DNA of 64,000 nt from Thermoplasmata archaeon. Its GTDB lineage: Archaea > Thermoplasmatota > Thermoplasmata > Lutacidiplasmatales > UBA184. Within the stretch, counting starts at the first letter, position 1. The number at the start of each line of letters is the position of its first letter. The notes under the pieces were generated by a model, which was not told the origin of the DNA, searched no databases, and saw only the letters and a program-made list of their open reading frames with translations. A program made the translations under genes and the position numbers. Positions 1-64,000 of the stretch are shown one piece after another. The stretch lies in the NCBI GenBank assembly GCA_022750195.1, contig JAKIWE010000001.1, positions 556,672 to 620,671 on the forward strand, given 5' to 3'.

Positions 1-677
1 ATGGTGGGCGTCGCGTTGGCTTCGTTGAGATACTGATGGTGTTGGGGAAACGCCCCGATCGACGGGAGCACCCCTTGCAGGATCGATTGCGGCGTCTGGC
101 CCGCAATGATGTACCAATGGTTCGGCAAGCTATAGGACAACGTCGACGAGAAGAACGAGTCACTCATACCAAATTCTTGAGCGAGGTCCCAGTAGACCGG
201 AATCGTCGAGCCGTTGTAGTGGCCCATGGTTTCGGAGTTATTGTCCTCCGCGGGGTAGAACCCGTCCATCTTTCCGTTGTCGTAGGCGGTGTGAGCGGGA
301 GCCCAGTAGTGGGGCATGTCTGGCGTCACTAGGGAGGTTTCGTTGAACGGTCGCACGCACCCCGTGGCCAAGGACCCTATCACTCGAGGGATGCAAGTAG
401 GGGGTGGAATCCCGTTTGCGGGCTCCGGACAATCCAGGGAAGCATGCTGACAATACACCCCAAAGTAATCGTCGTAAGCGCGATTCTCCATCACAACGAA
501 TACGATGTGGTCCAGCTTCGAGAGTTGAAACGTTTGGATAAGATTAGACGACGGGTATGGGAGTGCGACGATGTTGGTGCCGGTACCGACAAGTGCGGCG
601 ACTGCGAGCACGGCTGCAAGACGTCTGAAGGTCAGTGCGACCGCTTGCGGTTGAGCCAGCTCCTCGACTTTCGCCAA
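1..677 (-). CDS. AcpA/phospholipase C-type phosphoesterase, 3' end beyond left edge
   Basis: An open minus-strand frame runs from a TTG at 677 out of the window with no stop. The translation starts with a short hydrophobic segment (signal or anchor), then reads LDHIVFVVMENRAYDDYFG, the hallmark N-terminal metal-site motif of the PF04185 phosphoesterase family (acid phosphatase AcpA, phospholipase C; alkaline phosphatase superfamily). It goes on through [21 protein letters not shown] and YLNEANATPT, matching the complete paralogue at 2523-3941 nearly block for block. The enzyme should act outside the membrane and hydrolyse phosphate mono- or diesters; the substrate is unknown. The C-terminal half, including the expected DDFGGFYDH block, is not in the window. 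The TTG start was chosen because an in-frame stop lies just upstream and no ATG precedes the hydrophobic segment. Confidence 0.85.
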   Translation of the reverse strand, partial: MAKVEELAQPQAVALTFRRLAAVLAVAALVGTGTNIVALPYPSSNLIQTFQLSKLDHIVFVVMENRAYDDYFGVYCQHASLDCPEPANGIPPPTCIPRVIGSLATGCVRPFNETSLVTPDMPHYWAPAHTAYDNGKMDGFYPAEDNNSETMGHYNGSTIPVYWDLAQEFGMSDSFFSSTLSYSLPNHWYIIAGQTPQSILQGVLPSIGAFPQHHQYLNEANATPT

Positions 678-957
678 CGAGGGGTCGCAAGCTTCTCAGA
701 ATATGAACACTGTGCGTGCAGGTAGTACCTAGGGCCCCGGGCCCGGCCGACGGCGTTGGGGCGTGGGAGGCGGACGGAGACATGTGCGGCCTGAACGACG
801 TCGGGGCGAGGGGAAAACGGGCGTGAATCGGGTGCGACGATAAGGACAAGGTGGCCCAAACGTATCGGGCGCCACCCTTCGCCAGATCCAGCATGACCAT
901 TGGACCCCTTCCTCAGGGGAAACCGGAGGCCCTAGTTCCCGGGTCGCTCTGGTTCCG
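678..957. other. Divergent intergenic region, no gene seen
   Basis: This stretch separates the leftmost phosphoesterase (minus) from the beta-helix gene (plus). It holds a GC palindrome near 733-745 (GGGCCC repeated either side of one base) but no convincing small gene. Short open frames here lack any recognisable protein character. Confidence 0.4.
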
Positions 958-2439
958 GTGGGGCTTTGCGATGGATTGGGCCAACCATTCCTTGGGACTC
1001 ACGACCAGACCACGTGCCAGATGCGGCAAACGGTTCAAGCTGCCTGGGGCATGCGCCACGCCATGGCGCCGGATGTCGAGCAGTCGATTGTTTGGGACGG
1101 ACTTCGTGGGCGGCTCGGCCCCGGAAGCTTTACCACATCTCATGTGACCACGCTCGCCTCCGGATCATCACTGGAACTCGACGGCGCCTCCATTCGTCGT
1201 GAAGGGGACGACCAGGTCTTCGCCGTGAACACTGGGGGTCATGATGTCCAGCTGACGGGATCCCTTTCCTTCGACGGCGGCGGAACTCCTCGCTCCGCGA
1301 TTCGGATTACCGGCGCGCACGACATCCAGGTCAATCTCGTCGCGAACGCAATGGGAATTACCGGCGCGAAACCGTTCGTCTTCGTCCAGAACTCGGAACG
1401 GGTCAGTATCGGCGGCGATCTCCGCTCTGACGACGCATCGGTCATACGGACGGACGACAGTTCGGGACTCGACATTTCCGGCGTAAACTCGCGGCTGACC
1501 GCCGATCCGGGCGAGGCGGTGGTTCGCGTTGTCTCGAGCTCCGCAACTACGAAACCGGTCAGAGGCATCATAGTGCACGACTGCGACATCGACGGCGGCC
1601 GAGTCTTTACGGCGCATGGGGCGCCAGGGGCTCTGATCAATGTCTCGGCAAACGCCGATGCCCCGGACATTCAGCAGGTCGAGATTCGTTCGATTCGAGT
1701 CCGGAATACTGGAGGCTACCAAGACGGAATCGACGTTGGACGCTGTTCAGGGACTATCGTGCGAGATGTGGCAGGGACGGACCTCAACTGCGTCGTCTCG
1801 GTAATGGGATCCAACGTAGAAGTGTCCAATGTCGTCGGAACCGCTTGCGCGGCACAGGTCGTCGCGATCGGCGACCCCACCTATCAAACGCGTGATCAGA
1901 GGGAGGTACTCGTCCGGTGCGCGATTGGTCTCGACTGCGGCACGGGCTATTCGAACCCGGCGGGGGCGGGAATAGGCGTCCTCACTACTTCCCCGCATAC
2001 TGTGTCCGGAGTTGGGTTCGAAGAGTGTGTCTCCACCCGCTTCGCCATGAAGCCTTCACTCTACGGGGTGACCGTGTACCCTGGCGCGGATCGGGTCCGG
2101 CTGATCCGAGTTTGGGCCACCGGGGCGGAACGAGCGCTGCTTGATCGGTCCGACGGCGGCCTTGCCGACTCTTCCGGGTTCACCGGCTCTCCACCTCGAC
2201 AGATCGAGACGTTTTACACCGGCCCGTCGCCATTTGAGTATGTGGCGAATAGTGAGGTGCCCGAGGCCATATGCGTCCCCCTCGATGGGGGCGTGACATT
2301 ATCCGGGGCGCCGCCGTGGGGCCCGCCCGGCGCAGCGGCGTGGGGGCCGTGCGGCCCGATTCGGCTTTCCCCCGGCGAGACGATTCGAGGCTCCTTCGAG
2401 GGACCCCCCCCGAAGTTTCTGCGGATCCTCCTCGGATGA
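958..2439 (+). CDS. Parallel beta-helix (pectate-lyase-like fold) surface or secreted protein
   Basis: The 493-residue product is made of short, repeated beta-strand turns rich in Asn, Asp, Gly and Val (for example HDIQVNLVANAMGITG, SSGLDISGVNSRLT, NVEVSNVVGTACA), spaced about 22-25 residues apart over residues 70-370. This is typical of right-handed parallel beta-helix proteins such as polysaccharide lyases, epimerases and phage or surface adhesins. No lyase active-site motif can be named with confidence. The GTG at 958 gives the longest frame; ATGs at 1021 and 1063 are alternatives, and no clear signal peptide is seen with any of them. The C-terminal 60 residues are rich in Pro, Gly and Trp. 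It sits alone on the plus strand between two paralogous phosphoesterase genes, consistent with a role on surface polysaccharide, but this is inference. Confidence 0.65.
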   Translation: MGLCDGLGQPFLGTHDQTTCQMRQTVQAAWGMRHAMAPDVEQSIVWDGLRGRLGPGSFTTSHVTTLASGSSLELDGASIRREGDDQVFAVNTGGHDVQLTGSLSFDGGGTPRSAIRITGAHDIQVNLVANAMGITGAKPFVFVQNSERVSIGGDLRSDDASVIRTDDSSGLDISGVNSRLTADPGEAVVRVVSSSATTKPVRGIIVHDCDIDGGRVFTAHGAPGALINVSANADAPDIQQVEIRSIRVRNTGGYQDGIDVGRCSGTIVRDVAGTDLNCVVSVMGSNVEVSNVVGTACAAQVVAIGDPTYQTRDQREVLVRCAIGLDCGTGYSNPAGAGIGVLTTSPHTVSGVGFEECVSTRFAMKPSLYGVTVYPGADRVRLIRVWATGAERALLDRSDGGLADSSGFTGSPPRQIETFYTGPSPFEYVANSEVPEAICVPLDGGVTLSGAPPWGPPGAAAWGPCGPIRLSPGETIRGSFEGPPPKFLRILLG

Positions 2440-2522
2440 TCGAAGTCTCTGGTCGAGGATCCGGCGCACCTGAACCAGCGTACCGGCTAATCGGCTGCGC
2501 AAGCTCGCGATAGCCCGGTTAC

Positions 2523-3941
2523 TCAATCTGTGTCAGCGAGACTAGTGTAGTTGTCCGCAAAGTACTGCGCCGGATTCTCCAGGAAAAGAGTAGCGTTCGC
2601 TGAGGGTGGAACGTACGGGTACCGGGCCGAATTAGGGCTGGTGAAGAACTGAGGCTCCCGGTGCAAAGAGAAGTTGAAGAAGTCGAGCGGGAGAGTTGCG
2701 CCGCAATCGCGGGCGGTAAGGCAACCCAGGCCGAATCGGACTTCCATTAAACGAAGTATCGATTCGAAACTCTCGAGGTGGTGACCGACATAGCCGGCAG
2801 GTGTCCAGGGACTGATGACGATCAACGGTACCCGGAACGAAAGGCCGAACGGGTCCACCTGGGGGGGCGCAACGTGGTCGTAGAATCCGCCGAAATCATC
2901 CCACGTAAGGAGGATGGCCGTGGAATTCCAATACGATGATCGTTCGATGCTGTTGACGATCGTCGCCACCATGTCCTCCCCCTGAGACAGATTCGCGGGT
3001 GGGTGGTCAGATGATCCCCCGGGCGGGACGAACCAGGAGATGTCCGGTAGTGAACCATTGGCAACATCGGAAAAGAACTGGGGACGGGAGGCGAAGTGGG
3101 CGACCATCGAATACGAAGGACTCCTCGCCGCGAGTGGGTTCCAGTAGGCGTAGGCACTGCCCTGAACCGTCCAGTCGACGGTGTTAATGGCGCGATCGTA
3201 ACTCAGAAGCGGCCAGTCGTAGTAGCTCCACGTCACCGAGGGCTTTCCTGCCAATTCCTCTTCGATAGTGTTCGTGGAGTTCGCCTCGTTGAGGTAGAGG
3301 TGCCTCGACTGGTTGGTCGACGAGCTGTTGAACCCGTAGTACAGCGCATACGTCGGAGTATTGGCGGCGACGATGTACCAGTGGTTGGGAAGGCTGTAGC
3401 TCAGCGTCGACGAGAAGAAATTGTCACCGAGACCGTATTCCTGGGCCAGATCCCAGTAGACGGGAAGGGTCGAACCGTTGTAGTGGCCCAAGGTCTCAGT
3501 CGAATTGTTTTCGGCATAGTAGAAACCATCCATTCTGCCGCTGTCGTAGTCGATGTGCGACGCGGACCACGTATGGAAGATGTCCGGGACAACGAGCGAT
3601 GTTTCGTTGAACGGCCGGGCACAGCTTCCTGTACCGGAGAACGGGTTCTCAGGGATGCATCCGCCAGCTGGGAGTCCGTTGGCGACCTCGGGGCAGACCG
3701 ACGACGTGGCGAGACAGTACTCCCCAAAGTAGTTGTCGTAGGCGTGGTTTTCCATCAGCACGAAAACTATGTGCTGGATTTGTCCGAGTCCCGACATCGG
3801 AATCGGATTCGGAGTGTGCCCGACTTCTTCGAACGTGAATGTCGCAGCTCCGACGACCAGCGCCGCCGCTAGGAGCGCGAAAAGCCAGCGCCTGGAGCGG
3901 CGAGCGGACCGACTCGTTCCGTTGGGGCCCGGTTCTGTCAT
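2523..3941 (-). CDS. AcpA/phospholipase C-type secreted phosphoesterase
   Basis: A 472-residue protein with a basic N-terminus and one hydrophobic segment (about residues 19-36), placing the rest outside the membrane. The first metal/nucleophile block [17 protein letters not shown] lies near residues 57-73 and the distal metal block [13 protein letters not shown] near 350. Both are characteristic of PF04185 phosphoesterases (AcpA, phospholipase C) of the alkaline phosphatase superfamily. Many Asn-X-Ser/Thr sequons suggest an N-glycosylated extracellular enzyme. It closely resembles the truncated gene at 1-677 and the gene at 59078-60469, sharing with the latter the C-terminal ending DTD. The substrate could be phosphomonoesters, phosphodiesters or phospholipid head groups; sequence alone does not decide. 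Confidence 0.9.
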
Positions 3942-4045
3942 TCGTATTCACGAAGAGGTCGGCCTCATGACGGTTGGGGAATCACCTACTGGGTTTACGA
4001 CTCTGCGAGCAGACCGACCGTAGGCGTACAACTCGCTCCTGGGTC

Positions 4046-5086
4046 CTAACTGGATGCCGAACTCGCGTCAGCGGTTCCTTCCGTGGGAGGTCCCGTCGGC
4101 CTCTCACCCACTGGGGCGAGAAGCGGGCGCCACCAGTCAACATGGTCACGGTACCAATTTACGGTTCTCTGCAGCCCCTCCAGGAATGGAACCGTCGGGA
4201 GCCACCCCAGGCTCCGAGCCAGAAATGTCGGGTCGATGGCGTATCGAAGGTCGTGTCCCAGTCGATCCGGAACATGCACAATTGATTCCTCACCGCGCCC
4301 GAAAAGCTGGAGCAAGCCTTCCGTGACCTCTCGATTAGATCGCTCGACTCCAGCACCGACCAGATAGGTCGCCCCCAACGTGCCTTGGCGAGCGATGAGG
4401 TCAAGCGCCCGACAATGATCATCTACGAAAATCCAGTCCCGGACATTCTGTCCGGTGCCATAAAGTGGAACTCGTCGATTGTCGATGAGTCGCGTAATGA
4501 AATTCGGAATGAACTTCTCGGGATGTTGGTACGGCCCGTAGTTGTTCCCGCAGTTTGAGATGGTGACAGGGAGGCCGTAAGTGCTGAAATACGCCCGAAC
4601 TAGGTGGTCGCTAGCCGCTTTCGACGCAGCGTAAGGGCTGTGGGGATCGTATGGCGACCTGAGGTCGAACCGGGTGTCTTTGGGCGAAAGGGGTAGGGAG
4701 CCAAAGACCTCGTCCGTGGAGACATGATGAAACCGGGAGACGTCGCGCTTCCGGGACACATCCAGCATGACCTGCGTTCCGAGAACGTTCGTACGGACAA
4801 ACGGGGAGGAGTCCGCGATGGAGCGGTCCACGTGGGTCTCTGCCGCGAGGTGCAGGACAAGGTCCGGCCGTTCACGCATCACGGAATCAACGGTGGCGGG
4901 GTCACAAATATCCCCTCGAATGAAGCTGATGCGTTGAGACACCTCAAGATCAAGAATGGATTGATGGACTCCCGCGTACGTGAGCCGATCGAGCACCACT
5001 ACCTGGTCGGAAGGGTGCTCGCGCACCCAATGGTGGACTAGGTTGGCGCCAATGAATCCTGCTCCGCCCGTCACGAGGACGCGCAT
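4046..5086 (-). CDS. rfbB: dTDP-glucose 4,6-dehydratase
   Basis: A 346-residue extended SDR enzyme converting dTDP-glucose to dTDP-4-keto-6-deoxyglucose, the entry to rhamnose and other deoxysugars. It shows the NAD-binding TGGAGFIGANL at the start, HLAAETHVDRSI, the catalytic STDEVFG (Asp-Glu pair specific to this family), YAASKAASDHL (YxxxK) and NNYGPYQHPEKFIP. The ATG at 5086 was preferred over an earlier ATG because it places the Rossmann motif at the N-terminus and leaves only one base after the stop of the upstream glycosyltransferase gene, implying co-transcription and coupled translation. A possible RfbD-like partner lies 12 kb away at 17352-18338; no RfbA or RfbC is in the window, so the pathway is incomplete here. 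Confidence 0.93.
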   Translation of the reverse strand: MRVLVTGGAGFIGANLVHHWVREHPSDQVVVLDRLTYAGVHQSILDLEVSQRISFIRGDICDPATVDSVMRERPDLVLHLAAETHVDRSIADSSPFVRTNVLGTQVMLDVSRKRDVSRFHHVSTDEVFGSLPLSPKDTRFDLRSPYDPHSPYAASKAASDHLVRAYFSTYGLPVTISNCGNNYGPYQHPEKFIPNFITRLIDNRRVPLYGTGQNVRDWIFVDDHCRALDLIARQGTLGATYLVGAGVERSNREVTEGLLQLFGRGEESIVHVPDRLGHDLRYAIDPTFLARSLGWLPTVPFLEGLQRTVNWYRDHVDWWRPLLAPVGERPTGPPTEGTADASSASS

Positions 5087-5087
5087 C

Positions 5088-6266
5088 TCAATTCTCCCCT
5101 GACCGCAATGGAAGAGGACCACACACTTCGCGAACGACGCTCAGATACCCCTCGGTCATACGGTCCACACCGAAGTGCGTTTCGGCCCTTCGCCGCGCCG
5201 CGACTCCCATGGCCGCGCATCGAGACTCATCGCTCAGGAGGCTCTTGACCGCTGCGCGTAACGCCCGCGTGTCCCCGCGTGGAACAAGAAGACCGGTCTC
5301 GCCGTCAAGGACGATTTCGGGCAGAGCCCCGGAAGCATAGGCGACTACAGGTCGTCCGCACGCCATTGCCTCAACTGCGACCAGACCAAATGGCTCATCC
5401 CACCGGATTGGCAGGACCACAAGATAGGACTCTCTCATGAGCGTAAGGAGTTCCTGACGAGGGAGGTACGGCATTGATGGAATTACGTCGTCGCCTGGAA
5501 AGTTAGGAGCGATGAAGCGGACGCCGGCGGCCTCCTGAGCCAGTGAATGCGCGACGATTCGGAAGTCTTCGAGACCTTTCCGTTCGGTCGCGGATCCGGA
5601 CGGGTAGAGCACGGTCTTTCGGCCTCCGGCCCATGGCCGCCAGTTGATGTCCGCTAACGGGATGCCGCTGGGAACCGCGATGACGCGTTCATACCCTATC
5701 CTTTCCATCGCGCGCTTCATCTGAAGGCTCGGAACGATGAGCCGAGCCGCCGAACCGAGAATGCCGCGCCGGCTACGGAACTTTGCGTAAACCACGGCGC
5801 CCACGGGCGGGGGCAATTGGCTCCGAGCCCCCGGTAGGCGACTAGGGGGCACCCCATGATCGAAATGGCTCAGGCACTTGCCGAAACCGGGACCTGAGCA
5901 GATGCCTTGCCCGTCGATATAGAGCGTTCCGACGGGACAGGCGGGCCAATGGATCTGCACGCATGAAATGAACGGCACGTGTTCCAAGCGGCAGGCTTCG
6001 CAAAGAGACGTGTCGTAATCGTAGAATCCGAGCACCACGTCCGGCCGGACCCGCTGGAGCGCGGAACGATACCCTCCGACCGCAATAGGATCGGCGTCGT
6101 GCGGAAAGATCGCCAACGAGGCTAATGCTAGGCCGTTCCGCGATTGCGAGCAGACTTGGACTTCCAGTCCCCGTTGTTTGAACCCTTCGACTAGGATTCG
6201 GGCGGCGAGAGGTTCCCCACCTGTCCAACCTGGCTGGAGCACTGCACCACCGAACAACACTCGCAT
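5088..6266 (-). CDS. GT4-family glycosyltransferase
   Basis: A 392-residue GT-B enzyme of glycosyltransferase family 4, expected to transfer a sugar from an NDP-sugar donor to a growing glycan in the cytosol. The C-terminal domain carries the donor-binding block DEPFGLVAVEAMACGRPVVA with the EX7E arrangement, followed by GETGLLVPRGD; the N-terminal half has the family-typical opening VLFGGAVLQPGWTGGEPLA. Several Cys residues cluster in the middle (LCEACRLEH, ISCVQIHWPACP), unusual but seen in some archaeal and bacterial GT4 proteins. It begins an operon with rfbB (one-base gap). A TATA-like element (minus strand, around 6300-6309) sits about 38 bases before the ATG. Confidence 0.88.
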   Translation of the reverse strand: MRVLFGGAVLQPGWTGGEPLAARILVEGFKQRGLEVQVCSQSRNGLALASLAIFPHDADPIAVGGYRSALQRVRPDVVLGFYDYDTSLCEACRLEHVPFISCVQIHWPACPVGTLYIDGQGICSGPGFGKCLSHFDHGVPPSRLPGARSQLPPPVGAVVYAKFRSRRGILGSAARLIVPSLQMKRAMERIGYERVIAVPSGIPLADINWRPWAGGRKTVLYPSGSATERKGLEDFRIVAHSLAQEAAGVRFIAPNFPGDDVIPSMPYLPRQELLTLMRESYLVVLPIRWDEPFGLVAVEAMACGRPVVAYASGALPEIVLDGETGLLVPRGDTRALRAAVKSLLSDESRCAAMGVAARRRAETHFGVDRMTEGYLSVVREVCGPLPLRSGEN

Positions 6267-6423
6267 GACCGCTCGGACAGGCCAATGAAGGCCGGGACCG
6301 ACTATTAGGGGCTGTCGAGCCTTGAGGAGTCGCCAGTTAGAGCCCAGGCTCTCCGCCCCGCTGGCGATCGCCGGGGTGGCCAGAATTCATTAGTAGTCCC
6401 TCCCAACATCAATCGGCAGCAGG
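6267..6423. promoter_or_regulatory. Divergent promoter region between GT4/rfbB and the UDP-xylose operon
   Basis: Two AT-rich TATA-like stretches face outwards in an otherwise GC-rich gap: about 6299-6309 (minus strand, CCTAATAGT) for the glycosyltransferase and about 6384-6394 (plus strand, ATTCATTAGTA) for the gene starting at 6424. Their distances to the start codons (about 35-38 bases) fit archaeal promoters with very short leaders. No operator repeat is apparent. Confidence 0.45.
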
Positions 6424-7401
6424 GTGTCGGAACTGGCGAACCCGAAATTTGACGCGGTCGTAACCGGCGGAGCCGGGTTTGTGGGATCCCACCTGGTAGA
6501 TTTCCTTCTCGATCGAGGATCGTCCGTCACGGTCGTGGACAATTTTTCAACTGGTCGCGCGGCGAATCTTGGCCATCGCGTGGGTGGTTCCTCCCTCAAA
6601 ATCATCAAGGCGGATTTGAGGCGGACCGTCCGGATTCCTTCCGCTGCCAGGTACTTCCACTTGGCGTCCCCCGCCTCTCCCGCCGCATATCAGGATGACC
6701 CTATCGGCACGTTGCAGGTCAACTCGTTCGGATTCGAGCAGGTCCTCGAAGCCGGCCGAAAGCACGACGCGGCAATAGTACTCGCGTCGACGAGCGAAAT
6801 CTATGGCGACCCGGAGGTTCATCCTCAAGCGGAGTGGTACTGGGGTCACGTCAATCCAATCGGTCCTAGGAGCTGCTACGACGAGGGTAAGCGATACGCG
6901 GAAGCTCTCGGAACCGCGTTCCGCCGAAAGTATGGGCTGGACGTTCGAATCGCACGGATCTTCAACACATACGGCCCGCGCATGGATCCCGACGACGGTC
7001 GCGTAGTTTCGAACTTCATCAGTCAGGCACTAGAGGGGAAGGCGCTGACGGTCTACGGGACTGGCACTCAGACTCGATCGTTCTGCTACGTGTCCGACTT
7101 GGTGCGCGGGTTGTCCCAGCTCATGGAGGCCCAGGAGATCGAGGGGCCGGTGAATCTAGGGAACCCAGGAGAAGTGTCGGTCCGACGACTGGCCGAGATC
7201 GTCGCCAAGATTGCCAAGGTCCCCCTGATCACAGAAACGCACGAGCTTCCAACCGACGACCCCAAACGCCGCTGCCCCGATATCGGAAGGGCCGTTCGAG
7301 AATTGGCTTGGACACCCGAGGTCCCCCTCGAGGAAGGTCTAAGGCGCACTATGGAATACCTTCGTTCCTTGCGGCCGCGCGGACCACGAGGAGCGTTGTG
7401 A
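6424..7401 (+). CDS. UDP-glucuronate decarboxylase (UDP-xylose synthase)
   Basis: A 325-residue SDR enzyme. The string of motifs is that of UDP-glucuronic acid decarboxylases: TGGAGFVGSHL, HLASPASPAAYQDDPIGTL, ASTSEIYGDPEVHPQ, SCYDEGKRYAE (YxxxK), RIFNTYGPRMDPDDGRVVSN and GTQTRSFCYVSDL. It would convert UDP-glucuronate to UDP-xylose using bound NAD. The GTG start at 6424 begins a three-gene operon whose next two genes supply its substrate: UDP-glucose dehydrogenase (overlap of 4 bases) and GalU. The order of genes is the reverse of the order of reactions. A dTDP- or UDP-sugar epimerase would be the main alternative, but the SPASP and GRVVSNFI blocks favour the decarboxylase. Confidence 0.9.
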   Translation: MSELANPKFDAVVTGGAGFVGSHLVDFLLDRGSSVTVVDNFSTGRAANLGHRVGGSSLKIIKADLRRTVRIPSAARYFHLASPASPAAYQDDPIGTLQVNSFGFEQVLEAGRKHDAAIVLASTSEIYGDPEVHPQAEWYWGHVNPIGPRSCYDEGKRYAEALGTAFRRKYGLDVRIARIFNTYGPRMDPDDGRVVSNFISQALEGKALTVYGTGTQTRSFCYVSDLVRGLSQLMEAQEIEGPVNLGNPGEVSVRRLAEIVAKIAKVPLITETHELPTDDPKRRCPDIGRAVRELAWTPEVPLEEGLRRTMEYLRSLRPRGPRGAL

Positions 7402-8822
7402 GCTCGTCACCGCCCCTCCTTGTGGGTATCGACGGGCTAGGGTACATGGGCCTGGCCAGCGGCCTCGCGTTCGCCCAACGCGGCATCGGAACGGTCGGGT
7501 TCGACATTGACGAAGCCCGACGTAAGTCCATCACTTCCGGCAACACCCCGGTCTTTGAGCCAGGACTTCAGGAACTGCTGACGAGGAATCTGGACGCCGG
7601 GCGGTTCGAGGTCGCGACAACTCTTGGTGACTTAGCCCGAGTGGCCGACGTTATCTTTCTGTGCCTGCCCACCCCGACCACGCGGTCCGGCCGGATTGAC
7701 CTCCGACCTCTGGTCGCAGGCGTCCGTCAACTTAGAGCGGCGCTGAGGGACATCCGAAAACCTCGAACCGTGGTAGTGAAAAGTACTGTCGTACCAGGTA
7801 CCACGGAGGGCGTCGTCCGGCCCCTACTGAATTCCAACCGCGCCGCACCCCAGGGGAGCATCGGCGCGGCCTCGAACCCGGAGTTCCTCGCCGAGGGAAG
7901 CATGGTCCAGGACGCATTGAATCCGCAACGTATCGTCCTCGGAGTAAGCGAGGTGCGCACCCACCGGTTGCTACATGCGATCTACAAACCCTTCCATCGA
8001 CCGACGTTCTCCTTGACCCCGACGGGCGCGGAGATGGTCAAGTATGCTTCCAACGCATTCCTTGCACTGAAGATCTCATTCGCCAACGAAATGGCCCAGT
8101 TCGCTGGGGGAATGGGCGTGAATATCGACGAAGTCATGGATGTTGTCGGCCGCGATAATCGCATCGGCCGGCGATTCCTCGCGGCAGGCCCGGGGTTCGG
8201 AGGCAGCTGTTTTGACAAAGACCTGCGAGCGATGGTCGCAGCTGGATCGAAGAGCGGTGTCCGGTTCGAGACCCTTCGGGCAGCGTTGTCGGCCAATCGT
8301 CTCCAGGCAGCACATTGCTTACAACTCATCGAATCTCTTGTGGGGCGCCCTTCGAAGTCACGCGTCGCGATCCTCGGACTCTCCTTCAAGGATGGGACCG
8401 ACGACGTCCGTGAATCCCGAGCGTTTCCGATAGCTCGCGCCCTCGTCCGAAGGGGGGTGGAAGTGCGCGTACATGATCCCCAAGCCCTTGAGACCTTCCG
8501 TCGCGAGTGGGAACGTACCACGGGCCCGTTGCCGTCGAATCTTGTCTTCTGTCGCACGGCGGCGTCGGCGATCAAAGGTGCCGACCTGGCAGTCCTACAG
8601 TCAGCATGGCCTGACTACCTGACCTGGCCAACGTCCTGGAGCCGAAGCATGCGGGACCCTCAGTTCCTCGATCTTCGAAGAGCCCTACCGCCGATGTCAA
8701 GGTCGCGGGGTCAGTTACGCTACTATGCGCTAGGGGACGGGACGACATGGCCCTCGGGCGGCGTCACCAGGGCTGCATCGTTTGGGAGCGATAGGTCCGG
8801 AACCGCTGCCGGAGGCTCATGA
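7398..8822 (+). CDS. ugd: UDP-glucose/UDP-sugar 6-dehydrogenase
   Basis: A 474-residue NAD-dependent nucleotide-sugar dehydrogenase, predicted to oxidise UDP-glucose to UDP-glucuronate. It shows the Rossmann motif GLGYMGLASG, LPTPTTRSGRID, VVKSTVVPGTT, NPEFLAEGSMVQD and the catalytic-cysteine block GFGGSCFDKD (Cys271). A longer frame exists upstream, but the GTG at 7398 overlaps the previous stop as GTGA and is preceded by GAGGAG, so it is taken as the true start. The end overlaps galU as ATGA. Together with its neighbours it gives glucose-1-phosphate to UDP-glucose to UDP-glucuronate to UDP-xylose. A UDP-ManNAc dehydrogenase is an alternative specificity that operon context argues against. 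Confidence 0.9.
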   Translation: MSSSPPLLVGIDGLGYMGLASGLAFAQRGIGTVGFDIDEARRKSITSGNTPVFEPGLQELLTRNLDAGRFEVATTLGDLARVADVIFLCLPTPTTRSGRIDLRPLVAGVRQLRAALRDIRKPRTVVVKSTVVPGTTEGVVRPLLNSNRAAPQGSIGAASNPEFLAEGSMVQDALNPQRIVLGVSEVRTHRLLHAIYKPFHRPTFSLTPTGAEMVKYASNAFLALKISFANEMAQFAGGMGVNIDEVMDVVGRDNRIGRRFLAAGPGFGGSCFDKDLRAMVAAGSKSGVRFETLRAALSANRLQAAHCLQLIESLVGRPSKSRVAILGLSFKDGTDDVRESRAFPIARALVRRGVEVRVHDPQALETFRREWERTTGPLPSNLVFCRTAASAIKGADLAVLQSAWPDYLTWPTSWSRSMRDPQFLDLRRALPPMSRSRGQLRYYALGDGTTWPSGGVTRAASFGSDRSGTAAGGS

Positions 8823-9679
8823 AGGTCGTTATCCCGGCAGCCGGTCAGGGTGTCCGATTCTTTCCCGCTACTAAGAGCCAGCCCAAGGAAATGCTACCGG
8901 TTTTGGACCGCCCGGTTATCCAGTACGTGGTCGAAGACGCCGTAGCCTCAGGAGCCGACGACATTCTCATCATCACCGGGCGCTCCAAGCGCGCAATCGA
9001 AGATCATTTCGACGTCAGTCCCGAACTTCAGAAGTGGGGACAGCTACCGGAGCTGCAGTCTCTTGACGAGCTTTCAAAACGCGTGAGCTTGCATTACATT
9101 CGCCAGCGTGAGCCTCGCGGCCTCGCGGACGCCGTCGGAATAGCCCGTCGGCACGTCGGAACGGAGTATTTTGGTGTCCTTCTGGGGGACACGATCAACG
9201 TCTGTACTCCGCCCCTCCTCCACCAGCTTTGGGCGATCGCCCAACTGCACCGGTCGAGCGTCATCGCCGTCGAAAGCGTGCCGGTCGAGAAAGTCCGTGA
9301 TTACGGTATTGTAACCGGCCGGGAGATCGAGCCTGGGCTCTATCAGTGCGAGGAGCTACTCGAGAAGCCAGATCCCGCTTCCACTCCCAGTCGGCTCGGT
9401 ATCACTGGCGCATATGTATTCAGTCCAGACATTTTTCTGGCGATCGATCGCACTCCGCCCGGACGCAATGGGGAAGTGCAGTTAACGGACGCGATCCAAC
9501 TTCTCACCCAAGAGCATACAGTGCTGGCAACGACTTTCAGGGGGACTCGGTATGATATCGGCGACCGGTTCCTGTGGCTACGAACCAATCTGGAGTTCGC
9601 ATACCGCCATCCAGAATACAAAGGACGATTGAGAGACATCATGGTCAGTTTGATGCGGGACGACACTGTCCCACAATAA
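8819..9679 (+). CDS. galU: UTP-glucose-1-phosphate uridylyltransferase
   Basis: A 286-residue nucleotidyltransferase beginning MKVVIPAAGQGVRFFPATKS followed by QPKEMLPVLDRPVIQYVVE, then ITGRSKRAIEDHFD: the classic signature of GalU-type enzymes rather than RfbA. It makes UDP-glucose and pyrophosphate from UTP and glucose-1-phosphate. It overlaps the dehydrogenase stop by 4 bases (ATGA), with GGAGG a few bases upstream, so the three genes form one coupled operon. Sequence resemblance to bacterial GalU is strong; bacterial origin by transfer is possible but not shown here. Confidence 0.93.
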   Translation: MKVVIPAAGQGVRFFPATKSQPKEMLPVLDRPVIQYVVEDAVASGADDILIITGRSKRAIEDHFDVSPELQKWGQLPELQSLDELSKRVSLHYIRQREPRGLADAVGIARRHVGTEYFGVLLGDTINVCTPPLLHQLWAIAQLHRSSVIAVESVPVEKVRDYGIVTGREIEPGLYQCEELLEKPDPASTPSRLGITGAYVFSPDIFLAIDRTPPGRNGEVQLTDAIQLLTQEHTVLATTFRGTRYDIGDRFLWLRTNLEFAYRHPEYKGRLRDIMVSLMRDDTVPQ

Positions 9680-9795
9680 CCGCGGGGCGTACATGCCATC
9701 ATTCGCCGCCTTATGCCAGCGATTGTAGGGCTGTTCCCTCGCTTCTGGGCCACAGATGTTGAAGCAAAGGTTATCCGTTCTCCCGCAGCAATCGG

Positions 9796-12216
9796 TTGAG
9801 AGCAGAGGTTTTCGGACCTCGCCCGCTCGAGGATTTGCCACCCCGAGGAAGCGTGCGATTCTGGGATCGAGGCGTCTGTACCGTGCGTCCAAGAAGCGTG
9901 AGTGAAGAACCAGTGGCGGCTCAGCTGACCCAGACTCCATCGCCGCTCGCACAGCCCGCTTACTCCGCCCGTTCCGCCTCGGCGAGCGGATGGAGGTGGG
10001 TTATTCGTAACGTCATCACGAGGCGGAGGTACCTTCTGCTTGTCGCGATTGGCGTTATCATCGAGATCGTCGTCCTGAGCTTCTACCAGATTCAAGCGAA
10101 CGCGGGGTACAAGACGTTCGCCGGAGACCTCGGGACGTACAATCAGGTGCTTTACACCACAGATTTTTCAGGTTCGCCATTCCACACCACAATCGGAATC
10201 CCCTCGGGACTGAGCGGACAGTTCTTGGCCATTCATTTCTCGCCGTTCCTAGTGATTCCCGCGGCGGCGTATGCCTTCGACCCGAACGTGGGCGGGCTAC
10301 TGATTATCCGGACTGTCGCCTTGGCACTGGGCGCCTTCCCGGCCTACGGATTGGCAAGCGCCCGTCTTCGCTCGGAGCGGTGGGGAGCTCTCTTCGCCTT
10401 CGGCTATTTGCTCTCGCCGTTGACCATCACCGCGGATTGGAACAGCTTTGATCCCGAAGTGTTCCTCCCCTTGGTGATTCTCTCGGCCTTCTATTTCTTC
10501 ACGACACGCCGCCACTACGCGTTTCTGGCAGCGTGGGTCCTGGCACTCGCGGTGATTGAGGCGATCGCCCCCCTGCTCTTGATTTTCGCCGTCCTTGCCC
10601 TTCTAGGCACCGTGGACTGGAAGAAGTACGTCCCTTCTTTCCTGCGCCGATTGGCGCCATCAGCCACGCCAGCCCAGCGTCGGGTGCTGATCGCGGCCAT
10701 TGTGGTTGCATTCCTCTGGATAGGCTTCGCGGTGGCGGTTCTCTACTCTTTGAGTCCCCTTGGGGGCGTGTTCGGCGATAGCTATTCTCGCCGATTCTCC
10801 GTACTCGGCGCGACGTCGATTCCTCAGGTGTTTACTCGGATTGTCTTTCACCCAGCTGCCGCCTATACTGCATTGACCTTCGCCGGCAATCAAAAGATTG
10901 AGTACATCCTTCTCCTTGTCGGATCTACGGGTCTCCTGCCCATCTTCGGCGACCGGCGGTACCTTCTGCCCGCGATCGCCTGGATGGGGTTGGCCCTGTT
11001 TTCCAATTCCAACGGCTTCTACACTTTTGGAACTCAGTATCAGTGCTACGCGACTCCATTCCTATTCGCGGGTGCCGTCGGAGGGGCTGTAGCGATCATG
11101 AGACCCTGGTCTCCGCAACAAGCGACCCTTGGTAGCGGACGCTTTGTCCCAGACGCCTCGGTTGGGTCAGCTCGTCCGACGAACGCCCTCCCTCGGAGGT
11201 GGAGGGCCGCGCTCGCCCCTGGCCCCTCGCGCACGAGAATGCTCGAGGGTGCCGCGGTGGGCGCCATCTTTCTGGTGCTTATCGTAACCAGCTCTGCGCT
11301 CACCTCACCTCTCAACGGCGAGCCGGTCGATCTAGTCGAGTGGAATGCGTACGGCATTGTTCCGATCACGAATCACGACCACTTTTTGGATCAGGTCATT
11401 GCATGGCTCCCCGCCCATGCTTCCGTGTTGACAACAACGAAGCTATTTCCCCATGTGTCGAATCGGGCCGCTGCGTACCTCTTGCCATACGGGGAGCTGT
11501 TCGGCCAATCTTACAACTACACCGCTGTCGTGGATCGCTTGGTGAACCTGTCCCAGTTCATCCTTGTCGACATTGTCGCAGATCAGCTGCCGGCCCAGCT
11601 GCTGTACCATTTCGTGAACCTCACGGCTTTCGGCTTGTTCGCCGGAGCGGACGGTGCCTATCTGTTCGAGCGTGGTTGGAACGGTCCCCCAGTATTGTGG
11701 GAGCCCTTCTCCAAGACGGTGGACCCGGGCGAGATGAATTCATTCGATTCGACCCAAGGTCCAGATCCACAGAGCCCATCCGGCGCGGTCCTCTATCACG
11801 CTCCCGACAATCAATCCGGTGCTCGCCTTTGGTCCGGACCGAATGACCCGGCGATTCCTCCTGGAGTCTACCGTGTGACGCTCATCTGGAAGATTCAGGA
11901 CGCTCGAGCCGATCCCGGGACGAGGTTGCGAACCCTAGAGATCCCAACTCAGGTGAGCCTGGTAAAGACCCTTTTCACACGGGCGGGGTTCCATTACTCG
12001 ATTACAGTCGGACCGGACCATGCGAACTCCACGCAGCTCAACCCCGCTCTCATCACAATCGCTCACGTCCCGTCGCAAACCGCCAAGATCACGACGACGT
12101 TCAACGTCACCTGGCCCGGCGACGGTTATTTGAGCTTCGCAGCGGCTACACTATCGCCGAATGTTTCCGTCTGGTTCTACCAGCTCACCTTAGATGAGAT
12201 TGCCCCGCCACCCTGA
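9796..12216 (+). CDS. DUF2079-family polytopic membrane protein
   Basis: An 806-residue protein with a helix near residues 77-95 and about ten more hydrophobic segments over residues 140-520, then a long C-terminal extracytoplasmic beta-rich region. Blocks such as GDLGTYNQVLY, FLAIHFSPFLVIPAAAYA and NSFDPEVFLPLVIL match the pattern of DUF2079 proteins, GT-C-like membrane proteins with conserved acidic residues in outward loops. A function as a lipid-sugar-dependent glycosyltransferase is inferred, not shown. The start is uncertain: the TTG at 9796 lies about 25 bases after an AAGGTTATC element, while the GTG at 9898 gives a more typical N-terminus. It follows galU by about 120 bases on the same strand. 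Confidence 0.82.
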   Translation: MRAEVFGPRPLEDLPPRGSVRFWDRGVCTVRPRSVSEEPVAAQLTQTPSPLAQPAYSARSASASGWRWVIRNVITRRRYLLLVAIGVIIEIVVLSFYQIQANAGYKTFAGDLGTYNQVLYTTDFSGSPFHTTIGIPSGLSGQFLAIHFSPFLVIPAAAYAFDPNVGGLLIIRTVALALGAFPAYGLASARLRSERWGALFAFGYLLSPLTITADWNSFDPEVFLPLVILSAFYFFTTRRHYAFLAAWVLALAVIEAIAPLLLIFAVLALLGTVDWKKYVPSFLRRLAPSATPAQRRVLIAAIVVAFLWIGFAVAVLYSLSPLGGVFGDSYSRRFSVLGATSIPQVFTRIVFHPAAAYTALTFAGNQKIEYILLLVGSTGLLPIFGDRRYLLPAIAWMGLALFSNSNGFYTFGTQYQCYATPFLFAGAVGGAVAIMRPWSPQQATLGSGRFVPDASVGSARPTNALPRRWRAALAPGPSRTRMLEGAAVGAIFLVLIVTSSALTSPLNGEPVDLVEWNAYGIVPITNHDHFLDQVIAWLPAHASVLTTTKLFPHVSNRAAAYLLPYGELFGQSYNYTAVVDRLVNLSQFILVDIVADQLPAQLLYHFVNLTAFGLFAGADGAYLFERGWNGPPVLWEPFSKTVDPGEMNSFDSTQGPDPQSPSGAVLYHAPDNQSGARLWSGPNDPAIPPGVYRVTLIWKIQDARADPGTRLRTLEIPTQVSLVKTLFTRAGFHYSITVGPDHANSTQLNPALITIAHVPSQTAKITTTFNVTWPGDGYLSFAAATLSPNVSVWFYQLTLDEIAPPP

Positions 12217-12361
12217 CCCGACATAGGTTTACGGATTCGGCAGGGGCTTTCTGCGGTGAGGAACCTTTCCTAGAGGAGCCTCGTGGCCCGAATGGGCGCG
12301 GACCCGACGGACCGCCATCGAGTCGCGACCGAATCCGAGACTGCGGGTGCCTCTCCCTGGA

Positions 12362-13867
12362 TCAGATGTAGCCCCAAGACCGAAGCCGTTCCTCGACGTC
12401 GGAGGACATCGATCTCCGGTCCGACGCTCCGATTTGCTGCCCTGCCTGCTCCGCCATCGCGATAAGGAGAGCCCCGCGGTCAGCCAGTGTGGTGGAGATA
12501 TCAGAACGCTCGCCAGGATCCGATTCGATGTCATAGACGCTTCGGGTTCGAGAGCTCACATCGAAAAGGGCCTTGTACTTCCCCTCGTACGCAACCCCGA
12601 TTATATGGTCCAGCCTCTCGCGGGCGGCGCCCTCAAATCGGGCCCGAATGTGGTCCCAAATCAACCCGTCTGCCATCGCAAGTATGGGTCCGACGCGATC
12701 CGCCGATACCAGGCTTTGAAGAGGAACCCCATCTCGGAAGTTATCGGACAGCAGACCGACCGATTGGCAAACCGTCGGCGCCAAGTCCACGAGGCTCGCC
12801 CACCCTTGGCCGCGGGCTCCGCCGGACACGTCATGAGGGAATCGAACGACCAGCGGGATGCGCAATTCAGGCTCGTCCGGCCTAAACATGTGGAAGAGTA
12901 GGCCGTGCTCACCGAATGCTTGTCCGTGATCGCTTGTAAGGATGAAGAGGGTATTCTCCCAGCGGTCCTCCGCCTTAAGCAATTCGACGAGGCGCTTCAA
13001 TCGTAGATCCAGTCGAACAATCGCCGATCTATAGAGGTGCCAGAGTGCGTCGAGATCCGCGGGGTCAGGAATCCATCTCCCGGCCACGAAACTCAGCTGA
13101 TCTTGTCGAATCCGGGCCTGCTGATACCACCTGAATGCTCCGTCCAACGGAGACCGAACCGGATAGTATGGCTCGTGGGCATCTACAAGATTCACGAAGG
13201 CGAAGAGTGGCTGACTTGAAGGAACTGTAGTCATCCACCGCTCAAATGTCGGTTCTATCCAGGTAGCTATTGACTGGTTCTGGGGAAGTTGAGGCTCGAT
13301 GATTCTCTGGGCCAGGCGATTGGCCCCATCGAGCACCATCGGAAATCTGTAAGCATCGTGCATGAATCGGCGAAGGATCGCACCCATCGATCCTGTTGCC
13401 AGGCTTTGAGCGGCCACGGCGGTCCGACGTCCGCTAACGACCATCTCCGGAGGCTCCGTACGTCGCAATCGTAGGAACGACTCGGACCACCCTCCCCAAG
13501 CCGCGGTATCGAATCCTTGGTCGAGGTTGAAAGTCGCACTGATGAAAGGATTCGCCGAAAGTGAGATAGTGCGGTATCCGTCTTCTCGCAGCATCTCGGG
13601 TAGCCGGCGAATCTCCTTGTCGAGTACAAGATTCCGCTTCGCGTGAGCCCCGTGATTCCAAGGATAAAGGCCTGTGAAGATGCTTGCGTGTGCCGGGATC
13701 GTCCACGGAGCGACCGAGGCAGCCCTTGGGAATGTCACTGCGGACTTCTGCAGCTCCTCGACGAACTGCATACCGCCTACGGGTGAGCTGCCTCCGGGGA
13801 AATCTGATGCTCGAACGCAATCCATGACGACGATGACCACGTCCGGTTTTGCTGTGGGCATTCGCAT
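12362..13867 (-). CDS. Sulfatase-fold (AlkP superfamily) hydrolase with Thr in the nucleophile position
   Basis: A 501-residue PF00884-type protein. The N-terminal metal motif is VVIVVMDCVRASDF; the nucleophile region reads APWTIPAHASIFTGLYPWNHG, where the usual formylglycine Cys of sulfatases is replaced by Thr, as in phosphodiesterase and phosphotransferase members. The distal metal site is TSDHGQAFGEHG and the C-terminus ends RLRSWGYI, a common sulfatase-family ending. No signal peptide or membrane helix is visible, so it appears cytosolic or exported by an unrecognised route. Close paralogues lie at 31285-32793 and 45299-46795. It is therefore better described as a probable phospho- or phosphodiester hydrolase or transferase than a true sulfatase. 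Confidence 0.85.
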   Translation of the reverse strand: MRMPTAKPDVVIVVMDCVRASDFPGGSSPVGGMQFVEELQKSAVTFPRAASVAPWTIPAHASIFTGLYPWNHGAHAKRNLVLDKEIRRLPEMLREDGYRTISLSANPFISATFNLDQGFDTAAWGGWSESFLRLRRTEPPEMVVSGRRTAVAAQSLATGSMGAILRRFMHDAYRFPMVLDGANRLAQRIIEPQLPQNQSIATWIEPTFERWMTTVPSSQPLFAFVNLVDAHEPYYPVRSPLDGAFRWYQQARIRQDQLSFVAGRWIPDPADLDALWHLYRSAIVRLDLRLKRLVELLKAEDRWENTLFILTSDHGQAFGEHGLLFHMFRPDEPELRIPLVVRFPHDVSGGARGQGWASLVDLAPTVCQSVGLLSDNFRDGVPLQSLVSADRVGPILAMADGLIWDHIRARFEGAARERLDHIIGVAYEGKYKALFDVSSRTRSVYDIESDPGERSDISTTLADRGALLIAMAEQAGQQIGASDRRSMSSDVEERLRSWGYI

Positions 13868-14091
13868 TAGATCAGCATCGGCGCGACGATTCTGAGCTGT
13901 GTGGGATTGGTATCTAAGGCTATTCGCGGCGGCCGTCGACTCATGGGTCTGAGCAAGCGTACTCGAACGTTGGGGCCGGGACAGGAGGCCCCGACGCTTC
14001 TGTCTTTCCTTGTCACGGCGTAGGACCGTTGCGACGCGCCCGAGCCGCGCCTACGTCGGGTACGTCCAAACGCTGCACCCCGCTGACGCTG

Positions 14092-15876
14092 CTACGTAAG
14101 GTCGGCGCCGCCGACAATTGTGAGTCGTCGCGGGACTGCTCCCTCAGGGGGGTTCGCAACGTCTTTGAGCGGGAGTGCAAGTTGCACAGCCCTTGAGCCC
14201 GCGGTGTTGTTCGGCCCATCGAATGAAGCGACTGTGAAGGTGTAGGTCTTACCCGGGGTCAAGCCGATCACTTGGAAGGCGTGCGTCGACGGACCGACGC
14301 GCACAGCGTGACCACCCCACGTTACGTTCCAGCCTGCCACCGGGGCTTTTCCGAAGCCCTCGGACCATGTTAGCCGGACAGCCGAGGCCGAGAGTACCGT
14401 GCCACGAAGGGACACGGGAGGGTCCGGCGATCCTAGCGGTTGAAAGATGGCAGGATAACGGGCCGTTGAGTAGTTGGCCGCGAAGTAGATGGGCTTTCGA
14501 GGCTTGGCATGGGTGTCGAAGAAGCCGAGAAGCAAGGGGGCCTTTGCGTCGCGGACAGTAAGACTGGGCAACCCAAATCGCCACTCGATTGTACGGAGAA
14601 CGGATTCAAAGTAGCCCAAGTCGTGCGAGACATAGGCCTCCGGGGTGTACGCACTGATCACGATCAGGGGTACACGGAGTCCCAGCGCGGAACCGTTGAT
14701 CGTCGGCGGCCGAACAGTGTCGTAGAACCCGCCGTACTCGTCCATGGTCACGAAGACCGCGGTCGACTTCCATTCCGGAGATTGCTCCACGGCATTCACG
14801 TAACTGGCGACGAACCCTTCACACCAACCCAGTGCGTAGGGGGGATGGCAAGACTGTACCGGGGGCGGAATCACCCACGAGACGTTTGGAAGCGCGCCAG
14901 CAGCCGCATCCGCGAAGAACTGGCTACGGTCGACGTACCGGGATGAGAATTCAGTGCCGTAGCTTTCGCTCCGAGCGAATGTAGGATCCCAGAAACCATA
15001 GGCCGCACCAGAAGCGACCGCGCGCGAGTAGGACGACGGGAGCAACTGATCGTAATACTTCCATGTGACGTTCGTCCCGTTGAAAAGATCCTCGAAGGTG
15101 TTAGTGTGATTCGCCTCCTCGAGGTAAGATTGGTCGACTGTGTAATTCCCAGTCAGGTTCGGGCCAAAAGTACCGTCCTCCAGTTCCATTGCTTGGACGC
15201 ACAGAACGTTGCAGGTTTGATTCCCTTGCAAGGTCGCAATCCGGTCTCCGACGTAGTAGTGAATAGACGACCAAGGAGCGGCCCCGGCTTCCTCGAACCA
15301 ATGGTTGGGCAAAGAGTAGCTTAGGTTGGAAGCGAAGAACCGGTCCGATAGGCCATATTGCTGAGCGAGATCCCAAAATAGTGCGGCCGTGCTTCCGTTG
15401 TAATACCCAAAAGATTCCAAGGCGCGCGTCTTGTTCGGAGGGAGGCCCAATTCTCCAGCATAGAAGTTGTCCATTCGTCCGTTGTCGAATGCGGTTGTAC
15501 TAGAGAGCCATCCGTGTCCTATATCCGTCAAATTGATCGTCGCCGAGGCGAAAGGATAGGGTCGGATGCAGCCCGCACCCGGGTTGCTGGGGAAGTACGG
15601 AATGCAGTAGCTCTGGTTGAGTCCAGTCGCCGTATCGTCGCAGTTCCTCGAGAGAGTCGGGCAGTAGGTCCCAAATAGGTTGTCGAAGGCGTGGTTCTCC
15701 ATCGTAATGATCACATAGTGACTGATAGGAAATGTCGCGGGACTGACAGCGGCCATCTGGAACTCAGCTGCGGTTGGAAAGGAGGGACCGAATTCAATAT
15801 GCTGCAGTGGGAAGTAAATCAGTCCCACGCCAATCAAGCAGACTGCGACGGTTAACGAAGCAATCCATCCTGTCAT
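14092..15876 (-). CDS. AcpA/phospholipase C-type phosphoesterase with C-terminal FN3 domain
   Basis: A roughly 594-residue extracellular enzyme. An N-terminal hydrophobic helix (about residues 3-23) is followed by [20 protein letters not shown], the first metal block of PF04185 enzymes, and by TMDEYGGFYDTVRPP as the distal block (His of the usual YDH is Thr here). Residues after about 490 form a fibronectin type III domain (VRLTWSEGF, NVTWGG, LTPGKTYTFTVASFD), absent from the three sibling phosphoesterases. The ATG at 15876 was chosen over an in-frame ATG at 15921 because a strong TATA-like box (15899-15908) lies about 28 bases upstream, fitting a leaderless transcript. FN3 domains in secreted hydrolases often bind or space polysaccharide or surface partners. 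Confidence 0.87.
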   Translation of the reverse strand: MTGWIASLTVAVCLIGVGLIYFPLQHIEFGPSFPTAAEFQMAAVSPATFPISHYVIITMENHAFDNLFGTYCPTLSRNCDDTATGLNQSYCIPYFPSNPGAGCIRPYPFASATINLTDIGHGWLSSTTAFDNGRMDNFYAGELGLPPNKTRALESFGYYNGSTAALFWDLAQQYGLSDRFFASNLSYSLPNHWFEEAGAAPWSSIHYYVGDRIATLQGNQTCNVLCVQAMELEDGTFGPNLTGNYTVDQSYLEEANHTNTFEDLFNGTNVTWKYYDQLLPSSYSRAVASGAAYGFWDPTFARSESYGTEFSSRYVDRSQFFADAAAGALPNVSWVIPPPVQSCHPPYALGWCEGFVASYVNAVEQSPEWKSTAVFVTMDEYGGFYDTVRPPTINGSALGLRVPLIVISAYTPEAYVSHDLGYFESVLRTIEWRFGLPSLTVRDAKAPLLLGFFDTHAKPRKPIYFAANYSTARYPAIFQPLGSPDPPVSLRGTVLSASAVRLTWSEGFGKAPVAGWNVTWGGHAVRVGPSTHAFQVIGLTPGKTYTFTVASFDGPNNTAGSRAVQLALPLKDVANPPEGAVPRRLTIVGGADLT

Positions 15877-15898
15877 TCCGCACCGCGAACTGGCCCAC

Positions 15899-15908
15899 GA
15901 TATATTAT
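15899..15908 (-). promoter_or_regulatory. TATA-like box for the FN3-phosphoesterase gene
   Basis: The minus strand reads ATAATATATC, the most AT-rich decamer nearby, centred about 28 bases before the ATG at 15876. It would lie inside the coding region if the upstream ATG at 15921 were used, which supports the shorter protein. Confidence 0.5.
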
Positions 15909-15921
15909 GGCGGTTCCTCAT

Positions 15922-16208
15922 CGCACCCGTCAGTGCGTGCGTTCCAACACACCCACGTTTCGGAAGGTCACCTCAGGCGAGGCCGCAAGTCATTTATACC
16001 TCACGATGCGCATTGCTACCCCTTTGAGGGGACCGTGCTGGGAGCTCGAGGGCGGTCCAGCTCGTGGTATCCTGGGTTCGCTAACTTCGCGAGATCGGGT
16101 GTCCTTCCTTCCGAATCCGTCGATTCCCGCTGGAGTCTTATCTCTCTTCGAAAGGAGGATTATCTCAAGGCGCCGAGGGGACAATGCCGTTCGGCGTAGG
16201 GGATTGAG
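15922..16208. other. Intergenic region with a second TATA-like element
   Basis: No gene is evident. A TATA-like CATTTATACC at 15991-16000 is followed by GATGCGCATTGC; it is about 210 bases before the TTG of the GT2 gene, so either that gene has a long leader or the element serves something not recognised. AAAGGAGGA near 16150 looks like a ribosome-binding site but no start codon follows at the right distance. Confidence 0.35.
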
Positions 16209-17231
16209 TTGGCGCGCCCTCTGGTCTGGCTCTTCCTCGGCAGCATCGTGTTTGCGGGGGTCACGGTCGTGCTGGGAGTTCTGCATGCCGCCAGGGACGC
16301 CTGGATTCTAGCGCGCTTCACGCTTCCCGCTGCAGACCTCCCCCCTCCTCCAGCCCTCCCTCAGCTCCTGGCGTGGGCTGGACCATGGCTTGCCTTTGCC
16401 CTCTGGTACTTCGATATCATCGTCCCCGTTGGGGTGCTGATGCTGCTCGTCTCTGACCTGCTGAGAGGCAAGCATCCAGCGCGTTGGCGGGTGCCGTCGC
16501 CGTTGCCCTGGCCCATGGCGAATGTCACTGTAGTGCTGACAGCCTACAACGACGAGGCATCGATTGGCCCCGCGATTGAAGAGTTCCGTCGATTGCAGGA
16601 GATCGGACAAATCATAGTCGTGGATAACAACTGCGTCGACCGCACTGCCGAGGTAGCTCGCTCGCGCGGCGCGACTGTGATTCCCGAAACGAAACAGGGG
16701 TACGGTTTCGCTTGCCGTGCCGGATTGCGCTATGCGCTAGACCGAACCGACTCGCCGATTATCGCGCTTGCCGAGGGTGACATGACGTTCTTCGCAGAGG
16801 ACATCCGCAAGATGCTCCCGTACATCGGGCACGGCGATATGGTGGTCGGCACCCGGACAAGTCGAGCGCTTACACGACGCGGCTCGCAGATGGACTGGTT
16901 CACATCGTGGGGCAACCTGTTTCTCGCGTTCTTGATTCGGTTGCGTTACTGGGATTGGACCTTTCTCGGGCGCGTGCAACTTACTGACGTCGGCTGCACG
17001 TTTCGAGTGATTCGACGCGAATCACTCGCACGGATAATCGACAGGCTAACGGTCGGTGGGATGTACTTCTCTCCGCACATGATCTTGATGGCCCTTCGTG
17101 ATTGGGACACGGTTATCGAGGTGCCCGTGCAGTTCCGCGCTCGCGTCGGCCAATCGAAAGGGGCCGGGTCGAGCCGCCTTCGAGCCATCCGTATTGGGCT
17201 TGAGATGCTCTGGGAGATTGCCCTACACTAG
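16209..17231 (+). CDS. Membrane-anchored GT2-family glycosyltransferase
   Basis: A 340-residue protein with two N-terminal membrane segments (about residues 4-24 and 55-83) followed by a GT-A domain of family 2: VTVVLTAYNDEASIGPAI, IIVVDNNCVDRTAEVA, then a polar site ALAEGDMTFF (DxD-like) and GTRTSRALTRRGSQMDW. It should use a nucleotide sugar, perhaps with a lipid phosphate acceptor as in dolichyl-phosphate hexosyltransferases; that specificity is inferred. The TTG start at 16209 is the only sensible one ahead of the first helix. It is flanked by minus-strand genes and appears monocistronic. Confidence 0.82.
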   Translation: MARPLVWLFLGSIVFAGVTVVLGVLHAARDAWILARFTLPAADLPPPPALPQLLAWAGPWLAFALWYFDIIVPVGVLMLLVSDLLRGKHPARWRVPSPLPWPMANVTVVLTAYNDEASIGPAIEEFRRLQEIGQIIVVDNNCVDRTAEVARSRGATVIPETKQGYGFACRAGLRYALDRTDSPIIALAEGDMTFFAEDIRKMLPYIGHGDMVVGTRTSRALTRRGSQMDWFTSWGNLFLAFLIRLRYWDWTFLGRVQLTDVGCTFRVIRRESLARIIDRLTVGGMYFSPHMILMALRDWDTVIEVPVQFRARVGQSKGAGSSRLRAIRIGLEMLWEIALH

Positions 17232-17351
17232 AAGACTTTCCACGGTCGCAGAGGGAGCGAGGCTTGTCCAGGGCGGGACGTTCTCAGCCGACCCATAAGC
17301 CATGGCTGCTTTTTCACCCGGGCTAGGGACGAGCCGGAAACCGGCAGTACA

Positions 17352-18338
17352 CTAGGGAGGGGGAGCGGCCGAAGTCGGGTGTCCCTCATCTCGAAGAGCA
17401 TCGACTAACTCGTGTATCCCTTCCCGGAACGACCTCGGGTGGACTCCGAGGCGGTCGATGGCACTCAGTGCCAGGCCCCCCCGTTCTGGCCGGGGGGCGC
17501 GACCTGGGTCTTTCGCTCCGTCGCGGAAGGTTCCCGGGGCGGCGGAGGCGGCGTCCAGGCCTAGCTCCCGGAGCAGAGTCGACGCAAACTCCCAGGGCGA
17601 GGTAGGTTCAGGGGAGCCGACGTGCACCGTACCGCCGTGTCGGCGGTGGATCAACAATTGGAGGGCGTCCGTCACGTCCGGAATCCAGCTCGGGGTGATC
17701 GTCTGATCCTGGTAGTAGCGTGGCAAGGTTCCGCTGGACTGTTGCTTGATAATCGCTCGTGCGAAATCGAGTTTCTTGGGGAACCTCGCCCGGTACGGGT
17801 GCGCAATCCGAACAATGCAGACCGTGCTGCCATACCCGCTGGCGTTTCTCTCCCCTACACCCTTCGTGTAGCCGTACCACGAGACAAGCGGCGTCAGGCC
17901 GCTCGGCTCGTCCTCTTCAGAATACGGGCCACGGGTCCCGTCGAAAACGTAGTCCGTTGAGACATGCACTAAGAACCTTCCCGAGCTCGATGCTCGAGCG
18001 GCGGCCCATCCTGGGAAGAGGCCGTTTACGTTCCATGCGGACCCAGGTGAGTCGAGACGGTTGTCGGGCGTACCTTCAGGCTGTCGCTCCCGTTCGCACC
18101 CATCGACGTCGGTCCGGGCGGCGAAGTTCACCCATACGTCGGATGAGGAGCGGTCCAAAAACGACATGGTGGCCCCCCGATCGGAGAGATCGAGACGGTC
18201 GAACGATGCCACGCGTAGTCCGTCGTGTCGCGGGTCGGTTCGCCCCGCCGTTGAGATGTCCCAGTCGGCGGGAGACGCCGCGACGAAATGGCTCCCTACC
18301 ATCGAATCCGCCCCGAACACCAGGATGCGCAAACCCAT
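17352..18338 (-). CDS. rfbD: dTDP-4-dehydrorhamnose reductase-like SDR enzyme
   Basis: A 328-residue SDR protein with MGLRILVFGADSMVGSHF at the start, VNFAARTDVDGCE, VHVSTDYVFDGTRGPYSEED and YGYTKGVGE (YxxxK), all in the order seen in RfbD-type reductases that complete dTDP-L-rhamnose or related deoxysugars with NAD(P)H. The ATG at 18338 was chosen because it places the Rossmann motif at the N-terminus; 17 extra residues of the longer frame look non-coding. The rfbB gene lies 12 kb away on the same strand. Divergence from classical RfbD in the C-terminal half means that a related sugar reductase remains possible. Confidence 0.82.
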   Translation of the reverse strand: MGLRILVFGADSMVGSHFVAASPADWDISTAGRTDPRHDGLRVASFDRLDLSDRGATMSFLDRSSSDVWVNFAARTDVDGCERERQPEGTPDNRLDSPGSAWNVNGLFPGWAAARASSSGRFLVHVSTDYVFDGTRGPYSEEDEPSGLTPLVSWYGYTKGVGERNASGYGSTVCIVRIAHPYRARFPKKLDFARAIIKQQSSGTLPRYYQDQTITPSWIPDVTDALQLLIHRRHGGTVHVGSPEPTSPWEFASTLLRELGLDAASAAPGTFRDGAKDPGRAPRPERGGLALSAIDRLGVHPRSFREGIHELVDALRDEGHPTSAAPPP

Positions 18339-18706
18339 GACCGCTCCCGAGCTAGCCCCTCTGCCGCAGGGCCCCAAAGATCTTCTCACCGCATCGGAGA
18401 CACGGCTGACCGTGTCTCGACCACTTCGGAAACCGAGTCCGGTGAAACCTCCGGTCCCCCTGCGCCGGCGAGCTAGCCGCAGCGCTCGAGTCCCCAGGTT
18501 GACCCAGTGATGCCTCCCGCCGACACAGGAGGGAGTCCCGGAGGTTGCCCGACCGATGGAAAGGCGCGGAGCGCGGCGAGGCGGCTTCAGCGACGGCGCA
18601 GGTCGAGGTTGCCAGAGTTGCCCGCGCGGGTGCCTCCGAATCCACGGGTAGGGGGTGGACGTAAGTTACATTAGGCTGTTGAGCAGTCGAACCCACGGGC
18701 TCCGGG
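18339..18706. other. Divergent intergenic region containing a perfect hairpin
   Basis: No gene recognised. The region holds a 9-bp inverted repeat (see separate entry) upstream of rfbD and a TATA-like GTTACATTA at 18665-18673, about 38 bases before the ATG of the small secreted protein. Confidence 0.45.
18397..18418. repeat. Perfect 9-bp inverted repeat with 4-base loop
   Basis: GAGACACGG, then CTGA, then CCGTGTCTC: a perfect stem starting 59 bases upstream of the rfbD start codon. It may be an operator for a dimeric regulator or a hairpin in the leader. Confidence 0.5.
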
Positions 18707-19150
18707 ATGGTCGAGATTGCCTCTTCAGCGAAGCCGCCGTCGCTCCGGTCTCGCTCGCGACTTGAAGGTTTGCTGGTTCTCGGTACCGTGATTGCCTTCA
18801 CGTCCGTGCTTACGCTCTCCGTCCTAACTGTTCCATCCCACTTCTCCGCTACGGTCGGGGCCACACGATCCACCCAACAGTTCCGGGCCAACGATCGGAT
18901 CACGTTCCAGTGGCAAAGCGTGAGCGGGCAGCCGACGACTTTCACGCTGACGAATGCCTACCAGAACATCTCACTCGAGGAGGGAGTCGGGTCGCCAGCC
19001 AAGGTCGTGTATCAGACCACCGCCGCTTCGGGGTCGTTCGCATTCATCTCAGACGGAGCCCCGTACGTCTTTTCTTGCGCCTGCGGCTCGGGAATATCGC
19101 CAAGCCTCTCGGTCCATGTCTATGGCACCATTGCCACCCCGATTCTCTAA
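18707..19150 (+). CDS. Small secreted or membrane-anchored protein, unknown function
   Basis: A 147-residue protein with a basic N-terminus and one hydrophobic helix (about residues 21-42), then a beta-rich extracellular domain of about 100 residues rich in Ser, Thr and Gly (RANDRITFQWQSVSG, FTLTNAYQNISLEEG) with two Cys close to the end (FSCACG). The size and strand pattern suggest a single Ig-like domain, but I do not recognise the family. It has its own TATA-like box and is followed after 163 bases by another unknown gene on the same strand. Confidence 0.6.
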   Translation: MVEIASSAKPPSLRSRSRLEGLLVLGTVIAFTSVLTLSVLTVPSHFSATVGATRSTQQFRANDRITFQWQSVSGQPTTFTLTNAYQNISLEEGVGSPAKVVYQTTAASGSFAFISDGAPYVFSCACGSGISPSLSVHVYGTIATPIL

Positions 19151-19313
19151 CGTTCGCTGGGCCTCGGGCCCGTGCCCGAAGCGGGATTAGCCACAGTTCG
19201 ATTCCCCCCAAAAGGGGCGTGCGGGAACCGCCGTTCGTCGCGCCGGGAAGAAGCTCTGGTGGTCAAGACTTACATAGCCCAGCCCGCTCGCCGAGGAGGG
19301 CGTTTCACCCAAG

Positions 19314-19796
19314 ATGGCTGTTCCCTCACGAAGCACGAGCGAGGCGACAGTCCTGAAGGACATTCGGCGAATCCTGGAGTTCCTTGAGTTTTTCCGATCC
19401 GACCTGGACTGGGTTGTGTCGAATTTGAAAGAGCAGCAGAGCTTGTTTTACCCTCAGGCTCCACCGTACCTGCCTGGGGCGTGGGGGGAAATCCGGCCCC
19501 GCCTCCGGACTTTGGCGCAGTCGCTCGTCGATCAGGGCGCGTCTGCGCGTGAGCCGATGCAGGAAGCCGGCCTCACAAGGGCGATGCTGCAGGCTAAGAT
19601 GTTGGCGGTTTCGATCCACCGCGAGAAGTGGTACAATATGCGCCGCTCCACTGCTTCCTCACGCCACAAGGCCGAGGCGCTGCGGGGGTACGCAACATCG
19701 GTGGACCCAATCTTCAGTGCGCTCTCCGCATCGTCAATGGACGCGAAAGGCATTCACGATTTCATGAAATCGTTCGTGGTACTGATTCGTACGTGA
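19314..19796 (+). CDS. Unknown all-alpha cytosolic protein
   Basis: A 160-residue protein without signal or membrane segment. Predicted helices (VLKDIRRILEFLEFFRSDLD, TRAMLQAKMLAVSIHREKWY, KGIHDFMKSFVVLI) with many Leu, Arg and Lys residues suggest a small helical bundle. I recognise no family. The ATG at 19314 is the first in the frame; a TATA-like ACTTACATAG lies about 45 bases upstream. Coding status is supported by the amphipathic patterning and by the absence of a better frame on either strand. Confidence 0.5.
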   Translation: MAVPSRSTSEATVLKDIRRILEFLEFFRSDLDWVVSNLKEQQSLFYPQAPPYLPGAWGEIRPRLRTLAQSLVDQGASAREPMQEAGLTRAMLQAKMLAVSIHREKWYNMRRSTASSRHKAEALRGYATSVDPIFSALSASSMDAKGIHDFMKSFVVLIRT

Positions 19797-20255
19797 TTCG
19801 AGCGATCGACAACTCGGGGGTGCTTGGCCTCTGGGCGAGTTGGCGGGCTCGTCCACGACCTCACGTCGAAGCACCGACTCAGCTGAGGAGGGCGATTGAA
19901 CGAGAGACTTCCCGGGCACGGGGAATCGGGGTGACGTCGGTCAGAGCTAGTGCGGTGCCTATCGCAATGCGCTCGGGGCCGGCACCGGAAAATCGGAGCT
20001 CGATTGCCGAGGCTTTGCGCCACACGCGCTGGCGCACCATATCGTGGTACCCTCCAGGAGAACCGTGCGTTTGAGCAGTTCTTCGCCACGCTCGGCCCGG
20101 CCACCCCGGCAAACTGTCCATCGTCGGGGGCCGAGATACCGGCGAGGAGGGCTCCCCTCTACGAATCGAGTAACTTCACGCCTGAGAGAGTGGACTTGGC
20201 TCCGCCCTGGTCGTGGAGCGGCCGCTGACCCCCCCTGATGCATGGGCTCGAATCG
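19797..20255. other. 459-base gap, nothing recognised
   Basis: Between convergent genes. Several short open frames exist on both strands but none shows amino-acid patterning or a plausible start signal. I see no RNA gene or clear terminator. Confidence 0.35.
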
Positions 20256-22616
20256 CTAGCGGATCTGGTAGAGGAAGAGCGAGGTATCGTTGTAGACCGG
20301 CGTCAGGTAACCTGAGGCCAGGAGAGTGTTGATGGAGTACGTCACGAAGTGGAAACTTTGACCAGCCCCCTTTCGGATGTTATGATCTTCGAGGACGTAG
20401 GTGACTCCAAGCGCCTGCATTTCCGCGAGCCAGACCGGACTTACGAGGCCCGTCACGACGCTTCCTACAGTGAGGTGGCCGAACTCCACGTACCCGGCCT
20501 CTGAAATGCCTTGCTCCTGAACATAGATCTGGGAGATGTAACTGGAGTTGTAATGGATGCTGCTCGTCGGGTTCCCCACGATCAGGTCGATCGCCACGCC
20601 CGTCGCTCCGGAATAGTCGATGTAGGAGTTCGATCCGGCCCCAATCGAGTACCATCCGATAGTCCCCGAGTTGTTGCTCTCGATGCCAATCTGAAGTTCG
20701 CTAGCCGATATCAGCGCTTGGACAGCCGCGGGAGGGGCGTTCGGGAACTCGAGTGAAATCCACTCCGAGTTGGTCATGTTGAGACCCTGGCCCGGGGGCT
20801 CGGGTAGGCGGTAGACCTCGGTCTCGACCCCCTTCGAGTTCGAAAACGACTTGGGCGTAACGGGGGGCGTCACGGCTGTCGCGTTGCCGCCGGGCTCGAC
20901 GAGAGTCGTCGCGTTGTTGTACGCCTCTTGGGTCGAATTGAGATAGTACGAGTAAGGGCCCCAAAAGCCCGGCACGACGACCTGGGAGGGATAGTTGAAA
21001 TTAATGAAGAACGAGTTGGCCCCCTGGTACCCCCAGATCTCGGTGAAATAGAGCGAAATCGCGGGGAGAAGCACGGCGTTCGCGTGGGCGCTCTGCAGGA
21101 GGTGTCGGACCACGAAGTAATCGTCCGGGATCGCGAACCCCTTCCGCGCTCCACCGCCCTCGACCTGGCCCGCGAAGATCGGAACTGCGGCTACGAGGAT
21201 CAGCACGGTAATCGCAGCAATGGCGAGCGTTCCGGACCAGCCAAAAGTCCTCGCACCGAGGCGGAACGCCGGCCGAACGGCGGGGACGGCCACCTTCGGC
21301 GCCGCGACCTTCGACTTGGCGGGACGCCAATGACGCGAGACCCATCGCCTTGCCCATTCGGCGGTGACCACGATGGAGAAAGCGATCATCACCGGGTAAA
21401 TTTTGGACAGCACCAGCAGTGAAAGGTAGTAGGTCGGGAGCAGCGTCGCGCCAAACGGGAGGGCGTTCTGGATCGAACCCGTGAGCGCCCCAAACGGTGG
21501 ATTCGTCCCGGTGTCCCAGATGACGCACGCGACGATTACTAGCTCAATCCCATAGATCCATCGACGTGTACGCATCCGCGTATAGTACGCGAAGGCCGTC
21601 GGCACGACAATGGCGAGCAAGGGCCAGAGGTACGAGGCGAAGACGACGATCGGGTTCGTCTGGTAGAGGGAAGCGTAAATCAGGGAGTTGAAACTGTGCT
21701 TGCCCAGTAGCCGTACGACCAAGGGCAGCGAGTTGTACGTTGTCCCCGTAAACACAGGGACGTACGCGGCAGAGACCTGGTGGATGTCCTTGAGGTCCGA
21801 ACCCCATTGCGTGACGATCAGGTACAGCGCATCGGCCAAGAGGGCCAGGGCGATGGGGATCGTCACAAGTACGATGTTTCGGAGGGCCTTCTTCGCACCG
21901 AACCACTGAGCCTCGCTTCTGGGAAAAAGCGTGAACCACACCAGAATAGCCCCGATAGTTCCCACCGTCAGTCCGAGCATGCGCAGCTGGTTGGGGAAGG
22001 AATCAGGCATTGCGAGTCCGATTCCGAGGCCGAGGAGGGCCGCGTCGTAGGGCCTGAACGACCAGCCTCGCGTGAGTCGACGCGCCAACCGGAGGATAAG
22101 GGTCATCACGAGGAAAAATCCCGCCGCGCTGAGGAACACGATCCCGATGAGGCTCTTGTAACTCGTGATTACTGCCGCCGGACTCATCACGTAAAAGACG
22201 GCCGCGAGACCTTGGACAACGGTGAGCTCCTTTTCGGTGAATGCCGGAGTGAAAAGCTCTCGGGCGAACAGTTGGCAGGCATAGCTCACGACGAACGCTT
22301 CAACGCCTAACGCGAGGTAGAATCCGACGTAAATGTTCCCGCCCGTAAGGCCCACAGCCAAGGCCGGAATCAGAAAGTCAGGGATTGGGCGGAGCGCAAA
22401 GTCTTGGAGAGAGTAGATCCCGGGGTAGTCCTCGCCGTAGAGGAGGTTGCCCCGTGTGTACACCAAGATGGTGGCGGTGAATAGCGCGGCAACCGCGAAC
22501 GAGAGTTCAAGCCGGGTCCGACGGCTCGGTTCGTTGAGCCAGCGCAGCAGGCGCCGGAGAATGTTCGGGGAATCGACGACGACGACAGTCGTCGTCGCGT
22601 CTGTTGAAGTCGCCAT
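20256..22616 (-). CDS. Large polytopic membrane protein, GT-C-like (family unassigned)
   Basis: A 786-residue protein with about 12-14 hydrophobic helices over residues 37-500, starting with TRLELSFAVAALFTATILVY, and a C-terminal extracytoplasmic beta-rich domain (about 500-786). A charged outward loop after the first helix (GEDYPGIYSLQDF) resembles the acidic loop of GT-C glycosyltransferases and YfhO-type proteins. The 812-residue protein at 34307-36745 is a clear full-length paralogue (shared FRPYDA, GLAMPDSFPNQ, VWDTGTNPPFG-like and FNYPSQVVVPGFWGPYSY-like blocks). A role in lipid-linked sugar transfer or surface polymer assembly is inferred only. Start is ATG at 22616. Confidence 0.8.
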   Translation of the reverse strand: MATSTDATTTVVVVDSPNILRRLLRWLNEPSRRTRLELSFAVAALFTATILVYTRGNLLYGEDYPGIYSLQDFALRPIPDFLIPALAVGLTGGNIYVGFYLALGVEAFVVSYACQLFARELFTPAFTEKELTVVQGLAAVFYVMSPAAVITSYKSLIGIVFLSAAGFFLVMTLILRLARRLTRGWSFRPYDAALLGLGIGLAMPDSFPNQLRMLGLTVGTIGAILVWFTLFPRSEAQWFGAKKALRNIVLVTIPIALALLADALYLIVTQWGSDLKDIHQVSAAYVPVFTGTTYNSLPLVVRLLGKHSFNSLIYASLYQTNPIVVFASYLWPLLAIVVPTAFAYYTRMRTRRWIYGIELVIVACVIWDTGTNPPFGALTGSIQNALPFGATLLPTYYLSLLVLSKIYPVMIAFSIVVTAEWARRWVSRHWRPAKSKVAAPKVAVPAVRPAFRLGARTFGWSGTLAIAAITVLILVAAVPIFAGQVEGGGARKGFAIPDDYFVVRHLLQSAHANAVLLPAISLYFTEIWGYQGANSFFINFNYPSQVVVPGFWGPYSYYLNSTQEAYNNATTLVEPGGNATAVTPPVTPKSFSNSKGVETEVYRLPEPPGQGLNMTNSEWISLEFPNAPPAAVQALISASELQIGIESNNSGTIGWYSIGAGSNSYIDYSGATGVAIDLIVGNPTSSIHYNSSYISQIYVQEQGISEAGYVEFGHLTVGSVVTGLVSPVWLAEMQALGVTYVLEDHNIRKGAGQSFHFVTYSINTLLASGYLTPVYNDTSLFLYQIR

Positions 22617-22813
22617 TCAGCCCGATTCGCCACCCGCCCGTTGGAGCGGTGCGCACATGTCCTTACTACTTGAACACCTCTGTCCGCGTTAATCCTTTTG
22701 GCATTCGATTTCGAGACTCCCGAGGGCCGGATCTCTAACGGGGCGGCGAAGAGGTGGTACCGACCTGTTACGTCCTACGCACTCTGGAGGGAGTCGACAA
22801 ATTTGCACCTCGC

Positions 22814-22820
22814 TTTTAAG
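22814..22820 (+). promoter_or_regulatory. TATA-like box for the 18-repeat kelch gene
   Basis: CTTTTAAGTA, centred about 28 bases upstream of the GTG at 22845, in a GC-rich background. The spacing predicts a transcript starting at or within a few bases of the start codon (leaderless). Confidence 0.55.
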
Positions 22821-22844
22821 TAGGAGAAAAAAGGTGAAACTGGC

Positions 22845-25800
22845 GTGCAGTTCCGCTCTCGGAGCTGTAGGTACGGATACGTATCTACACGGGCCGGCTG
22901 GGGGGTCGGTCTTGTTCTCCTCGTTCTGCTCCAGACGGCGGTCCCGGCGGGGTCGATCGAGGTAGGCCCTTCCGCCCACTTCTACTCTAACGCGGTCAGC
23001 GATCAGCCACAGGGTTCGCGGTCGATCGCGGCCGCAGCGGCCTCGCTAGCCCGGGGCGAGGGGCCGGCCGGGGTCTACCCCGCCAGTTGCTACCTGGGCT
23101 CGCCGCTCACGGCCCAGTGCTCCACGCTCAACGCTAGCACCGGTTGGGCCAATCTCACGGTCGGCGCGCCGCCCCCACGGTACGGGGCCGAAAGTGCCTT
23201 CGACGCTCAGGACGGCTACCTCGTCATGTTCGGCGGGGTCAGCCGCTACCACTACGGGACGTACTTCCAGGACACGTGGACGTACGTCGGTGGACTATGG
23301 ACGTCGATCGCTTCCCCCACGGCTCCTTCGCCTCGCGCCGGGGCCGCGCTCGGATTCGATGCGGCGGACGGTTACGTGATCCTGTTCGGAGGTTGCTTCT
23401 CGACCGGCGTTCTCGGGACCTGCGATACGGCCTACGGCGACACGTGGGAGTTCACCCACGGCGCGTGGAGCAGGTTGTCGATCGCCTCGAGCCCCGCGGC
23501 TCGAGGGTATGCCGGGATGACCTACGACGCGAAGGACGGCTACCTTCTCCTGTTCGGTGGGCAGAACGCCGGCAGCTACCTGAGCGACACCTGGAAGTTC
23601 ACAGGCGGCGCTTGGACCCAGCTCGCCCCTCACCAGGCCCCGAGCCCCCGGGACATGATGGGGATGACATACGACGGCGCTGACGGCTACGTCCTTCTGT
23701 TCGGAGGGGCGACCGCGCCGGCGTACGACGACACCTGGAAGTTCGCTGCCGGGCAATGGACCCCGATCACCACCGCGACCAATCCGACCGGCGGAAACGG
23801 GATCTCGCTGGCGTACGATCCGGTCGACGGGTACACCGTCGCGTTCGGGGGGTATGCGGGGGCGTACTTCGACGCGACGTGGACCTACCTCGGCGGAGTC
23901 TGGACCCACCTCTCGACGCCGGTGTCCCCGGCGGCCCGGGGTCTCGCCGCGGCGTCGTTCGACCCGGTCGACGGCTACGTGGTTCTTTTCTCCGGGGCCA
24001 ACCCCCAGAATTCCTCGGACACTTGGAAGTTCAGCGGCGGAAGCTGGACCGTGGTCCAACCTCTCTTCGCTCCGCCGGGACGGGATGACGCAGCCTACGC
24101 CTACGACGCGAAGGACGGGTACATCCTGTTGTTCGGGGGCGGCACCGGTGGCCTTACGGGCTGGGGGGGCGGCTTCTTCCACGACACCTGGAGCTACGTC
24201 GGGTCGAACTGGGAGCAGCTGAACCCAGGGCTCAGTCCCTCGCCCCGCTCCGGCGCCGTGATGGCGTACGACCCGACCGACGGGTACGTCGTGCTCTTCG
24301 GCGGTCAAAATGCCTCGTCGGTCCTCGGGGACACTTGGACGTACTCGGGCGGTGTGTGGACGGAGATCTTCCCCGCCTCTTCGCCGCCACCCCGCGCCAA
24401 CGCGAGCTTCACGTTCGACGGCAAGAGCGGCGACCTGCTGCTGTTCGGCGGCCTCGGTTCGGGAGGGAGCCTCAGCGATACCTGGTCGTTCACGACTGGC
24501 CAGTGGACGCAGGTGTCGGTATCCCGGGCCCCCGCCCCGAGGTGGGGCGCGGGGCTGACGTACGACGCCCTGGACGGCTACGCACTGCTGTACGGTGGCG
24601 TCGGCGGTGCTGGGTACCTCAACGACACCTGGACGTTCGCCGGAGGCAGTTGGACCGACGTGTCGGGAAGCTTCCGCCCGCCGGCGGTCATGCAACCCGC
24701 GCTTGAGTACGATCCGGCCGACCACTTCGTGCTCATGTACGGCGGTCTCAGCACCGCCTACGTCCAGAGTTCCTGGACGTACCAAGCCGGAAGCTGGTCG
24801 TATGCGAGGGCCGGCACCGGCCCGCCGGCTCGCTTCGCGGCCAGCCTTGCGTACGACGCCGCCGACGGTTATCTCGTGCTCTTCGGCGGATACACCGGTT
24901 ACTGGATGGACGACACCTGGTCGTTCTCCGCGGGGGCCTGGTCCGAGCTGTTCCCCAGCAACGCACCCCCTCCTTCAGTCTCCAACAAGGCGGCCTACGA
25001 CGGGCAGGATGGCTACCTGCTCCTGGTCGGGGGCTACCCAGAGTTCGCTTCCTCGATCACGTGGAAGTTCTCCGGGGGACTCTGGACCGCGCTCCGTCCG
25101 CTGACCTCCCCTGCCGCGCGCGAGGGCGCTAGCTTGGCGTACGATGCGGCCGACGGCTATGTGCTCCTCTTTGGTGGGTTCGACGGCAACTACCTGGGTG
25201 ACACTTGGAGCTACACCGGCGGTGTGTGGACCCGCCTAGCGCCCACCGACACCCCACAGCCGCGCTCCGACGCGAGCATCGCGTACGACGCGTCGACCGG
25301 CTTCGTCCTACTCTTCGGAGGATCCAACGGCCAGCTCCTCAAAGACACTTGGGCGTTTGTCGGAGGCCAGTGGAGCCAGCTCACGCCTGGCGTTTCACCG
25401 TCGGCGCGCTCGCTAGCGAGCGCGTCCTACGACCCGGAGCAGGGCGAAGTGATCCTGTTCGGCGGGACTACCCAAGCCGGCCCCACCAACGAGACATTCG
25501 GCTTCGGCCAGGGTACGTGGCACCGAATCTCCTCGGTCGCTTCTCCCAGCCCGCGGAGCGCTTCGAGCTTCAGCTTTGACGGCGCCTACGATTACTCCGT
25601 TCTCTTTGGAGGGTCCACGACGGGTCTTCTGCAAGATGCGTGGGCGTACGCCTCGGGGGGTTGGTCTCGGATGAACGTCCCGCCGGGGCCTACCGCCCGC
25701 GCGGGTGCCGTACTCGGTTACGACGCGCGCGACGGGCTCGAGGTCCTCTTCGGTGGCATTGCAGGGGGCACCTCGTTGACCGACACATGGGCGTTCGTCA

Positions 25801-26603
25801 CCCCCCTGCGCGCCTCCGCGCAAACTCCGTCCGGCGCGGCCACGGATGTGGGGGCCTCGATTCTCTTCGTCGGAGGCTACTCTGGCGGTGTTCCCCCGTG
25901 GTCGGGGTCGTGGACGTTCGGGGACGGCCAAGGGGCCGGAACCACCCACACGACGTACACGTACTCCTCGGTGGGCAACTACATCGCCACGTTCACGATC
26001 ACCGACGCCGCCGGTGCGAGCCGTTCGTCCTCGATCCCCGTAACGATCTTCCCCGCTCCGGCCGTCACCCTCGCGATCCAACCGGGGAGCGTTGGGCTGG
26101 GTCAGCGCGTTGTGATGACCGTGTCCATCCAAGGGGGCTCCCTTCCGTACACCATCGGTTGGCCACAGCTGCCGGCGGGTTGTGGCTCCGCGGATTCTGC
26201 CACGCTAGGGTGTACCCCGACGGCTTCGGCTGGCTCCTATCCAATCATGGTCACGGTGCGTGATGGGGTCGGGGTCCAGGCCTCCGCCCAGGCGACCCTG
26301 GTGATCCTCACGAGCTCCGGAACTCCACCCCCGAACAGCTCCCCACCGCCGACGGGCACCGGTCCGGGGTCGCCCGGCTCCCCGAGCTCGCCCGCGACGC
26401 CGGGCTCGCCCGGCAGCGGCGGTGGATCCCACGGCGGGGCTCCCGCGTTCCCAACGTCTCTCGGTGGATCCCGGGGCCTGATCGCCCTTCTCGGACTCGC
26501 GTTGGTGGTCGGGATGGTCGTTCTTGAGGTAGCGATGGCTCGGCGTCGCCGGCTGGCACGGCGCAGGGCCGCCTCGAAGGCGTACTCGTACCGCCGGTCG
26601 TAG
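22845..26603 (+). CDS. Giant kelch-repeat surface protein with PKD and Ig-like domains and C-terminal anchor
   Basis: A 1252-residue protein. After a signal peptide (about residues 17-36, GVGLVLLVLLQTAVPAGS) come 18 kelch motifs of the form YDAxDGYvlLFGG at about 48-60-residue intervals over residues 105-975, each followed by DTW and W-rich strands. Next is a PKD domain (SGSWTFGDGQGAGTTH), then an Ig-like domain with the CX9C module (LPAGCGSAD to GCTPT), a Ser/Pro/Gly linker and one membrane helix (about 1208-1227) followed by an Arg-rich tail. It should stand on the outer surface and bind protein or glycan partners; 18 repeats would make three six-bladed propellers. The GTG start fits a TATA box 28 bases upstream. 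Confidence 0.9.
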   Translation: MQFRSRSCRYGYVSTRAGWGVGLVLLVLLQTAVPAGSIEVGPSAHFYSNAVSDQPQGSRSIAAAAASLARGEGPAGVYPASCYLGSPLTAQCSTLNASTGWANLTVGAPPPRYGAESAFDAQDGYLVMFGGVSRYHYGTYFQDTWTYVGGLWTSIASPTAPSPRAGAALGFDAADGYVILFGGCFSTGVLGTCDTAYGDTWEFTHGAWSRLSIASSPAARGYAGMTYDAKDGYLLLFGGQNAGSYLSDTWKFTGGAWTQLAPHQAPSPRDMMGMTYDGADGYVLLFGGATAPAYDDTWKFAAGQWTPITTATNPTGGNGISLAYDPVDGYTVAFGGYAGAYFDATWTYLGGVWTHLSTPVSPAARGLAAASFDPVDGYVVLFSGANPQNSSDTWKFSGGSWTVVQPLFAPPGRDDAAYAYDAKDGYILLFGGGTGGLTGWGGGFFHDTWSYVGSNWEQLNPGLSPSPRSGAVMAYDPTDGYVVLFGGQNASSVLGDTWTYSGGVWTEIFPASSPPPRANASFTFDGKSGDLLLFGGLGSGGSLSDTWSFTTGQWTQVSVSRAPAPRWGAGLTYDALDGYALLYGGVGGAGYLNDTWTFAGGSWTDVSGSFRPPAVMQPALEYDPADHFVLMYGGLSTAYVQSSWTYQAGSWSYARAGTGPPARFAASLAYDAADGYLVLFGGYTGYWMDDTWSFSAGAWSELFPSNAPPPSVSNKAAYDGQDGYLLLVGGYPEFASSITWKFSGGLWTALRPLTSPAAREGASLAYDAADGYVLLFGGFDGNYLGDTWSYTGGVWTRLAPTDTPQPRSDASIAYDASTGFVLLFGGSNGQLLKDTWAFVGGQWSQLTPGVSPSARSLASASYDPEQGEVILFGGTTQAGPTNETFGFGQGTWHRISSVASPSPRSASSFSFDGAYDYSVLFGGSTTGLLQDAWAYASGGWSRMNVPPGPTARAGAVLGYDARDGLEVLFGGIAGGTSLTDTWAFVTPLRASAQTPSGAATDVGASILFVGGYSGGVPPWSGSWTFGDGQGAGTTHTTYTYSSVGNYIATFTITDAAGASRSSSIPVTIFPAPAVTLAIQPGSVGLGQRVVMTVSIQGGSLPYTIGWPQLPAGCGSADSATLGCTPTASAGSYPIMVTVRDGVGVQASAQATLVILTSSGTPPPNSSPPPTGTGPGSPGSPSSPATPGSPGSGGGSHGGAPAFPTSLGGSRGLIALLGLALVVGMVVLEVAMARRRRLARRRAASKAYSYRRS
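23160..25800 (+). repeat. Array of 18 kelch repeats
   Basis: In-frame repeat units of roughly 145-180 bases encoding DGYxxLFGG-type motifs. Repeats differ enough at DNA level (for example DHFVLMYGG, TGFVLLFGG, DYSVLFGG) to suggest an old, diversified array rather than recent slippage. Confidence 0.8.
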
Positions 26604-26622
26604 GGGCGAGCTCCCCCCTACG
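26599..26622. terminator. Stem-loop at the kelch gene stop
   Basis: CGTAGGGG and CCCCTACG form an 8-bp stem around an 8-base loop, overlapping the TAG stop codon. No T-run follows, so a role as terminator or RNA-stability element is tentative. Confidence 0.3.
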
Positions 26623-26697
26623 GGCGGTGGGAGGCCGGTTTAGGCGTGCGCATGCGCCCGTATCACTGCGGATACCTACCGCCGAACGAACGGTAGC

Positions 26698-26704
26698 CTT
26701 TAAT
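26698..26704 (+). promoter_or_regulatory. TATA-like box for the gene at 26737
   Basis: CTTTAAT about 36 bases before the ATG, giving a predicted leader of about 8-10 bases. Confidence 0.45.
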
Positions 26705-26736
26705 CCCGGACCTTTTGTGGGTCCGACCTACAGCTC

Positions 26737-27951
26737 ATGCCGAAAAGCACACGATTGCGCTCCGAGCCCCACCGACGCTGGAAGACCGCGGTAGCCCTAA
26801 CGGTCCTCGCCCTGGCGGTTCCTTCGTTGCTCTCGATCGGAGCGACGGCAGCCACCGGCGGAGCCGTGGTGAACAGCCGCGTCGTGACCTTCGCCAACAC
26901 CTGCGGCACGGCCTCGGGTCCGACTCCGGCCGCCCTGTACATCCATTCGAAGAACCCGACCGTCACCCTGAGCGCAGGGGACACAATGACGGTCGTCTAC
27001 GAGTTTATGGTGAGCGGCTTCACGTCGGCCGTGGTCGGTGAGGCGGTCCACATCCCCAGCGTTCAGGCGAGCTTCCCTCTCTCCAACGGCACCACCCTCC
27101 CCTTCCTGCTGCTTCACCGCGTGATCGTCATCCAGAACGGCTCGTGGACGGACCCGTCGCTCGCGACCGATACGAAGGCGATCAAGGCCGCGTACACCTT
27201 CGCGAACCCAGGGAATGCGACGCTCTCGAGCCAAAAGATCGCCATCATGGCGAGCAACTCCGCCTACGGCAACCTTACTCTCGAGTTCCGGTGGATGTGG
27301 ACGGTCAACCAGAGCGCGAACGGCCACGGGGTCACTATCGGGCCGTGGACCCACCCGACCTCCCACGCCTTTCCCCCGAGCATCTTCGAGCCCGCCCCCC
27401 TCGTGAACCTCGCCTCCCGGAACGGCCCGACCGTGACGATCGGCGCCGTCGCGGACGCGAACCTGACGGGCGCGATCTCCTCGACCTCCTTCCTGGTCGA
27501 ACTTGAGTACTCGTCCGGGGACGTGTTCAACACGGTGACCGAGAAGACCCCGGCCGGCAACGCGACGCCGTTCCGAGCCCACATCCTGATGATGTCGGTC
27601 GACAACAATCTCGCCCCCACCAAAGCGCTCCTCCATGTCCACGATCACTGCGGCGCGATCATCTACAGCCTCTCGGAGGTCGCAGTCTACAACGCGAGCG
27701 CCGTCCTCCGTATCGATGTCGCACCGTCGACGTGCGGTCCAGTGACCTTCAACGGGACCGCCTACGCCAACCGGTCGTCCGTGGTGCTCGCGCCTTCGAC
27801 CACCAGCTACGCGATCAGCGTCGGAGCCTGCGCCGGCCACACGTTCGTCGGCTGGGAGGGGAACAACGGTGTCGACCCCGACCCGATCGGCAAGCTCTCC
27901 GCCTCGGTCGTCGTGAGCGCCGACGGCACCCTGACCGCCAAATTCCTCTGA
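26737..27951 (+). CDS. Secreted beta-sandwich protein with C-terminal InlB-type repeat
   Basis: A 404-residue protein with signal peptide (about residues 13-38), a long beta-rich region containing MTVVYEFMVSGFTS, VPSVQ-like and YGNLTLEFRWMWTVNQ segments, and a final domain (about 330-404) with GHTFVGWEGNNG and TLTAKF, characteristic of divergent InlB B-repeats in surface proteins. There is no C-terminal membrane helix, so it may be released or retained by interaction. It shares its main domain with the anchored protein at 50468-51517 (the YxF...IPS...ASFxxxNGT and YGxxxLxxxWxWT patterns). It sits between two other surface-protein genes on the same strand. Confidence 0.75.
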   Translation: MPKSTRLRSEPHRRWKTAVALTVLALAVPSLLSIGATAATGGAVVNSRVVTFANTCGTASGPTPAALYIHSKNPTVTLSAGDTMTVVYEFMVSGFTSAVVGEAVHIPSVQASFPLSNGTTLPFLLLHRVIVIQNGSWTDPSLATDTKAIKAAYTFANPGNATLSSQKIAIMASNSAYGNLTLEFRWMWTVNQSANGHGVTIGPWTHPTSHAFPPSIFEPAPLVNLASRNGPTVTIGAVADANLTGAISSTSFLVELEYSSGDVFNTVTEKTPAGNATPFRAHILMMSVDNNLAPTKALLHVHDHCGAIIYSLSEVAVYNASAVLRIDVAPSTCGPVTFNGTAYANRSSVVLAPSTTSYAISVGACAGHTFVGWEGNNGVDPDPIGKLSASVVVSADGTLTAKFL

Positions 27952-28033
27952 ACACGTGACCCGAACGTTCGTCCGCCGGTCTTTTGGGGGGCGTGGTGTC
28001 GCCCTTCGGGGCTAGCCAGCGGAGGATCCCAGC

Positions 28034-30001
28034 GTGGTACGGTTCGGATCTCTCGCGAACGCCTCGTTTGCCTGCAGCGTCGTCGTGTTCGTCCTCGTGG
28101 CGAACGTTCCCTCCCTCGTCGGGGGGTCGACCTCGGCCCACCCTCCCCTATCCGCGCGCGGCGGGGCGGTCGGCGGGCCGAGCGCGGTCGCTCCTCAGGG
28201 CAACGCCCTGAACGACGACTGGCCGATGTACATGCAGGACCTCGGTCACAGCTCGGCCAACCTCAACGAGACGGCTCTGAACGTCGGGAACGTCCACAAC
28301 ATCTCGCTGCTGTGGACCTACCACCTCCACGGCGCGATCCAGGGCTCGGCCGTCGTCTCCGGCGGGGCGCTCTACATCGGCAGCGGGACCGGGAACTTCT
28401 CCTCGCTCTACGTCTCCAACGGAAGCCTGCGCTGGACGACCTTCCTCGGGACCAGCGTGATCTGCAACACCACCGGGGGGGTCGCCGACAGCGCGACGGT
28501 CCACGCAGGGCACATCTACGTCGCCGGGGGAGACTCGTACTTCTACTCCCTGAACGCCTCGACCGGGGCGATCGAGTGGCGCGTCTTCGTGGGCAACAAC
28601 TCGCAGGGATTCTACGGCTGGGGTAGCCCGCTCTATGCGGCCGGCTCGATCTATCTAGGCACCTCGAGCCGCTGCGACTCGCCGCTCGTCCCCGCGGCGC
28701 TCCTCCAGATCGACCCCGTCGCCCATCAGGTCGTGCGGTTCTTCAATACGACGGCGGCCGGTGCGCTCGGCGCGTCGATCTGGTCGACCCCGACGATCAA
28801 CCTCACGCGGCACACCGTCTACGTGACGACCGGCAACTCGGCCAACCGTTCCGGCAACCCGCCGATGTACGACCAGGACTCCATCATCGCCGTGAACGCG
28901 AGCACGCTGGCGGAACAATCGATCTGGACGGTTCCCTACGCCCAACGGGTCCACGACGGCGACTTCGGCGCCACGCCGTCCCTCGTTTCCGCGGGGGGCC
29001 ACGACCTCGTCGTCGCGATCAACAAGAACGGAGTCCTGTACGCCTGGAACCAGAGCAACGTTTCGACCGGTCCCCTTTGGGAGGACCAGCTCGGGCAGGG
29101 AACTCCGAACGGCTACAACATCGGCACGGCAAGCATCGCGAACGGGATCATCTACCAGGGTGCGGGCCAGTGGAACCTCTCAGGAAACATCTCGCTCGGG
29201 ACCTTCTACGCGATCTACCCGTCCAACGGGACGGTCAAGTGGGTCAAGCCGGTCGTCGACCACGTCTTCCGGGCTGCCGCCTACGCGAACGGGTTCCTCG
29301 TCGTCGAGGCCACCAAGGCCCTGTACATCATCGCGGCGTCGAGCGGACGGACGCTGTACAAATCCGGTTGCGCGTTCGGGATGCAGAGCGACCCTACGAT
29401 CGCGGAGGGCAAGATCTTCATCGGGTGCAACGGGTACCTCAACGCCTACGGTATCGGTCTGACCAGCGGCGCAACGGCGGTGCCGACGAGCGGGCTCGTT
29501 CCGCTCCAGGTCGCGTTCTCGACCACCGCGCACGGCGGGACGCCTCCCTACGCCTATCTCTGGAAGTTCGGCGACGGCACCGGGGCGACGGTCGCCAGCA
29601 CCTCCCACGTCTTCGAGGCGGTGGGGACGTTCCATTCGAAGGTCTGGGTGAACGACAGCGAAGGGAACAGCTCGAACAACGAGTTCACGATCGTGGTCAG
29701 CGCCTCGGGGACCGGGGGCAACGGTACCCCCCATGCCAAGAGCTTCCTGCAACGGTACGGCCTCGATATCGGGGCGCTGGTGGCGCTCGTCGTCATCCTC
29801 CTGGTCGTCGCGGTCCTCTATCGCCGGCGGCGACGCGGGAGCATCGCTCCGCCCCCCACGCCTTGGACGCCTCCGCCCGCCGCATCGCCGGCCCCCAAGC
29901 CCACACCCAGCCCGGGCCCCCCTGCCGGCGCGACTCGCCCCTCCCCGAGCGGACCACCGACGACCCCGCCCAAGGTGGGCCAACCTCCCGGGACCCGGTA
30001 G
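28034..30001 (+). CDS. PQQ-type beta-propeller surface protein with PKD domain and C-terminal anchor
   Basis: A 655-residue protein. After a signal peptide (about 10-35) it has propeller repeats of the PQQ-enzyme type (WPMYMQDLGHSS, SLLWTYHLHGAIQGSAVV, GALYIGSGTGNF, NGSLRWTT, ALYIIAASSGRTLYKSG), then a PKD domain near residues 485-560 (YAYLWKFGDGTGATV), a membrane helix (about 578-597) and a long Pro-rich cytoplasmic tail after RRRRR. No catalytic PQQ ligands can be assigned, so a structural or binding role is likelier than dehydrogenase activity. Start GTG at 28034 has GCGGAGG about 8 bases upstream. Confidence 0.85.
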   Translation: MVRFGSLANASFACSVVVFVLVANVPSLVGGSTSAHPPLSARGGAVGGPSAVAPQGNALNDDWPMYMQDLGHSSANLNETALNVGNVHNISLLWTYHLHGAIQGSAVVSGGALYIGSGTGNFSSLYVSNGSLRWTTFLGTSVICNTTGGVADSATVHAGHIYVAGGDSYFYSLNASTGAIEWRVFVGNNSQGFYGWGSPLYAAGSIYLGTSSRCDSPLVPAALLQIDPVAHQVVRFFNTTAAGALGASIWSTPTINLTRHTVYVTTGNSANRSGNPPMYDQDSIIAVNASTLAEQSIWTVPYAQRVHDGDFGATPSLVSAGGHDLVVAINKNGVLYAWNQSNVSTGPLWEDQLGQGTPNGYNIGTASIANGIIYQGAGQWNLSGNISLGTFYAIYPSNGTVKWVKPVVDHVFRAAAYANGFLVVEATKALYIIAASSGRTLYKSGCAFGMQSDPTIAEGKIFIGCNGYLNAYGIGLTSGATAVPTSGLVPLQVAFSTTAHGGTPPYAYLWKFGDGTGATVASTSHVFEAVGTFHSKVWVNDSEGNSSNNEFTIVVSASGTGGNGTPHAKSFLQRYGLDIGALVALVVILLVVAVLYRRRRRGSIAPPPTPWTPPPAASPAPKPTPSPGPPAGATRPSPSGPPTTPPKVGQPPGTR

Positions 30002-30016
30002 ACGAAGCCCGGACCG

Positions 30017-31300
30017 TCAGGTCGTTGACGACACCGGGGCGGTCGCCAGCCGATCGACCCTCTCGCCCGTGGTCTCCAGACGGGCCTCGATCGTTCCGCG
30101 CGCCAGACGGGTCCGCGCCGCTCGGCTCTCCGCCGCCTTCTGGACCGCCGCGGCGAGCTGCTCGGACCGGGCCGGGTCGATGAACGTCGGACTCACCCCG
30201 AGTTCCTGGGCGAACTCGCGGAGTTGCGGCAGGTCGTAGGCCACCACGGGGAGGTCGGTGAGGGCCCCGCAGTTCATCGCACCGGAATAACCGCCCGTCG
30301 CGCGGTACGGGAGGAAGAGGAGGTCCTGCTCCAAGGTCAACGCCAGGACATCATCCTCGGAGACCCACCCGAGGAACCGGAACGATGCCTTTGGCGCCGC
30401 CGCCTCGAACTTGGAGATCTCCGCGGCGTACTCGGGGAAGCTGGGGTTCGCCCCTCCCGCCACGGTGACCTGGATGCGCTCTCCCGCGGCTTGCACCTGC
30501 TTGAGGAGATCGAGGGCGCCGCCGAGATCTTTCTGCGGGCCCCACACCCCAAAGAGGAGGACCCGAACGGGGGCGGTCGATTCGACGGGGGCCGGGGCCA
30601 AGGCGGCGCCGGAGCTCAGCCGGGCGTAGATGCTCGGCATCGTCTCGATGTACGGCAGGATGAACGGCTCGACGTGGCCCCCGACCTCCCGTTCGACGAC
30701 CGCACCCTGACTGGCGAGCGCGACGACCACGCTGGCATGGCCGATGAGCCGACGCTCCAGCCAACGGACGACGCGCCGAACCCAGGGGGAAGGCCGGTAG
30801 CCGAGCTGTTCGACGTCCTGAGTCTCGAGGAAGTTGTGCATGTAGACCCTCACCGGCTTGCGGGTCCACCGAGCGAGCGCCACGGGCATCATCAGACCGA
30901 AGGCGTTGACGATCGGATTCCGGCCGAACGACGTGACGTAGATGTTGAACAGGTAGAGGTCGGTCCTCGGACCCGCGCGCAACATCCGTAACAGGGTACG
31001 AACCAGGCTTCCGAGGTCGTCGTGCGCCCAGGTCGGACGAAGCGTAAGCCGCGCCGCCACGGCGGCAGGTGGGACCGCCGAACCCCGGGGCACGAACGCC
31101 GTGATCTGATCGACCTTCGGTGACCGTGAGAGGACTGTCACTATCCCCGTCGAGGAATTCCCCGCCCGGTGCGGGGTTGGGTAGAACGTCCCGAAGAAGG
31201 TGATCCGGCGGTGTTCTGAGCTCGAGCCAGGTCCCGAGGGAACCTTGGTCTTGGCGTCCCCGGTAGGCGGGGGGAGAGGCGGCGCTAGAGGTAGCCCCAC
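30017..31300 (-). CDS. GT4-like glycosyltransferase with degenerate donor motif
   Basis: A GT-B protein of about 427 residues: RITFFGTFYPTPHRAGNSST at the N-terminal domain, VRVYMHNFLETQDVEQLG, VLLFGVWGPQKDLGGALDLL at the interdomain region and AGGANPSFPEY. The usual EX7E donor block is replaced by ATGGYSGAMNCGALTDLP, lacking the first Glu. The longest frame begins at 31420, but its N-terminus would overlap the upstream hydrolase gene by more than 130 bases; the GTG at 31300, overlapping only the last 16 bases, is preferred. It is coupled to the sulfatase-fold gene upstream, suggesting joint work on one glycan. Confidence 0.78.
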   Translation of the reverse strand: MGLPLAPPLPPPTGDAKTKVPSGPGSSSEHRRITFFGTFYPTPHRAGNSSTGIVTVLSRSPKVDQITAFVPRGSAVPPAAVAARLTLRPTWAHDDLGSLVRTLLRMLRAGPRTDLYLFNIYVTSFGRNPIVNAFGLMMPVALARWTRKPVRVYMHNFLETQDVEQLGYRPSPWVRRVVRWLERRLIGHASVVVALASQGAVVEREVGGHVEPFILPYIETMPSIYARLSSGAALAPAPVESTAPVRVLLFGVWGPQKDLGGALDLLKQVQAAGERIQVTVAGGANPSFPEYAAEISKFEAAAPKASFRFLGWVSEDDVLALTLEQDLLFLPYRATGGYSGAMNCGALTDLPVVAYDLPQLREFAQELGVSPTFIDPARSEQLAAAVQKAAESRAARTRLARGTIEARLETTGERVDRLATAPVSSTT

Positions 31301-32793
31301 GATCGAAGCCGTTCCTCGACCTCGAGGGAGGTCTCGCCCGTCAACTTGCCGAGCAGCTGCTGTCCGATCCGTCGGGCCCCGTCCGCGACCGTCCCAAGGC
31401 GGGCTGCCTGGGTCGGCCAAAGGTCGGTCATTTCACCCGGATCGCGCGCCACGTCGAACGCCTGGACGTGGTCATCGGTGAGGTCGACGATGACTTTGTC
31501 GTCGCCCTCGTACGCGGCGACGTAGCACCGTTCCCACTGCGCCATGACCGCCGGGTCGGCGAACTTCTTGACGTGCGTTTTCTGGTGGATCCCGTCGGCC
31601 ATCGTGTAGACCGGCGTCGGCCGCTCGGCATCGATAAGACGCTCGAGGGAGATCGAGGAGGGGAAGTGGCCGTTCGTCGCGCCGGCGAGGTCCATCACCA
31701 TCGGCGCGACGTCGACCAGGCTCGCCCATCCCTTCGCCACACCCCCCGAATATCGCCCGTCCGGAAGGCGCACCCACATCGGGATGCGGACGAGCGAATC
31801 CCAGACCTTCTGGCCGTGGAACATGCAACCGTGCTCGCCGAACGATTGACCGTGATCGCTCGTCAGGACCACGACCGTGTTCTCCCAGCGCCCGTTCGAC
31901 TTGAGGGCGTCAGCGAGCCCCTCGATCCGGCGGTCAATGAAGCGAATCATGTCGCGGTAGAGCTGACGAAGCCGGCGCGACTCCTCCACGGAAGGTTTCC
32001 AGTCGCCGGTGAGCACGCTGGTCTTGTCCATCCGGACGTTCGCCGCTCGAAACCACCCTAGGAGGCCATGGACAGTCTCCGGGTCGGTTAGGTACGGCTC
32101 GTGACCTTCCATCAGGTTAACAAAGGTGAAGGTCGGGCGGTCCGCGGGCTGCGTCCGAAGCCACCGGTCGTACGTCGGCTCGATCCACGGAGAGATGGCG
32201 AGGCGACGCGCGTCGCCCCGGAACTTGAGCTGCTGGACGAAACGGTTCGTCGCGTCGATGAGGAACGGCATACGGTGCGCGTACCAGGCCTTGCTCTCGA
32301 GCTGACTCCACCCCGGCCCCCCCGGCAACTTCTGAGTCGGGCCGATGTTGCGCGCCCGCGGAGGGTTGACCCGGTCCGGCAGGCGGAGGTAGCGCTCCCA
32401 CCAGTCCCCCCACGTCGCGGCATCGAAGCCTTGGACCAGACCCATCTCCGGGGAGATGAATCCGTTCGCGGCCAGGGTAAAAGTACCGTAGCCCCGGGCG
32501 CGGAGTAGTTGGGGAATCGTGGGGATCGAGTCGCGTAGCATCACCTCCCCGAGCATCGTCACGCCGTGCTCCCAGGGGTAGAGGCCGGTGAAAAGGCTCG
32601 CGTGGGAAGGGATCGTCCAAGGCGCCGGGCTCACGGCGCGCGGGAACAGGACCGACTCGCGTCGAAGTCCCTCAACGAACGACAAGCCGGTGACCGGTTC
32701 CGGTCCACCGGGAAAGTCCCGCGCCCGGACGCAGTCCATCACGATGACCAGAAAGTCGGGCGCTCGCGGGGAGGCTGGCGCTACTCCTGTCAT
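31285..32793 (-). CDS. Sulfatase-fold (AlkP superfamily) hydrolase, Thr-nucleophile type
   Basis: A 502-residue paralogue of the protein at 12362-13867: metal motif LVIVMDCVRARDFPGG, nucleophile segment APWTIPSHASLFTGLYPWEHG (Thr where sulfatases have Cys), distal metal site TSDHGQSFGEHGCMFHG, and C-terminal RLRSWGYL. No signal peptide or membrane helix. It should hydrolyse or transfer a phosphate- or sulfate-ester group; phosphate-type chemistry is favoured by the Thr. It is followed by the overlapping GT4 gene, so the two are probably co-translated. Confidence 0.86.
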   Translation of the reverse strand: MTGVAPASPRAPDFLVIVMDCVRARDFPGGPEPVTGLSFVEGLRRESVLFPRAVSPAPWTIPSHASLFTGLYPWEHGVTMLGEVMLRDSIPTIPQLLRARGYGTFTLAANGFISPEMGLVQGFDAATWGDWWERYLRLPDRVNPPRARNIGPTQKLPGGPGWSQLESKAWYAHRMPFLIDATNRFVQQLKFRGDARRLAISPWIEPTYDRWLRTQPADRPTFTFVNLMEGHEPYLTDPETVHGLLGWFRAANVRMDKTSVLTGDWKPSVEESRRLRQLYRDMIRFIDRRIEGLADALKSNGRWENTVVVLTSDHGQSFGEHGCMFHGQKVWDSLVRIPMWVRLPDGRYSGGVAKGWASLVDVAPMVMDLAGATNGHFPSSISLERLIDAERPTPVYTMADGIHQKTHVKKFADPAVMAQWERCYVAAYEGDDKVIVDLTDDHVQAFDVARDPGEMTDLWPTQAARLGTVADGARRIGQQLLGKLTGETSLEVEERLRSWGYL

Positions 32794-32889
32794 TGCCGAG
32801 GAACCAGAAGGGGACGTATCGCCGAACTCGAGCCGCTACGAGAACTAAACCCGCACAGATAGGGCCGATCTCGCGCCGGCCCGACTACT

Positions 32890-34359
32890 TTGATCGAATC
32901 ACCTTACCTCCCGGCCCATCGTTCACCTTCCACGAGGGTGCATAAGTCAATTCCTATGCTCCAAAGTCCTCGTGCCGTGGCCACCAACTCCTCTACCTAT
33001 TCCATCCGAACTGTCGTCGTTCCGCACCGGTTGGAGCTCGCCCTCTTCCGAGCCCTACTCGATGTTCGTAGCGGCGTGAATCGATTGATGCCGGACTGGC
33101 TCGAGCGGAGGACAGAGCCGCGGTTCACCGCCACCAAGCGGACATATCCATGGCTCCGTGCCGCCTATCCCCACCTTGCCGCCGCATGGTGCACGACCAT
33201 CGCCAATGAGACCTCGGCCGTCCGAAACGCGTGGCGTCGTGCGCTAAGGCGTGCTCGGCACTCACCCGAGCGCTTCGTGCGATTGAACGACGCGGTCCCC
33301 CGCCGTCGCCGTTTGAAGGCGAGCCTTCACCCGGGGCTGTTCAGGTGGAATCCCGTTCTGCGTTGCTTGGACGTGACGATCAGAAGGGGCGCTCACGTTC
33401 ACATCGATCTTGCCAGGCTTCAACACCCCCTCTTCTGGAGATATGGGGAGGCGGCGAACTGGAGATTCGGTCTGACCCTTCGCCCTAGCGCCCTTCTCTT
33501 CCACTTTCGAATTCCCCGTTCGATCGAGTCGGCGGTCGGAGCCGTCGGTGTCGACCTGAACTTCGACTCCGCCGACCTCGCGACCTCGGACGGTAAATGC
33601 GTCCGAATCGATCTTCGTCCGATCACTCGCCTGCAGGAACGTTGTGCCCAGAAGCGGCAAAGCATCGCTCGGCAGCTCTCCAAGGACCTTCGTCACCAGC
33701 GGGCCGTCCTGCGTCGCTACCAAGGGCGGGAGCGCCGACGAGTGGCTCCGCTCCTCCATTGGTCGGCCAACGAACTACTCGCCCACGCGGGCCTTCGTGC
33801 CCTCGTTTTGGAGGACCTGAACGACGCAACACAATCGATTCTGCGACGAGAATTGCATCGACATAGTCCCGCCACCAATCGTCGCCTCTCCGCGTGGACC
33901 CACGGGCGCCTCGTGGAGATCGTCCGCTACAAGGCCCGAACGCCGACCGTCTGGGTGAACCCGGAGAGGACCTCGCAAGAGTGTCCTCGCTGCGGAGGGC
34001 AACTGGCTCTCCCGTCCGAGGGAAAGGTCCTCGGCTCCGACGGAAGGAACCGAATGACCCGTCAGCTGGTCTGTGGGGAGTGTGGAGGCTCGTGGCATCG
34101 GGATGTGGCGGCGGCGATCGCCGTCCTGGCCCGCGGCTGCGACATCCTACGGGGAGTCACTATCGCCCCGAGCGCGCGCTCCGCGCTTCTGGAGGCGGCG
34201 ACGTGGCGTCCGGGGTCGAGCGACCGTTCCGACGGTCGAACGAGCTCGGGTCTCACGGTCGAGCCGATGAAAGAAGACGACGCGAAGTCCGGACCTCCTT
34301 CGGTGGTCAGGACAGGTAGTAAAGCTGTAGGTCCGCCCCGCCGTAGATGGGGACGATGA
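32890..34359 (+). CDS. tnpB: TnpB-type RNA-guided nuclease (IS200/IS605/IS1341 family), stand-alone
   Basis: A 489-residue protein (468 from the ATG at 32956). RuvC-I is AVGVDLNFDSADLATSDG (Asp222), RuvC-II LVLEDLNDATQS (Glu308), and RuvC-III SWHRDVAAAIAVLARG (Asp405), so the DED triad is complete. The zinc ribbon has two CxxC pairs: TSQECPRCGG (Cys365/368) and QLVCGECGG (Cys395/398). TnpB proteins cut DNA guided by an RNA made from the element's right end; no TnpA is seen nearby. GC is lower than in the flanking genes, consistent with mobility. The last 52 bases overlap the convergent membrane-protein gene, so the element's right end and guide region remain undefined. Confidence 0.9.
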   Translation: MIESPYLPAHRSPSTRVHKSIPMLQSPRAVATNSSTYSIRTVVVPHRLELALFRALLDVRSGVNRLMPDWLERRTEPRFTATKRTYPWLRAAYPHLAAAWCTTIANETSAVRNAWRRALRRARHSPERFVRLNDAVPRRRRLKASLHPGLFRWNPVLRCLDVTIRRGAHVHIDLARLQHPLFWRYGEAANWRFGLTLRPSALLFHFRIPRSIESAVGAVGVDLNFDSADLATSDGKCVRIDLRPITRLQERCAQKRQSIARQLSKDLRHQRAVLRRYQGRERRRVAPLLHWSANELLAHAGLRALVLEDLNDATQSILRRELHRHSPATNRRLSAWTHGRLVEIVRYKARTPTVWVNPERTSQECPRCGGQLALPSEGKVLGSDGRNRMTRQLVCGECGGSWHRDVAAAIAVLARGCDILRGVTIAPSARSALLEAATWRPGSSDRSDGRTSSGLTVEPMKEDDAKSGPPSVVRTGSKAVGPPRRRWGR

Positions 34360-36745
34360 CCCCGGCGGCAGCGAGGGTCGCGAGGCAAATGGCTACGTAT
34401 TTATACGTCTGCGCGGCGCCGTGCCGTATCGACCGGTCGATCAGCAGATAGTGGACGTGGTAGGAGCTGACGGTCTCCACCCACCCCGGCCGCACGACGC
34501 TGTCGACGACCCCGCTCACGTTCATCCGGCCAAATGGGGTCGCGCCGTTCGTACCGTTGGTCTTCTCGATGACGACGACGCTCGTGATCTTGTTCGGGTC
34601 GTAATGCTGGGGGGAGGCCGGCTCTCCGACCAACAATTCGAGCGAGACTCCCGTACCGGACGTATTGGCGAGCTCGTTGAATCCTTCACCGGGGTAGTAC
34701 CACCCGGTCCCCCCCGTATCGTTGCTCCGGACGCCCACCTTCAGTTCGCCGGCCCGAATCAACGACGAGACGGCGGTCGTGTTGGCTTTCGGGAACGTCA
34801 GCAGGAGCCACTGGTAGCCGGTGGCATTGAGCGGAGTATGGAGTCGATACTCCTCGATCAGCCCGCCCTTCGGGGTCTTCGACTCGTTCGCAGCGAGCCC
34901 TCCTAACACCGGGAAGGAGGTCGGGTTCGGGACTACGGGGGTGGTGGCCAAGGAGTAGTCCTGCTTGGTCTTGTTGAGCAGGTAGGTGTACGGTCCCCAG
35001 TACCCCGGAACGATCACCTGGGACGGATAGTTGAACGCAACGTAGAACGAGTTGGCGCCCTGGAACCCCCAGCTGGTCCGGAAGTAGACGAAGATCGCCG
35101 GCAGGAGGAGCGCGTTACCGTGGACCGATTGAAGCTGATGGCGAACCACGAAGTAGTCCGTCGGGACGACGAACCCCTTGCGCTTGCCGCCCCCTTCGAC
35201 CGTTCCCGCGAACACCGGGAGGGCGGCGACGAGGACCAAGCTCGCGACGCCGATCGTGATCGCCGCCCCGAAGAGATTCCGATTCCGCGAACCGCGTCGG
35301 TATTCGGCGCGGCGAACCTCCCCCGTGGCGTCTCGGGTCGTTGAGGCGGCGGGCGCGAGGGCCCCCGGGCGATGCGCGCGCCACGTCGCCCACCGACGCG
35401 GCACCTCGACGGCGAGCGTGACCACGGAGAAGGCGATCAGCACAGGGAACAGCTTGGCGACGAGGAGCCCGCTCAGGAAGTAGATGGGGAGAAGAACCCG
35501 CAGGGAGGGGAACAGCCCGATGAGACCGGTGTTGAGACCCCCGAACGGCGGGTTGGCTCCGGTGTCCCAGACGATCGACGCGAGGCAGAGGGCCGCCAGC
35601 AGGTAGACCCAACGTCGATCTCTGGGACGTAGGAAATAGGCGAAGAGCAGGGCGACGTTGATCGCGAGCACCGGCCAGAGGAACGAGCCCACGGTGACCC
35701 ACGGGTTGGTCTGGTAGAGTCCGGCGTAGTGCAGGAGGGGGAACGAACGTCGGCCAAGAAGCCGGACGACGAACGGGAAGGTGTCGTACGTGGTGTTCGT
35801 GAACAACGGCACGTACGCGCCCGCGACGGTGCGCAAGGCGACGGGATTCGTGAGCCACTGCGTAGCTGCCGAGTACAGGACATAGCTCAGTAGGGCCAGG
35901 CTCGCGGGGAGGGTGACCGTCAGGAGCGATTTCAGCCCCCGACCGACCGCGAAGAGGTGGACGGACTCCTTCCGGAGGAGGAAGGCGCCTGCGATGGCTA
36001 CGACGATACCGATGAGGGTCAGCACCAGCACCCGAGCCTGATTGGGGAAGGAGTCCGGCATGGCGAGTCCAACGCCCACGCCCAGGAGCAGGGCGTCGTA
36101 CGGTCGGAACGACCAGCCCAGACTGAGGCGTCGGGCGAGACGAACGAGCATGGCGAGGACGAGGAAGAAAGCACCGGAGCTGAGGAAGACGATCTGGATC
36201 AGGCTCCGGTAGCTTGCAACGACCGCGGCCGGGCTGAACAGATAGAAGCTCGCCGCGAGGGCCTGGAGCACGATGAGCTGGGTCTCCGTGAAGCTTCGTC
36301 CGAAGACTTCCCGCGCGAACAGCTGGCAGGTGTAGGTGGCGAAGAACGTCCCGACGGCGTAGCCGAAGTAGAACCCGAGGTACGGGTTGCCGCCCGCCAA
36401 TCCGACCCCTACGGCCGGCAGCAGCCAGTCCGGTAGCGGCCGGTACAGGAAATCCTGGACGGAATACACCCCAGGATAGTCGAGCCCGTACAGCAGGTGC
36501 CCGCGGGTGTAGAACAGCGTAAGGCTCACGAAGGCGGCCGTCAAGATCGTCGAGACCAACAATCTCGGGCTCCGGGCCGGCTCGGTGAACCAGCGGACGA
36601 CTCGGGCGGTAGCCCCCGTACGATCGCTCTCGAGCGGCGGCGGGACGGGTTCAGCGGTCGAACGACTCTCCGAGGGGCTGGCCGGGGGGCTCGGGTCGAC
36701 CCCGGGCCCCTGCGGGCCGGTCGGTGCGGCCGTCGACCCGCTCAA
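34307..36745 (-). CDS. Large polytopic membrane protein, GT-C-like (paralogue of 20256-22616)
   Basis: An 812-residue protein with an acidic/Pro-rich cytoplasmic N-terminus, about 12-14 membrane helices (residues 60-500) and a C-terminal extracytoplasmic domain. Shared landmarks with the 786-residue paralogue include the first outward loop GLDYPGVYSVQDF, SFRPYDALLLGVG, AMPDSFPNQ, WDTGANPPFGG and FNYPSQVIVPGYWGPYTY. The start is TTG at 36745; an AT-rich TCATATTCG on the minus strand at 36779-36786 lies upstream. A function in lipid-linked sugar transfer is suggested by topology and context only. Confidence 0.8.
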   Translation of the reverse strand: MSGSTAAPTGPQGPGVDPSPPASPSESRSTAEPVPPPLESDRTGATARVVRWFTEPARSPRLLVSTILTAAFVSLTLFYTRGHLLYGLDYPGVYSVQDFLYRPLPDWLLPAVGVGLAGGNPYLGFYFGYAVGTFFATYTCQLFAREVFGRSFTETQLIVLQALAASFYLFSPAAVVASYRSLIQIVFLSSGAFFLVLAMLVRLARRLSLGWSFRPYDALLLGVGVGLAMPDSFPNQARVLVLTLIGIVVAIAGAFLLRKESVHLFAVGRGLKSLLTVTLPASLALLSYVLYSAATQWLTNPVALRTVAGAYVPLFTNTTYDTFPFVVRLLGRRSFPLLHYAGLYQTNPWVTVGSFLWPVLAINVALLFAYFLRPRDRRWVYLLAALCLASIVWDTGANPPFGGLNTGLIGLFPSLRVLLPIYFLSGLLVAKLFPVLIAFSVVTLAVEVPRRWATWRAHRPGALAPAASTTRDATGEVRRAEYRRGSRNRNLFGAAITIGVASLVLVAALPVFAGTVEGGGKRKGFVVPTDYFVVRHQLQSVHGNALLLPAIFVYFRTSWGFQGANSFYVAFNYPSQVIVPGYWGPYTYLLNKTKQDYSLATTPVVPNPTSFPVLGGLAANESKTPKGGLIEEYRLHTPLNATGYQWLLLTFPKANTTAVSSLIRAGELKVGVRSNDTGGTGWYYPGEGFNELANTSGTGVSLELLVGEPASPQHYDPNKITSVVVIEKTNGTNGATPFGRMNVSGVVDSVVRPGWVETVSSYHVHYLLIDRSIRHGAAQTYKYVAICLATLAAAGVIVPIYGGADLQLYYLS

Positions 36746-37078
36746 CGTCCGACCGACCCACGGGGAGCGCCCATCGTCGAATATGACTAGACTAAGGCGG
36801 CTATGTTCATTTGGGAGAGAACGACGGTCCCCGCTCGGGCCACCGACCGCGATTCCCCGTGGGAAGGGCCGTGCGATGCGTCAACTATGCAAGGGGGGCT
36901 CCGGCCCTCCAAAGGTTAATGGGGCTCCGTCGGCCCAAGAGAATTGACTCGAGTCGGAACGGGTACACATCGGTCGGTGCGGGCATAATGGAGCGAATAC
37001 CGAGTGTGTATAGACGCGCAATTCCTGCGTATTGACGATATTTAAGAACCCGGGGAGTTACGGCGGGCTTACCTTCAC
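36746..37078. other. 333-base divergent intergenic region with two promoters
   Basis: No gene seen. It contains TATA-like elements facing both ways: TCATATTCG (minus, 36779-36786) for the membrane protein and ATATTTAAG (plus, 37038-37046) for the GT2 gene. Confidence 0.45.
37038..37046 (+). promoter_or_regulatory. TATA-like box for the GT2 gene at 37079
   Basis: ATATTTAAG, a near-consensus archaeal TATA element about 37 bases before the ATG, predicting a leader of about 10 bases. Confidence 0.6.
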
Positions 37079-37846
37079 ATGACACTCGATGGAATCACCG
37101 TCGTTATCCCTGCTTGGAACGAGGAGGAACGGCTCAGGCCGACGCTCGAAGAGTACCTCCCTCGGCTCGAAAAGCTGGGACTTCCGTTCGAAGTGATCGT
37201 CGTCACGGACGGGTCGACCGACGGGACGGCGAAGCTCGCTCAAAGCTACCGAGACCGGGGCGTCTACGCCCTCGAGTTCCCCGAGCGGCTGGGCAAGGGC
37301 GGTGCGACGCTCAAGGGACTCCAGGCCGCGCGGTACAGTCGCGTAGGGTTCGTGGACGCCGATGGTTCCCTGGCCGTCGACGACCTGATGAAGTTGATCC
37401 GAGCGCTCGACTCCAGCGACTGTGTCATCGCCTCGCGGTGGATGGACGGGAGCGTCGTCCCCGAGCGACTGCCCCCGGTGCGGCGACTCGCGAGCCGGAC
37501 CTGGAACGTGATGGTCAAGCTGATGCTCAGCCTCCCGTACAAGGACACGCAGTGCGGGGCGAAGTTCTTCCGGACCTACGCGGTCCACCAGATCATCCCC
37601 CGCGTCGAGCTCATGAACTGGGCGTTTGACGTGGCGCTGCTCTTCCACTTCCGCCGCTCGGGCTACACGATCGCGGAAGTGCCCGTAACCTGGCGCCACG
37701 ACGACCGGAGCAAGCTCCCCCTGATCCGGACCATGGCCGATATGTTCGTCTCGCTGCTGGCGATGCGAGTGGCCAACGGCCCGATCTCGAAGCGCCTGCC
37801 GCGCCGGTTCGTGAACTGGTTCTTGCAGGTCGCTCAGCAATACTGA
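37079..37846 (+). CDS. GT2 glycosyltransferase, ALG5/DPM1-like (polyprenyl-phosphate sugar synthase)
   Basis: A 255-residue GT-A protein of family 2: GITVVIPAWNEEERLRPTLE, VIVVTDGSTDGTAKLA, LGKGGATLKGLQAARY, the DxD motif GFVDADGSLAVDD, and a C-terminal EVPVTWRHDDRSKL block. This set is typical of dolichyl-phosphate glucose or mannose synthases, which charge a polyprenyl phosphate carrier with a sugar for later transfer outside the cell. No membrane helices are present. Its likely partners are the GT-C-like membrane proteins encoded nearby; that link is inference. Confidence 0.88.
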   Translation: MTLDGITVVIPAWNEEERLRPTLEEYLPRLEKLGLPFEVIVVTDGSTDGTAKLAQSYRDRGVYALEFPERLGKGGATLKGLQAARYSRVGFVDADGSLAVDDLMKLIRALDSSDCVIASRWMDGSVVPERLPPVRRLASRTWNVMVKLMLSLPYKDTQCGAKFFRTYAVHQIIPRVELMNWAFDVALLFHFRRSGYTIAEVPVTWRHDDRSKLPLIRTMADMFVSLLAMRVANGPISKRLPRRFVNWFLQVAQQY

Positions 37847-37880
37847 GCCGGGCGCGAGCGCCCCGCGAGGCTGCCCTTCC

Positions 37881-39209
37881 TTAGGGTCGGGCGAACAAGT
37901 AGAGCGTGGGGACCGGGCTGTGGCGTTCGTCGCTCCGGTCGTACCAGATCGTCAAGTCGGCGGCGAAATCGTTCGCCCCCAGCATGCGGAGCTCGCGGCG
38001 CCGGCGGGAGTGGTCGACCTTCGAGCCCAGCTCCTGCAGCCACATCAGCGGCCGACCCCGGACCGGCGGCACCTCGCGCACCCAGGCGCTTCGGGCGCTC
38101 TCCGGCGGCGTCCAGCTCATCCCCTCCCTCGGGAGGTTCCCAGGCCGAGGCGGGGGGGACTCCCCGAGGTAGATCATCCGACTGGAATCCGGTAGGAGGA
38201 CGATCGCGCGCGGAGCGGGCCGTGAACCCCTCGGCGCCGAGGAGGCGCCGGAGGTATCCGTCGGCATCATCGTCAGGCGAGGAGCGATGCCCGTACCTCG
38301 GAAGTGAGCGATCAGGTCCTCGGCCTCCGTTCGTCGAGTAGGGTCCGAGATCACGGTGAGCTCCGACGCCCCGTTCGCAAAACAGATCGAGAGCGTTTCG
38401 CGAAGCAGGGCCGACGGGTCGCGTTCCAAGGTTGGTCGCCCTCCCCCGGACCGGCCCGATCGAAGCACCGTCAGCATGATCCGGACCCCGTCGCGGAACG
38501 TTCGGAGCTTGGCCTGGCCCACCCGGGTCCGGTACTGGATCGGGATCTGCGTGACGTTCCGTCCCTCGGCGTACGCCGCCAGGAACAGTTCCGCTTCGAT
38601 CTCGAATCCGGTGGAGATCAGTCGCGTATCGAGGTTGGAGCGCAGGTCGACCCCCCAGAACCCGCTGCAAAGGTCGAGGATCGGCTCGCGGCTGAACCGG
38701 GTGGCTGCGTAGTTCAGCGCGGCGTTCCCGACGCGATGGATGGCGTCGCGGACGCCCGAGAGCGGTGCGACCAGGGGGCGACGGATCCCGATGACGAGAT
38801 CGCTGCCGGCACGGAGCAGGGCGAGAGCCGGCCCGATCGCCTCGCCCGGGTACGTGCAATCGGCGTCGAGCACGATGGCATACCGGACACCGTGGGCTCG
38901 CAGGGACGCGAGCGCTTCGCGGATCGCCGCCCCTTTGCCCCGGCTCGTCTGACGCACCGATGCGACCCCAAGTCGCCGCACGATCTGGACCGTGTCGTCG
39001 GTCGATCCGCCGTCGATGACCAGCGGAACCGCGCGATACCCCAGGGCGGCGAGCTGCTCGAGAGGGAGCGACGCGATCGTCCGCGCCACCCCGAGCGACT
39101 CGTTCAAGGTCGGCAGGACGATCGCGGTCTCCACCCCTCGGAACGCGGCCAAGGGGTCGCTCGGAGGAGGGGGGGCGAGGCGCGGACCGGCGTCGTGGGC
39201 TTCGCTCAT
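37881..39209 (-). CDS. GT2 glycosyltransferase fused to an unknown C-terminal domain
   Basis: A 442-residue protein. Residues 25-240 are a GT-A domain: ETAIVLPTLNESLGVARTI, VIDGGSTDDTVQIV, TSRGKGAAIREAL, and the DxD block VLDADCTYPGEAIG. Residues 260-442 form a second region with no family I recognise; it holds Rossmann-like strands (LTVISDPTRRTEAEDLIAHF, AIVLLPDSSRMIYLGE) and ends in an alternating Arg-rich and aromatic segment. Ordinary GT2 proteins of this kind end near residue 250. The TATA-like element GCATAATG on the minus strand lies near 39266. Confidence 0.8.
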   Translation of the reverse strand: MSEAHDAGPRLAPPPPSDPLAAFRGVETAIVLPTLNESLGVARTIASLPLEQLAALGYRAVPLVIDGGSTDDTVQIVRRLGVASVRQTSRGKGAAIREALASLRAHGVRYAIVLDADCTYPGEAIGPALALLRAGSDLVIGIRRPLVAPLSGVRDAIHRVGNAALNYAATRFSREPILDLCSGFWGVDLRSNLDTRLISTGFEIEAELFLAAYAEGRNVTQIPIQYRTRVGQAKLRTFRDGVRIMLTVLRSGRSGGGRPTLERDPSALLRETLSICFANGASELTVISDPTRRTEAEDLIAHFRGTGIAPRLTMMPTDTSGASSAPRGSRPAPRAIVLLPDSSRMIYLGESPPPRPGNLPREGMSWTPPESARSAWVREVPPVRGRPLMWLQELGSKVDHSRRRRELRMLGANDFAADLTIWYDRSDERHSPVPTLYLFARP

Positions 39210-39336
39210 CGTCCGCTGCGTCCCGGTCCCGTTGGCCCCGTCAGGCGAACGGGCCGAGGTGTGGCATTATGCGCATCAATAAGAATCTTCGCTCGGACAA
39301 GCGCCTTCGCTCGAGGGACGGCCCGGGGCCTCTGCC

Positions 39337-40524
39337 TCAGCCGGAGAGGACCCCTTCCGTCCCCGAAAGGATCTCGGCCACCTCGGGTCGGATGATCTCC
39401 ACGGGGAGGGGTTCTCGGGCCGCCAGGGCCTGGCGGATGCGTGTCTGGCTCGTCGCCACGCGCTCGGAGGCCGGGTGGGCGCACGTCTTGGTCGTCGCCA
39501 TCCACCCGCACTTCCGGCAGAAGAACGTCTCTTCGTACCGTAGGGGGACCAAACCCAGATCGAGCCCGTCGAAGACACGGTGGCAGGCGTACGGGTCGTA
39601 GTACTTGCCCACCCCCGCCTGGTCCCTCCCGACGATGTAGAGCCCGCAGCCGTAGTTCTTCCGGACGATCGCGAGGAACACCGCGGCCTTGGGACCGGCG
39701 TACCGCATCGTGATCGTAAACCCCGCCAGCATGACCCGGTCCGCGGGGTAGTAGTGCTGGACGAGCGCCTCGTAGCTGCGGAGGATGACGTCGGGCCGGT
39801 AGTCGCCGCTCTTCAATCGGCCGACCACCGGGTGGATGAACAGCCCGTCGACGTCGGAACGCTCGAGCGTGAGGCGCTGAAGGTACTCGTGGGCGGTGTG
39901 GGGCGGATTGCGGCATTGGTACGCGGCGACGTTCTTCCACCCGCGCTTCTCGAACGCTTCGCGGGTCTCCGTAGGGGTGAGCTCGGTGGGCCCGTGGGGG
40001 GTCTCGAGGCGCCGGATCAGCTGGACGGGGCCGGCCAGGGCTTCTCCGCCGAGGGCGAAGATGTCGGCCACGTTCGGGTGCGCCGGGTCGGTCGTCCCGT
40101 AGGCCGCTTCCGCGAACCGCTTTCGGTCGAGGGGGTAGCGTTCCTCCACGTGGAGCATCGCGAAGAACCGGCCCTTGCCGTCCATCAACGCCACGTCCTC
40201 GCCGGCCCGGACGTTCCGGACCGACTCGGCGCCGTGTTGGTCGCTCGGAGCGAGCACGATCGGCATGGTCCACGGCAGCCCGTTGGGGAGACGGTCGTCC
40301 GCCGTGACCGAGTCGAACGTCGCCCGGTCCATGAACCCCTCGAGGGGGCTGTAGGCACCGATCGCGATCTTCTCCGCGTCGTAGACCGCATCGATGAACG
40401 GGGCCAGCTTCGGCAGGTCCGAGAGTTCGGCGTCGCGTCGGGCGCGTTCGTTGTCGCTGGCCACCCGTTGGACGAGTCGCCCGCCGTGCGCAGGAGGAAG
40501 CATGGGGTTCGGCGGGGCCGACAC
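39337..40524 (-). CDS. sat: Sulfate adenylyltransferase (ATP sulfurylase)
   Basis: A 395-residue enzyme making adenosine 5'-phosphosulfate (APS) from ATP and sulfate. It shows AYQCRNPPHTAHEY (QxRNPxHxxHE), the HPVVG block IHPVVGRLKSGDY, VGRDQAGVGKYYDP, and a zinc-binding CRKCG...KTCAH segment near residues 335-350, typical of archaeal and bacterial homomeric Sat. The GTG at 40524 is the first start in the frame. No APS reductase, PAPS reductase or sulfite reductase is in the window; the APS kinase gene is at 60506, so the pair points to PAPS synthesis. A divergent HAD phosphatase starts 118 bases away. Confidence 0.95.
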   Translation of the reverse strand: MSAPPNPMLPPAHGGRLVQRVASDNERARRDAELSDLPKLAPFIDAVYDAEKIAIGAYSPLEGFMDRATFDSVTADDRLPNGLPWTMPIVLAPSDQHGAESVRNVRAGEDVALMDGKGRFFAMLHVEERYPLDRKRFAEAAYGTTDPAHPNVADIFALGGEALAGPVQLIRRLETPHGPTELTPTETREAFEKRGWKNVAAYQCRNPPHTAHEYLQRLTLERSDVDGLFIHPVVGRLKSGDYRPDVILRSYEALVQHYYPADRVMLAGFTITMRYAGPKAAVFLAIVRKNYGCGLYIVGRDQAGVGKYYDPYACHRVFDGLDLGLVPLRYEETFFCRKCGWMATTKTCAHPASERVATSQTRIRQALAAREPLPVEIIRPEVAEILSGTEGVLSG

Positions 40525-40596
40525 AAGGTCGGGTATTAGACGCCGACCCTCGAGCGGGCCGGAGATGCGCCCAGATACACATTCAGCCCGCTCGCC

Positions 40597-40605
40597 TCAT
40601 ATACT
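40597..40605 (+). promoter_or_regulatory. TATA-like box for the HAD phosphatase gene
   Basis: TCATATACT, about 41 bases before the ATG at 40642; the resulting short leader also contains AAGGAGGA near 40621, a good ribosome-binding site. Confidence 0.45.
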
Positions 40606-40641
40606 CGGCCACGGGAGTAGAAGGAGGAATCCGGAGACTCC

Positions 40642-41397
40642 ATGCCTGCGACCCCCCCGTTCACGATGCTGATCGACTTCGACGGGACCCTCGTCGAACC
40701 GAACGTCGCCATCGTGCTGGTCGAGAAGTTCTGTCCGAACGGCGACGAGGTGGCCCACGAGGTCGACATCCAGTTGCACGAAGGGAAGATCACCTTGCGC
40801 GAGGCCTGGGAGCGGGAGGCCGCCCTGATGCGCGCCGATCGCATCCCGGAGATGGTCGACTATACGGTGAAGAACGTCCCTCTCCGTGAGGGCGCCCGGG
40901 AACTGCTGAACCTGCTCAAGGAGCACCGCATCCCGACCAAGATCGTCTCGGGGGGCCTCGACTTCTACATCCACCCGGTCCTCCAGCGGGAGGGCCTCGA
41001 CCTCCCGGTGCTCAGCGATGCCGCGGTCGCCGGACCCGACGGGCAGCTCCAGGTACTCCATCCTCACGGTCACGCGACCTGCCGCCTCTGCGGGATCTGC
41101 AAGGCGCAGGCGGTCCGCGCCGAGTCCACCCCGAACGGTCACGTCGTCTTCGTCGGGGACGGGAGCACCGACCAGTTCGCGGCCGAGGTGGCGGACGTCG
41201 TCTTCGCCCGTCGCCGGTTGCTCGGCTACTGCGAACGGATGGGCATTCCGGCGTTCCCGTTCGAAGGATTCCGACCCGTGACCGAGCGGATCCGGCCCTG
41301 GATCACGGGCGAGCAGCCGCTCCCCCCACGCCGCCGGCTAGGGCTCGCGGGCTCTCCGTGTCCGATCTCGAGCGGCTTGGCCGCGGCCGCCACGTAG
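40642..41397 (+). CDS. HAD-IB phosphatase, MtnX/SerB-like
   Basis: A 251-residue haloacid-dehalogenase phosphatase. Motif I is LIDFDGTLVEPN, motif II lies at KIVSGG, motif III at VFVGDGSTDQFAAE. The segment CRLCGICKAQ recalls the CGxCK pattern of MtnX-like enzymes (methionine salvage), but no other salvage gene is nearby. It starts 118 bases from the divergent sat gene, so a role linked to sulfur or nucleotide phosphates, such as a phosphorylated sulfur metabolite, is conceivable but unproven. Start ATG at 40642 with AAGGAGG upstream. Confidence 0.83.
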   Translation: MPATPPFTMLIDFDGTLVEPNVAIVLVEKFCPNGDEVAHEVDIQLHEGKITLREAWEREAALMRADRIPEMVDYTVKNVPLREGARELLNLLKEHRIPTKIVSGGLDFYIHPVLQREGLDLPVLSDAAVAGPDGQLQVLHPHGHATCRLCGICKAQAVRAESTPNGHVVFVGDGSTDQFAAEVADVVFARRRLLGYCERMGIPAFPFEGFRPVTERIRPWITGEQPLPPRRRLGLAGSPCPISSGLAAAAT

Positions 41398-41429
41398 ATA
41401 TGCGCATAAACCTCGCCGAACCGCAATGC

Positions 41430-41435
41430 TTTAAA
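41430..41435 (+). promoter_or_regulatory. TATA-like box for the NPP-family gene at 41459
   Basis: CTTTAAAC, centred 26-27 bases before the GTG at 41459, exactly the distance expected for a leaderless archaeal transcript. Confidence 0.6.
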
Positions 41436-41458
41436 CGCCGTCTCATCCCCGCAAACCC

Positions 41459-42856
41459 GTGACCGAGACCAACCCCCGCGTGCTCCTCCTCGGGCTCGAC
41501 TCCGTCCCGCCCGACTTCCTGTTCGACCGGTTCCTACCCCAGATGCCCCATCTCAAGTCGCTGCTCGACCGGGGCCAGCACGGGACCCTCCGTACCATCG
41601 ACCCCCCGATCACCGTCCCAGCGTGGGCGGTCATGTTCACGGGCGTCGACCCGGGCACGCTCGGGATCTACGGTTTCCGTCACCGCCGCCCCCGGTCGTA
41701 CTGGGACAACTACACTCCGACGCCTCAGATGATCCCGCAGCCGCCGATCTGGGAGATCCTCTCCCGACTCGGCCGACGCGTCTGCGTCATTGGGATGCCC
41801 CCGGGCTATCCGCCGCCCAAGGTGAACGGGGTCTACATCTCCGACTTCCTGACCCCCTCCTCCGCCCGGGACTTCTGTCATCCGGCGAGCCTGGTCCCCG
41901 AAGTCCAGGCGGTCTCCGGCGGCTACACGTTCGACGTGACGTTCCGTGCCGACGACCGGGAGCGGATCGCGAAGGAACTGTTCACGATGACCGAGCGACG
42001 GTTCAAGGTCGCTCGCCACCTGTGGGCCAAAGAGAAGTGGGACTTCTTCGCCCTTCACGAGATCGGTCCGGACCGGCTTCACCACGCCTTCTGGAAGTAC
42101 TTCGATGCGACGCACCCCCGCCACGAGGAGCACCCGCAGTTCACCGACCTCGCCGACCGGTACTACGCGATGGTCGACGAGGAGATCGGCAAGCTCCTCG
42201 AGACGGTCGATGACAAGGTGAACATCCTCGTCGCCTCCGACCATGGCAGCCAAGCGATGGACGGCTGCTTCTGCATCAACCAGTGGCTGATCGAGAACGA
42301 TTACCTCGCGCTCAACGGGCCGGCCCCGGCGCGCGGCACCCCGCTGGAGAAAACGTCGGTGAACTGGTCGAAGACCTCGGTCTGGGGGGCGGGCGGCTAC
42401 TATGCGCGGCTCAACTTCAACGTCCGGGGGCGGGAGCCTCAGGGGATCGTCGACCCGAAGGAGGTCCCCGAACTCCGGCGGCGCCTCGCGGAAGACCTCG
42501 AGAAGGTGCGCCTACCCAACGGCCAGCCGCTCGCGCCGGAAGTGCGGGCCCCGGACCAGATCTACCGGCAGGTCCGTGGCGACGCGCCGGACCTGATGGC
42601 CTACTTCGGCCACCTCAAGTGGAGGTCCGCAGGCACGCTCGGGAACGACAGTCTGTTCCTCAACGAGAACGACACCGGGCCTGACGATTCGGTCCACTCG
42701 TTCGACGGCGTGTTCCTGCTGGCGCGACCCGGCCATTCCGGGCGCACCGCCCTCCCGCAGCAGTCGATCCTGGACGTTGGCCCGACCCTCCTCAAGATGA
42801 TGGACGTCCCGGTCCCGGCCGAAATGCAGGGCCGGGCGATCCCGGCCTGGCTCTGA
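41459..42856 (+). CDS. NPP/type I phosphodiesterase-family (AlkP superfamily) hydrolase
   Basis: A 465-residue protein of the nucleotide pyrophosphatase/phosphodiesterase branch: metal motif VLLLGLDSVPPDF, nucleophile block DPPITVPAWAVMFTGVDPGT (Thr nucleophile), WDFFALHEIGPDRLHHAFW and distal metal site VASDHGSQAMDGCFCINQWL. No signal peptide, so probably cytosolic. The paralogue at 46792-48219 is of similar length with Ser in place of the Thr. Such archaeal enzymes are of unknown substrate. It heads a plus-strand run with the membrane protein at 42869 and the sulfatase-fold gene at 45299. Confidence 0.88.
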   Translation: MTETNPRVLLLGLDSVPPDFLFDRFLPQMPHLKSLLDRGQHGTLRTIDPPITVPAWAVMFTGVDPGTLGIYGFRHRRPRSYWDNYTPTPQMIPQPPIWEILSRLGRRVCVIGMPPGYPPPKVNGVYISDFLTPSSARDFCHPASLVPEVQAVSGGYTFDVTFRADDRERIAKELFTMTERRFKVARHLWAKEKWDFFALHEIGPDRLHHAFWKYFDATHPRHEEHPQFTDLADRYYAMVDEEIGKLLETVDDKVNILVASDHGSQAMDGCFCINQWLIENDYLALNGPAPARGTPLEKTSVNWSKTSVWGAGGYYARLNFNVRGREPQGIVDPKEVPELRRRLAEDLEKVRLPNGQPLAPEVRAPDQIYRQVRGDAPDLMAYFGHLKWRSAGTLGNDSLFLNENDTGPDDSVHSFDGVFLLARPGHSGRTALPQQSILDVGPTLLKMMDVPVPAEMQGRAIPAWL

Positions 42857-42868
42857 GCGTACCCCGCC

Positions 42869-45298
42869 ATGGGTGGGCCCCCGACGGGCGGGAGCGCGGG
42901 TATTTCCGTCCGAATCGGTAGCTCCGACCGGATGGCGCCCAACGCCGCGCCGGGGCGACCGCCTTCCGCTTCCGTACCGGTCGTGGAGCGGAGCTGGCGA
43001 CCGGCTCCGGTCCACCTGGCCCTCATGCTCGGGATGGTCGCGGTCGTGACCGCGATCTACGAGATCGCCTTGTCCGCCTCGCCCGTTCCGCCGGGCTCGG
43101 ACCCGGGGGATTGGATCCAACGGTCGTACGCCTTCGTCGGGCAGCCTCATCCCCCCGTCCTCGCCGTCGGCTCGCCCTACCTCTACCCGCCGCTGATCTT
43201 CCCGATCGTCGGCGGCGTCTATCTCCTTACGGGAAGCGCCACGACCACCGGATACGTCGTGGCCGGAGTCCTCCTGGCCGGCTACGGCCTGACCGTGGTC
43301 CGCCTGGCCCGACGCTTCCTCACTACCGGGCCGACGCAGGTCGCGTTCGTCGGGGTCGCTCTGTTCAACGGCACGACGCTGTCGATGTTGTTTTGGGGAG
43401 CGTACCCGAACTTCCTGGCCTTCATCCTGTTCAACGAGGCGATCCTCGCTTTCGCTGCGTACACCGCGAAGGGCCGGCCCGTCGACGGCCTCGTGCTGTT
43501 CGCGCTGCTCTCGCTCGAGTACCTGGCCCACTCTCTCACCTTCGACCTTCTCGTGTTCGCCCTCGCCGTCGCGTTCTTCCTACTCTGGGCCGCGAAGCGC
43601 GTCGACCTCAAGCTTCTCGTCCGTCGTCCCACGCTGCTAGGGGCGGGGCTCCTTCTAGGGACGATCGCGGCGTACACCGCGGCGATCAAGTTCTACAGTA
43701 TTCCGACGCCGAACTACCTCTCCGCGAATCCAGCCTCCTACGTGATCGACAATTTGGGGGAGCTGTTCGTCCCCCTGGCGAACGCGCCGTCGCTCTATCT
43801 CAGCGGTCCTCCCCTCGTTCTCGCGCCGCTGGCGGTGCTTCTCCTCCTCACGCTGGCGGCCGTGGTCCTGGTCGTCGGCGGGGCCTATGTCGGCTTGCGG
43901 TGGCGGCGCTTCTCTCCCAATTCCCTGCTGCTCACGGAAGGCTGGCTGGTGGCCGCGTTGCTCACCCCGGTCGTCGGGTGGATCGCCCACGTCGACACGG
44001 ACTACCCCCGATTCTTGTACTTCCTGCCGCTCCCCGGGTTTCTCTTCGTCGCGCTCGCTCTCGAGCAGTTGCTGTTCCGCGCCGGCCGCGCCGTCGACCC
44101 CGGCCCCACGCCGAGGCCCGTCGAAACCGCGACGCCGACGACGCGGTCGGCCGATCGCCGCCAGGCGAGCGGCACGGTGGCCCTCGTGGCGGCGTTGACG
44201 ATCGTGGTGGTCCTCGCTGGGAACGTGGCGGTCCCGACGATCTTCCTCAACGAGAAACTGAACACCGGCACGAGCCACAACGCCTACTTCGTCGACGCGG
44301 CGAGCTGGCTACGATCGAATCCGACGAGCGGCTCGGTGCTGACGGTCGACCGGGCGATCCGGTGGACCGAGGCGTTGACGGACCGGGGCGGCTACGACGT
44401 GGGTCCCACCTGGCTGCTGTTCGAGCCGTGGCAGGTCCTCGACAGCGAGGAGACGTACTGGGCCCTCAACTCGCGCTCGGCGATCACGAACAACGAGGCG
44501 GTCCTCTCCTACTCGGGATTCGGTTCGCCCCTTCTCAGCCAGGCGCCGATGTATTCGGTGATCGACGAGGGAGTGACGGTCTCCCTGCTGCGCGCTCTCC
44601 CGGGCGGCTCGTTCGTGACGAGCACGGTCGGCAACAGCACGGTTCAGCAGGCGCTCACCGCCGCGTCGACCCCGACGCTGACGGTCCCGGGTCCCCAGGG
44701 TCTCTCGGGCGTGACGGTGTACTCCGGAGGCAGCTTCCAGGTGACCCAGACGGCCACTCTTCCGACCCCGGGGGGTGAGGCTTGGATCAACTACTCGGTC
44801 ACTCCGGTCGGGGGCGCGCAGCTTCGGCAGCTGGTCGTCACTCTCGCCGACCCACCTCGGCAGGTCGCGCTGATCAATACCGGCGGCTCGCCCTCGGTGA
44901 ATACCTCGGGCGGCGTGCTTTACTGGAACGTCTCCTCGCTCCTCGGGCGACTCCCCGGCAACCAACCGATCGATACGGTGGGCACGATGACCCCGGCCCC
45001 TGCGAGCGCTACGTTCCGGCCTTCGGGCGTCGGCAGCACGCTCCAGCTCGCGTTCAACGACCCGAACGGTGGCGGCCCGTTCTCCGTCTCCCTCCACCTG
45101 ACGACTCCGTCGGCCAGCAACCCGGCCGTCGTGCTGCCGAGCTACCTCGACACCGTCGGCTTCCTCACGACCCACGACATCCACTTCCTGCTCCTGCCGA
45201 ACGTACCGTCGAGCGCTGTCACCGTGGCGTACTACGAGTCCGTCTACGACTACCAGGTCGGCTACACGAACCCGGACTGGCAGATCCTGGAGGGGTGA
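42869..45298 (+). CDS. Large polytopic membrane protein, GT-C-like, with extracellular C-terminal domain
   Basis: An 809-residue protein with a Pro-rich cytoplasmic start, about 10 membrane helices (residues 50-460) and a beta-rich extracytoplasmic C-terminal part (about 465-809). The first outward loop has an acidic signature, PPGSDPGDWIQRSYAFVG, reminiscent of GT-C glycosyltransferases, followed by YLYPPLIFPIVGG. The family is not assigned. It follows the NPP gene by 12 bases, and its TGA directly abuts the ATG of the sulfatase-fold gene, so all three are likely co-transcribed. An ATG at 42932 is an alternative start. Confidence 0.8.
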   Translation: MGGPPTGGSAGISVRIGSSDRMAPNAAPGRPPSASVPVVERSWRPAPVHLALMLGMVAVVTAIYEIALSASPVPPGSDPGDWIQRSYAFVGQPHPPVLAVGSPYLYPPLIFPIVGGVYLLTGSATTTGYVVAGVLLAGYGLTVVRLARRFLTTGPTQVAFVGVALFNGTTLSMLFWGAYPNFLAFILFNEAILAFAAYTAKGRPVDGLVLFALLSLEYLAHSLTFDLLVFALAVAFFLLWAAKRVDLKLLVRRPTLLGAGLLLGTIAAYTAAIKFYSIPTPNYLSANPASYVIDNLGELFVPLANAPSLYLSGPPLVLAPLAVLLLLTLAAVVLVVGGAYVGLRWRRFSPNSLLLTEGWLVAALLTPVVGWIAHVDTDYPRFLYFLPLPGFLFVALALEQLLFRAGRAVDPGPTPRPVETATPTTRSADRRQASGTVALVAALTIVVVLAGNVAVPTIFLNEKLNTGTSHNAYFVDAASWLRSNPTSGSVLTVDRAIRWTEALTDRGGYDVGPTWLLFEPWQVLDSEETYWALNSRSAITNNEAVLSYSGFGSPLLSQAPMYSVIDEGVTVSLLRALPGGSFVTSTVGNSTVQQALTAASTPTLTVPGPQGLSGVTVYSGGSFQVTQTATLPTPGGEAWINYSVTPVGGAQLRQLVVTLADPPRQVALINTGGSPSVNTSGGVLYWNVSSLLGRLPGNQPIDTVGTMTPAPASATFRPSGVGSTLQLAFNDPNGGGPFSVSLHLTTPSASNPAVVLPSYLDTVGFLTTHDIHFLLLPNVPSSAVTVAYYESVYDYQVGYTNPDWQILEG

Positions 45299-46795
45299 AT
45301 GGGGGACTCCGCCGTCCCGGCCAGCACGGCGAGCCCGTCCGCGGGCCGGCCCGCCCGGCCTCCCAACCTGATCGTCATCGTCTTGGACTGCGTGCGGGCG
45401 GCGAGCGTGGCGCCAACGGCGACGGGCCCGGTCGCACGCACGCCGGTGCTTGACAGGCTTCGGGCCCGGGGGACCACCTTCACGGGGGCGATCGCCCCCG
45501 GTAACTGGACGATCCCCTCCCACATGTCGATCACGACCGGGACCTATCCGTGGGTCCATCGCCGTCGGACCTTCCGCTCCGGGCCCCCCCCGTTCGAGCC
45601 GATCGCCACGTGGCTCGCCCGCCAAGGGTACGAGACGGCGATGTTCACGGAGGAGACGCACCTCGTCGCGGGCTACGGACTCGAGGACGGCTACGCGTTC
45701 CGGTATGCGCGCCGCTACCAGACCACCGACGAGCAGAGGACCCTCGTCAACCGTCTGGTGGGGCATTCCGGTTTCCTCTACTCGTCGGCGGTCCGGGGGC
45801 TGATGGAACGCGTCCCGCCGGTCGCGATCCCGATGACGATGGTGAACGCCCGCCAAGAGCTCGCTTTCAAGCGAGACGTGTGCGGAACGTACCTGGTCGA
45901 CGAGTTCGGACGCTGGCTCTCGGCGCGTTCGCCGGAGCGCCCGTTCCACGCGTTCTTCAATTTCGTCGACGGTCACGAACCCTACCCTCCCGACGGGGAT
46001 GCGCCCGTCGGCCTCTCCGCCCGAGGGTACGCTCACGTGCCACGCTTCTACCTGCTTGCGGTTCCCGGGCTTGCCCGTCACGTCCCCTGGGCGCTGGTCG
46101 AGCAGCGGTACCTGGCCGCGATCGAAAGCGCCGACCATAAAGTGGGGGGGATCCTCGCGGCGTTAGAACGGAACGGCGAGCTCGGACGGACGATGGTGAT
46201 CGTGACCGCCGACCACGGCCAATCGTTCGGGGAGCACGGCAACATCTACCACGGGTGCGGCGCTTCGGACTCGGTCGCACGCGTTCCGATGGTCGTCGCC
46301 GCGCCCGACGGGATGAGTCTCCCTCGCGAGGTCGACGGTTGGGTCAGCCTCTGCGAGATCCCCTCCTACCTCAAGTCGGCGGCCCTGGGACTCCCCGCGT
46401 TCGGGGAGGAGGGCGCGGCGAGCGTGCCGTTCCCCGCGTCACCGCCGGCGCGGACGCCGGTGTTCTGCGAGGGCGGACCGGCGTCGGATCCTAACTACTC
46501 CCTGCGCGGGATCGGCAGCGACCGACGGTGGAATCACCGGCTCCTCGCGGCCTACCTCGGCCGCGAGAAGTGGGTCCTCGACCTCGCGACGGAGGAGCTC
46601 GGGGGCTGGGATGCCACCGAACGTCCCGACCGTGCTCCCGCGTCGGTGCCCACGGACGAGCAGCGCCGGTCCGTCCTCGAGAGGGTCTACGGAATCTTCG
46701 GCGACGCCGATTGGGCGAGGTACCGCGCCGACGCGGCCGAGGTTGCGCGGGCTCCGTTGGGCGACGACAAGATGCGGTCGTGGGGGTACGACTAG
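45299..46795 (+). CDS. Sulfatase-fold (AlkP superfamily) hydrolase, Thr-nucleophile type
   Basis: A 498-residue member with LIVIVLDCVRAASVAP at the first metal site, nucleophile segment GNWTIPSHMSITTGTYPWVH (Thr in the Cys position), distal metal site TADHGQSFGEHGNIYHG, and C-terminal KMRSWGYD. Unlike its two paralogues it lacks the second Asp of the DxxRxxD motif. No signal peptide or membrane helix. The start codon directly abuts the upstream stop codon (TGA then ATG), implying translational coupling to the GT-C-like protein. Its stop codon interlocks with that of the convergent NPP gene. Confidence 0.86.
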   Translation: MGDSAVPASTASPSAGRPARPPNLIVIVLDCVRAASVAPTATGPVARTPVLDRLRARGTTFTGAIAPGNWTIPSHMSITTGTYPWVHRRRTFRSGPPPFEPIATWLARQGYETAMFTEETHLVAGYGLEDGYAFRYARRYQTTDEQRTLVNRLVGHSGFLYSSAVRGLMERVPPVAIPMTMVNARQELAFKRDVCGTYLVDEFGRWLSARSPERPFHAFFNFVDGHEPYPPDGDAPVGLSARGYAHVPRFYLLAVPGLARHVPWALVEQRYLAAIESADHKVGGILAALERNGELGRTMVIVTADHGQSFGEHGNIYHGCGASDSVARVPMVVAAPDGMSLPREVDGWVSLCEIPSYLKSAALGLPAFGEEGAASVPFPASPPARTPVFCEGGPASDPNYSLRGIGSDRRWNHRLLAAYLGREKWVLDLATEELGGWDATERPDRAPASVPTDEQRRSVLERVYGIFGDADWARYRADAAEVARAPLGDDKMRSWGYD

Positions 46796-48219
46796 TCCCG
46801 ACGCGGGACAGTGACCTCTTGTGGGGGCGGCTCCCCGAACACCGCGCGCATCGCCGTCCCTTGGATATGCGGCGGGATCGGCTCGTCGAGCAGGCGGAGA
46901 AGGGTAGGGGTCACATCGACGATCTGCTGCTCGGGGATCTCGCGGGCGACGGTCTGCTCAGGATCGTACAACGCGAACACGCCCTCGTACGAGTGAACGG
47001 CGTCGTCCGGGCCGGTGTCGTTCTCCCGAAGGTAGAGCGAGGGATGGCCGAGCGTGCCGGCCGACCTCCACTTCAGAGCGCCGAAGTACACCATGAGGTC
47101 CGGAGGGTCGCCGCGGACCTCTCGGTAGAGCGAGCGAGGTTCGAGCACCTGCGTCGGCATCGTCCGACCGTCCGGACCTTGCAACGCGGTGAGCTCGGCG
47201 CGGAGCCGAGCGCTGAGTGCTGGGACCTGATCCGGGGACACCGTGCCACTGGCCTCGCGCCCTTTGACGTTGAAGAACAGCCGGGCGTAGTAGCCGCCGG
47301 CGCCCCAGACGCGCGTCTTGCCCCAGTCGACCTGCGCCTTCTCCAGGGCGATGGGGGAGGAGACCGGCTGCTTGAGGACGAGGTAGCCACGTTCGACGAG
47401 CCACTGGTTGATACAGAAGCAACCGGTCATCGGCATGCTGCCGTGATCGGAGGCGATCACGACGAGGGACTCCCGGTCGGCATGAGCGACCAACCGGCCG
47501 ATCGACTGATCGAGGGCCCGGTAGTAATCCTCGAGGACGTACTCGAAGGGGTTGCCGGGGACGTAGCTGTGGTGGTTCGGGTCAAAATACTGAGTGTACG
47601 CATGGTGGAGCCGGTCCGTTCCGACCTCGTGGATGGCGAAGACGTCCCACTTTTCCTTCAGGTAGAGCTCCTCGGCGATCGCGAAGTGCTGTTGGGTCAT
47701 CGCGAGGAGGTCGCGGTAGAGCTGCCGACGCTCCTGGGCGCGGAACGTCACGTCGAAGACGTACGGACCGTACCTCTGCTCGAGCTCGGCGGCCAGCTCT
47801 CGCGGATACGTCGACTCCTTCCCGTCGGGGGGCGTGAGGAAGTCCGAGACGTACAGCCCGTTGACCTCGGGGGCCGGATAGCCCGGCGGCATCCCGACGA
47901 CGCAGACGCGCTTGCCGCGGTCGGAGAGCAGTTCCCAGAAGCTGGGCACAGGCAGGAGGTCGGAGGTCGGCCCGTAGGTCTCGGTGTAGGAGTTCTTCCG
48001 TCGGTGGCGGAACCCGTAGAAGCCGAGCGTGCCGGGGTCGACCCCGGTGAACATCACCGCCCACGCAGGAATGGAGATCGGCGGGTCCGTGGTCCGCAGG
48101 GTCCCGTGCACGCCGGCGCTGAGCAGCCGACGAACGTTGGGCATGAACGGCAGGCACCGGCCGAAGAGGTACTCCGGCGAGGCCGAGTCGAGCCCGATCA
48201 CGATCATGCGTCGACTCAT
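46792..48219 (-). CDS. NPP/type I phosphodiesterase-family hydrolase, Ser-nucleophile variant
   Basis: A 475-residue paralogue of the protein at 41459-42856: VIGLDSASPEYLFGRCLPFM, DPPISIPAWAVMFTGVDPGT (Ser at the nucleophile position where the paralogue has Thr), WDVFAIHEVGTDRLHHAY and ASDHGSMPMTGCFCINQWLV. No signal peptide. The gene converges on the sulfatase-fold gene with stop codons sharing a CTAG tetranucleotide. A TATA-like element TTGATTAG on the minus strand near 48263-48272 would give a leader of about 20 bases before the ATG at 48219. Confidence 0.87.
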   Translation of the reverse strand: MSRRMIVIGLDSASPEYLFGRCLPFMPNVRRLLSAGVHGTLRTTDPPISIPAWAVMFTGVDPGTLGFYGFRHRRKNSYTETYGPTSDLLPVPSFWELLSDRGKRVCVVGMPPGYPAPEVNGLYVSDFLTPPDGKESTYPRELAAELEQRYGPYVFDVTFRAQERRQLYRDLLAMTQQHFAIAEELYLKEKWDVFAIHEVGTDRLHHAYTQYFDPNHHSYVPGNPFEYVLEDYYRALDQSIGRLVAHADRESLVVIASDHGSMPMTGCFCINQWLVERGYLVLKQPVSSPIALEKAQVDWGKTRVWGAGGYYARLFFNVKGREASGTVSPDQVPALSARLRAELTALQGPDGRTMPTQVLEPRSLYREVRGDPPDLMVYFGALKWRSAGTLGHPSLYLRENDTGPDDAVHSYEGVFALYDPEQTVAREIPEQQIVDVTPTLLRLLDEPIPPHIQGTAMRAVFGEPPPQEVTVPRRD

Positions 48220-48505
48220 CGGCGGCTACGTCCAGGGTTGATGTTCAGGGAGGAAACGGCGCGCTAATCAATATGTTGCCGGCACGGTGAGCGACCGTAG
48301 CGGGACCTATCCTGCAGCGTACTCCGCCTTCAGCCCTAACCTCCTCGGCGATATCCTTACGTACCTAGGCGCAACCCGTTCCGAGGTCGACGATGCCCGA
48401 CGGCGACACAGCGTCCAGCTTTGGCCGCGGGCTACTCTCCGGGCTCCCCTTAACCGGCGGACCTGTCGACCTCGAACCCACAACGATTCCGGCCCGCTCC
48501 GCAGG

Positions 48506-50431
48506 GTGAATGGAGCCGAAGTGAACCCCTCCCGAACGTCGGTGGCCCCGCGGGTGCACCGGCGCAACTCCACTCGCCACCCGGCCGCCCTCGCCCTACT
48601 CGCGGTGGGGACACTCCTGGCCCTCTCCCTCCCGCCGTACGGGGGAATCGGGGCCGTCGGATTGACCGTCAATAGATCGGCGGGGATGGAGACGCACCTC
48701 GTTGTCGTCGCAAACCATTCCATTCACGTACCGAGCAAATGCGCTCAGGGATCCGCGGCGATGACGTGCTCAAGCGCAGTCGTTCTCCCCAAGGTCTCCG
48801 CCCCCGATTGGGTGAACTTGACGCCGGGGGTCGCCGCCGGCCCCTCGGCACGGTACGGCTCGGCGATGGCCTACGATGCCCAAGACGGCTACCCGCTGCT
48901 CTTCGGTGGCGCGAACGCATCGGGCCGTACGTTGCGCGATACCTGGGCGTTCAAATCTGGTGCGTGGGTCTCGTTCACTCCGGGCGTACTGAACGTGCGC
49001 GATTCCCCGCCTCCCCTTGCGTTCGCCTCGATGTCGTACGACGCGGCCGACCACCAGGTCGTCCTGTTCGGGGGCGTCGGACCCAAAGGGGTGAACGGCC
49101 AGACCTGGGGGTTCCAAGCCGGCCATTGGACGCTCCTCGGTACCGGCGGGGGAATGTCTCCCCTGGGAAGGGTCAACGCCTCCATGGCGTACGACGCGAC
49201 GGACGGTTACCTGCTCCTCTTCGGGGGGATTTCGGCCGGCCATCTCCTGCGGGACAGCTGGAGCTTCTCTCTCGGGACGTGGACGACCCGTACGCCCACG
49301 AATCTGACCGTCGCCTCGTCCCCGACCCATCGCTCCGGGGCGGCGATGACGTACGACCCGGCCGAGGCGGCAGTGGTGCTGTTCGGTGGGGCCACGCCGA
49401 CGGCGGCGAACGACACCTGGGAGTTCTCGGGCGGTACCTGGCGGAACGTGACGGGCGGCGCGGCCCCGACGCCGCGGTATGCGACGGGATCGGGGTTTGA
49501 TGTTGCTCACGGACGGCTCGTGCTGTTCGGTGGCCTCGGTACTACGGGCGCGCTGCTGGGCGAGACGTGGACGTTCGTGTCCGGCGCTTGGAGCGACGTG
49601 ACCTCGTTGGAGACGAGCGCTCCGAGCCCGAGGGCAGCTCCCCCTATGGCGACCGTCGCCGGGGGCTCGCCGTCGGGTCAATTCTTGCTGCTCTTCGGGG
49701 GAAGCCTCGGCGGGGTGGCGGGAGGAACGGACGAATGGGAGTTCGGGGCGGGTGCGCTCAACCTCACCGCCGCGGCCGTCGTACCCTCCGCCACGGATGC
49801 CTACCTCACTGTCCAACTCTCGACGGTGGCGTTCGGCGGCTCCGGGACCTACTCCTACTCTTGGCAGGGGCTTCCGCAGGGATGCCTCTCCGCCAATCGT
49901 TCGATGCTGACCTGTCAACCGAACTCTTCCGGGCCCCCGGTGTCGATCGTCGTCACGGCGATCGACACGCAGGGGGCTACGGCCTCCAGCGCGCCGAGCC
50001 TGCTCATCGTCAACCCGATACCTACGATCGTCGGATTCACGGCGTCGCCCTACTCGGCCGTGGTGGGAGTCACGAACGTGACGTTCGTCGTCACCGTCTC
50101 GGGGGGCACGGGGCACCTTCGGTTCTCGTTCGCCGGTGTACCTCCAGGATGTGGTTCGCCGAACAGCTCTCGCTTCTCCTGCATCCCTACGGCGATCGGC
50201 GGCTACTCGCTGGTCGCGACGGTGGTCGACAACGTCAACGTGACCGGACAGGCGACGCTCAATCTAGTGGTCAGCGCGGCGGCGCCGTCGACCTTCTGGA
50301 CGGCGACCCACACCGCCGAGATCGTCGTCGGAGGGGTGGTCGTGGCGGTTGTCGCCGCGGTCGCGTGGCGCCACCACCGCAAGGTCCGCGCCCCGCCGTC
50401 GGCCCCCCAGCCGCCGGGGGGGCCAGAGTAG
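48506..50431 (+). CDS. Six-kelch-repeat surface protein with two CX9C Ig-like domains and C-terminal anchor
   Basis: A protein of about 641 residues. After a basic start and hydrophobic signal (ALALLAVGTLLALSLPP) come six kelch motifs (YDAQDGYPLLFGG, YDAADHQVVLFGG, YDATDGYLLLFGG, YDPAEAAVVLFGG, FDVAHGRLVLFGG and a final LLLFGG), enough for one propeller. Two Ig/PKD-like domains follow, each with a CX9C module (LPQGCLSAN to LTCQP; VPPGCGSPN to FSCIP), then one membrane helix and a short Pro-rich tail. The longest frame begins at 48287 but its first 73 residues look non-coding, so the GTG at 48506 is preferred; GTG at 48521 is also possible. Confidence 0.82.
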   Translation: MNGAEVNPSRTSVAPRVHRRNSTRHPAALALLAVGTLLALSLPPYGGIGAVGLTVNRSAGMETHLVVVANHSIHVPSKCAQGSAAMTCSSAVVLPKVSAPDWVNLTPGVAAGPSARYGSAMAYDAQDGYPLLFGGANASGRTLRDTWAFKSGAWVSFTPGVLNVRDSPPPLAFASMSYDAADHQVVLFGGVGPKGVNGQTWGFQAGHWTLLGTGGGMSPLGRVNASMAYDATDGYLLLFGGISAGHLLRDSWSFSLGTWTTRTPTNLTVASSPTHRSGAAMTYDPAEAAVVLFGGATPTAANDTWEFSGGTWRNVTGGAAPTPRYATGSGFDVAHGRLVLFGGLGTTGALLGETWTFVSGAWSDVTSLETSAPSPRAAPPMATVAGGSPSGQFLLLFGGSLGGVAGGTDEWEFGAGALNLTAAAVVPSATDAYLTVQLSTVAFGGSGTYSYSWQGLPQGCLSANRSMLTCQPNSSGPPVSIVVTAIDTQGATASSAPSLLIVNPIPTIVGFTASPYSAVVGVTNVTFVVTVSGGTGHLRFSFAGVPPGCGSPNSSRFSCIPTAIGGYSLVATVVDNVNVTGQATLNLVVSAAAPSTFWTATHTAEIVVGGVVVAVVAAVAWRHHRKVRAPPSAPQPPGGPE

Positions 50432-50467
50432 GTCCCCGGCCCCAACGAGGGTTCGCCGGGCCCTCGA

Positions 50468-51517
50468 TCACTCCGGCATCGACTCGCGGGGGTCCGGAGT
50501 TTCTGGGAGCTCCTCGGTCGGACGCCGCACCCCGAGGACCCAGAGGAGGATCGCCACCGTGACGACGAGCGCGCCGACGTCGAGATAGAGCACCGGAGGC
50601 AACCCGAGGACGGCGCTCGCGTTGAGCTTGGTCGCGTTGACCAGGCTGACCTTCACGATGTAGAGCAGCAGGGTCACGACGGTGTAATCCCAGATGTGGA
50701 CGATGAGGGGCTGAGGGGCGACGTTCGAGGGGATCACGATCGTTTGACAGAACGAGTTCGTCTCGTTCGCGGGAACCGTGTTCGTGTTCTGTACAAAGTC
50801 GTTGAGCGGGCGGACGGTCTCGGCGTGCAGCGAGAACGTCCGGTTCACGATCGAACCGCCGAGGCAGGAGGTGATCCCCCCTCCCGGCGCGAGCTGCACC
50901 GGCACGATGCTCAGCAGGTCGGCGTACTGCGCCGGTTGGAGGAGCTCCGGGGCCGCGGGGGACCAGGAGCTGTTGACCTCGGAGCCGTCCTGAGCGACGA
51001 GGGTCCATTTCCACTGCGCATAGAGGGCGATCGACCCGTACGGAAACGGGGTCATCAGCGCCGCGAGCTGCGTGTCGAAGGAGGCGGTCGCCCCGGTCTG
51101 GAAGACGGTTTCGTTGTCGAGCAGGGTCGAGGTCGTCGTCAGGTTCGGGTCGCTAAAGCCCGGGCCGCTCAAGCTCACGTTGCGCCCCAGACCGAAGACG
51201 AAGAGGGGACCGGTGTGCGTCTGGAAGCTCGCCAGGGTGCCGGGGACCCGCACCGGGACGACGCCGGTCGAGGTGGTGTCGTTGACGATCGCGAGCCGAT
51301 ACTGGACGGTGAGCACCATCCCCGGGGGCACGTCTCCTTGGGGGGCCGCGCTCCGGATGAGGATGTTGCCATGGGGCGAGGTGGTCACGGCGGGCGTGGC
51401 GCTCGCCTCGCTGGAGGGAGTCACCGCCGTGGCAGGGTGCCCCGGAGCGATCCCCGACGCGCAGGCCGCACCGAGGAGGAGGAGCAGCACCCCCCCGACC
51501 GTCGCTACCCACCGCAT
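50468..51517 (-). CDS. Anchored surface protein sharing its main domain with the 26737 protein
   Basis: A 349-residue protein from the ATG at 51517: hydrophobic signal (VATVGGVLLLLLGAACASG), a beta-rich extracellular domain with MVLTVQYRLAIV, VPGTLASFQT and YGSIALYAQWKWTLVA segments, and a C-terminal membrane helix (about 310-330) followed by a short acidic Pro-rich tail. The same segment order occurs in the protein at 26737-27951. A TTG at 51532 would add five residues, but the TATA-like GGTTAAGAC on the minus strand, centred near 51546, predicts transcription starting at the ATG. The Cys at the signal end does not make a good lipobox. Confidence 0.7.
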   Translation of the reverse strand: MRWVATVGGVLLLLLGAACASGIAPGHPATAVTPSSEASATPAVTTSPHGNILIRSAAPQGDVPPGMVLTVQYRLAIVNDTTSTGVVPVRVPGTLASFQTHTGPLFVFGLGRNVSLSGPGFSDPNLTTTSTLLDNETVFQTGATASFDTQLAALMTPFPYGSIALYAQWKWTLVAQDGSEVNSSWSPAAPELLQPAQYADLLSIVPVQLAPGGGITSCLGGSIVNRTFSLHAETVRPLNDFVQNTNTVPANETNSFCQTIVIPSNVAPQPLIVHIWDYTVVTLLLYIVKVSLVNATKLNASAVLGLPPVLYLDVGALVVTVAILLWVLGVRRPTEELPETPDPRESMPE

Positions 51518-51542
51518 CGCAGGGATTCTCAACGCCCGACCG

Positions 51543-51549
51543 TCTTAAC
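51543..51549 (-). promoter_or_regulatory. TATA-like box for the gene starting at 51517
   Basis: Minus strand GTTAAGA, centred about 29 bases before the ATG at 51517, arguing for a leaderless transcript and against the upstream TTG start. Confidence 0.5.
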
Positions 51550-51743
51550 CTAGGCAGTTTGGCGTCGGTGGGGACGTAGCCGAGTGGCGCCCCGACCCAT
51601 GCGTGCTGCGCATGTCAGGGGAAAGTATACGCACCCTTTGCGGATGGGTCCCGGCGGCGCTGTCGTGTGTGCTTATGCGCATCATTACAGAACTGCCCCT
51701 ATCGGAGCAGAACGCGGGCCGGCGCCCGGGCTTCCCGTCTGTG

Positions 51744-51754
51744 AATATGTTTAT
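51744..51754 (+). promoter_or_regulatory. TATA-like region for the 1434-residue surface protein
   Basis: AATATGTTTAT, about 60 bases before the ATG at 51809, predicting a leader of roughly 30 bases and excluding the starts further upstream. Confidence 0.4.
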
Positions 51755-51808
51755 GAGTGCGCAGGAATGCGTTGTCGCCCGCCGACCTCTTCACCCCTCC
51801 GGGAACCG

Positions 51809-54800
51809 ATGCAAACGCGATACCGAACCAGCCCGAGTTTCACGCCGAACGCGGTCAACGCCGGGCTCTCCGGACTCGCGATCGCTCTCCTCCTGCTGAG
51901 CTCGTGGCCCGGCCTTAGCTCGGTGGGGGCTCGGAGTTTGGAATTCCCGGCGTTGTCAGCACCCACCGGCCCGGGGCACGTGGTCCTGGCTAGCGGTGTG
52001 ACACCCGCCTCGAGCGCTCCACGTGCCGCCATCGGAGTAGCCGCGGTGACCTCTCTACCCGGCGCCCCGGGCCTCCCCCCGCTGCCTCCTGTCGGGCCGG
52101 TCGGCTGCTTCGGGATACTGGCCGCGACCGTGCCGGCGACCCCCTACGACCCGCCGTGTCGAGGGCACGATGAAGCCACGCTGAGCTTCTACTCCAACGC
52201 TACGGGGAGCGGTGGGAACGTCACGTGGACGGCGACGCTCCCGGTCGATGCCGGACCTACGCAGAACCAATCGGACCTTTACTCCGCGGTCTGGTTCGGG
52301 ATCCCCGCTACGATCTCGTCGGCCTGGATGGGCCAATGCTTCCTCGAGGCCCAGTTCTACCCGGACGCGAGCTGGTACGATAGGTCAACGTCCAATCCCG
52401 CAGCCACGGACAACGGCAACTGGGTCGGCCGCCTGGTCGGCTGGCAGGTCGACCTCACGACCGGCCGCGAAGACACCTGTGTCTCCCAGCCCTTCTACCG
52501 CCAGGGCGCCGGCGTGGGTCAGTTCCTGAACCTTACCCAGGGTGACAAGCTTCGCATTCAGTTCGCGGGTTGGTCCGGGTCGGCGGTTGGCGAAAACGTG
52601 ACGGTGAACGACCTGACGACCGGGGCGAGCTCCTCGATCACGGCCACGAATTCCAGCGCCGGCGGCCCTATCCTCCCCGCCTACACAGCCAGCGCGTACG
52701 AGGATAGTGTGCAGTGGACCGCGGGGGGTGGCCTTCCCGCCGTCATGGGCTTTGAGCTCGGCCACGGAGGCAACCCGACGGTCCCTTCGAACAGCAGCTT
52801 CCAGGGGTGCAGCCCGGGCGTCCCTCCACCGACGGTCGTCAATCCCGCCATCCCGTGCCCTAGCTATGACCCTGCCAGCTGGGCGAACGACACCCGACAG
52901 CCGTGGGTGATCGACGCTCCGACCTTCGGAGCCGTTGGGAGCCGTTCGATGCCCGCGCAGGTCGCATTCTCCAATGATTTCGGAGGTGTCCAAGCGATCA
53001 CGACGTTGAGCAACGGGAGCTGCCTCAACCGCATCGGCAGCTCGTTCTGCACGTATCCGTGGTTCAGCTACTCCTGCCCCACCGGGGGCTTCGAGTTCGG
53101 AGCCACGAACTTCGCGGGCGTCACCACGGACTTCGGTCAACAGCTCGAGTATGCCCAGAGCTCCCATACGAACGCCCTGGGACTCTCGTACTACCCGGCC
53201 GCCAACTACTCGCTCCCCACCTGCGGGAAGTCCAGCGCGACCCTGACGGTCGGCACGAGCGGCTCCGCGGGAGGGAGCGTCGAGTTCCTCTCGCAGCTGG
53301 TCGCGCCGTCGGGAGCGCAAACCACGGCGTTCAGCCCTCTGGCGCCGGGTCCTTACTCGATCCATGCCGTCGCACCGACGGGAAGCGCGTTCTCGGGATG
53401 GTCGACCGTCGGCATGGCTCAGATCGCCGACCGGAGCTCGCCCTGGACCACCCTCGACGTCCGAGGGAACGGCTCCGTCACCGCTGGTTTCGCGGCCTCG
53501 GGACCGACCACCACCGTCTGGTTCAACGGAACCGGCGGCGGAGGTGCGGTCGCCGTCTCCCGGGCCGTCGCGGACCGCAACGGGACGCCCCTCGCCACGG
53601 TCGTCTCTGGAGGCTCCATCGTTCTGGCCGCTGGCCTCTATACGATCGAGGCCTATCCTACGCCTGGCTCCCTGTTCGCGGCGTGGTCCACCGCAGGACC
53701 GGGGGGAAGCCTAGCGGCGCCGAACGAGCCGGTCACCTGGCTGACCGTGACCGGGGCGACCTCCTCGCTCTCCGTGGCCGTCTCCTACGTCGCCTCCCTC
53801 GAGCAGGCCACGGTCGTGGTCCGCGGCATTGGAAACGGAACGCTCACGTTCGCCGGCGCGCCGGTCCCCTACTTTGCCTCGAACCACTCCTCCTTCGGCG
53901 TGTATCGGGTCGCGGTCGGAGCCTACTCGATCACGGCCACCCCGGCGGCCGGTTGGAGCTTCCTCGGATGGTCGACCGGGCCGAGCGGCATCGAAACCGA
54001 TTACGGGGCCGATGCGAACGTGTCGGTCGAGAACGGCACGACGAACCTGTCGGTGTCGATGGGGGCGCGCGTGACGTTCCTCATCACGCCTTCGACGGAC
54101 GGTCTCGCTTCGTTGGACAGCCGCGCCCCGATCGCCAACGGAACGGTGACGACACAGCCCGTGGGGAGCTACTACCTGGACGCCGTCCCGTTCGGCGGGT
54201 TCGCCTTCAAGCGATGGTCGGTCAACGACCCCTCGGCCGCTTGGATCGTCCGTCCGGGAACCTCCCACTCCCGGTTGCAACTGAACGCTTCGGTGACGAT
54301 CACCCTCACCTACCAGGTCCGGAGTGCGGTGAACCTGACGTTCCACGTTCTTCCGGTGGGCGCCGGTACGATCCAGTTCAATCTGATCAGCCCCTACGGG
54401 GACGGCGGTACCAACAAGAGCCTCGCGAACGGTACCTACCTTATCGCCGGGAACGCCGGCGCCCGGTACCGGTTCACCGGGTGGACCTTCACGGGACCGA
54501 TCTTCGTCGCGGGCGGCCTCCTCACGGTCACCGGCGCTGGCGGGGCGCTCACCGCGCATTTCACGCTCCGCTTCTACGCGGTCACCTTCGTGGCCACGTC
54601 CGGAAGCCCGGTGGTCGCGACGATCAACGGCGTCCATGCCGTCAATGGACAAACCGTCCACCTCCCCCGCGGCACGTTCAACATCAGCGCCTCGGTGGGC
54701 GTGAACACCACGTTCGTCGGTTGGTCGAGCTCCCTCCCCGTGAGCGCTCCGCCACCGTTCTCCTCGGCGGCGAAGATCACCGTCCAAACCGCTGGGACCC

Positions 54801-56113
54801 TGACCGCGCTCACGGTCCCCTACGCCGTAGGACTCCTCCTCGCCTCCCGGACCGTCTTGGACGTGGGAAGCTCCGTACAACTGACGGCTGTGGCGAACGG
54901 AACCGGTCCGTTCAGCTACGGTTGGCTCGGATTGCCCAGCGACTGCGCCTCGGCCGATTCGCCGTCGATGACGTGCGTCGCCTCGTCGGCCGGGACCCTC
55001 AGCGTGCAGGTGGCCGTGACCGGCCCGGCGGGGGTACCCGTCGAGAGCCCGGCGCTCCTCCTGCGCGTCGTGACGTCCCCGGCGGTCAGTCAGTTCACGG
55101 CAACGCCGTCGCAGTTCGACCTCGGCGGTAGCACTTCGCTCCAGGTCGCCGTCGTGGGCGGGGTCGGACCGTTCGCCTACCAGTACTTCCAGCTTCCCGG
55201 CGGGTGTCTCTCGGTCAACAGCTCGACGGAGCCGTGCACGCCCACGGCCGTCGCGGTCAGCGTAGTGGAGGTCGACGCGACGGATGCCGTCGGGGAGAGC
55301 GCGTATGCCAACGTGACGGTGACCGTCAACGCGGCCCCCTCGGTATCGTCGTTCCTGGCCAACCCATCCCCGGTGACGGTCGGGGCGGCCACGAACCTGG
55401 TGACGACCGTTCGCGGGGGCACCGGGCCCTTTACCTACCTCTACGCGGGACTACCGGCAGGATGCACGACCGCCTCTACGTCCACGTTAGTGTGCCGTCC
55501 GGGGCTCGCCGGGAACTTCTCGGTCAACGTCACCGCAACGGATGCTGATGGCGTCGGCGCTCGCGGCTCGGTCGAGCTCCAGGTCAACCCTGCGCCCGAG
55601 ATCACGGACTTCGCCGCTTCACCGTCCACGCTTGGTTTCGGGTCGAGCACGGCGTTCTCGGTTACCGCCGTGGGCGGGACGGCACCGCTCTCGTACGCGT
55701 ACACGAACCTGCCGACGGGTTGCTCGACCCAGAACAGCTCGAGCCTCGCGTGTACGCCCAGCCAAGCGGGCAGCTACCTCGTACAGGTGACGGTCGCGGA
55801 TCGGTTCGGGGTGACGGCGGGCGCTACCACCAACCTTAGCGTTACGTCGAGCGCAGGGGGAAAAGGCCCCTCGCCGGGAGGGAGCTCCATCGGGGGCCTG
55901 CCGTGGTGGGTATGGGCGCTGCTGATCGGTGCGATCGTCGTGGCGATCGCCGGAATCTGGTACCGCTTCCGGAAACCTCCCTCTCCGTCCGAGCCAGCGG
56001 GAACAGCCCCGCTGCCCCCACGAGAGTACGTCCCTCCGCCCGACGACGTGCCAGGTTGGACCGAAAGCTCCCCACCTCCCGAGACCCCTTCTTTCGAAGA
56101 GCCGCCGCCGTGA
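51809..56113 (+). CDS. Giant multi-domain surface protein: InlB-type repeats, four CX9C Ig-like domains, C-terminal anchor
   Basis: A 1434-residue protein from the ATG at 51809. After a signal peptide (LSGLAIALLLLSSWPGLSS) comes an N-terminal region of about 350 residues with a lectin-like beta-sandwich look (WVGRLVGWQVDL, VQWTAGGGLPAVMGFEL) whose family I do not recognise. Six InlB/Big-type repeats follow (each with a GW or RW in patterns such as GSAFSGWST, GWSFLGWST, RFTGWTF), then four Ig/PKD-like domains each with CX9C, a membrane helix (WWVWALLIGAIVVAIAGIWY) and a long acidic Pro-rich cytoplasmic tail. An adhesive or glycan-binding role is likely. The 75 codons upstream of the chosen start do not look coding. 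Confidence 0.85.
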   Translation: MQTRYRTSPSFTPNAVNAGLSGLAIALLLLSSWPGLSSVGARSLEFPALSAPTGPGHVVLASGVTPASSAPRAAIGVAAVTSLPGAPGLPPLPPVGPVGCFGILAATVPATPYDPPCRGHDEATLSFYSNATGSGGNVTWTATLPVDAGPTQNQSDLYSAVWFGIPATISSAWMGQCFLEAQFYPDASWYDRSTSNPAATDNGNWVGRLVGWQVDLTTGREDTCVSQPFYRQGAGVGQFLNLTQGDKLRIQFAGWSGSAVGENVTVNDLTTGASSSITATNSSAGGPILPAYTASAYEDSVQWTAGGGLPAVMGFELGHGGNPTVPSNSSFQGCSPGVPPPTVVNPAIPCPSYDPASWANDTRQPWVIDAPTFGAVGSRSMPAQVAFSNDFGGVQAITTLSNGSCLNRIGSSFCTYPWFSYSCPTGGFEFGATNFAGVTTDFGQQLEYAQSSHTNALGLSYYPAANYSLPTCGKSSATLTVGTSGSAGGSVEFLSQLVAPSGAQTTAFSPLAPGPYSIHAVAPTGSAFSGWSTVGMAQIADRSSPWTTLDVRGNGSVTAGFAASGPTTTVWFNGTGGGGAVAVSRAVADRNGTPLATVVSGGSIVLAAGLYTIEAYPTPGSLFAAWSTAGPGGSLAAPNEPVTWLTVTGATSSLSVAVSYVASLEQATVVVRGIGNGTLTFAGAPVPYFASNHSSFGVYRVAVGAYSITATPAAGWSFLGWSTGPSGIETDYGADANVSVENGTTNLSVSMGARVTFLITPSTDGLASLDSRAPIANGTVTTQPVGSYYLDAVPFGGFAFKRWSVNDPSAAWIVRPGTSHSRLQLNASVTITLTYQVRSAVNLTFHVLPVGAGTIQFNLISPYGDGGTNKSLANGTYLIAGNAGARYRFTGWTFTGPIFVAGGLLTVTGAGGALTAHFTLRFYAVTFVATSGSPVVATINGVHAVNGQTVHLPRGTFNISASVGVNTTFVGWSSSLPVSAPPPFSSAAKITVQTAGTLTALTVPYAVGLLLASRTVLDVGSSVQLTAVANGTGPFSYGWLGLPSDCASADSPSMTCVASSAGTLSVQVAVTGPAGVPVESPALLLRVVTSPAVSQFTATPSQFDLGGSTSLQVAVVGGVGPFAYQYFQLPGGCLSVNSSTEPCTPTAVAVSVVEVDATDAVGESAYANVTVTVNAAPSVSSFLANPSPVTVGAATNLVTTVRGGTGPFTYLYAGLPAGCTTASTSTLVCRPGLAGNFSVNVTATDADGVGARGSVELQVNPAPEITDFAASPSTLGFGSSTAFSVTAVGGTAPLSYAYTNLPTGCSTQNSSSLACTPSQAGSYLVQVTVADRFGVTAGATTNLSVTSSAGGKGPSPGGSSIGGLPWWVWALLIGAIVVAIAGIWYRFRKPPSPSEPAGTAPLPPREYVPPPDDVPGWTESSPPPETPSFEEPPP
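54835..55857 (+). repeat. Four tandem Ig-like domains with invariant CX9C
   Basis: Codons for the paired Cys start at 54944/54974, 55204/55234, 55463/55493 and 55721/55751: exactly 30 bases apart in each domain, within an LPxGC...C pattern. Same module occurs at 26181/26211, 49883/49913 and 50150/50180 in other genes. Confidence 0.85.
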
Positions 56114-56167
56114 TCCTGGAGCGATCGGCCGCCGGACTGGACGGAGCTCGGGAAAGATTGGCGAACG

Positions 56168-56175
56168 TTCATATC
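56168..56175 (+). promoter_or_regulatory. TATA-like box for the gene at 56204
   Basis: TTCATATC, about 32 bases before the ATG; predicted leader of only a few bases. Confidence 0.45.
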
Positions 56176-56203
56176 GCACCCCTCGGGTTCCCGGGAGAAC
56201 CTG

Positions 56204-59008
56204 ATGACCGCCGAACCCGGTGACCCACCGCATCGCTGGGCCTTCGTGCAGACCTTCGCGGTCATCGCCGTCCTGCTGGCGGTCGTCGGTTCGACCGTCG
56301 TGCCGGCTCACGGGAGCGACCGGCCGAATGCGGAGGGCCGACAGCTCGCACCTTCCCACGGCGTCGCGGCGCCTCGACTGGCGATCGCACCGCTTCCCTC
56401 CTCGAACTTCTCGGGACCTTCGAATTGGACCGAACAGATCGACTACGGCGCGGTCAGCGGGACGACCGGATCGGGAGGCCTCAAGATCCAGGGGGATTCG
56501 TGCGTCGCGAACGGGACGTTCGTGTACTGCGTGGGAGGCCAGAACTTCCAGACGGGCACCGATCTCAGCGACGTGTTCTTTGCCAACGTCTCGGCCGCCG
56601 GAGTGAGCGGTCCGTGGAGCGAGACGACCGATTACGCCGCCGCATCAGGGACCACCGGGTCGGGCGGCGTCGGTGTCGAGTTTCCGAGCTGTGTCTACTA
56701 TCAGGGCTACGTCTACTGCGTGGGGGGGGCTCATTCGGGCTCACCGTCCATCGTTAGCCAGGTGTTCTTCGCCCCACTCTCGGCCCAAGGCGTCGGGGCG
56801 TGGGCGGAGACGACCGACTACGGAGCGGCCTCCGGGAGTTCGGGGACCGGCGGCGTCGCGGCGTTCGACCTCAGCTGCGCTCCGGCGAACGGGTACGCCT
56901 ACTGTGTGGGCGGGGGGAACTCGAAGGTCTTCTTCGCCTCGCTCTCCTCGAGCGGGGTCGGTGCCTGGACGGAGACCACCGACTTCGCGGCCACCTCCGG
57001 TACGAGCGGGAGCGGCGGGGAATCCGTCACGGCTACCTCGTGCGTGACGAACGCCTCGTACCTGTACTGTATCGGCGGCAGCGCGGGCGGGGCCACGAGC
57101 AAGGTGTTCTTCGCACCGGTGTCCTCGAGCGGCGTCGGCGCGTGGACGGAAGCGACGGACTACGGGGCCGCCTCGGGGACGGTGGGGAGCGGCGGGCTCC
57201 CGATCTACGCTACAGCGTGCCTCGTGTACGTCCAGTGGGTTCTCTGTGTCGACGGCAACAACCGTACCAATACCGCCGTGGACAATGTCTCCTACGCACA
57301 GCTCTCGTCGACCGGGGTCGGCGCGTGGGCGGCCGGGACCGCGTACGGCGACGCGCCCCTCTTCTCGTACTACCTCAGCTGCGTTCTTGCTAAACTGAAC
57401 GCGCTCTGCACGGGGGGCGGCGTGGCGGAGGTCTTCCTCGCCTATCTTGTGTCGACTCCGCCGGGCCACCCCGCCCTCACCACCAGCCTGTCGTCCACGA
57501 CCGTGCTGGTCGGAAGCATGTTCAACGATACCGCCACGATCACCGGTGGGACGGTCGCCTCGGGGGAGCTCATCGTCTTCAAGGTCTATCCCAACGGGGG
57601 TTGCTTGGCACCGCTGAGCTCGTACGGCTCCGCGCCGCTCCTAGGGACGACCGCGACGTCCCCCGATTTCACCGCGACCCTCCCCCCCGCGGGCTACATG
57701 TCCGTTCGGGCCACATTCACGGGGGACGCGAGGAACCAACCCGCTGCCTCCTCGTGCGAGCAGTTGCATGTCTTGGCCAACTCAAGGCTGACCACCGCAC
57801 TGTCGCAGACCACCGCCCGCCCTGGGGGGACGTACGGCGACGTGGCGACTCTCAGCGCGACGACGCCGAACGCCGGGGGAACGGTGACGTACACGCAGAA
57901 CGATGACCGCACCTGCACGACACCGACCGGACAGACCTACATCGTCTCCGTGACGAACGGCCAGGTCGGCTCGAACGCGCTGTTCAGTACCGCCCCCTCC
58001 CCGACCAGCTACAACTCTATCGAGGTCTCCTACAGCGGCGACGCCAACAACGCTCCCGCGGGACCAGTCTGCGAACCGATCCCGGTCGCCGCACCGACCA
58101 GAGCGACGGTCACGATCGATTGCACCCCTACCGCGATGACCGTCGGCCAGAGCGCGACGTGCACGATCACCGTCACCGGCAGCTCCGGTCCCATCGTGGG
58201 GGCGGTCGTCACCCTCTACACCGACTCGACCACCGGCAAGTTCTCCCCTGCTCTCTGCAAGACCGGAGCCGCCGGCACCTGCACCGTAACGTACACCGAC
58301 ACCACGGAGGGGGTCCCGACCTTGACCGCCAGCTATCCCGGGGACATGAACAATGTCGGGTCGAGGGGGAGTACGACCGTGTTCAACCTGGCGCAACCTG
58401 CGGTCGGCACCGCTTCGACCTCGACGACCGCCTCGGGAGGAAAGTCGTCCGCGGACCAGACGAGCAGCACCGACGTCTCGGTCTCGATCTCCGGCTCGAG
58501 CGCTTCGGACGGCACGAACGTGACGATCGTCTCGGTCCACCTCGCCCAAGCCCTCGCCGGTACCCCGTCGTTCCCGCTGACGAACTACCTCGGAGCCTAC
58601 GACGTGAAGGTCGTGGGCCTCACCGACGGCACGGCGACCGTCTGCCTGGCCAACCCGCACGTCGATTCGGCCTCGGACGTGGAGTTCGTGACTGCGAACT
58701 CGTGGGTGGCAGCAAGCGGCACCCAGGCGTTGCCGGGAACGAGAGTGTGCGGCAATATCCCGGTCGTCGACCTCCAGGGCACTCCCGTCAGCGGCGGGGA
58801 TCCCCCCGCCTCGCAGTCGAAATCCTCCGGGAGCTTGGGCGTCGAGGAGCTCGCTGCGATTGGAGCGGCCGTCCTCGTGGTCGTGGTCGTCCTCGCCGTG
58901 CTCCTAGTCCGGGGCAGGAAACGCGGGCCAGCTCCGCCGGCCACGACTCCCGCCGGGAGCGCCGGCGAGCCGTCCGAGATGGGGAACCCACCTTCGAGCA
59001 CTCCGTAG
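56204..59008 (+). CDS. Six-blade propeller surface protein with paired Cys in every blade, Ig-like domains and C-terminal anchor
   Basis: A 934-residue protein with signal peptide (about residues 13-34), then six repeats of about 60 residues starting at W75, W138, W200, W255, W314 and W375, each of the form WxETTDYGAxSG...SCxxxxxxxxCVGG...VFFAxLSSxGVGA. Each contains CX8C (Cys100/109, 163/172, 225/234, 280/289, 339/348, 393/402). Residues 420-740 form Ig-like domains of the bacterial Big_3/5 kind (TTSLSSTTVLVGSMF, SVSYSGDANN-like), followed by a helix (about 880-905) and a short Pro-rich tail. Binding of surface partners is probable; there is no sign of catalysis. Confidence 0.85.
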   Translation: MTAEPGDPPHRWAFVQTFAVIAVLLAVVGSTVVPAHGSDRPNAEGRQLAPSHGVAAPRLAIAPLPSSNFSGPSNWTEQIDYGAVSGTTGSGGLKIQGDSCVANGTFVYCVGGQNFQTGTDLSDVFFANVSAAGVSGPWSETTDYAAASGTTGSGGVGVEFPSCVYYQGYVYCVGGAHSGSPSIVSQVFFAPLSAQGVGAWAETTDYGAASGSSGTGGVAAFDLSCAPANGYAYCVGGGNSKVFFASLSSSGVGAWTETTDFAATSGTSGSGGESVTATSCVTNASYLYCIGGSAGGATSKVFFAPVSSSGVGAWTEATDYGAASGTVGSGGLPIYATACLVYVQWVLCVDGNNRTNTAVDNVSYAQLSSTGVGAWAAGTAYGDAPLFSYYLSCVLAKLNALCTGGGVAEVFLAYLVSTPPGHPALTTSLSSTTVLVGSMFNDTATITGGTVASGELIVFKVYPNGGCLAPLSSYGSAPLLGTTATSPDFTATLPPAGYMSVRATFTGDARNQPAASSCEQLHVLANSRLTTALSQTTARPGGTYGDVATLSATTPNAGGTVTYTQNDDRTCTTPTGQTYIVSVTNGQVGSNALFSTAPSPTSYNSIEVSYSGDANNAPAGPVCEPIPVAAPTRATVTIDCTPTAMTVGQSATCTITVTGSSGPIVGAVVTLYTDSTTGKFSPALCKTGAAGTCTVTYTDTTEGVPTLTASYPGDMNNVGSRGSTTVFNLAQPAVGTASTSTTASGGKSSADQTSSTDVSVSISGSSASDGTNVTIVSVHLAQALAGTPSFPLTNYLGAYDVKVVGLTDGTATVCLANPHVDSASDVEFVTANSWVAASGTQALPGTRVCGNIPVVDLQGTPVSGGDPPASQSKSSGSLGVEELAAIGAAVLVVVVVLAVLLVRGRKRGPAPPATTPAGSAGEPSEMGNPPSSTP
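56426..57440 (+). repeat. Six propeller repeats with CX8C
   Basis: Repeat units of about 180 bases in frame; the last unit is the most degenerate (lacks the SGTxGSGG stretch) but keeps both Cys and the spacing. Confidence 0.85.
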
Positions 59009-59077
59009 AGGGCTAGGGCGGCCCTCACGGAGACCCCGGTAGAGGGGCCCACGTCTAGCACCCTCGCGTGGAGGGCC

Positions 59078-60469
59078 CTAGTCGGTGTCGGAGATGTTGC
59101 CGGTCCAGGTGGGGGCGAAGTCCACGGAATCCTCGATGTATCCGTTGGCGGGGGAGTGGGCGACGTAAGGGTAGGCGGCGCTCAACGCGGAGGGGAAGGA
59201 GATCGGGGACCGGTGGATCGAGAAGTTGAAGAAGGCCGAAGGGAGCGTGGCGTTGCAGTCGCGGCTCGTCAGGCAGCCGAGCCCGAACCGCCACTCCTCG
59301 AAGTGGAGGACCGAATCGAAGCTCAACGTCGTGTGGTCGACCTGCCCCGCCGGGGTCCAGGGCGAGATCACGAGGAACGGAACTCGGAAGGAGAGTCCGT
59401 AACCGTCGATCTGCGGGGGGGCGACGTGGTCGTAGAAGCCGCCGAAATCGTCCCACGTCACGAAGATCGCGGTGGAGTTCCAGTTCCGAGACTGCGCCAC
59501 CGCGTTGACGACCGAGGAGACCAGGTTCTCTCCGCGGGTGAGGTTCGCCATCGGGTGGTCGGAGAAGTTGGGTTCGGGGATGACCCAGCTCAGGGCCGGG
59601 AAATTGGCCCCCTTCACGTCCTGGAAGAAGTGGGGAACTGGGACGAAGTGCGACGTGAGCGCGTACGACTGGTTCTTCCCCGCGAACGGGTTCCAGATGT
59701 TGTACGCGCTCCCCGCGGCCTCGGCGCCGAAGTTGTTGATCGCCGTCGAGTACGGGAGCAGGCTCCAGTCGTAGTACTTCCAGCTCACCGAGCTCTTGTT
59801 CACGAGCTCTTGCTCGATCGTCGGCGTGACGTTCGCCTCGTCCAGGTAGACGTGCTTCTGTCGCGTGGAGAAGTCGGCGAGGATGCCCTTGTGGATGATG
59901 GCGGGGGTCGTCCCGGCGACGATGTACCAGTGGTTGGGGAGGCTGTTGGTGAGCGTCGAGGAGTAGAAGTTGTCCGAGAGACCGAACTCCTGGGCCATGT
60001 CCCAATAGACCGGCAGCACCGAGCCGTTGTACGTCCCGAACGGGACCGAGCCGGTCTTCTCGCCCTGATAGAAACCGTTCATCGAGCCGTTGTTGTAGTC
60101 GATATGCGAGACGTTCCACGTGTGCGGGGGGCTCCGGGTGGTAAGGTTGGCCTTCGTGAAATTGTACGGCCGGATACACCCCTGCGAAGCGTTCGTCAGA
60201 TTGATTGGGAGGCAGGTCCCGGCGGGGATGCCGTTCGCGGCGTCGGGGCAGTAGGGGCCCATGACCTGACAGTAGGTCCCGAAGTAGTTGTCGAAGGCGT
60301 GGTTCTCCATCAGCACGAGGACGATGTGCTTGATCGCGGAGAACTTCCCGACCGAGTTGGTCGGGGCCGCCGAGGTCGGCGGCAGAACATAGACTCCCGA
60401 GACCACGAGCAGGCCCAGGATCCCCAAGGCTCCGACGGCACGTCCTCCCGGCCGTCGCCGGCCCCGCAT
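59078..60469 (-). CDS. AcpA/phospholipase C-type secreted phosphoesterase
   Basis: A 463-residue protein with an N-terminal anchor (about residues 12-30), first metal block [51 protein letters not shown] and distal metal block [19 protein letters not shown]. It is the GC-rich counterpart of the enzymes at 1-677 and 2523-3941 and also ends in DTD. Numerous sequons suggest extracellular glycosylation. It should cleave phosphate esters outside the cell; the adjacent PstS three genes away would fit phosphate scavenging, the glycosyltransferase setting would fit editing of a phosphorylated glycan. Confidence 0.92.
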
Positions 60470-60505
60470 CAGGCGGACCGGGCGGCCATGGTCGGGCTCC
60501 GTCCG

Positions 60506-61105
60506 TTAGGCGTTGCCCGCAAGACGAGCGGAGGCCGCTGGGCCCCCGACGAGGGGTTCGCGCGACTCCACGGCGGGAGCGATCCACTTGAGACGCTCGA
60601 GCTCATGGAGGATGTACTCGGCCGATTCATCCGGAGTGCCGGCGACCGTGTCCACGACGATCTCCGCGTTCGTGGGCGCCTCGTACGGGTCGTCGATCCC
60701 CGTCATTTCGTGGATGACCCCCGCGCGGGCTTTCTTGTAGAGCCCCTTCACATCGCGTTGCTCGCAGACCTCGAGCGGCGTCGTGACGTAGACCTCGACG
60801 AAGGCGCCGATGTCCGAGCGAGCCTTGGCGCGAGAGCTCGCGTACGGCGAGATCAGCGCCACGATAGGGATCGCGCCGTTCCGGGCGAGCAGCTTCGCGA
60901 CGAACGTGACCCGGGAGGCGTGCACTTCACGCGACTTCCGGTCGAACCCCAGGTCCGCGCTCAACCCCATGCGGACCTCGTCCCCGTCGAGGAGTTCCAC
61001 GGGCCAGCCTCGCGCCTTCAGCTTCGGCGTGAGGGCCTTCGCGATCGTCGTCTTTCCCGCTGAGGGGAGTCCCGTCAACCAGAGACAGAAACCGTGGTGC
61101 GACAT
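60506..61105 (-). CDS. cysC: Adenylylsulfate (APS) kinase
   Basis: A 199-residue kinase that phosphorylates APS to PAPS, the donor for sulfotransferases. It shows Walker A LWLTGLPSAGKTTIAKAL, DGDEVRMGLSADLGFD, LISPYASSRAKAR, and the APS-kinase C-terminal run FVEVYVTTPLEVCEQRDVKG then LYKKARAGVIHEMTGIDDPY. All family motifs are intact. The product of sat, 20 kb to the left, is its substrate. No reductive genes accompany them, so assimilation is less likely than sulfation, but genes elsewhere could alter this. A TATA-like GCGGATAAGC lies about 10-18 bases upstream of the ATG. Confidence 0.94.
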   Translation of the reverse strand: MSHHGFCLWLTGLPSAGKTTIAKALTPKLKARGWPVELLDGDEVRMGLSADLGFDRKSREVHASRVTFVAKLLARNGAIPIVALISPYASSRAKARSDIGAFVEVYVTTPLEVCEQRDVKGLYKKARAGVIHEMTGIDDPYEAPTNAEIVVDTVAGTPDESAEYILHELERLKWIAPAVESREPLVGGPAASARLAGNA

Positions 61106-61254
61106 GGTGCCTGCTTATCCGCATCTGTACGCAGAAGGTCGAGGTTATGAAACCTTCGACGCGGCGAGTGTCGCCGAGTAACGCGGAGCTCGCCGCCGGG
61201 GCGAACGTCCGGGGCGGTAGGTGCTCCGTCGCCGTCGGGGGCCTGCTGACGGCG
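61106..61254. other. Short intergenic region upstream of cysC
   Basis: Carries the GATGCGGATAAG element shared with other promoters in the window (see findings); no gene visible. Confidence 0.3.
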
Positions 61255-62472
61255 TCATTGACACGGAGACACGGCCGCCCCGTTGAACCGGAGGCTGCCG
61301 ATACCGGCCTGGGTCGAGCTGACGGCCGCTGAAGGCAGGGGCACGTAGCTGAGAGCGGTCGCGTCGTTCTGGCCGGCAGTGACGACCCAGCTGAGCCATT
61401 GGCCCAACGCCACGGATTTTTCGAGGGAGGGCTGAAAGCCCCGGTCGGTCGACTGGTACGTGTAAAGGTAGGCGAGCGTCACGAGCGGGTAGTCCTTCGG
61501 TCCTGCGGCATCCACGAGGGAGACGTTCTCCCAGTCTGCGGAGGCCGAGGGAAGCGAGATCGAGCTCGCCTCCGAGGCGATCGCGGAGGCGATCGAACGC
61601 TCGGTAGGACGGACGAACTCCCCCGAGGGATTCCGGACGTTCGCGTAGGCCAGGTGGGGCGTGGCGAGGGCGTCGGTGAGGTCGACGTATCCGATCGTGT
61701 ACGCGCGTCCGTGCACGAAGTTGGCCAGCTTAGCGTCGGACGGTTGGCCGACCTGAGCGGGATCGCCGGGCCACAATACGGAGATCCCTACTCCCGTTCC
61801 GTGACTCCAGTTCAGACTCTCCCGGGCCAGGAAGTCGGTCATGACGAAGGACGTCCCCGCCGCATCCGAGCGGTGGACGGCGGTGATTGTCGCGTTCGGG
61901 AGGGCGAGCCCGGAGTTGTTGCGCGCCAACACCGGGTCGTTCCAACGAGTCACCTTCCCAAGGTAGATGTCGGCCAGGTCGCCCCCGGAAAGATTGAGAG
62001 GGGTGCGAAGGCCCGGCAGGTTGTAGACGATCGCGATCCCGCCGGCGGCCACGGGCAGGGTGAGCACCGGGCTCGGGAACTTGGCGCGCTCGTTCGCTCC
62101 AAGCGGAGCCTCGGATGCTGCGAAGTCGACGGTCTTCTGGAGGAGCGACGTGACCCCGGCTCCCGAATCGGTCGCCTGATAATCGACGGCGGAGCCGGAC
62201 ACATTCAGAAACTGAGCCGCCCAGGCACTCTCGAGCGGGAGCAGGAAGGTCGCTCCCGCGCCCGTCAGCGTCTCCCCCGTCGCGCAGGCCGCGAGACCGT
62301 GCCGAGGAGCCCACCAGCCGAGCTCGAAGCCCACGACGACGACGAGGCCGGCCGCAACGATCGCGCCGAGAACGAGCCCGAGGCGACGCCGAGAGGTTCG
62401 CCGAGGAGGCGGAGGGGGCGGGGCCGCGATTGCGCTCGGGAAGTCGCCCGAAAGAGACGGAACGGACGTCAA
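61255..62472 (-). CDS. pstS: Phosphate-binding protein, PstS-like, membrane-anchored
   Basis: A 405-residue substrate-binding protein. A Pro-rich cytoplasmic N-terminus precedes one helix (about residues 31-50) that would anchor it outside. The binding core reads TGAGATFLLPLESAWAAQF, YQATDSGAGVTSLLQK, DFAASEAPLG, LADIYLGKVTRWNDP and AVHRSDAAGTSFVMTDF, the standard PstS blocks. No PstC, PstA or PstB lies in the window, so either the transporter is elsewhere or the protein works as a stand-alone phosphate (or sulfate-related) binder. It lies between a glycosyltransferase and cysC on the same strand. Confidence 0.9.
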   Translation of the reverse strand: MTSVPSLSGDFPSAIAAPPPPPPRRTSRRRLGLVLGAIVAAGLVVVVGFELGWWAPRHGLAACATGETLTGAGATFLLPLESAWAAQFLNVSGSAVDYQATDSGAGVTSLLQKTVDFAASEAPLGANERAKFPSPVLTLPVAAGGIAIVYNLPGLRTPLNLSGGDLADIYLGKVTRWNDPVLARNNSGLALPNATITAVHRSDAAGTSFVMTDFLARESLNWSHGTGVGISVLWPGDPAQVGQPSDAKLANFVHGRAYTIGYVDLTDALATPHLAYANVRNPSGEFVRPTERSIASAIASEASSISLPSASADWENVSLVDAAGPKDYPLVTLAYLYTYQSTDRGFQPSLEKSVALGQWLSWVVTAGQNDATALSYVPLPSAAVSSTQAGIGSLRFNGAAVSPCQ

Positions 62473-62497
62473 CGGGCACCGGCTGAGCCTTCCACCC

Positions 62498-63682
62498 TCA
62501 TCCGACTGGAGCGTTCAAGAGCTCGTCGATGAGCGCGGCGTACTCCTCACCGGCCTCCCCCCAGGTTCGCAGCGTGACGGGCGGAGTCGGTCGGGGCACG
62601 GCCAGCATCTCTTTCAACGCCGCGACCAAGGAGGGTACGTTCCCGGGCGGGCTCAACCGGCCGCGAACGCCGTCGTTCGGCAACGTCTCGTCGGCCCCGG
62701 GTATCGACGATCCCACGATTGGGACCCCCATGGCGACGGCCTCCTCCAGCGAAGTCGGCGTCGACTCAAGGAGGCTGAGCGATGGGCACGCTACCACGTC
62801 CGCCCCGCGGTACAGCTCCCGTAGCTCAACGTCCGGTACGAATCCGAGCAGCCGTACGAAGCTGTCGAGGTGAAGACGTTGCAGCTCCGTTCGTACTCTC
62901 GACTCGTCGGGGCCTCGCCCGGCGATCAGCAGCCGCGCGTCCGTTCCCGCGCGACGAAGCTCGGCGAAGGCCCGAACCAGCTGGGGAAGCCCCTTGTAGG
63001 GCACCAACCGACCGACGAACAGGATTGTCCGGGAGCGATCGGCGGGCTCCGCGAACGCGCTCCCCACGGCAGCCGTCGGGGTCGGCGAGGGTGTGGTGAG
63101 TCCGAACCGGGCCAGGTCGACGCCCTTGTGGATAACTCGGACCCGGGAGACGAAGTCCCTGAGCACGGGTGAGGCCGTCGCATAGCCCCGGCTGTTCGAA
63201 ACGATCGCCCCGGCCCGGCGTAAGGCGGGACGCGCCGAGATCGCCCGGTAGGCCCGAGTGACGAGCCGCCCTGGCCCGCGCCCCAGCTCGGCGTCCATAT
63301 GGTAGGTGAAGAGCGACGGGATAGACGCGTCGGCCGCCTCCGTGGCCACCCAGCGTTCGACCATCGGGAACGGCATATGCACGTGGACGAGGGACGAGCT
63401 CCGAACCGCCGCCCGGATCGCACCGCGGGCCGATCGGGAGGTAACGACCGGTCTCTGGAGGAGCTCGCGGGCCGGGAGGAGCTCCAGGGAGGCGCCACCG
63501 GTCGGCAGTACGTCGGGGCCCGGCGACCATCGCGCGGTGGTCGTGAGGATCCGCACCGGACGGGAGAGGGCCAGGTGCGCCGCGACGCGGTACGCATACT
63601 CCTCCGTGCCCCCCCGGTACGAGGGTGGCAACGGCACGAAAACGGTGACCGGGCGCGCTGTCGACACCGCCGCGGGGGTCAT
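62498..63682 (-). CDS. GT4-family glycosyltransferase
   Basis: A 394-residue GT-B enzyme: N-terminal VTVFVPLPPSYRGGTEEYAY, acceptor-side HVHMPFPMVERWV, hinge segment ILFVGRLVPYKGLPQLVRAF and donor block CPSLSLLESTPTSLEEAVAM followed by GVPIVGSSIPGADE. The EX7E spacing is kept. Transfers a sugar from an NDP donor to a lipid-linked or polymeric acceptor in the cytosol. The ATG at 63682 comes one base after the stop of the flippase gene upstream, indicating coupling with export of the same glycan. Confidence 0.9.
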   Translation of the reverse strand: MTPAAVSTARPVTVFVPLPPSYRGGTEEYAYRVAAHLALSRPVRILTTTARWSPGPDVLPTGGASLELLPARELLQRPVVTSRSARGAIRAAVRSSSLVHVHMPFPMVERWVATEAADASIPSLFTYHMDAELGRGPGRLVTRAYRAISARPALRRAGAIVSNSRGYATASPVLRDFVSRVRVIHKGVDLARFGLTTPSPTPTAAVGSAFAEPADRSRTILFVGRLVPYKGLPQLVRAFAELRRAGTDARLLIAGRGPDESRVRTELQRLHLDSFVRLLGFVPDVELRELYRGADVVACPSLSLLESTPTSLEEAVAMGVPIVGSSIPGADETLPNDGVRGRLSPPGNVPSLVAALKEMLAVPRPTPPVTLRTWGEAGEEYAALIDELLNAPVG

Positions 63683-63683
63683 C

Positions 63684-64000
63684 TCAAGGGAGCGGCTCGG
63701 GGGCCACCCGTGGGGTCTCGACGAACCGCTCGAGGAATCGCCAGAGCTTCGGCAGGGGGCGGCCGATCAATCGCTCCACGTACTTGGCGACCAGGAGGTC
63801 GCCGGAGTGGAGGCTCCGAGTGGCGAACAAGGCCAGGAGAAAGACACCCACGCCGACGAAGTACATCGGGAAGACGATCCAGTACTGCGGGACGAGGTAG
63901 TTCACGCCCACGAACAGCGGTACGCCGATCGCGAGCGCCACCCCCATCGGCAGCAGGAGGGAGCGCTGGAACGGGGAGATATGGTCGTCCCGGATCAGGG
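63684..64000 (-). CDS. Oligosaccharide flippase (Wzx/RfbX-like), C-terminal part, 5' end beyond right edge
   Basis: The frame is open to the right edge. The visible 105 residues contain two membrane helices (MGVALAIGVPLFVGVNYLV and IVFPMYFVGVGVFLLALFA) followed by a basic cytoplasmic tail, the usual ending of polysaccharide-biosynthesis flippases (PF01943/PF14667). Such proteins move lipid-linked glycans across the membrane. It shares an operon with the GT4 gene at 62498. Only a tail is seen, so the family call is moderate. Confidence 0.65.
   Translation of the reverse strand, partial: LIRDDHISPFQRSLLLPMGVALAIGVPLFVGVNYLVPQYWIVFPMYFVGVGVFLLALFATRSLHSGDLLVAKYVERLIGRPLPKLWRFLERFVETPRVAPEPLP

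Follow-up and report, generated by a model that had tools for sequence, protein, structure and literature searches.

Why would a protein carry two cysteines in every blade of a propeller, and what could these pairs do? The question is raised by an open reading frame at positions 56204 to 59008 (+ strand, ATG start, 934 aa) of the window, the whole 64,000-nucleotide stretch of archaeal DNA that was analysed. A preliminary description of this DNA had proposed a six-bladed propeller with one CX8C pair per blade, possibly disulfide-stapled, and had named no propeller family with such a pattern. The encoded protein consists, in this order, of a signal segment, a six-bladed Kelch propeller, an Ig-like region, a C-terminal transmembrane helix and a short tail. 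The best explanation as a whole, to which we give a probability of about three in four, is that of a membrane-anchored surface Kelch propeller with one intrablade disulfide in each blade that serves as a binding or adhesion head.

The translation and repeat segmentation place the pairs exactly where they had been claimed, all on the + strand: Cys100 and Cys109 in blade 1 (56501..56530), Cys163 and Cys172 in blade 2 (56690..56719), Cys225 and Cys234 in blade 3 (56876..56905), Cys280 and Cys289 in blade 4 (57041..57070), and Cys339 and Cys348 in blade 5 (57218..57247). Even the degenerate blade 6 retains its pair, as had been noted, with Cys393 and Cys402 (57380..57409). The 12 propeller cysteines make up six pairs with none left over, the next cysteine occurs only from residue 467 on, and the cysteine codons, which span 56501 to 57409, lie within the coordinates that had been given for the propeller. 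When 12 cysteines were placed at random in the 356-aa propeller, no more than four pairs with a spacing of nine arose in 200,000 trials, and six were never reached. The blades are only about 62–78% identical at the DNA level in the repeat stretches detected, and very recent duplication therefore does not account for the conservation of the cysteines. Each repeat is laid out as a Trp, a T-rich turn ending with Y, in blades 1–5 an SGTTGSGG-like insert, the element SC-X8-C-V/I-GG, a variable loop, and VFFAxLSSxGVG before the next Trp. Blades 1–5 (56440-57200, + strand) share a near-repeated TDYGAASGTTGSGG-type insert ahead of the first cysteine, which is also seen in the relatives L003, L103, L109 and L129, and these Gly/Ser inserts could form a crown of loops on one face of the propeller.

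The profile search seeded on the repeat and the structure prediction that had been recommended both lead to the Kelch superfamily. The window protein itself stays below the Pfam cut-offs for Kelch_1 (16.8 vs 20.1) and Kelch_6 (17.2 vs 25.3) and has no significant match in NCBIfam; its relatives L002, L093, L101 and L109 exceed the cut-offs of Kelch models in Pfam, with L002 and L101 scoring 61.4 and 122.5 bits against PF24681 (cut-off 50). A profile of six sequences found a solved Kelch protein in the PDB with an E-value of 3.2e-10, and the best PDB sequence match in the profile search was Plasmodium K13. AlphaFold models were made of two proteins, the window protein (mean pLDDT 61.7, pTM 0.73, loops with low pLDDT) and L003 (mean pLDDT 57), each from a two-sequence alignment. 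The window model has a repeating four-strand order and closes into a disc of six four-stranded blades, and its top Foldseek matches are the Kelch domains of LZTR1 (E 2.7e-11), KLHDC3, SAKe6 and Keap1. The Kelch GG after the second strand and one Trp per repeat are present, the Trp column being conserved to 100% and the GG columns to 87–93% in the family, with DG in place of GG in window blade 5. Most single-propeller relatives likewise have six blades. Judged by the profile matches of its relatives and by AlphaFold and Foldseek, the window protein, with its propeller at residues 70–421 (56411..57466, + strand), is a divergent Kelch propeller. Repeat segmentation and predicted structures thus support the proposed six blades with one staple-like cysteine pair each, and the idea that the propeller belongs to no named family has to be given up at the level of the superfamily. 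It holds for the pattern, as the per-blade cysteine pair is absent from the Pfam and NCBIfam models hit and from the PDB alignments shown.

In 6/6 window blades, the two cysteines precede the Kelch GG at positions −11 and −2; Cys −2 replaces the V or A normally found in IYVIGG and IYAIGG, respectively, whereas Cys −11 lies in the strand before. The turn between the two strands has two residues in most blades, and the positions −11 and −2 are therefore opposed on neighbouring antiparallel strands. By model numbering, the window model has C162 in strand 161–165 and C171 in strand 168–173, and C276 in strand 275–279 and C285 in strand 282–286; in the L003 model, C162/C171 are in strands 157–165/168–175, and C282/C291 in strands 278–285/288–294. 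Two blades of the window model, 1 and 4, have a less exact cysteine register. A location of the two cysteines on opposite faces, which would have spoken against a staple, was not seen in either model: the pair lies in adjacent strands of one hairpin, with matching register in most blades. Judged from the predicted strand boundaries, the pair would thus face across the first β-hairpin of each blade. This arrangement bears on the idea that the disulfides link neighbouring blades in a ring, with Cys −2 of each blade bonded to Cys −11 of the blade that follows. The putative inter-blade C532-C580 bond reported for the Kelch domain of K13, the top PDB sequence match (PMC6650413), speaks for such a ring, but in both predicted structures the cysteines are opposed across a two-residue hairpin.

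Further evidence on the pairing comes from the relatives. A single-blade profile was run over all loci, and a protein was admitted if three or more of its blades were paired, which gave 58 distinct proteins. Profile scoring found both cysteines in 351 of their blades, neither in 2, and a single one in 0, with 13 segments left unscored. Among the latter, inspection by hand revealed three blades without either cysteine, in L014, L068 and L133, as well as a wider-spaced pair in two blades of L135, and several others were linker or truncated pieces, such as that of L138, which ends at the contig end. Over about 58 proteins, this amounts to about 353 blades with both cysteines, about five with neither, and none with one. 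The 46 other Kelch proteins, among which the CX8C-seeded profile and the three-pair threshold would also have placed cysteine-poor members of the clade, have 201 blades with neither cysteine, 15 with one, and 0 with both, and among the more remote Kelch proteins in the samples of the two archaeal groups, the majority have no pairs. Independent loss would be expected to give about 75 single losses per five double losses, a figure to be taken as a guide and not as a probability, as the blades are related. Conservation reaches 99% in both cysteine columns and is comparable to that of the Kelch Trp. The all-or-none behaviour at the sequence level argues strongly for an intrablade disulfide, and together with the structural models it indicates that the cysteine pair of every blade is very probably a disulfide staple.

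The spacing points in the same direction. Most blades have CX8C, L003 has CX14C, and L135 has CX11C, CX16C and CX22C; the pairing is kept in blades with a longer hairpin loop, as would be predicted for a disulfide that spans a hairpin, and this argues against the inter-blade ring. Moreover, L014, L068 and L112 have blades with neither cysteine whose neighbours keep both, and a ring would strand two thiols there, so that we regard it as very improbable. L014 and L068 also have additional cysteine pairs, CX5C and CX6C, in the post-GG loop beside the hairpin pairs. Paired cysteines in repeats are known from metal sites as well, and the cysteines might in principle bind a metal or an iron–sulfur cluster and not form a disulfide. 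However, each site offers two cysteines with 8 to 22 residues between them and no conserved third or fourth ligand, and the positions that are otherwise conserved hold W, Y, P, G, A, S and V, which makes metal binding hardly credible. The intrablade disulfide is thus the reading that we follow. The genome contains oxidase genes above the cut-off, two of the VKOR type and two DsbA-like (Thioredoxin_4); of the VKOR genes, one lies on a contig of 5.7 kb and may be a contamination, and of the DsbA-like genes, one shares the 1.2-Mb contig with the window. We infer that the bonds form, that they stabilise the propeller, that it is located at the surface and that it binds a ligand: the first β-hairpin of each blade would be clamped by one disulfide from Cys −11 to Cys −2, made outside the membrane by VKOR/DsbA-type oxidases, and the staples would hold the blades while the loops vary.

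A hydrophobic segment near the N-terminus (residues 13–37, 56240..56314, + strand), recognised by eye in the translation, is a probable signal peptide or anchor. The C-terminal transmembrane helix (residues 882–903, 58847..58912, + strand) is followed by a short basic tail and contains the hydropathy peak of the whole protein (3.26 at residue 884, 19-residue window average). These two segments make it likely that the protein is membrane-anchored and that the propeller is positioned outside the membrane. Pfam matched three Big_3_5-type stretches C-terminal to the propeller, among them the bacterial Ig-like domain at residues 641–726 (58124..58381, + strand; PF16640, E 1.8e-8), for which the 934-aa protein scores 35.3 bits, just under the cut-off of 35.5. 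The architecture of head, Ig-like stalk and anchor and the analogy to surface propellers of other archaea make binding or adhesion the most probable function, and the propeller would be the head that performs it. An enzyme of the Kelch type, e.g. a sugar epimerase, is the alternative, and relatives do match the NANM epimerase and mutarotase models weakly. Their scores are far under the cut-offs (NANM 23.5–28.2 bits vs 45, mutarotase 23.9 vs 243), neither they nor the window protein pass the curated NANM model, the window protein has no match to either type of model, and the top 20 conserved columns include no charged residue or His. We therefore consider an enzyme unlikely and prefer the binding head.

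The gene neighbourhoods of four relatives, compared as open reading frames only, have no neighbour gene in common, and none of the neighbouring genes points to a particular ligand. In the window, two neighbouring surface proteins (51584-56113 and 48287-50431, both + strand) have PKD/Ig-like repeats with one cysteine pair each, always ten positions apart (1121/1131, 1208/1218, 1294/1304, 1380/1390 and 533/543, 622/632, respectively), and stapled repeats may thus be general in this surface proteome. The protein at 48287-50431 (+) also contains a second, classic Kelch propeller with Kelch_3, Kelch_4 and PF24681 above cut-off, whose blades are without cysteine pairs. The window further encodes three phosphoesterases that resemble phospholipase C or acid phosphatases (2526-3941, 14095-15921 and 59081-60469, all − strand), and a phosphate-binding-like protein (61258-62472, −). 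An AglJ-like archaeal N-glycosylation gene, which scores below the cut-off, and the relatives are consistent with an archaeal source of the DNA.

How widespread is this type of propeller? Stapled-type proteins occur in 5/103 genomes of the window's family, and two relatives from another genus of that family have 12 blades with 12 pairs each. A MAG titled Thaumarchaeota (G429) encodes two such proteins, including L003, and in the archaeal order of this genome 75/201 genomes match the profile, with up to 13 matches per genome; the CX8C type was found there in at least 22/201 genomes, counted over the loci read. The idea that the CX8C pattern is private to the window gene was dropped after these matches. 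A search of plasmids, phages and viral contigs revealed no relative of the stapled type: a plasmid match at E 2e-3 was an ordinary weak Kelch match, and 17 viral matches to the cysteine pattern included no stapled propeller. Similar cysteine-bearing Kelch repeats may occur in ARMAN archaea, and cysteine-free YYAPLNANGTIGTW-type Kelch repeats in bacteria.

A tree of 57 rows puts the window protein into a group of five (support 100/99) whose other members, L103, L109, L129 and L013, all come from the other order and have SGTTGSGG-like inserts in most blades. L103, L109 and L129, the closest relatives, extend about 270–390 residues beyond the transmembrane helix, with no Pfam match in this region. 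The branches with good support require a minimum of three changes between the two archaeal groups, with bootstrap values incompletely settled. As the window protein is nested in the clade of the other order, the tree suggests lateral transfer between the two groups as the simplest reading, and contamination is unlikely because the window's contig is long (1.2 Mb).

The Kelch fold is known, and the libraries and literature searched gave no example of a family characterised by one intrablade staple per blade; in the open-licence literature, represented mostly by titles and abstracts, no Kelch propeller was described whose blades all contain a disulfide. A large archaeal family of stapled propellers, common to two groups, is thus apparently undescribed. 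It is a tentative proposal, for which the odds are somewhat below even, that this is an expanded archaeal surface Kelch family in which each blade is closed by a disulfide, which has moved repeatedly between the two groups and which provides a robust scaffold for variable binding loops. If this is true, a disulfide in each blade would offer a natural means of keeping a repeat protein intact outside the cell, and the stapled Kelch disc would be the counterpart in nature of the Kelch propellers designed as SAKe6. The expansion to many copies in one order, along with the probable transfer to a second one, suggests a role in surface recognition for a family without a name, and the absence of single-cysteine blades makes the pairing directly testable.

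Among known systems, influenza neuraminidase and other viral six-bladed propellers share the number of blades (Foldseek E ~1e-6), but neuraminidase is a sialidase propeller without the Kelch motif, and the match is far weaker than those to Kelch domains. Disulfides within blades are known in neuraminidase-type propellers. For the ARMAN-like Mia14, secreted archaeal surface-layer proteins in which Kelch/YVTN propellers are fused to adhesion-type modules have been proposed to act in cell–cell interaction, and the description of these propellers consulted for the comparison mentions no cysteine pattern (PMC5498576). In the relative L002, too, Kelch and YVTN propellers are combined in one protein. 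With Kelch propellers (PF01344, PF13964, PF24681; KLHL12, Keap1, LZTR1 and the designed SAKe6), the window protein has the fold, the GG motif, the hairpin and the Trp in common. It differs from them in the third-strand motif, which is VYYAxLSSxGVGxW and not the usual YDPxTxxW, and in its per-blade cysteine pair, which the aligned solved Kelch structures do not have. Kelch13 of Plasmodium falciparum (PDB 4YY8, 4ZGC) is another Kelch propeller for which a disulfide is reported; this putative bond is a single one, connects blade III with blade IV and is present in PDB 4ZGC (PMC6650413). Whereas this bond is single and links two blades, the putative bonds of the archaeal propeller would lie inside the blades, one in each of them.
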